Notes under the pieces: generated by a model
The model's input: the letters and a program-made list of their open reading frames with translations, nothing else
Told to the model about the DNA's origin: nothing
Databases searched by the model: none
Virus record (IMG/VR): IMGVR_UViG_3300049735_000130
Coordinates: 1 to 20,753 of that record
DNA: 20,753 bases
DNA from: a virus
Strand: one strand, 5' to 3'
Translations under genes and position numbers: made by a program
Shown: in pieces, positions 1 to 20,753 of the stretch
Numbering within the stretch: the stretch's first letter is position 1
Layout: each line of letters begins with the position of its first letter

Positions 1-3000
1 ATTAAAGCTAAAGAACAAGTTGAAAAAGACTTCAAAGGTGATCCAGATAAAGTTAGTGCCGCTAAGAAAGAAATTGATTTAAAGGCAGGAGTTAATAAAG
101 AACCAGAGCCTACTTCAGTAGAAGAAGTATCTCCAACCTCAAACATTCCTTTGTCTAAAGAAGGCAAGGTACTCGTAGCAATACCAAGAGAAATAGGTTC
201 TGATGCTGTACGTGTAGCATCTGTTAAACCGGGTAGACTTGATGGTGTTGCACAAGTAGATAGACCGGGAATGTCTGCATCAGACTTACTTGGAAAATTT
301 AAAAATAACCCGGATAGGTTTTATCTTGGGTATGTATCTCGCTCGCTCGTAGAAGATGAAGCAACCCTTCGAGCGCTGAAGGCTGATGGGAACAGGGAAA
401 AGCTATTTGAAGTCTTTGAGCCTATTGATGAAGTAAATGCACCAGAAGGCACAGTTAAACCAGAAGTACAGGAAACAAATTCTGCTAATGTTGATCCTTA
501 TGAAATAGGGACGCATGAAATGTTTGACACTACAAAGCTTACAACAGATCAAGAAAACGCTTTTGTGTTTGCATACAAAACTATGACTAATACAAAGACA
601 ACAAAAGCTGAAATAGAAAAGATGTTTTTTGGGGACGGAGAAAACAGACCAACACTAGGTAAATTTCTTAAAGAAGATTTATGGAGATGGACAGAAGATA
701 TACTGTCTAGTGGATGGAAGCAGGAAATAAATGGTGTCAACATACCTCTTGGTCAGAGGGTAAACTTATTAAGAGAGTTGCACGGAATACTTGCAGACGT
801 TGCTCCGGGTGGTATTAAGAAATCAAATGTAGATATTGAAACAAGTGTTAATAGTCTAAGAGATATTTTTTCCAGATCGAGTGCAGAAGAACTAGCAGAT
901 ATGGAGAGAGTTCTTCGCCTCACAACTAAAAATGCAGGGGTATCTCCAAGAATTTTACAAGTTGATAGAGAAGCTGAAACAACAAGCGGTCTTTATAGGA
1001 GATATTCTCGATCAATTATAGATAAAGATACAGGAAAAGCAAAACTAAAGGGTAGATATAATTATCTTGGTTTTACTAAAGTGGGTATGGGGAAAGGTGA
1101 TAACCAAGCAGCTCCGAATATTCCACACACCTCACCATCATTTATCTTTGCACACGAACTAGGTCATTGGGTGTTTCATAATTTATTAGACCCATCTGAT
1201 TTGCAAAAATATTTTAAAGCAGTAGGTCGTCATGTTGATGAAACAGGAAATTTAACGACTGAAGGAAGCGATTTTCTTTTATCTAAAGCTCCCAGATATG
1301 AAAGATACATACAAAAAAATGATGGATTATATAAGCAAAGCACGGGTCAAACCAACTGGAATAAAAGTCCGGGCGAGCATTTTGCTAACCAGTTTGCTCT
1401 GTATCTTCATCATCACCATGACCTTATGATTGTACCAGATAGAGGTCTGTGGGAAAAAGTTTCAAGGCTAGTTCGTTCTCTTTGGGAGAAAATGACAAAC
1501 AAAAATATTCTTGATAAAGAGTTAGAGCCTATCTTTCAGAAAATAATTACAAACAAGGATGAGTTTGAAATTCAAAAGTTTCATCTACCTGCACGTGAAG
1601 TTACCACAGCAGGTGGAAGAACATATCAGTCAAGATATGTTCAATGGCTTGAAAGTTATCGAGGTTTAAAGTTGGCAGTAGAGGACGACAATCCTGCGGG
1701 GATTATAGCTTACGCAGATGAGTTAGCTAATGCAATCAACGGGTCTACGGCAACTGACAGACAAGCAATGATGGCGGCTAGAGCTAAACAAAGATTAGCA
1801 ATGAAAGAGGGTCGTGATCCAGAAGCAGAAGCTTTCAGAGGTTATAAAGGTAGGTTAAGGGTCTTTGATGACAACAAAAACTTAACGGATAAATTACGTT
1901 CGGACTACAGAAAGTTAAAAGAAATGGTAGCACAGGGGACTGTAACAGAGTTTTTACCCGGTGAAGATATGGCAACTACCTCACACAATCCAGAAGTGAT
2001 CGAAGAGTTGAAAGCATTTCTACGATCAGAAGAATTTGACAGCAACATACAAGGGGCAATGGATTTATTTAACGATCAGTTTCTTTATTTAGAAGGTGCT
2101 GACATTCCAGAATATATACCAAGTCAGCAGTTAATTAATCTAAGAAAAGAAAAAAGTATTGGTTCACAGAGAAGAACAATAAGGAAAAAGAAATATCATC
2201 AAAGCATCAAAGCCGCTAGAACCAAAAGGCTTAAAGAAACTTTGTCGATGATGAGGGCTGAAGGTGGATACTATAGTAGAAATATTAGTGACAACCAAAG
2301 AAAAGGAAATTACTCACCTCAAGAAGTTGATCTTGTAACTGCATTGTCAGAATATCCGAAGTATCTCGATGAAGCAGGTGTACCTAATAAGTTTGGAAAA
2401 CAATTAGCGTCTAGAGTTAAGCACCTAGTAGCTACCAAAATTGAACCTATTGATAAATCTGTAGGTGATCCTCTTAGCAATCGCCAGTATACCGAACTCG
2501 ATCAGAACCAACTGATCTTTAGATATGCTACTGCTCTTAATAAGGGAGATCAAGGTATAGCAGATCAAGTTATGTTTGAGTTACAACAACGAAGATTTTA
2601 TAAGAACAACAGTCAAATCATACCAACAACTTCTGACAGAGTTAACAATGCGATAGACGATGAGCTTATGCAGTTATATACAGATAGCGAAGAAATAGGC
2701 ATACCTTCGTCTGCATCATTTAAAGTAAGAAACTTATTGGGTAAGATTACAAATAGAGGAAACGAGTTAACTCTATCCTCAAGAACAGTTGCTCACAGAC
2801 TTATGCTGTTAGGTGCAGAGTTCAATCCACAAACAACAAGCAAATCATTCAATGATTTTAGAACTGATGTAAGAAGGATTGGAGTTAATTTAACAAAGAA
2901 GGAGGATATTTCACAAAGCGTTGAAATGATCGCTCGTAGAGTTTTAACTTCTTCTGCGTTTGGTGAAGAGAAGATGGCATCTATCAGACGGGCAGCAGCT

Positions 3001-6000
3001 GAGTTTGGTTTTGAGCCAGAAGATACTATCGCTAAACTTGCTGTTGATGATTTAGATGCTTCTTCCGATAAGGCAACTCTTAAACAACTCACAAAAGATA
3101 TTGGTGAAAGCTTTGACAGTACGCTCGAAGAAGCATTAACGTCTATTCGATCAGAAATGAGAGAAGCAATTTCCTATGTAATGAATGGGCTTATCTCTAA
3201 GAAGGGTGCTAGAAAAAGATTTCATAATGCTACTGTCTATGGAGATATGTTAGGAACGAGGTCTGGTTTTGATCCAAGTTCTCCAAGCTTACACTTTATG
3301 GACGACATTCCTTCTGAATATGCAAACGACTATGCGAGTGATTTGCTTCGTACACTCAAGCCTTCTACTGTAAGAGGAATAAAATCTTTTACACAAACAG
3401 ACGATATGATCCCTTATTTTGTGGAAAGCTTAGAGGGTGATAATCTATTTGGTAATGGTATCAATGTTACAAACAGTCCTAATAATAATATAAAGAATAG
3501 CAAAGAAACTATTTTAGCAACTATCCCAGACAACTTTAAAGAATATGGTGAAGAGTTATTAGACGATTTAATTAATTTGCGGGATGGCATTAAATCAATG
3601 AGAGCGTTTGATAGGGCAGAACCAACAGACATTGCTCTTCAATATGATAAGGAAAAGGCTATCCTTGCTGACTTGCAAAGGATAGGTGCTACAAATCTAC
3701 CAACTTCGAGAGTTGTTTTTATTAAGGACAACAACCCTATAAATATGAATAAACGTATGGCAGGTAAAGACCCAAGCATCGTAGCCGTTATGGATGCTAT
3801 CGCTTCAAATACTACAAGAGCTATTGACAAAGACCTTATAGGTACATTCACACCAGAAGAAGCATACTCTATTTTTGTAGAGAAAGCAGGTGGTGGAATG
3901 AAGCTGAAGGAAGCTTTGAAAAAGGCAGGTTATACTTCACTTTCTGTAGGTAATAAAAAATCTATGATCGACCCTTTAAACATAAAGGATATAAGAAGTA
4001 GAGATTTTGTTGATGAGAAGTTCAACATGGGTGTTGTCCCGGCACCATCTGATCCAGTCCCATACCTCATAAAAGCTATGTCTACAGACAATGACACAGG
4101 AGCGGATGCGTTTATCCAAGTCGCAAGTGCTGCAGAACAAAGTGGTATACCTTCTAAAGTTGTAAATGTTTTAGATAAAGTGAGAAGAAAGAAAAATATC
4201 ACAAGCGCAGAAGGTGCTGAAATTAGAAAGGCATCTAAGTGGTCGCTCACAAAAACAAATGCACAGGTGATGAGACAGAATGGGATGCACCATTCTGCTA
4301 ACTTCTACGAGCCATCGAACGGAGATGCAGGTCACTTCGAGAGAGTGAACGCTCGAATGGGTAACTTCATATTGCCGTTAACACGTATGCTAAAAACTCT
4401 ACCCGATAGCCCAACTGCATTAGGTAGATGGTTAAATGATGGCTTGATCCAAATGTATGATGCCGCAATAGGAAGAGAAACAGGAACAAGAGCAGCACAA
4501 GAACTTTCTCTTGTAAATGTTGATGGCAACAGAAGGTCTATGCAACCAATGTCTAATCAAAGAATAGCTGCTGCGTTGAGAAACAAAGCAAAGATTAACA
4601 CCTTAAAGCCAGAGGAGAAGAAGGTCTTTGATTACGTTCGGTCTTACCTAGAAAATGCTATGGTTAGAATGAAAGAAAGTGGAATGGAAGTCGGTCACAT
4701 CCGAGAAGATTATTTCCCACAAATATGGAGAAAGGACTTAATAGAAAAAAACTACGACATGTTTGTGCGAATGATGACCCGATATTTTCAAGCTGAAACC
4801 GAACTTACTTCAAATCGTACAAAGATTTTAGGTCAAGACGATGCAAGAAAAATCGCAGAAAGAGTTGCAAATAAATTAATTGACAACGATGGTATCATGC
4901 CAGATGCCAAACATTTTGCTGATCCAAATAAAATGTCTGTCACAGGTAAAGACGATCATACAGACTTTCAAAGATTAATACGACTAGATCAAGGTGGATT
5001 AAAAGCTTTTGTTGATCCACTCAGACCGAACGATAACTTAGGTCAGTTCCTTGAGAATGATCTCATGGTTGCGATGACTAAGTATAGTGATAACTTGGAA
5101 CATCGCTTAGACATAACAAACAAATTTGGTGTTGGTGGTTTCGGTTTCTACGATTACCTAGCCGTACATGATGGTAAGCAAGATGCAATCAGCAGACTTT
5201 TATCCGGGGATAAGGTTCTTAAAAAGAATTATAAAAACTTTTTGAACTTGACGAAGGGTGTTGAGGAAGCACCAGAAGCCGTTGTCGCTACGTTCTCTGC
5301 TGATATTTTTAAAGCACCATTTCCTAACAAAGAAGCTACTCATACTCTTGTGAACGAACTTGTTTCTGATGCACAGAAAGGTGCATCTGTGTCACAGTTA
5401 AAACATAAAATTATGAATAGCTTGAACCTACAGAATGAACCTTCGCTTTCTGCAAAGAAAATGCACAAGAACTTTCAGTACAGAGCGGAAGCCATAGCGA
5501 ACGCTCTCCACGAAACAAAAGGTTTTCAAACTGAAATGTCGAGAGATGATTTAGCTTTCGCTGACGGGATGATGAACACCACCATTAGAAAACCAATCGA
5601 CGGATCAAATGGTCTATATAATTTAAAGACAGCAAGTAAACATTTGCGATCCTTTAATGCTGTAACCTTGCTTGGTTTCACAACTTTAACCTCTTTAGGT
5701 GATTTGGTTTTACCTCTAGTAAGAAGTGGAGACTTCGGTTCGTATAGAAGGGCAATTACTAAGATGATGGAAAACCCTGTATCGGGTAGTGCGTATAGGG
5801 ACATGATAAGAAACATAGGTGCAGCGACAGAGAATGTTGTCCATGATCGAATGACTAAAGCCTTTGGTGTAGACAATACGAAGTTCACATCTGGTTTCTT
5901 TACAGCTACGTTACTTACAAACTGGACTGATATGATGAGAGATGTGAGTGCAGCTGTAGGCTTCGAGCATTTTAAAGCTCAACAGAAATTAGCTCTGGAT

Positions 6001-6855
6001 TTCCCCGGCACAAAAGCAGGAAGGTTAGCCAAGAGACAACTCGAAGCGTATGGACTAAAGAGGTTCTACGAGGACAGCACGTTAAACATCGATTACATCA
6101 TGGAAACGAACGGATCAGCTAAACCTCACGATGAATATTATACTTTGTCTGCTGCTGTCCATCGCTTTGCAAACCAAACAATCTTTACGCCTAATCAAAA
6201 CGATCAGCCGTTGTGGGCGCAAACTCCAACTGGACAGATTATCTTCCAACTTAAATCATTCCCATTAATGATGACACGATTAGGAAGAGATGTTTTCCAA
6301 AAGGCTAGGAAGAACCCAGATGGTGACAGAGATTTACGACCACTTCTTTATTTTGCGGGTGCTGCCCCTGCTTTTGGTGCTGTTACTACAGGCACGAAAG
6401 ACATTATTCAGTCGAGGGGTGGTGAAGATAATAGGCAAATGCAACTCAGAGATCGTGCGATGTCATCGAAGTCAGAACTTTTTGCTGAACTTGGTATGAC
6501 ACAAAGGCAAGATATAATCGCAGGTTGGTATTTAGATGGGCTTCTTACAATGGGTGGTCTTGGTCTAATTGGTCAGCTTTTCTACGATAGTGCATCTCAG
6601 ATTGACAATGGTGATTATGGTGCATGGAGAATTATGGAACTATTCGCCGGACCGAGTATGGGTATTGCAAGAGATGCCATAGCCGTAGGTGCGGGTGCAA
6701 TGGAGTATGGCTACGATGCACTTGGTGGTGAAACAACCAATGCAAAAGAAAGACAAATGTGGCGTGAGATCACAGGTCGAGTACCGATTGGAGGTCAGAT
6801 CACAGGTGTCAAGGAATACTTTGTAGATAAAATCGCAGGTGAAAGAGAAGGCTAA
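1..6855 (+). CDS. Giant phage polyvalent/internal virion-type protein with HExxH peptidase motif (5' end outside window)
   Basis: The frame is open from the first base, so the protein starts upstream of the window; 2284 residues are visible. Counting codons from base 1, a zinc-metallopeptidase motif HELGH lies at about 385-389, inside a hydrophobic context (FIFAHELGHWVFHNLL). A Glu at about 459 (SPGEHFANQFALYL) is well placed as third zinc ligand, as in gluzincins. The long middle is charged and mostly helical, without a motif I can name. The last 250 residues carry glycine-rich hydrophobic stretches (LLYFAGAAPAFGAV, GLLTMGGLGLIGQLF, the region near AIAVGAGAMEYGY) and the segment IIFQLKSFPLMMTRLGR, a type I recall from large phage polyvalent proteins. 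Such proteins are usually packaged and ejected with DNA; peptidase plus possible membrane-inserting C-terminus fits that, by inference. Its stop overlaps the next start (TAATG). Exact family unproven. Confidence 0.85.
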   Translation: MKAKEQVEKDFKGDPDKVSAAKKEIDLKAGVNKEPEPTSVEEVSPTSNIPLSKEGKVLVAIPREIGSDAVRVASVKPGRLDGVAQVDRPGMSASDLLGKFKNNPDRFYLGYVSRSLVEDEATLRALKADGNREKLFEVFEPIDEVNAPEGTVKPEVQETNSANVDPYEIGTHEMFDTTKLTTDQENAFVFAYKTMTNTKTTKAEIEKMFFGDGENRPTLGKFLKEDLWRWTEDILSSGWKQEINGVNIPLGQRVNLLRELHGILADVAPGGIKKSNVDIETSVNSLRDIFSRSSAEELADMERVLRLTTKNAGVSPRILQVDREAETTSGLYRRYSRSIIDKDTGKAKLKGRYNYLGFTKVGMGKGDNQAAPNIPHTSPSFIFAHELGHWVFHNLLDPSDLQKYFKAVGRHVDETGNLTTEGSDFLLSKAPRYERYIQKNDGLYKQSTGQTNWNKSPGEHFANQFALYLHHHHDLMIVPDRGLWEKVSRLVRSLWEKMTNKNILDKELEPIFQKIITNKDEFEIQKFHLPAREVTTAGGRTYQSRYVQWLESYRGLKLAVEDDNPAGIIAYADELANAINGSTATDRQAMMAARAKQRLAMKEGRDPEAEAFRGYKGRLRVFDDNKNLTDKLRSDYRKLKEMVAQGTVTEFLPGEDMATTSHNPEVIEELKAFLRSEEFDSNIQGAMDLFNDQFLYLEGADIPEYIPSQQLINLRKEKSIGSQRRTIRKKKYHQSIKAARTKRLKETLSMMRAEGGYYSRNISDNQRKGNYSPQEVDLVTALSEYPKYLDEAGVPNKFGKQLASRVKHLVATKIEPIDKSVGDPLSNRQYTELDQNQLIFRYATALNKGDQGIADQVMFELQQRRFYKNNSQIIPTTSDRVNNAIDDELMQLYTDSEEIGIPSSASFKVRNLLGKITNRGNELTLSSRTVAHRLMLLGAEFNPQTTSKSFNDFRTDVRRIGVNLTKKEDISQSVEMIARRVLTSSAFGEEKMASIRRAAAEFGFEPEDTIAKLAVDDLDASSDKATLKQLTKDIGESFDSTLEEALTSIRSEMREAISYVMNGLISKKGARKRFHNATVYGDMLGTRSGFDPSSPSLHFMDDIPSEYANDYASDLLRTLKPSTVRGIKSFTQTDDMIPYFVESLEGDNLFGNGINVTNSPNNNIKNSKETILATIPDNFKEYGEELLDDLINLRDGIKSMRAFDRAEPTDIALQYDKEKAILADLQRIGATNLPTSRVVFIKDNNPINMNKRMAGKDPSIVAVMDAIASNTTRAIDKDLIGTFTPEEAYSIFVEKAGGGMKLKEALKKAGYTSLSVGNKKSMIDPLNIKDIRSRDFVDEKFNMGVVPAPSDPVPYLIKAMSTDNDTGADAFIQVASAAEQSGIPSKVVNVLDKVRRKKNITSAEGAEIRKASKWSLTKTNAQVMRQNGMHHSANFYEPSNGDAGHFERVNARMGNFILPLTRMLKTLPDSPTALGRWLNDGLIQMYDAAIGRETGTRAAQELSLVNVDGNRRSMQPMSNQRIAAALRNKAKINTLKPEEKKVFDYVRSYLENAMVRMKESGMEVGHIREDYFPQIWRKDLIEKNYDMFVRMMTRYFQAETELTSNRTKILGQDDARKIAERVANKLIDNDGIMPDAKHFADPNKMSVTGKDDHTDFQRLIRLDQGGLKAFVDPLRPNDNLGQFLENDLMVAMTKYSDNLEHRLDITNKFGVGGFGFYDYLAVHDGKQDAISRLLSGDKVLKKNYKNFLNLTKGVEEAPEAVVATFSADIFKAPFPNKEATHTLVNELVSDAQKGASVSQLKHKIMNSLNLQNEPSLSAKKMHKNFQYRAEAIANALHETKGFQTEMSRDDLAFADGMMNTTIRKPIDGSNGLYNLKTASKHLRSFNAVTLLGFTTLTSLGDLVLPLVRSGDFGSYRRAITKMMENPVSGSAYRDMIRNIGAATENVVHDRMTKAFGVDNTKFTSGFFTATLLTNWTDMMRDVSAAVGFEHFKAQQKLALDFPGTKAGRLAKRQLEAYGLKRFYEDSTLNIDYIMETNGSAKPHDEYYTLSAAVHRFANQTIFTPNQNDQPLWAQTPTGQIIFQLKSFPLMMTRLGRDVFQKARKNPDGDRDLRPLLYFAGAAPAFGAVTTGTKDIIQSRGGEDNRQMQLRDRAMSSKSELFAELGMTQRQDIIAGWYLDGLLTMGGLGLIGQLFYDSASQIDNGDYGAWRIMELFAGPSMGIARDAIAVGAGAMEYGYDALGGETTNAKERQMWREITGRVPIGGQITGVKEYFVDKIAGEREG

Positions 6856-7124
6856 TGGCAAAACCTAAAGCCAAAACAAAAAGTAAAAAGGCAAAGATGC
6901 CATGCAACAAACCCAAGCGTGAAGTAAAAGGTAAGAAAAAGTTTGTCGTAAAGGCGTGTGCTAATGGCAAGGAAAAAATTATCCGTTTCGGGGATGCAAA
7001 CATGACAATTAAGAAAGGTACGCCATCCCGAAAGAAAAGTTATTGTGCTAGATCGGGCGGAATAAAAGGGAAGTCAAACAAACTATCGGCTAATTATTGG
7101 TCGCGCAGAGCATGGAACTGTTAA
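6855..7124 (+). CDS. Small basic Cys-containing phage protein
   Basis: An 89-residue, strongly basic protein whose start overlaps the stop of the giant virion gene (TAATG), so translation is probably coupled. The N-terminal 30 residues are Lys-rich. The core KFVVKACANGKEKIIRFGD followed by an SRKKSYCARSGG-type segment and an aromatic end (NYWSRRAWNC) resembles a small conserved protein I recall from marine podovirus genomes, where it also sits beside structural genes. Its function is unknown to me. Cys residues at about 17, 36, 68 and 89 might bind metal, but the spacing matches no known finger. Charge and position suggest a nucleic-acid-binding or packaged virion component; this is inference. 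Confidence 0.8.
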   Translation: MAKPKAKTKSKKAKMPCNKPKREVKGKKKFVVKACANGKEKIIRFGDANMTIKKGTPSRKKSYCARSGGIKGKSNKLSANYWSRRAWNC

Positions 7125-7136
7125 AGGAGAAAATAT

Positions 7137-7247
7137 ATGCCTACTGTTGGAAATAAAAAATATCCATACACAAAGTCTGGAATGAAAGCCGCTAAGAAAG
7201 CTGCAAAGAAAACTGGTAAGCCTATGAAAAAGAAGAAGGGTTACTAA
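7137..7247 (+). CDS. 36-residue Lys-rich phage protein
   Basis: ATG preceded by AAAGGAGA at 7123-7130, a near-perfect ribosome-binding site six bases upstream. The protein begins MPTVGNKKYPYTKSGMKAAK and ends in a Lys run with GY. About 14 of its 36 residues are Lys. The stop overlaps the next start (TAATG). Its opening is like short proteins I remember from marine phage structural regions, but I can give no function. The strong Shine-Dalgarno, the coupling on its right side and the similar composition of its neighbours make it a real gene despite its size. Confidence 0.65.
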   Translation: MPTVGNKKYPYTKSGMKAAKKAAKKTGKPMKKKKGY

Positions 7248-7375
7248 TGAGCCTGTATAGGAATATTAACAAGCGAAAAAAAGCGGGGACATCTCGAAGT
7301 AAAGCGAAGTCAACGATCTCTCCAAAGGCTTATGAAAACATGAAGAAAGGTTTTCCTAAGAAGAAGAAGCGTTAG
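7247..7375 (+). CDS. 42-residue Lys/Arg-rich phage protein
   Basis: Starts on the last base of the preceding stop codon (TAATG). The product begins MSLYRNINKRKKAGTSRSKA and ends FPKKKKR. It is the third consecutive tiny basic protein downstream of the giant virion gene. The SLYxNIxxKRKxxAGxS pattern reminds me of a family of very short phage proteins near structural genes; function unknown. Its 3' end overlaps by four bases the 3' end of the convergent methyltransferase gene, so there is no room for a separate terminator between the two converging transcription units. Confidence 0.65.
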   Translation: MSLYRNINKRKKAGTSRSKAKSTISPKAYENMKKGFPKKKKR

Positions 7376-8520
7376 GCTGCCATACCTTTTATTATGTGGG
7401 CGATTACATCTACAGTAAATCCATTTCCAATCATCTTATATCTCTGAGAATTTGATACGTGATTGGTATAATTATCTGGCAGGGTTTGTAATCGTTCACA
7501 TTCTAAACAGGTTAGTTTTCTCCAATGAAGCTTGTCAACACTATCCCATTCGTGGCGATCGTACGATCCTCTTCCACCCGATCGAACAGTCTTAGACTTA
7601 TCTCGTATAGGGGAAGTGACAAGCATGTTTCCACTTCCTGCTTTGCCACCAGATTGTGATGTTAAAGTTATACCTTTACCATCTCTGCTGTAAATTCTAT
7701 TACCTTGCCCACCATCATTGATCGTAGCAACTCTTACAGGTTTTTCGCAAATTACCTTTGGTTCTCTGTGACCTCCTTGCATCGTAGTCAATGCAGGTGA
7801 TTTACCTGTTCTTCCATACACTCTTTTAATAATATCAAAGCCATTAACATCGGCTTCTGCTACTAGATGACAACCATCATTTAAGTTTTGAGCAAAAGAA
7901 AATACTAGCTGACGATCTCTTTTATTAAAGTATTTAGATATACTTCCCCCTTTAAAATAATTTGCATCCAAACAATAAGACTTGTCTCTATCTGTGTCGG
8001 CATCTTCAAGAATGTCAGACAACAATATGCCTAAGTCTTGTGGTGGATTAAAAGGGATGTTCGTCCAATATAAACGATTACGATTTTGAGCAGAAAGTAG
8101 AGCAGAGTTAATCAGAGTAGGCTCGCCTACGTCCATATACTTTGTAATTATATCCTTGCTCTCCTGCTTCATACGTACGTTTTCCAGCAAAACATATTTT
8201 GGTTTTACTTTGTCTACGATCCGCACGAACTCAAAGAATAATTTAGACCGGGGATCATCAAAGTTTAATTGCTTCCCGGCTAAACTAAATCCTTGACATG
8301 GTGAACCACCAACAACAACATCTATCTTTGGGAGACTGTCTAACTTAGGAATGATTTGGGTAACATCGCCTAAATAATCTATGTCATTCCAATTAGCTTT
8401 CGATACCTTTTGGGCATACGGATCAATCTCTGAAGAGAAGTATTTAGTTACAGGTATCCCGGCTCTTTCACATGCAACTCTATACATGGAGCAACCATCA
8501 AACAAACTTAAATGTATCAA
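7372..8520 (-). CDS. C5-cytosine DNA methyltransferase
   Basis: A 382-residue S-adenosylmethionine-dependent DNA (cytosine-5) methyltransferase. Visible motifs: I, LSLFDGCS at 4-11 (SAM binding); IV, GGSPCQGFSL at 71-80 with catalytic Cys75; VI, ENV at 113-115; VIII, QNRNRLYW at 145-152; the target-recognition segment about 160-330; IX, RKLTCLECERLQTLP; X, IGNGFTVDVIAHII near 364-377. Motif I lies at residue 4, which forces the TTG start at 8520, three bases after the upstream stop. The order of segments around motifs I and VIII resembles phage/Dnmt3-like enzymes. It is the last gene of the leftward early operon. No cognate restriction endonuclease is adjacent, so I read it as an orphan enzyme for self-protection or marking. 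Target sequence cannot be read from the protein. Confidence 0.96.
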   Translation of the reverse strand: MIHLSLFDGCSMYRVACERAGIPVTKYFSSEIDPYAQKVSKANWNDIDYLGDVTQIIPKLDSLPKIDVVVGGSPCQGFSLAGKQLNFDDPRSKLFFEFVRIVDKVKPKYVLLENVRMKQESKDIITKYMDVGEPTLINSALLSAQNRNRLYWTNIPFNPPQDLGILLSDILEDADTDRDKSYCLDANYFKGGSISKYFNKRDRQLVFSFAQNLNDGCHLVAEADVNGFDIIKRVYGRTGKSPALTTMQGGHREPKVICEKPVRVATINDGGQGNRIYSRDGKGITLTSQSGGKAGSGNMLVTSPIRDKSKTVRSGGRGSYDRHEWDSVDKLHWRKLTCLECERLQTLPDNYTNHVSNSQRYKMIGNGFTVDVIAHIIKGMAA

Positions 8521-8523
8521 ATG

Positions 8524-8850
8524 TTATTTATCCTGCACTCTTGATAATGCTGATCCGATAGCCGTATATCCACCCTTATCGACCCAACTATCCTTGTGAT
8601 CCAATGTGGTGAGCAGACGACAGGACTTTACCCAGTCCATCATCAAAGCCACATGTGCAGGTGTGATTTTACCATGCGTCTCGAAAGCATTTTTTGCGAT
8701 TACGTTCCAACCTTGAGCGATGGCAGCATGATTAATGAGTACGTTGCCATAGTCTTTCGCTCGTGTTCCATGAACAAGGTCAACTGCTTCATCTAATGTT
8801 TCCTTCATTAGATTATTTATTTTTTCAATGCTGTCGTCGTAGTCATACAT
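8524..8850 (-). CDS. DUF6378-like phage protein
   Basis: A 108-residue protein with the pattern R-x-K-DYG-N...NHAAIAQGWNV, then ITPAHVALMMDWVKSCRLL and HKDSWVDKGGYTAIGSAL. That order (a DYG/N segment, an 'it..dVAlmm..lK..R' helix, then a 'hkDSwvD..GYaa.a' helix) is characteristic of the DUF6378 family of small all-helical phage proteins. A relation to MazG-like all-alpha NTP pyrophosphohydrolases is possible but is my inference. It overlaps the upstream gene by eight bases and ends three bases before the methyltransferase start, so the two are co-translated parts of one operon. Confidence 0.75.
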   Translation of the reverse strand: MYDYDDSIEKINNLMKETLDEAVDLVHGTRAKDYGNVLINHAAIAQGWNVIAKNAFETHGKITPAHVALMMDWVKSCRLLTTLDHKDSWVDKGGYTAIGSALSRVQDK

Positions 8851-9124
8851 TGGACAAGCTCGCTAAGTTGTCATCGTTGACTGCACGAATTTCGAGCATT
8901 GTGTGTTTGCACTTGAGATCGACAAGCCGTTCTTTTTCAAATTTTAATTTGAGCTTTGCTTTATGAAAGTCGTCTGGATTTTTATTATCCAACTTCTCTT
9001 CTTTCATTTCTTTGATGCGACCTTGAATACTATCAATGTCTGCTTCCTTACGAATGATCGCCATGCGAACCTCCGCAAGTTCCATAAGATTACTTTTCTT
9101 AGCTTCTGTAATATCTTCGTTCAT
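8843..9124 (-). CDS. Coiled-coil hypothetical protein
   Basis: A 93-residue, highly charged protein that should be almost entirely helical: residues about 5-75 show heptad-like hydrophobic spacing (LMELAEVRMAIIRKEADI, then repeated Lys/Glu stretches). No catalytic or DNA-binding motif is visible and I do not recognise a family. It starts three bases after the stop of the nuclease gene and overlaps the next gene by eight bases, so it is a co-transcribed member of the leftward recombination operon. It may be a structural or accessory subunit of a neighbouring enzyme, which is speculation. Confidence 0.7.
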   Translation of the reverse strand: MNEDITEAKKSNLMELAEVRMAIIRKEADIDSIQGRIKEMKEEKLDNKNPDDFHKAKLKLKFEKERLVDLKCKHTMLEIRAVNDDNLASLSNV

Positions 9125-9127
9125 ATT

Positions 9128-9949
9128 TTACCCGCCTTTTGGTGACACTTGAAATTGAGTATATTCGTTGCAGACTTCTGAAGCGTCCTTACCCTTCGAG
9201 CATAGCCACGATCCATCCTCCGATGGCTTCGAGTGGAGACAGAAGCGACACTCTGGCGGGAGGACAGGAGGTTGCCAACAAGCTTCCCTTTTGAAACACG
9301 ACTTGCATCGCCAATCATTAGGTGTTGAAGCTACCCGCTCAGAGTGTCCATCAATCGCACTTTGTATCTTAATGAACATTTCGCCCCATTCCTCTTCGTC
9401 AAAAGGAATGATCTCGGCATGAAGTTGACTGTCATTTTTATTATAAGCTACAAATAGTGTGCGAGAGATTGCAAACATCGCCATCATCATCGTTGCTTGG
9501 CGATAGTATTTTCTATTAGCCGATTTAATCCCGTGCTTCTCAAACTGTTTAAAGCGAGCATCGTTCATCGACTTTATTTCGAGGATCGCAAGATCATCTG
9601 ATCCATCCTCGAAGTTAACTAAACCATCAGCGTGGCACACAATGTGTCCACCGAGCCATTCTCTTCTGTGCTGTCTACCTGTCGTGTCATCTTTTTCCCA
9701 TACACGTAGGTCGGCTCGTTTTTTTAAATCGTAGACAACCCAATCTTCAATTCGATGACCCGCAAAGAAAATTCTTTTTAGCCGGGGATCGGGTGTCACA
9801 CTTGGGAAACCACGCAAGGACAGTTGCAATTCTGCGATGCAGTCTGTCCCTGCCATGCTCGCCCCAATGTAGTCACGGGCTATATCCTTCGGTTCACGAA
9901 GGTAGCCCGTGTCTATATCTGCAATAATTTTTGCAGCGAGATCACTCAT
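9128..9949 (-). CDS. PD-(D/E)XK nuclease, Cas4/RecB-like, with two Cys clusters
   Basis: A 273-residue nuclease-fold protein. PD-(D/E)XK elements appear in order: AGHRIEDW with Glu68, HADG with His106/Asp108, and LEIK with Glu124 and Lys126, followed by the YYRQATMMMAM helix (about 148-158) seen in RecB/Cas4/AddB nucleases. Cys215, Cys218 and Cys224, possibly with Cys37, could hold an iron-sulfur cluster as in Cas4/AddB. A second set (Cys234, Cys237, Cys250, Cys260) looks like an added zinc-binding tail. The likely role is 5'-end resection or exonuclease work that makes single strands for the neighbouring SSB-like and Sak4-like proteins. The start overlaps the upstream stop (TAATG). Fold and active site are confident; polarity and substrate are inferred. 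Confidence 0.88.
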   Translation of the reverse strand: MSDLAAKIIADIDTGYLREPKDIARDYIGASMAGTDCIAELQLSLRGFPSVTPDPRLKRIFFAGHRIEDWVVYDLKKRADLRVWEKDDTTGRQHRREWLGGHIVCHADGLVNFEDGSDDLAILEIKSMNDARFKQFEKHGIKSANRKYYRQATMMMAMFAISRTLFVAYNKNDSQLHAEIIPFDEEEWGEMFIKIQSAIDGHSERVASTPNDWRCKSCFKREACWQPPVLPPECRFCLHSKPSEDGSWLCSKGKDASEVCNEYTQFQVSPKGG

Positions 9950-10443
9950 TAGAATGGTATCTCGTCATCTGGCATGTCAACAGTAGTAGAGCCAGACCCT
10001 TTTGCGGGTGCTGATTTCTGACTAGCAATGTCGTCTGGATGAAAGAAGCTACCAATTTTAGTTTGTTGCTTCCCCATATACTCTTGCTCGTAGATGTTGA
10101 CACCAACTTTTTTACCTACAAAAAAGTCTATGCCTTTTGCTTTATCTGGAGTTTCGTCCCCCAATATTTGCTGTATTCTCATCAGCCTAGACAGACCACG
10201 ATTTTTTCTTTTAATCGCTTTGTCTTTAGCTTCTGGATCATTGTAGTTTCCACAATGAACAACGAGCCAATCTTTACAAACATTAGCATCGTTTTCCATC
10301 TCAACGACCATCTGTTTGTCAACGCCTTTAGTTTCAATTACCATATTTTTTATGGTCATTATGTGTCTACCTGCACCTGCTACGGGTTTTCGCAGTTCAA
10401 CACCATCGAAGGATAAACCTTCTAAACCTTCCCATTCACTCAT
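9949..10443 (-). CDS. Single-stranded DNA-binding (DUF669/SSB-like) protein with SSB-type C-terminal tail
   Basis: A 164-residue protein whose body (roughly residues 20-135) has alternating beta-type segments typical of an OB-like phage ssDNA-binding domain of the DUF669 kind. A flexible Ser/Gly/Pro-rich linker (about 140-157) follows, then a terminal acidic tip DMPDDEIPF. That tip nearly matches the conserved C-terminal tail of bacterial SSB proteins (DDDIPF in E. coli), which docks repair and replication enzymes. It lies directly after the Sak4-like ATPase (ATGA overlap) and directly before the nuclease, the usual company of DUF669 proteins. Role: coat ssDNA and recruit partners during recombination or replication. 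The tail is seen; the OB fold is inferred. Confidence 0.8.
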   Translation of the reverse strand: MSEWEGLEGLSFDGVELRKPVAGAGRHIMTIKNMVIETKGVDKQMVVEMENDANVCKDWLVVHCGNYNDPEAKDKAIKRKNRGLSRLMRIQQILGDETPDKAKGIDFFVGKKVGVNIYEQEYMGKQQTKIGSFFHPDDIASQKSAPAKGSGSTTVDMPDDEIPF

Positions 10444-11219
10444 ACATTTGCTCCTTTTTTCTGCATGGTTTGAAATTGATCTTTGGTCATCATTACTCTT
10501 TCGAGTAAGTCAGTTACCTTGTCCGTATTTTCTACGGGCGAAAGTCTACGATGGGGGTCACGAGCCTTGCCGATCCACCCCTTCACGCCTTCGGTGTAAA
10601 TTTGTCTACGAACAATCGTCTTTCCTCCTTCTTCATCGGAGGTGCGAACCAAAGCAAAGACGTAATCAAAAAGAGAAGGTATCCACTTTGCGATCTTTGC
10701 TTGGGTCATCATTGGCATTACTTTATTAATGCCGTTTGCATCCTCTTGACTGTCAGCCAAGAAGGTACAAATAACATGACAATCTCTGTCACGTATCCAC
10801 TTTAATGTCTTACGGATATTTGCTCCGTAAACATTCCACAGTTCAAAATTGCTTGGATGATCTTTTGTTTCGATCTCAGCATCTTCAAAACATCTTTGCG
10901 ACAGTTCGGTACAGCTATCTACTGCAATCCATTTATACTCTCGCTTTTTAAATTCGTCGCTTGACACGTATCGCATCAAGTCAACAAAAGAATACCTATC
11001 CTTGATAGGTCGATTGAAGGAATGGAAGGGTAGATAATCGATCTCTATATTAGAGAGCGATGCTAACCCTGCTTCTCCAGAAAGAATTAAACCTTTCCCC
11101 CATTTATTATAATAGTCAGCGATGGCAGTTGTTTTGCCAACACCAGAATGACCATACAATGCAGTCTTAGTTGCACTACGAACTGCACTATCAGTCGTTG
11201 AAAACGGACTAATCACCAT
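10440..11219 (-). CDS. Sak4-like RecA-fold ATPase (phage recombinase)
   Basis: A 259-residue P-loop ATPase. The Walker A motif GHSGVGKTT is at 23-31 after a short strand (KTALYG). A Walker B-type strand ends WIAVDS with Asp101. A later strand (HVICTFLAD) has the position of sensor/motif 3 in RecA-like folds. Size and the P-loop near the N-terminus match the phage Sak4/RadA-like single-strand-annealing recombinase group, normally encoded beside an SSB/DUF669 protein and a PD-(D/E)XK nuclease, as here. It should drive homologous pairing or annealing on ssDNA. It overlaps the upstream gene by 11 bases and the downstream one by ATGA. A plain AAA-type phage ATPase is the alternative reading. Confidence 0.88.
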   Translation of the reverse strand: MVISPFSTTDSAVRSATKTALYGHSGVGKTTAIADYYNKWGKGLILSGEAGLASLSNIEIDYLPFHSFNRPIKDRYSFVDLMRYVSSDEFKKREYKWIAVDSCTELSQRCFEDAEIETKDHPSNFELWNVYGANIRKTLKWIRDRDCHVICTFLADSQEDANGINKVMPMMTQAKIAKWIPSLFDYVFALVRTSDEEGGKTIVRRQIYTEGVKGWIGKARDPHRRLSPVENTDKVTDLLERVMMTKDQFQTMQKKGANV

Positions 11220-11652
11220 GTGTTTTTACCTTGAAAGTTGGGACACCCATCTTGATAGTAAGGGCATCACTTAGTTGAGATTGAACGTCACTATCTGACG
11301 CATCGAATTGACGTTTGTTGATCGTAAAGTTTACTGCTACACACGTCGGACGTTTACTCCCGGCAGGGAATAAATCTTCTAAAACTTTTTTATCCCACTC
11401 ATACTTTTCGGGGATTTTAATTACTAAGGAATGAGAATTAGAATAGGTAATCTCGTACTCACCTATATCCTCTGGCAGTTCTGCCAACAGTTGACCCTTC
11501 TCTTTATCTATACGTTCTTTAAGCTCTTCCAGATCACTTAAAGATTGTGATAATTTTGCAGCAACTTCTTTTAATCTTGCTGTCTGAAGAGGTCTGTCTT
11601 TCTTAATATTATTTATTAAGTCATCCCATTCGGTTGATTGTTGAGTGTTCAT
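11209..11652 (-). CDS. Hypothetical protein, first gene of the leftward operon
   Basis: A 147-residue protein of two parts: a helical, probably coiled-coil N-terminus (about 20-58, LKEVAAKLSQSLSDLEELKE and onward) and a beta-rich C-terminus (YEITYSNSHSLVIKIPEKYEW, then AVNFTINKRQFDA, then VPTFKVK). I do not recognise a named family. AAAGGT at 11658-11663 (reverse strand) is its ribosome-binding site. As the first gene of the operon ahead of the Sak4-like ATPase, overlapping it by 11 bases, it is probably a recombination accessory factor; a host-nuclease inhibitor of the Gam type was considered but no supporting motif is visible. Confidence 0.75.
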   Translation of the reverse strand: MNTQQSTEWDDLINNIKKDRPLQTARLKEVAAKLSQSLSDLEELKERIDKEKGQLLAELPEDIGEYEITYSNSHSLVIKIPEKYEWDKKVLEDLFPAGSKRPTCVAVNFTINKRQFDASDSDVQSQLSDALTIKMGVPTFKVKTHGD

Positions 11653-11662
11653 TTTTTACCTT

Positions 11663-11675
11663 TAATAGTTTATTA
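11663..11675. promoter_or_regulatory. Operator-like dyad in the divergent control region
   Basis: TAATA-GTT-TATTA is a perfect five-base dyad in the 82-base gap between the leftward operon (starts 11652) and the rightward HTH gene (starts 11735). It overlaps a leftward -10-like sequence (CATAAT, 11677 to 11672 on the reverse strand, without a good -35). The HTH gene next to it would be the natural ligand. Short AT-rich dyads occur by chance, so this is tentative. Confidence 0.35.
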
Positions 11676-11679
11676 TGGG

Positions 11680-11708
11680 TTTACTAATTACACAACTTAC
11701 GCTAAAAG
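11680..11708 (+). promoter_or_regulatory. Possible rightward promoter for the HTH-primase genes
   Basis: TTTACT (11680-11685), a 17-base spacer, then TAAAAG (11703-11708), each matching four of six sigma-70 consensus positions. A start of transcription near 11715 would leave the AGAGGA ribosome-binding site (near 11721-11727) in the leader of the gene at 11735. The position fits well; the sequence match is modest. Confidence 0.35.
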
Positions 11709-11734
11709 TAGTGGATACGCAAGAGGAAAATTAA

Positions 11735-11956
11735 ATGAAATTCGATATTCAGACTTTAATTGATGATCTTGGTGGTGCTTCGAGCGTCGCGAAGAAACTC
11801 GATATTGGCAGGACTGTCCCCTATGGGTGGACTAGAAGAAATTTTATTTCCTCCGCTTACCTTTCAAAAATCAAAGAGGTTGCACCGCACCTCGATATTA
11901 ATTCTTACTTTGTGGAGGACTATAATAATGACAAACATAACGGAGGCAGCACTTGA
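11735..11956 (+). CDS. Small HTH regulator, Cro/YdaS-like
   Basis: A 73-residue protein with a helix-turn-helix pattern: LIDDLGGASSVAKKLDIGRTVPYGWTRRNFISSAYL. The 'GG.s.vAk.Ldi....vy.W..r..i.' signature is that of small phage Cro/YdaS-type repressors that recognise operators through a lambda-like HTH. AGAGGA lies about eight bases ahead of the ATG. It sits at the divergent junction between the leftward recombination operon and the rightward replication gene, the classic location of an early switch, so its likely job is to repress one or both promoters in 11653-11734. The next gene starts inside its 3' end at 11928, so the two are translationally linked. Ligand operator not demonstrated. Confidence 0.8.
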   Translation: MKFDIQTLIDDLGGASSVAKKLDIGRTVPYGWTRRNFISSAYLSKIKEVAPHLDINSYFVEDYNNDKHNGGST

Positions 11957-13883
11957 ATACTTGGACAGAGGTTGGGTAAGTGTACCGATCAATCCTAAAA
12001 CAAAAGTCTGCCCTTTCGGATGGGGACAAATAAGCGAAAGCAAAACACTTCCAACACACGAAGAAGTTGAGAAATGGTTTGAACCTTATCCAAATTACGA
12101 CATCGCTATCCTAACAGGTAGACTTAGTAATCTTGTTGTTGTCGATTGTGACAACATGGAAGCTGTTAATAAAGCTAAAGAGCTTGGACTAACTAGAACT
12201 CCTGTAGTGGTGGAAACCAAAAAAGGTTTCCACTTTTATTATTCGCATCCAACTGGTGACGCTTGGATCAAGAGCTTCGTTGGTGCAAATAACTCTGGTG
12301 TTGAGTGGGCAAAGTGTTCTGGTCTTGATCTACGTGGATCGAAGGGCATGGTATTCGCTCCACCTTCTGTTGGAAAATCGTGGCAACTAATGCCCGGTGC
12401 CGACTTCGATGATCTACCTATGTTTAACATGCCTACGATTGTTCAACCTAAAGTAGAGAGTAAGGTTATTAATCTCGAAGATTTTAGGTTAGAACATGTT
12501 AGCTTTGTTGGTGTTAAGCCAGAAGGCTATGGTGTTTGGGAAAGAACTAAAGAAGATGTTGATGAGCTTGGAAGAAAAATTGATGCGGGTGATGGTTGTC
12601 ATTCAAGGATCGTATCGCTCGTAGGCGAGCTTGTAGCAATCGGCATGACAAATCACGATGTCTACAAAAAGTGTAGAGAGTTTTGTGACAACTTTATGTT
12701 GAACCCTTTTGATGACGACAAGATCATCAACACTATCGATGACATTACAAAGTCTGACAAAAGAAACCATCCCGAAAGAGATGTGGCTAAAGATGATATA
12801 ATAAAGAAAGAAGAAAGCAAAGAACCAGACACAAGACTGATTACTGTCGCTGACATTGAAAGGCTTGAGGGGGAGTTAGGTTCGGTACAATATTTTGTTG
12901 AGCCATTCATTCCCACAACTGGAACGATCATACAGTTTCATGGATATTCTGGACATGGGAAGAGTACGTTTGCTAGACATTTACTCTACTCAACATCAGC
13001 AGGACAAGATGCCTTTGGTTGTTTCATGCTTCATCGTAGACCACGTGTTCTTTATTTAGATTTTGAAAACAGCCGTGCTAATGTTGTCAACTTCTTAAAG
13101 CAAGCGAGAGCTACGTATGGCGATGCAGGGGATCATTTTAAAATGTGGTGTCCTTTTGATAATCGAAGCATGATGAACTTAAAATCTGAAGTTGGATTAA
13201 ATGCTTTTAAATATTTAGTCAAAGCATCTAAACCTAACATTGTTGTGATTGATACTATACGATCTGCCTTCCCAAGCATGATAGAAAATTCGTCGGACGA
13301 TTGGAGCTATGTCAATGCGATTTGTTTAGCTTTAAGAAACGAAGGAATAAGTGTTATTCTTCTGCATCATTCCAACAAGCCATCTGACAATGGACAATCT
13401 GGTAGGGAAGCAGGATCAACAAATCAACTTACAGTTTTGGAAACTCAGATTAAGATTACTCAAATCTTCGAGGACGAAACGACTGCCAATGTAAAAGCAG
13501 GGATACATGATCCCGATGTTTTCTTAAATCTTCGCACACCTCCTGCTATTAAAACGGGTGAGGTTCTAGACCTAATGTACGAAATAAGGTATGGTAAAGT
13601 GCGAGAACCAACAAACGTACATGAGCCATTTCACCAGATCGGAATGGCATACGATCCAATCATGTCTACGTTTAGACCTGTTGCCTACAAGAGTGCAAAG
13701 CAAAGAGCCGTTATGTATGCACGAGAATGGGAAGATAAGTCTGGTGCAAAAAGACCTGCCCTTTCCAATGAAGAGATCGCTTCGAGAATTAAGAAGCCTT
13801 TGTATATGGTGAAGGAATGGACGGAAGAAATCAGAACAACAGATCACGCAAGTCATCTAGCGGAACTAAAGTCCAACCGATAA
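11928..13883 (+). CDS. Prim-pol/helicase replication protein
   Basis: A 651-residue fusion of primase and helicase. The N-terminal 'bifunctional primase-polymerase' domain (about 5-165) shows the metal-binding DCD at 73-75 after a hydrophobic strand (NLVVV), then TKKGFHFYY with His102, and LDLRGSKGMVFAPPS. A primase C-terminal helical segment follows (about 222-280, HSRIVSLVGELVAIGM). A RepA/RecA-like helicase domain starts near 330: Walker A GYSGHGKST at 339-347, Walker B NIVVIDT with Asp442, and VILLHHSNKP near 477-485. It would both prime and unwind at the phage origin. I chose ATG 11928 because GGAGG lies nine bases upstream and the primase domain begins at once; the frame stays open farther upstream but that part overlaps the HTH gene and looks non-coding. 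Confidence 0.92.
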   Translation: MTNITEAALEYLDRGWVSVPINPKTKVCPFGWGQISESKTLPTHEEVEKWFEPYPNYDIAILTGRLSNLVVVDCDNMEAVNKAKELGLTRTPVVVETKKGFHFYYSHPTGDAWIKSFVGANNSGVEWAKCSGLDLRGSKGMVFAPPSVGKSWQLMPGADFDDLPMFNMPTIVQPKVESKVINLEDFRLEHVSFVGVKPEGYGVWERTKEDVDELGRKIDAGDGCHSRIVSLVGELVAIGMTNHDVYKKCREFCDNFMLNPFDDDKIINTIDDITKSDKRNHPERDVAKDDIIKKEESKEPDTRLITVADIERLEGELGSVQYFVEPFIPTTGTIIQFHGYSGHGKSTFARHLLYSTSAGQDAFGCFMLHRRPRVLYLDFENSRANVVNFLKQARATYGDAGDHFKMWCPFDNRSMMNLKSEVGLNAFKYLVKASKPNIVVIDTIRSAFPSMIENSSDDWSYVNAICLALRNEGISVILLHHSNKPSDNGQSGREAGSTNQLTVLETQIKITQIFEDETTANVKAGIHDPDVFLNLRTPPAIKTGEVLDLMYEIRYGKVREPTNVHEPFHQIGMAYDPIMSTFRPVAYKSAKQRAVMYAREWEDKSGAKRPALSNEEIASRIKKPLYMVKEWTEEIRTTDHASHLAELKSNR

Positions 13884-13894
13884 GATGTAATCCT

Positions 13895-13996
13895 ATGGCA
13901 CATGATCTTCGGCAACCGAAGTATCGTGTGCGTGTAGTTGAAGATCAAACTAAAAAAATATATCGACAGAGAAAGCACAAAAAAAATCCCCCCTAA
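13895..13996 (+). CDS. 33-residue basic phage protein
   Basis: A tiny ORF 11 bases after the prim-pol/helicase stop: MAHDLRQPKYRVRVVEDQTK, ending in a Lys/Arg-rich tail with NPP. The start of this peptide (DLRxPKYRxRVV) is like very short conserved proteins I recall from phage genomes, which is why I include it. No strong Shine-Dalgarno is visible (only TAAGAT-like), so it may depend on translation of the gene before it. Its last codons overlap the A-run and C-run of the - strand terminator hairpin, so the same bases serve both. Confidence 0.5.
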   Translation: MAHDLRQPKYRVRVVEDQTKKIYRQRKHKKNPP

Positions 13997-14023
13997 GAGC
14001 CGTTTCTTCGCAGCTAGGGGGGA
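13979..14023 (-). terminator. Rho-independent terminator reading leftward
   Basis: Arms TCCCCCCTA (13987-13995) and TAGGGGGGA (14015-14023) pair perfectly over nine bases around a 19-base loop. Read on the reverse strand, the stem is followed at once by eight U (A-run 13979-13986). On the forward strand no U-run follows. This is therefore a leftward terminator, yet no reverse-strand gene lies to its right in the gene-poor region. It implies a leftward transcript starting between about 14024 and 14362. Confidence 0.8.
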
Positions 14024-14041
14024 GGTTTGTGTTATTGTACT

Positions 14042-14111
14042 AACTATATTTTTCATATAGTTTTGGAGCAGAGTATACGAGAGGGAGGAACTCAATACTC
14101 TGTAAACTATA
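14042..14111. repeat. Competing hairpins with a purine-rich (SD-like) loop
   Basis: AACTATAT (14042-14049) pairs with ATATAGTT (14055-14062) around a five-base loop. Alternatively TATAGTTT (14056-14063) pairs with AAACTATA (14104-14111), enclosing a second perfect stem, CAGAGTAT (14069-14076) with ATACTCTG (14095-14102). The 18-base loop holds GAGAGGGAGGA. The two foldings use the same central bases and exclude each other. TGTAAACTAT at 14101-14110 recurs as a direct copy at 14132-14141. The block could act as switching RNA or as a DNA operator/iteron. Confidence 0.55.
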
Positions 14112-14151
14112 GTAACAACTAAAGTTATTTATGTAAACTATTATTTTTTTT

Positions 14152-14265
14152 GAACGTAGAGAATTTAAACTCCTCTTATCTCCGTTGAGGCACTACGTTC
14201 TCACTTCTCAGAAACGCAATTTCCTTTGCGTTTCCTCGTCCCTCGCACAACTACGGAGGAGTTTA
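14152..14265. repeat. Interleaved inverted repeats (pseudoknot geometry) around a strong SD
   Basis: Stem A: GAACGTAG (14152-14159) with CTACGTTC (14193-14200). Stem B: TAAACTCCTC (14166-14175) with GAGGAGTTTA (14256-14265), all ten bases complementary. B's first arm lies in A's loop and its second arm outside, so A and B can form a pseudoknot. Between them stands a compact hairpin, GAAACGCAA (14211-14219) with TTGCGTTTC (14226-14234) and a six-base loop. On the forward strand B's second arm is the ribosome-binding site of the 12-codon ORF at 14267. A local alternative, CCTC (14172-14175) with GAGG (14187-14190), would free it. Confidence 0.6.
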
Positions 14266-14287
14266 CATGTGTTCGCTAAAAAGTCAA
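14260..14287 (-). promoter_or_regulatory. Possible leftward promoter for the structured RNA
   Basis: Read on the reverse strand: TTGACT (14287-14282), a 16-base spacer, TAAACT (14265-14260). The -35 matches five of six and the -10 four of six sigma-70 consensus positions. It is upstream of, and directed at, the leftward terminator ending near 13979. The -10 coincides with one arm of the ten-base inverted repeat. Confidence 0.35.
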
Positions 14288-14305
14288 CCCCTACGAGCAA
14301 AATAG
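14267..14305 (+). CDS. 12-codon leader-type ORF
   Basis: ATG at 14267 is preceded by GGAGGAG at 14255-14261, five bases away, one of the best ribosome-binding sites in the window. It encodes MCSLKSQPLRAK and stops at TAG 14303-14305. The ribosome-binding site is one arm of a ten-base inverted repeat, so it can be hidden by pairing. The stop codon is the first part of TAGTTGTG, which can pair either upstream (CACAACTA, 14246-14253) or downstream (CACAACT, 14318-14324). This is the arrangement expected of a leader peptide, but no run of one regulatory codon is seen, and chance cannot be excluded. Confidence 0.35.
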   Translation: MCSLKSQPLRAK

Positions 14306-14334
14306 TTGTGTCTTTTTCACAACTGTGTTATATA
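14304..14334 (+). promoter_or_regulatory. Promoter with overlapping dyad, ahead of the lysis-side operon
   Basis: TTGTGT (14306-14311), a 17-base spacer, TATATA (14329-14334). A start near 14341 leaves GAGG (14351-14354) as ribosome-binding site for the TTG-start gene at 14363. A perfect dyad AGTTGTG (14304-14310) / CACAACT (14318-14324) covers the -35 and much of the spacer, as a repressor operator would. This probably drives at least the first genes of the rightward run to 17648. Confidence 0.5.
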
Positions 14335-14362
14335 AGTTATCAAAAATTTTGAGGCAGATAAT

Positions 14363-14725
14363 TTGGCAAAACGACTTATCCTCTCCGATGCGGAGCAGGA
14401 GTGGTTAAAATGTAATCATTATAAATACACACACAGGCAACTGGGTAAAAAGTTTGGTGTCTGTGTGGATACAATGCGTCGGCAATTAATGAAGATGGAA
14501 CTTCAATACTTTCCCGGTGCCAAGTATCAACGCAGGGTCGAACCTAAAAGATGGACACGACCTTGCTCAGTATGTGGCGATCGTACTCCTAGACCAAAGT
14601 ACCAGTACAGATGCACCTCATGCCATGAGCGTGAAGAAGGAGTTGATCGTGGGGCATACAACAAAGATAAAAAAGTTCACATTTCACTAGGAGGATTTAA
14701 TCTTGGCAAACCCACAGAAGTCTAA
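14363..14725 (+). CDS. HTH plus zinc-ribbon DNA-binding protein
   Basis: A 120-residue protein starting at TTG 14363, with GAGG eight bases upstream. The N-terminal half (about 8-45: EQEWLKCNHYKYTHRQLGKK then FGVCVDTMRRQLMKMEL) reads as a homeodomain-like HTH of the kind that picks a target by its last helix. The C-terminal half has CSVC (Cys68, Cys71) and CTSC (Cys84, Cys87), a CxxC-12-CxxC zinc ribbon. It is the first gene after the structured region and its promoter, so it could regulate the late/lysis genes or its own promoter. A terminase-small-subunit-like or endonuclease-associated DNA-binding role is the alternative. The next gene starts inside its 3' end. Confidence 0.7.
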   Translation: MAKRLILSDAEQEWLKCNHYKYTHRQLGKKFGVCVDTMRRQLMKMELQYFPGAKYQRRVEPKRWTRPCSVCGDRTPRPKYQYRCTSCHEREEGVDRGAYNKDKKVHISLGGFNLGKPTEV

Positions 14726-15110
14726 AGGCGATGCGTACGAAAGAGAACTCGCTACTTATTTAAACGAACAAGTGTTTGGAGAAGAACAATGTCAACGAGC
14801 GCCATTATCCGGGGGAGGAAAATCCGGCATCGTTATCGCAGGAGGGGCAGACCTCGTAGGTACGCCAGATGTTTTCATCGAAGCCAAAAGAGTAGAGAGG
14901 CTCAACGTGAGGGACGCAATGAGACAAGCGGAAAGAAACATTGATCGCTCCTCTACGAGTGACGTACCTGTCGTCATCACAAGAAGGAACAGGGAAGCTA
15001 CAGGAGATAGTCTAGTCGTAATGAGAATGAAGGATTGGAAGAAATTGTATAGACAATTTCTTCTGTTCAACGGCAAGATCAAGGACGAACCACATGTAGT
15101 TTCACGTTAA
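14703..15110 (+). CDS. Hjc-like PD-(D/E)XK nuclease (putative Holliday junction resolvase)
   Basis: A 135-residue protein with the layout of small resolvase-type nucleases: KGDAYERELATYL (Glu13), a glycine-rich turn (PLSGGGKSG), GGADLVGTPDVFIEAKR with Asp50, Asp56, Glu60 and Lys62, then a helix and PVVITRRNR, VVMRMKDWKKL. The E...D...ExK set matches the archaeal Hjc/phage resolvase-like branch of the PD-(D/E)XK superfamily. It would cut branched recombination intermediates before packaging. I take the TTG at 14703 as start because AGGAGG ends eight bases upstream (14689-14694) and it gives Glu13 the expected depth. It overlaps the HTH/zinc gene by 23 bases. Confidence 0.82.
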   Translation: MANPQKSKGDAYERELATYLNEQVFGEEQCQRAPLSGGGKSGIVIAGGADLVGTPDVFIEAKRVERLNVRDAMRQAERNIDRSSTSDVPVVITRRNREATGDSLVVMRMKDWKKLYRQFLLFNGKIKDEPHVVSR

Positions 15111-15177
15111 TGTTTTGAACATCACCATTACAACATCAACTTCAGTTTTAATATCTTTAGTAGACTGGAGTAAGAAA

Positions 15178-15657
15178 GTGATTGCAGAAACTATTGCGAT
15201 CGTGTCAGCCGCCAATGCCGCCATCGGACAAATCAAAACATTAGCAGGACACGGGCGCGACCTCGCAAGTATGGGTAAACAAATAGGACTAGTCGTAGAA
15301 GCCGAAGAGAGACTTCGGGCAGAAGGTAATTCCAAGAAGAACAGTATTTGGACGAAGGCTTTTGGGGCTAAAGATGGCGCGACTGTTGAAGAATTTTTCC
15401 AACTAGAACAGATGAAACAGAACAGAAGAGAAATGGAAAGTCACTTCAAGCTCTACGGCAGACCGGGGCTCTGGAACGACTATGTAAAATTTGAAACTGA
15501 GCTTCGAGTTAAACGTAGGAAGGATGCCGAAGCAAGAGAGAAGGCTAGACGTGAACTGGTACAAACTGTTTACGTGACTGTTGGTGTTTCAATTTTTATA
15601 GGTGGTGTCGCCGCTCTTTTCTGGTGGGCATACAACAATCGGGGGTTTTTTTCGTGA
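15178..15657 (+). CDS. Membrane-anchored hypothetical phage protein
   Basis: A protein of 159 residues if GTG 15178 is the start (GGAG at 15167-15170, seven bases away). The same frame is open to a TTG at 15115, which would add 21 residues but lacks a ribosome-binding site. The body is helical and charged (IAIVSAANAAIGQIKTLAG, then EEFFQLEQMKQNRREMESHF and LWNDYVKFETELRVKRRKDA). One strong membrane segment lies near the C-terminus (VYVTVGVSIFIGGVAALFWWAY), with only a few residues after it, so the bulk should face the cytoplasm. It stands between the resolvase-like nuclease and the lysis genes; a holin-associated or virion role is possible. I do not recognise the family. Confidence 0.75.
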   Translation: MIAETIAIVSAANAAIGQIKTLAGHGRDLASMGKQIGLVVEAEERLRAEGNSKKNSIWTKAFGAKDGATVEEFFQLEQMKQNRREMESHFKLYGRPGLWNDYVKFETELRVKRRKDAEAREKARRELVQTVYVTVGVSIFIGGVAALFWWAYNNRGFFS

Positions 15658-15744
15658 ATGAGAGAAATCATAATGCTTCTTATATTATATATGGCGTTTC
15701 AATGGACGCAATGGTATCCCCCCGGATGGCTATTCATAAGGTAA
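15658..15744 (+). CDS. 28-residue hydrophobic peptide
   Basis: The ATG follows the stop of the preceding gene directly (TGA then ATG). It encodes MREIIMLLILYMAFQWTQWY followed by PPGWLFIR: one short membrane-type helix and a Trp/Pro-rich end. No strong Shine-Dalgarno is present, so it would depend on translation reinitiation. Size, hydrophobicity and place just ahead of the lysis genes make a small membrane or holin-like peptide conceivable. Chance ORF is the alternative. Confidence 0.45.
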   Translation: MREIIMLLILYMAFQWTQWYPPGWLFIR

Positions 15745-15748
15745 TAAA

Positions 15749-16006
15749 ATGATAGAGACTTTATTAACTTTAGGGATAGCTCTAATAGGTTCGGCAGGTT
15801 TCTGGTCTTACATACAGATGAGACAGAAGAGAACTTCATCGTATCAAGAAACTTTGAAGGAGCAGGTGGACAGGTTAGCAGACAAACTTGAAGCCTATTC
15901 GAAGGACAAAGAGGAACTGCTACGAGAGATCGGTGAACTCCGGGCAGAACTTGCTGCTGCTCACCAGACAATCAAGTACCTCGAAGAATTTTTAAGACGC
16001 AAATGA
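15749..16006 (+). CDS. Membrane-anchored coiled-coil protein of the lysis region
   Basis: An 85-residue protein with an N-terminal membrane segment (IETLLTLGIALIGSAGFWSY, residues 2-21), a basic stop (RQKR), then a continuous coiled coil (LKEQVDRLADKLEAYSKDKE, then LREIGELRAELAAAHQTIKY). This single-membrane-helix plus coiled-coil plan is shared by i-spanins (Rz) and some holin-like proteins. Because a better Rz/Rz1 pair follows the amidase, I leave the function open. AAGG lies about eight bases upstream of ATG. Its stop overlaps the next start (ATGA). Confidence 0.78.
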   Translation: MIETLLTLGIALIGSAGFWSYIQMRQKRTSSYQETLKEQVDRLADKLEAYSKDKEELLREIGELRAELAAAHQTIKYLEEFLRRK

Positions 16007-16395
16007 TTTTATCTACGTTCGACAAAAACAGGCAGATCGGGAGAGCAGGAGAGTTTTTAGCAGCGTACGTTCTCACTATGTATGACATAAAGGTTGGTCA
16101 CATTGATGTTACTGGCGATGACCTGTGGTGCAGAACCCAGAAGAATTTTTATCAATGCCAAGTTAAGACTACGATCGGTAAGTATCTCTCCTCGAAGGAG
16201 AAGAGACTACCCAAGTACCACTTCCAGTTGAAGAACAATCAAAACTATCCCGGTGTTTTTATCCTAGTGGCTTTGGATACGAAGCTTATTTTGTGCAAGA
16301 AATGGGACGATATACCTGTAAAAGTATTTAAAATAAGACCAGAAGAATTTACTGAGGAAGCTCAAGACAAAAGCATAAAAAGGATTTTTAAATGA
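16003..16395 (+). CDS. PD-(D/E)XK-like nuclease-fold protein within the lysis region
   Basis: A 130-residue protein. GRAGEFLAAYVL (Glu17) is followed by HIDVTGDDLW (Asp39/Asp40) and then YQCQVKTT (Gln53, Lys55). The pattern E...D...Q-x-K with the terminal 'QVKTT' strand is that of the PD-(D/E)XK endonuclease group in which Gln replaces the second acidic residue. A later strand GVFILVALDTKLILCKKWDD fits the fold. It is held on both sides by ATGA overlaps, between a membrane coiled-coil protein and the amidase, an unusual place for a nuclease. It might degrade host DNA, act as a homing-type or defence nuclease, or have lost catalysis. Fold assignment is moderate. Confidence 0.72.
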   Translation: MILSTFDKNRQIGRAGEFLAAYVLTMYDIKVGHIDVTGDDLWCRTQKNFYQCQVKTTIGKYLSSKEKRLPKYHFQLKNNQNYPGVFILVALDTKLILCKKWDDIPVKVFKIRPEEFTEEAQDKSIKRIFK

Positions 16396-17060
16396 ACCCG
16401 ACACATATAATCGTACATTGCTCTGCAACACAGCCAAACTGGATGTCAGATAAAACAGCCGTCCAGCAAATGAAAGAAATTGATAAGTGGCATCGTGAGG
16501 ATAGAGGATGGCGAATGATAGGATACCATGCGGTCATATCCCGTAATGGTGAAGTTGTACAGGGAAGGGAGTATAGTGAGACGGGCGCTCACGCAAAGGG
16601 TTGGAACAACAAAGCCATCGGCATCTGCCTCGTCGGAGGTTTTGGTTCTGACGCTGAAGATCGTGCGCTCGAACACTATACACCTGTACAATTAGCGGCA
16701 CTCTACGATCTAATTAAAAAGCTCCAAGTCCAGTACGGGATTAAAAACGATAACGTCATTGGGCATAACAGAATTTCGAGCAAAGCTTGCCCCGGCTTTC
16801 GGGTACAGCGATGGCTTGCCGGGATGACTTTATCAGAAGCTACTGCCTCGAAGCCCGAACGAACGAAGGCGACGCAATCGAAAACAGTCAAGGCTTCAGC
16901 AGCAACTCTTGCCGCTTCAGCCGGCTCCGCAACCGCCGCTCTATCTGGTCTGGGAGAAATCACGCAATACATAATCTTAGGATTTGCAGGTGTAAGTGTA
17001 TTGTTCTGCATCTTCATAATGAGAGAACGTATCAAAGCATGGGCTGAAGGGTGGAGGTAA
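16392..17060 (+). CDS. Endolysin: N-acetylmuramoyl-L-alanine amidase (T7 lysozyme-like) with C-terminal membrane segment
   Basis: A 222-residue amidase_2 enzyme that cuts the bond between muramic acid and the peptide stem. The first 143 residues align by eye with T7 lysozyme: HIIVHCSATQPN (zinc ligand His9), DKWHREDRGWRMIGYHAVIS (Tyr45, His46), GAHAKGWNNKAIGICLVGG, GHNRISSKACPGF (zinc ligands His125 and Cys133, Lys131). An Ala/Ser/Lys linker (about 150-188) follows, then a hydrophobic segment ITQYIILGFAGVSVLFCIFI (190-209) and a basic tail (MRERIKAWAEGWR). T7 lysozyme lacks this extension, so the enzyme may be held at the inner membrane. T7 lysozyme also inhibits its RNA polymerase; no such polymerase is in this window. 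Confidence 0.95.
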   Translation: MNPTHIIVHCSATQPNWMSDKTAVQQMKEIDKWHREDRGWRMIGYHAVISRNGEVVQGREYSETGAHAKGWNNKAIGICLVGGFGSDAEDRALEHYTPVQLAALYDLIKKLQVQYGIKNDNVIGHNRISSKACPGFRVQRWLAGMTLSEATASKPERTKATQSKTVKASAATLAASAGSATAALSGLGEITQYIILGFAGVSVLFCIFIMRERIKAWAEGWR

Positions 17061-17063
17061 AAT

Positions 17064-17297
17064 ATGTTAAGCCGTTTACAATTATACGGGTTACTTGCAT
17101 TGGGCTTCATGCTCGGACTGATCGGGATTTACAGCGCAGGCGTGATGCGAGGACAAGACAAAGTAAAGAGGAAGCTCGACCAGAAGAGGATCGACAACCT
17201 CACAACTCAAAAGGAAATCGAAAATGAATTGGATGCTCTTAGCGACACTAGCCTTTCTGATCGGGCTACTGAATGGGTGCGCAAAGATAACGAGTGA
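17064..17297 (+). CDS. i-spanin (Rz-like)
   Basis: A 77-residue protein: an N-terminal membrane helix (LYGLLALGFMLGLIGIYSAG, about 7-26), then a hydrophilic helical domain (QDKVKRKLDQKRIDNLTTQK and onward) that would lie in the periplasm. GGAGG stands eight bases ahead of the ATG and directly after the amidase. A lipoprotein gene begins inside its 3' part in another frame, the hallmark of Rz/Rz1 pairs. Spanins fuse inner and outer membranes in the last step of lysis, which implies a Gram-negative host. It is shorter than lambda Rz, in keeping with compact phages. Confidence 0.75.
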   Translation: MLSRLQLYGLLALGFMLGLIGIYSAGVMRGQDKVKRKLDQKRIDNLTTQKEIENELDALSDTSLSDRATEWVRKDNE

Positions 17298-17439
17298 CAC
17301 CTACTGTGACGTAGGATCACCGATGTACTTCGGAAGCGATCGTACGATCGAATGGCTGATGAAGAACGACAAGCCACTCGTAAAAGATATACTGGCAAAC
17401 AACGAAACCTATCAAGAAATCTGTGGACATAATTCATAA
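17224..17439 (+). CDS. o-spanin-like lipoprotein (Rz1-like), overlapping the i-spanin gene
   Basis: A 71-residue protein with a lipoprotein signal: MNWMLLATLAFLIGLLNGC, lipobox LNGC with Cys19 as lipidation site. AAGGA precedes its ATG. It starts in a different frame 74 bases before the i-spanin stop. The mature part (53 residues) is not notably Pro-rich, unlike lambda Rz1, so the assignment rests on the lipobox and the nested position. A 14-base palindrome (CGATCGTACGATCG, 17337-17350) lies inside the gene. The stop overlaps the start of the next gene (TAATG). Confidence 0.75.
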   Translation: MNWMLLATLAFLIGLLNGCAKITSDTYCDVGSPMYFGSDRTIEWLMKNDKPLVKDILANNETYQEICGHNS

Positions 17440-17648
17440 TGTGGGTTCTCGTTATCTTAATGTTCAATGGTATGGGTCAATTTAAAATTGGAACAAGTGA
17501 GATGATTTACTTTGACAAGATTGCTTGTGAACATCAGAGGTCTATTCAAGATCAAGCTCTGGAAAAAACCAAACCCTCAGAACATGCGTACTTTATAACT
17601 TCTTGCTTTCAGATGCCAGAAGTTAAAAAAGTAGGAACACTATTATAA
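17439..17648 (+). CDS. Small hypothetical protein, possibly exported
   Basis: A 69-residue protein starting on the last base of the preceding stop (TAATG). It has a short hydrophobic N-terminus (MWVLVILMFNGMGQF), then a soluble part with two Cys residues at about 30 and 56 (DKIACEHQ and TSCFQMP) that could form a disulfide if exported. I do not recognise the family. It is the last gene of the rightward lysis operon. Confidence 0.65.
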   Translation: MWVLVILMFNGMGQFKIGTSEMIYFDKIACEHQRSIQDQALEKTKPSEHAYFITSCFQMPEVKKVGTLL

Positions 17649-17655
17649 TAAAAAA

Positions 17656-17680
17656 ACGCGCGCGTTGTGTACAATACACG
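17656..17680. repeat. Short palindromes after the lysis operon
   Basis: ACGCGCGCGT, a ten-base perfect palindrome, is followed within a few bases by GTGTA-CAA-TACAC, a five-base dyad. They occupy the gap between the lysis operon and the promoter of the LuxR-type gene. No U-run follows either, so they are not intrinsic terminators; a protein-binding site is possible. Confidence 0.35.
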
Positions 17681-17713
17681 TATAAAGGTTCATTAATTTA
17701 CGTGACGTTAGCT

Positions 17714-17740
17714 TTGACAAGCGACAATTTGCCCTATAAT
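17714..17740 (+). promoter_or_regulatory. Promoter for the LuxR-type regulator
   Basis: Both hexamers are perfect sigma-70 consensus: TTGACA (17714-17719) and TATAAT (17735-17740). The spacer is only 15 bases, shorter than the preferred 17, which may weaken it or make it depend on an activator. Transcription would begin near 17747, about 150 bases before the GTG start with its AGGAGG. A second TTGACA at 17816-17821 has a TATAAA (17843-17848) after a 21-base spacer, too long for a normal promoter. Confidence 0.55.
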
Positions 17741-17896
17741 CTCATAGTTTCCTGCAAATTTCTTACGTGATCCCACGATTTTTTTAAAAAAATGAAAAAA
17801 AATTCACAACTCCCCTTGACAAAAGGGTTGCCAATACGCAACTATAAAACATCTCTACTTGAGATGGTCTTAAATTCACAACAAGAGGAGGAAAAT

Positions 17897-18352
17897 GTGA
17901 GTGAGAGCATTAGACTAGAGCTAACTCGTATGGAGACAAAGCTCGATACTAAGATGGATGTTATTATATCCATGCTTAGTACCATGTCTGGTGTTAAGAA
18001 TAACAAATCTGCACCAGACCTAACAACGTCGGAGATTTCATATTTGCGTGGTCTTACAACAAGACAACATTGTGTAGCACAAATGCTATTGCAAGGCAGT
18101 CTTAACAAAGACATCGCAAGTGTGATGCAAGTATCAGAGAACACAGCCAAGCTACATGTACGTGCAGTCTGCATGAAAGCCAATGTTCGTTCACGTAGTG
18201 AAGCTAGTCTGATATACAAACGGATCGTTGACAACATTGATCCAGAGGAATACCTGCAACTTTCACGTGGGCTTCCGATCGATTGGTTTGTCAATCTTCA
18301 AGACCCCGATCCATACTTTCATTTGTATGAACCATTCAGAAAGGCAGGTTGA
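17897..18352 (+). CDS. LuxR/GerE-type HTH regulator without sensor domain
   Basis: I take GTG 17897 as start (151 residues): AGGAGG at 17886-17891 lies five bases upstream. The frame is open to an ATG at 17792, but that codon has no ribosome-binding site and its extension is low-complexity. Residues 53-112 form a GerE helix-turn-helix: LTTRQHCVAQMLLQGSLNKD, then IASVMQVSENTAKLHVRAVC and a basic end, matching the 'LT.rq..v..ll..G..nkeIA..l.vs..Tvk.Hv..i..K..v.sR' pattern. The N-terminal part is a short amphipathic helix, with no receiver or autoinducer domain. It stands directly before the integrase, so it may steer lysogeny or excision. The C-terminal 40 residues are unlike standard LuxR proteins and unrecognised. 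Confidence 0.85.
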   Translation: MSESIRLELTRMETKLDTKMDVIISMLSTMSGVKNNKSAPDLTTSEISYLRGLTTRQHCVAQMLLQGSLNKDIASVMQVSENTAKLHVRAVCMKANVRSRSEASLIYKRIVDNIDPEEYLQLSRGLPIDWFVNLQDPDPYFHLYEPFRKAG

Positions 18353-18353
18353 T

Positions 18354-18458
18354 ATGAGAAAGCACAAAGGTCGAATGTTTACTATGAAGAAAAGATCAGT
18401 TGGGACACAATCCCCACCCATACAAATTAGGAGGAAAGAAGTATGGCACTACAATTAA
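18354..18458 (+). CDS. 34-residue basic ORF before the integrase
   Basis: Starts two bases after the regulator's stop and runs 16 bases into the integrase gene. The product begins MRKHKGRMFTMKKRSVGTQS and is rich in Lys and Arg. An excisionase would fit the position, but it is too short for the usual winged-helix Xis and shows no HTH. AGG upstream is a weak ribosome-binding site. Its 3' end contains the strong AGGAGG used by the integrase. A chance ORF is quite possible. Confidence 0.3.
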   Translation: MRKHKGRMFTMKKRSVGTQSPPIQIRRKEVWHYN

Positions 18459-19468
18459 AAAAACGTGATGGCATCTACTATGCAGTTGGAACAGTAGGTG
18501 GAAAAAGAGTTAGAAAATCTCTTGGTACTAGTGACTATACTGTAGCAAATAATGTTAAACGTCAGTACGAAACTCATATACTTAATAGGTGGTCAGCCAA
18601 CAACAAAAGTATTTTTAATGGCGATACAGTTGTAAGGAATGGTAGTTCTATAATTGACGGAATTACTGCACCTCCTTTCGAGGACATAGCAGATAAATAC
18701 ATACTCTCCCCACGTACGGGATCGAGTAAGAGTAGTAGGCATTACGCCGAATTTCATAAGAAACATTTTGGTCATATACCCATTGACCAAATCACAGAAG
18801 AAACAGTTGAAGAGTACATCGAAAGCTATCATTTAGCACAAGGAAACACAGATGGTACAATCCGAAGAGACTTAGTAGCTTTACAATCAGTCTTAAATTT
18901 CGGAGCAAAGTTAGGTCATAGACAAGAAATATCTTTGACTAAACCTTCAGACAACCCACACTCTACAGAGACTGTTACCGAAGAGGAACAGAAAATTATT
19001 TTCTCGCATCTCAACGAGGAAGCAAATCGTCTCTGTACGTTCATTGTGAATACAGGCTCTCGTCCAATCGAAGCATTACGTTTGACGGGAAAAGATATAA
19101 ACTTTCGTGAGAGATTAGTAACACTACGCTCGAAGAAAGGTAAGGGAAGCAAGGAGAGATCACGTCAAGTTCCAATGAACGATGTTGTTCTCGAATTGAT
19201 AGGGTCAGACATCGAGAAACATTCTCATGTGTTTGACCAAGCATGGCATCGAGAAAGGTTAGGAAAACATTTCGTAGATGCTTGCGATAAAGCAAAGGTT
19301 TTAGACAAGACATTATATTGTTTAAGACATACGTTCGCCACTCGACTTGCTAGGAATGGCGTACATCCTAAAGTGCTTGCTGACTTATTGGGTAACTCTT
19401 TAGTCATGGTGGAAAGATATATGAATATGACTTTATCTGACCATCGTAATGCGGTTATGTCTCTGTGA
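18443..19468 (+). CDS. int: Tyrosine recombinase (phage integrase)
   Basis: A 341-residue integrase that would insert the phage DNA at attP/attB. An arm-binding-like N-terminus (LKKRDGIYYAVGTVGGKRVR), a core-binding SAM-like domain (about 76-170) and the catalytic domain (about 175-341) follow in order. Catalytic residues: Arg207 (NTGSRPIEAL), Lys near 232-235, Arg295 (YCLRHTFATRLA) and the nucleophile Tyr326 (VERYMNM). Two customary His positions differ: box II begins Tyr292 rather than His, and Asn318 (LLGNSL) takes the His/Trp place; similar changes occur in other phage integrases. AGGAGG stands shortly before ATG. The attachment site lies about 80 bases downstream. Confidence 0.95.
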   Translation: MALQLKKRDGIYYAVGTVGGKRVRKSLGTSDYTVANNVKRQYETHILNRWSANNKSIFNGDTVVRNGSSIIDGITAPPFEDIADKYILSPRTGSSKSSRHYAEFHKKHFGHIPIDQITEETVEEYIESYHLAQGNTDGTIRRDLVALQSVLNFGAKLGHRQEISLTKPSDNPHSTETVTEEEQKIIFSHLNEEANRLCTFIVNTGSRPIEALRLTGKDINFRERLVTLRSKKGKGSKERSRQVPMNDVVLELIGSDIEKHSHVFDQAWHRERLGKHFVDACDKAKVLDKTLYCLRHTFATRLARNGVHPKVLADLLGNSLVMVERYMNMTLSDHRNAVMSL

Positions 19469-19548
19469 CAGACACATAACTGTAACTAAACACTTCGACG
19501 TGTGTTCGAGTGGACGTAGAAAAACAAGGGGTGCAAAGCCAAATTGTT

Positions 19549-19594
19549 TGGTGCTGCCGAAGAGATTTGAACTCTTGACCTCTCCCTTACCAAA
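19549..19594 (-). other. attP: attP core: 3' half of tRNA-Thr(GGU)
   Basis: On the reverse strand this stretch reads as the 3' part of a tRNA: anticodon loop TTGGTAA (anticodon GGT, Thr), stem strand GGGAG, variable AGGTC, T-arm AAGAG-TTCAAAT-CTCTT (perfect 5/7/5), acceptor strand CGGCAGC, discriminator A and encoded CCA. The upstream side does not continue into a D-arm or a matching acceptor strand, so there is no complete tRNA. The 5' anticodon strand would be TTCCT, pairing with GGGAG through two G-U wobbles, so identity to the host gene probably ends about there. A partial tRNA beside an integrase is the standard picture of attP, which restores the host tRNA after integration. Confidence 0.85.
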
Positions 19595-19637
19595 GGAACT
19601 ACGTACCCAAAGACACACAACAGAAGTTACTAATACG

Positions 19638-19657
19638 ACTTGTTGTTTACAACAAGT
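19638..19657. repeat. Near-perfect 20-base palindrome beside attP
   Basis: ACTTGTTGT (19638-19646) and ACAACAAGT (19649-19657) are exact complements separated by TT. It lies between attP and the next gene, 44 bases from the tRNA-like core. It has no following U-run, so it is probably a protein-binding site (integrase arm, excisionase or repressor) rather than a terminator. Confidence 0.5.
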
Positions 19658-19712
19658 TAACAACTTCAACGCTCCACTTTTATAGGTGTGGCACAAAATA
19701 GGGTACAAAAGA

Positions 19713-20444
19713 ATGTTAAATGCAGTAAGAAAACAACAGTATGTTACGCTCGCAGTCGTAAGATACATTATAAGAAGTGAAGATGGAACTCCTCGTGGGG
19801 GATTTGCTTCATCAAATCCTAAAGATTTGATGGGTGACATTTTTATAGGTGCTATAGTCTTTACCTCATTAAAGATTGAAGAGGGGGATACAGTCATGTG
19901 TACTGTCGAGCCATCAAACACACCGAGAAAGGGTAAGCATCATGCCTATTGGTTCTCAGTTAGAACACAAGTTCCAACTGAAAAGCAGATGAGATTGGTT
20001 CAAGCTAGTGGCTCTTTACCAGAAGCTAATACACCTTTTAATACACAGATCACTAAACAACTAAAGACTTTAGTAAACAACCCAGAAGAAGATGTGATAC
20101 AGCACTCGTTCCCAACCTTCGATGAGGAAGCTTTAGAGCAGGGTGTGGCTGACATTTTACTAAAGACAAATGACGAAGGTGAACTGATGTTGTGGCAAAC
20201 TATCGATGTGTGTAGAGAATTGGTCGATAAAGTATGGTGGCAAGACAAAGATGAGATGGATGCTTTAAGAAGAAAAATAAATAAGAAGTTAATCCAGATG
20301 CAAAGAAAGGTGAGGCAAGGTAGAGAAATTCTATACGTTGAAGTGAAAAGGTCTTGCTCTAAACAAAATTCTAATCACGTTGGTAAGAAAGCTTGGGGTC
20401 TGCACGGAGTAACCATTCGCTTACCATACGCAAGTTGCGATTAA
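19713..20444 (+). CDS. Unknown phage protein, possibly with an OB/cold-shock-like N-terminus
   Basis: A 243-residue protein from ATG 19713; a GTG at 19686 in the same frame would add nine residues. The N-terminal part (about 8-90: YVTLAVVRYIIRSEDGTPRG, then GDIFIGAIVF, EEGDTVMCTVEPSN and HHAYWFSVRT) has the strand order and Gly-Asp turn of an OB/cold-shock-like module; this is a weak resemblance. The C-terminal part is helical and charged (LVDKVWWQDKDEMDALRRKI, then repeated Lys/Arg) and ends GLHGVTIRLPYASCD. Single-strand nucleic-acid binding is conceivable. It stands alone between attP and a convergent gene. I do not recognise a named family. Confidence 0.7.
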   Translation: MLNAVRKQQYVTLAVVRYIIRSEDGTPRGGFASSNPKDLMGDIFIGAIVFTSLKIEEGDTVMCTVEPSNTPRKGKHHAYWFSVRTQVPTEKQMRLVQASGSLPEANTPFNTQITKQLKTLVNNPEEDVIQHSFPTFDEEALEQGVADILLKTNDEGELMLWQTIDVCRELVDKVWWQDKDEMDALRRKINKKLIQMQRKVRQGREILYVEVKRSCSKQNSNHVGKKAWGLHGVTIRLPYASCD

Positions 20445-20467
20445 TATTTAGCACGTGGACTGGTGCG

Positions 20468-20522
20468 ACTGAGTAAATTAAAAGAATAAAAAAAATAAAA
20501 AAATTATTTTGATTTGCTCAGT
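20468..20522. terminator. Weak hairpin between convergent genes
   Basis: ACTGAGTAAAT (20468-20478) pairs with ATTTGCTCAGT (20512-20522), 11 positions with one G-U/G-A type mismatch, around a 33-base A-rich loop. On the reverse strand the U-rich loop follows the stop of the leftward gene directly. The large loop and AT content make it a poor intrinsic terminator; it may simply be an A/T-rich buffer. Confidence 0.3.
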
Positions 20523-20753
20523 TCCATCACCCGCTCAACCTTTTTCCAAACGTCGTCCTTGCCCTCGAACTCCTTGCGTACTTTCGCAAGGAGTTTTTTC
20601 TTCCACGCATCATCACGTAGGCACAACGACATACCTAACACAAGCATGTCGTTGAACTCCATATCTCCACGAATAGCTATCTGAACGTAACCATCGTCAC
20701 TTACCGCGAGTACGGGCGTATCACTCGTAACGTGTACTCGCTTGCGTATGTTC
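20504..20753 (-). CDS. Unknown protein, 5' end cut by the window edge
   Basis: A leftward reading frame enters at the right edge and ends with TAA at 20504-20506; 83 residues are visible. It reads NIRKRVHVTSDTPVLAVSDD, then GYVQIAIRGDMEFNDMLVLG and a helical basic part (MSLCLRDDAWKKKLLAKVRK) ending KVERVMELSKSK. A sustained frame with strand-then-helix composition supports a real gene. I recognise no family. Internal ATG codons exist (for example before EFNDML), but the frame upstream also looks coding. A forward-strand terminator is embedded within this gene. Confidence 0.65.
   Translation of the reverse strand, partial: NIRKRVHVTSDTPVLAVSDDGYVQIAIRGDMEFNDMLVLGMSLCLRDDAWKKKLLAKVRKEFEGKDDVWKKVERVMELSKSK
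20568..20599 (+). terminator. Strong rho-independent terminator reading rightward, inside the convergent gene
   Basis: AACTCCTTGCG (20568-20578) and CGCAAGGAGTT (20585-20595) are perfect 11-base complements with a six-base loop (TACTTT), followed by four more T on the forward strand (six T in all from 20594). It should end transcripts of the gene at 19713-20444 and perhaps the integrase. It lies within the coding part of the - strand gene, where the same bases encode KKKLLAKVRKEF. Confidence 0.8.

Follow-up and report, generated by a model that had tools for sequence, protein, structure and literature searches.

The locus and its phage family

The window (the whole stretch of 20,753 nucleotides analysed here) belongs to a marine phage, and the relatives of its prim-pol in IMG/VR span 99% to 37% identity. 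Between the prim-pol/AAA helicase gene and a conserved HTH/zinc gene, both read rightward, lies an interval of 362 bases (13979-14340), which is the subject of this study (Table 1). The one named phage matched by the window prim-pol is Roseobacter phage CRP-810 (record L133), at 36.7% identity, and the two share the gene order small HTH gene, prim-pol, HTH/zinc gene, and Holliday junction resolvase. Comparison of the window's ORFs and families with the CRP-810 record shows that the CRP-810-type order extends to the opposite-strand recombination genes and the integrase. A DNA-level similarity search among named phages gave nothing relevant. CRP-810 is described as the type of a globally distributed, mostly temperate phage family represented in Roseobacter, SAR11, and sphingomonads, with prophages known from SAR11, Poseidonocella, and Sphingomonadaceae (PMC11288001).

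The HTH/zinc gene matched no Pfam family at E 0.001, and its protein had no relative in the bacterial genomes searched. Its counterpart in CRP-810 (L133:12001-12294, plus strand), unannotated in that record, also sits between the element described below and the Holliday junction resolvase. Elsewhere in the window, an open-ended frame of 2284 aa at 1-6855 (plus strand) carries a zinc-protease-like HELGH motif and is apparently a virion protein. Just past the integrase gene, 19552-19624 (minus strand) gave a weak Rfam tRNA match (30.1 bits vs. a cut-off of 29) that ARAGORN did not call, and is possibly an attachment-site tRNA fragment.

Table 1. Features of the element and its flanks, in window coordinates unless a record is named
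Feature	Position	Strand	Basis
Prim-pol/AAA helicase gene, left flank of the element	11922..13883	+	Pfam PF09250 and PF13481
Conserved HTH/zinc gene, right flank	14363..14725	+	Alignment: likely helix-turn-helix and four-cysteine (zinc-ribbon-like) motif
P1 left arm (TAAACTCCTC)	14166..14175		Perfect 10-bp complement of 14256-14265; covariation in relatives
P1 right arm, covers the -10 box and stops a few bases short of the expected start	14256..14265		Covariation
-35 box TTGACT	14282..14287	-	TTGAC or TTTAC in all 35 representative relatives
-10 box TAAACT, inside the right arm of P1	14260..14265	-	Conserved in 35 relatives
P3 hairpin, 9-bp stem 14211-14219/14226-14234	14211..14234	-	Compensatory G-C/C-G change in L003 vs. 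the window
Predicted small RNA, ~275 nt	13979..14254	-	Promoter and terminator positions; fold z -5.7
Intrinsic terminator	13979..14023	-	9-bp perfect stem 13987-13995/14015-14023, U8 at 13979-13986
Loop hairpin 14069-14076/14095-14102, unpaired UCCUCCC at 14083-14089	14069..14102	-	Anti-Shine-Dalgarno motif
Small gene in CRP-810, convergent with the prim-pol end, unannotated	L133:11435-11752	-	Clade conservation

The interval had been singled out from its sequence alone for a dense set of perfect inverted repeats, and counting confirms this. When spacers of up to ~150 nt are allowed, perfect inverted repeats of 8 bp or longer number 10 in the interval, whereas dinucleotide shuffles yield 0.85 (p 0.005, the lowest value that 200 shuffles can give). 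With the same minimum length and a spacer limit of 100 nt, the interval is the densest of 113 equal-size windows. The leftward strand (278 nt) folds with a z-score of -5.7 against shuffles, and the rightward strand less markedly (z -3.2). Among the repeats, those recurrent in relatives are P1, P3, the loop hairpin, and the terminator. In the relative L003, the GAACGTAG/CTACGTTC stem is altered in one arm, and the TGTAAACTAT direct repeats, which the sequence-only reading had offered as part of a DNA origin, are not conserved, just imperfect traces being left in L003. Some of the interval's inverted repeats thus do not matter.

The same element is found behind the prim-pol gene, in the same place and order, in 80 loci (35 distinct) of marine phages of the CRP-810 type. 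Read along the minus strand, it consists of a -35 box, 17-18 nt, a -10 box, a purine-rich stretch, P3, another purine-rich stretch, and lastly the segment complementary to the -10 region (P1). Because representatives were picked by a GTCAA-type box plus an inverted repeat, the presence of the element is partly by construction, which we countered with control sites and a covariance model. The inverted-repeat score had a median of 24 at the element, whereas the 299 control GTCAA sites taken from these loci averaged 13, and the model found one strong site per large phage record wherever E below 0.001 was reached. The model is weak on the distant L045 and misses CRP-810 and L064, all three of which were recovered by the inverted-repeat search. 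By that search, the element was absent, or weak, unconvincing, and discarded, in L048-L051, L057, L061, L070, L076, L078-L080, and L083-L088. From these sequence comparisons, we consider it probable that CRP-810-type temperate phages conserve a leftward transcription unit in this interval.

A promoter and its complementary segment

The leftward promoter-like site at 14287-14260, already proposed from the letters, is borne out by its conservation in relatives. It reads TTGACT-16-TAAACT in the window and TTGAC-N(17-18)-TA in the family (with TTTAC as the -35 in L024, L028, and L093), is of sigma-70 type, and has nearly invariant spacing; the combined -35/-10 match is 8-11 of 12 positions in 35/35 relatives. 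No second leftward promoter upstream scored above shuffles or chance, and the idea that such a promoter places P1 within the RNA was dropped for that reason. On the other side of the promoter, ahead of the HTH/zinc gene, AGTTGTG/CACAACT motifs recur, at 14303-14331 in the window and on the right-hand side of the element in its relatives; these are perhaps operator or rightward promoter elements, and their sigma-70-type scores were not clearly above shuffles.

P1 links the untranscribed -15 to -4 region of this promoter to a segment ~80 nt into the transcript, an arrangement for which we know of no precedent. In an alignment of 18 sequences, the helix is 99.3% paired, with five pairs showing changes on both sides (16 such cells), and its covariation score was reached by 0 of 500 shuffles; shuffling leaves the effect of relatedness in place, but sliding the partner by 1-3 columns abolishes the signal. 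P1 changes come paired, with a single G.U cell, in an edge pair. Examination of relatives for compensatory changes, proposed along with the original observation, thus shows that the sequence at 14166-14175/14256-14265 varies while its complementarity stays. The complementarity is often 12-19 bp long and is present in 35/35 distinct elements, its inner edge lying 29-34 bases from the -35 start with one exception. Paired changes nearly without wobble intermediates are also what would be expected if template switching from one arm to the other, rather than selection for pairing, maintained the complementarity, and if function were confined to the promoter, P3, and the tail; given the universal presence of P1 at a near-constant distance from the -35 box, we regard this as quite improbable.

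Another explanation is that the arms are inverted operators of a fast-evolving repressor, which would loop DNA from the -10 box to ~80-100 bp downstream, and it would account for one arm covering the -10 box and for both arms changing together between phages. Yet the arms do not recur beyond chance as dispersed copies in the sequence searched, the complementarity often reaches lengths of 12-19 bp, and paired changes occur in P3 too, so that this reading appears highly improbable. A repeated, stoperator-type operator was dropped likewise, there being no several dispersed copies. Pairing of P1 beyond the -10 box towards the -35 box, as single-strand promoters require, was not supported (combined p about 1) and was set aside, the -35 box lying outside the hairpin.

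Since P1 ends before the expected start and no better promoter was found upstream, one of its arms lies outside the RNA, and P1 therefore cannot be the stem of an RNA starting at the leftward promoter. Together with the lack of -35 pairing and of dispersed operators, this leaves action in single-stranded DNA, in an RNA-DNA pairing, or in a rightward RNA, or else template switching. As P1 pairs an untranscribed segment, a DNA-level role is plausible, and it is the one that we tentatively favour.

For P3, a compensatory change of the kind proposed for testing in its stem was found in L003 (Table 1). MAFFT left P3 unaligned across lineages, so its conservation rests on per-sequence hairpins rather than on a column count. 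Its loops are of the stable GNA, GNNA, or GNNNA type in 11 of 34 distinct elements on the minus strand, versus 2 of 34 on the plus strand, and the linkers flanking it are about 67% purine on the minus strand. These loop types and linker purines, together with the minus-strand small gene described below, support leftward transcription. Wobbles in P1 and P3 (11 G.T vs. 21 A.C on the plus strand, the two being scored symmetrically for P1) gave no significant strand preference.

Both flanking genes point rightward and the plus strand folds well too, so the structure could instead work in a rightward transcript, either as a 3' stabiliser of the prim-pol mRNA or as the leader of a downstream operon. 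We find this improbable given that the leftward promoter and the loop motif are conserved, and that loop types and purine skew favour the minus strand. The specific leader that the sequence-only reading had envisaged did not hold up: it is not conserved, its 12-codon rightward ORF having lost the start codon to CTG in L003, and its supposed ribosome-binding site is just the -10/P1 arm, which varies freely between relatives.

The predicted small RNA and its alternative tails

If it starts, as estimated, 5-8 nt past the -10 box (14254-14252) and stops at the U8 run, leftward transcription would yield the RNA of about 275 nt that had been predicted with its terminator at 13979, and comparison of promoter, structure, and terminator across relatives supports it. 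A leftward terminator is found at the equivalent position in L003, L013, L015, L016, L021, L022, L028, L093, L099, L102, L114, and L125. The loop hairpin preceding it shows a compensatory change, from CAGAGTAT/ATACTCTG in the window to CAGAGTGT/ACACTCTG in the near-identical L002/L011. Its anti-Shine-Dalgarno motif recurs as UCCUCCC, UCUCCC, or CCUCCC before the terminator in 14 of 15 tails, where shuffles predict 1.1 and the opposite strand gave 0. These motifs have a high predicted unpaired probability in most cases and often lie in a hairpin loop.

In the clade of CRP-810, a conserved gene for a small protein (NRxKYPEIAxxVDxVRxxFPxAKV) takes the place of the small-RNA tail; in most clade members it starts 8-40 nt past P1 on the minus strand, and it had no confident Pfam or PHROG family. 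Most lineages without this gene have a strong leftward terminator instead. On the prim-pol tree, the small-gene form makes up one clade, and the small-RNA form occurs throughout the other branches, among them the sister group of the small-gene clade. The sorting of representatives by tail form leaves L031 and L115 unplaced, and in these scans L008, L018, L029, L033, L038, and L042 showed no recognised terminator, anti-Shine-Dalgarno motif, or small gene. In L062 and L063, a short cysteine-rich frame (CPFC...CPVC) on the minus strand, directly left of P1, precedes the small gene. In the window's own branch, the product is rather likely to be a stand-alone small RNA of ~275 nt, judging from its sequence features.

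Neither gathering nor relaxed thresholds gave an Rfam family match to the element (the best sub-threshold match was RefA9, 26.4 bits vs. a cut-off of 49), so the covariance search suggested with the first reading of the interval returned no known family at gathering score; ARAGORN placed no tRNA there either. The predicted folded RNA with its leftward promoter, kept family-wide, is absent from the databases.

The closest likeness is to alphaproteobacterial small RNAs. CCUCCUCCC hairpin loops, read as anti-Shine-Dalgarno, occur in SmelA075/SmelA099 (PMC3927594), and the CcsR/cuckoo RNAs, cited in PMC10253847, are alphaproteobacterial anti-Shine-Dalgarno small RNAs with CCUCCUCCC loops. These share with our element a short (here predicted) RNA, anti-Shine-Dalgarno hairpin loops, and an intrinsic terminator, and the known hosts of CRP-810-type phages are alphaproteobacteria too. 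The element differs in that its motif is shorter than CCUCCUCCC (UCCUCCC or UCUCCC, carried by one or two hairpins), in being phage-borne with a long structured 5' domain, and in having a sigma-70-type promoter (TTGACT/TAAACT) and prim-pol and HTH/zinc flanks rather than the RpoH promoter and DUF1127 gene of CcsR/cuckoo.

Possible roles in the phage

Phages have other short terminated transcripts beside a replication or regulatory region, such as the late-promoter 6S RNA of lambda and oop. The predicted RNA resembles these in its place beside a replication gene and in its termination, but it shows no sign of antitermination or of a downstream late operon, and its structure and loop motif differ. 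In Frpo and the single-strand promoters of filamentous phages, the -35 and -10 are both within a folded stem. The leftward promoter, too, has an element that could fold into a hairpin in single-stranded DNA; unlike in those promoters, this holds for the -10 region only, the -35 box being outside.

On the RNA side, the open UCCUCCC loop may pair with the Shine-Dalgarno (GGAGG/GGGAG) of phage or host messages, and this pairing would lower translation of the bound messages. Such messages may include those of the phage's own replication genes. The complementarity of the loop to the ribosome-binding sites of the prim-pol gene and a presumed SSB gene exceeds that of random stretches, and in L096 the loop matches the prim-pol ribosome-binding site of its own phage over a strikingly long stretch (-19.5 kcal/mol). 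A phage's own loop did not match its targets significantly better than the loops of other phages did (p 0.05-0.95 across six genes), and the candidate of loop-target co-evolution was rejected, its group test failing.

On the DNA side, P1 may act, for example, through folding of the displaced non-template strand or through pairing of the RNA back onto the promoter, and would then serve as a brake or a replication-linked switch. A self-gating promoter or replication switch of this kind, in which the non-template strand or the RNA folds back onto the promoter and one branch of the family also yields an anti-Shine-Dalgarno small RNA, is a tentative proposal that we hold possible though doubtful.

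In our view unlikely is that the core (promoter, P1, and P3) is a replication element, in which leftward transcription would open the DNA, one strand would fold into P1 and P3, and the transcript or the adjacent prim-pol would prime DNA synthesis on the spot. The core always adjoins the prim-pol helicase, is kept even in the absence of a small-RNA tail or small gene, and pairs a DNA-only segment through P1, whose paired changes with their lone edge G.U would suit such a role. However, the -35 box outside the hairpin sets it apart from known single-strand promoters, there are no conserved iterons, and GC skew, suggested earlier as a means of mapping an origin, shows no turn at 14.2 kb; the anti-Shine-Dalgarno loop and terminator would also be left without explanation. 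Jointly, these observations are probably best explained by a conserved leftward unit that would encode an anti-Shine-Dalgarno small RNA lowering translation, with P1 acting at the DNA level.

If this is true, one branch of a family reported to occur worldwide shares a small-RNA gene, next to the replication gene, that would be a candidate for the control of phage replication or lysogeny in hosts of very high abundance. CRP-810 itself carries the core of the element and has a cultured host.
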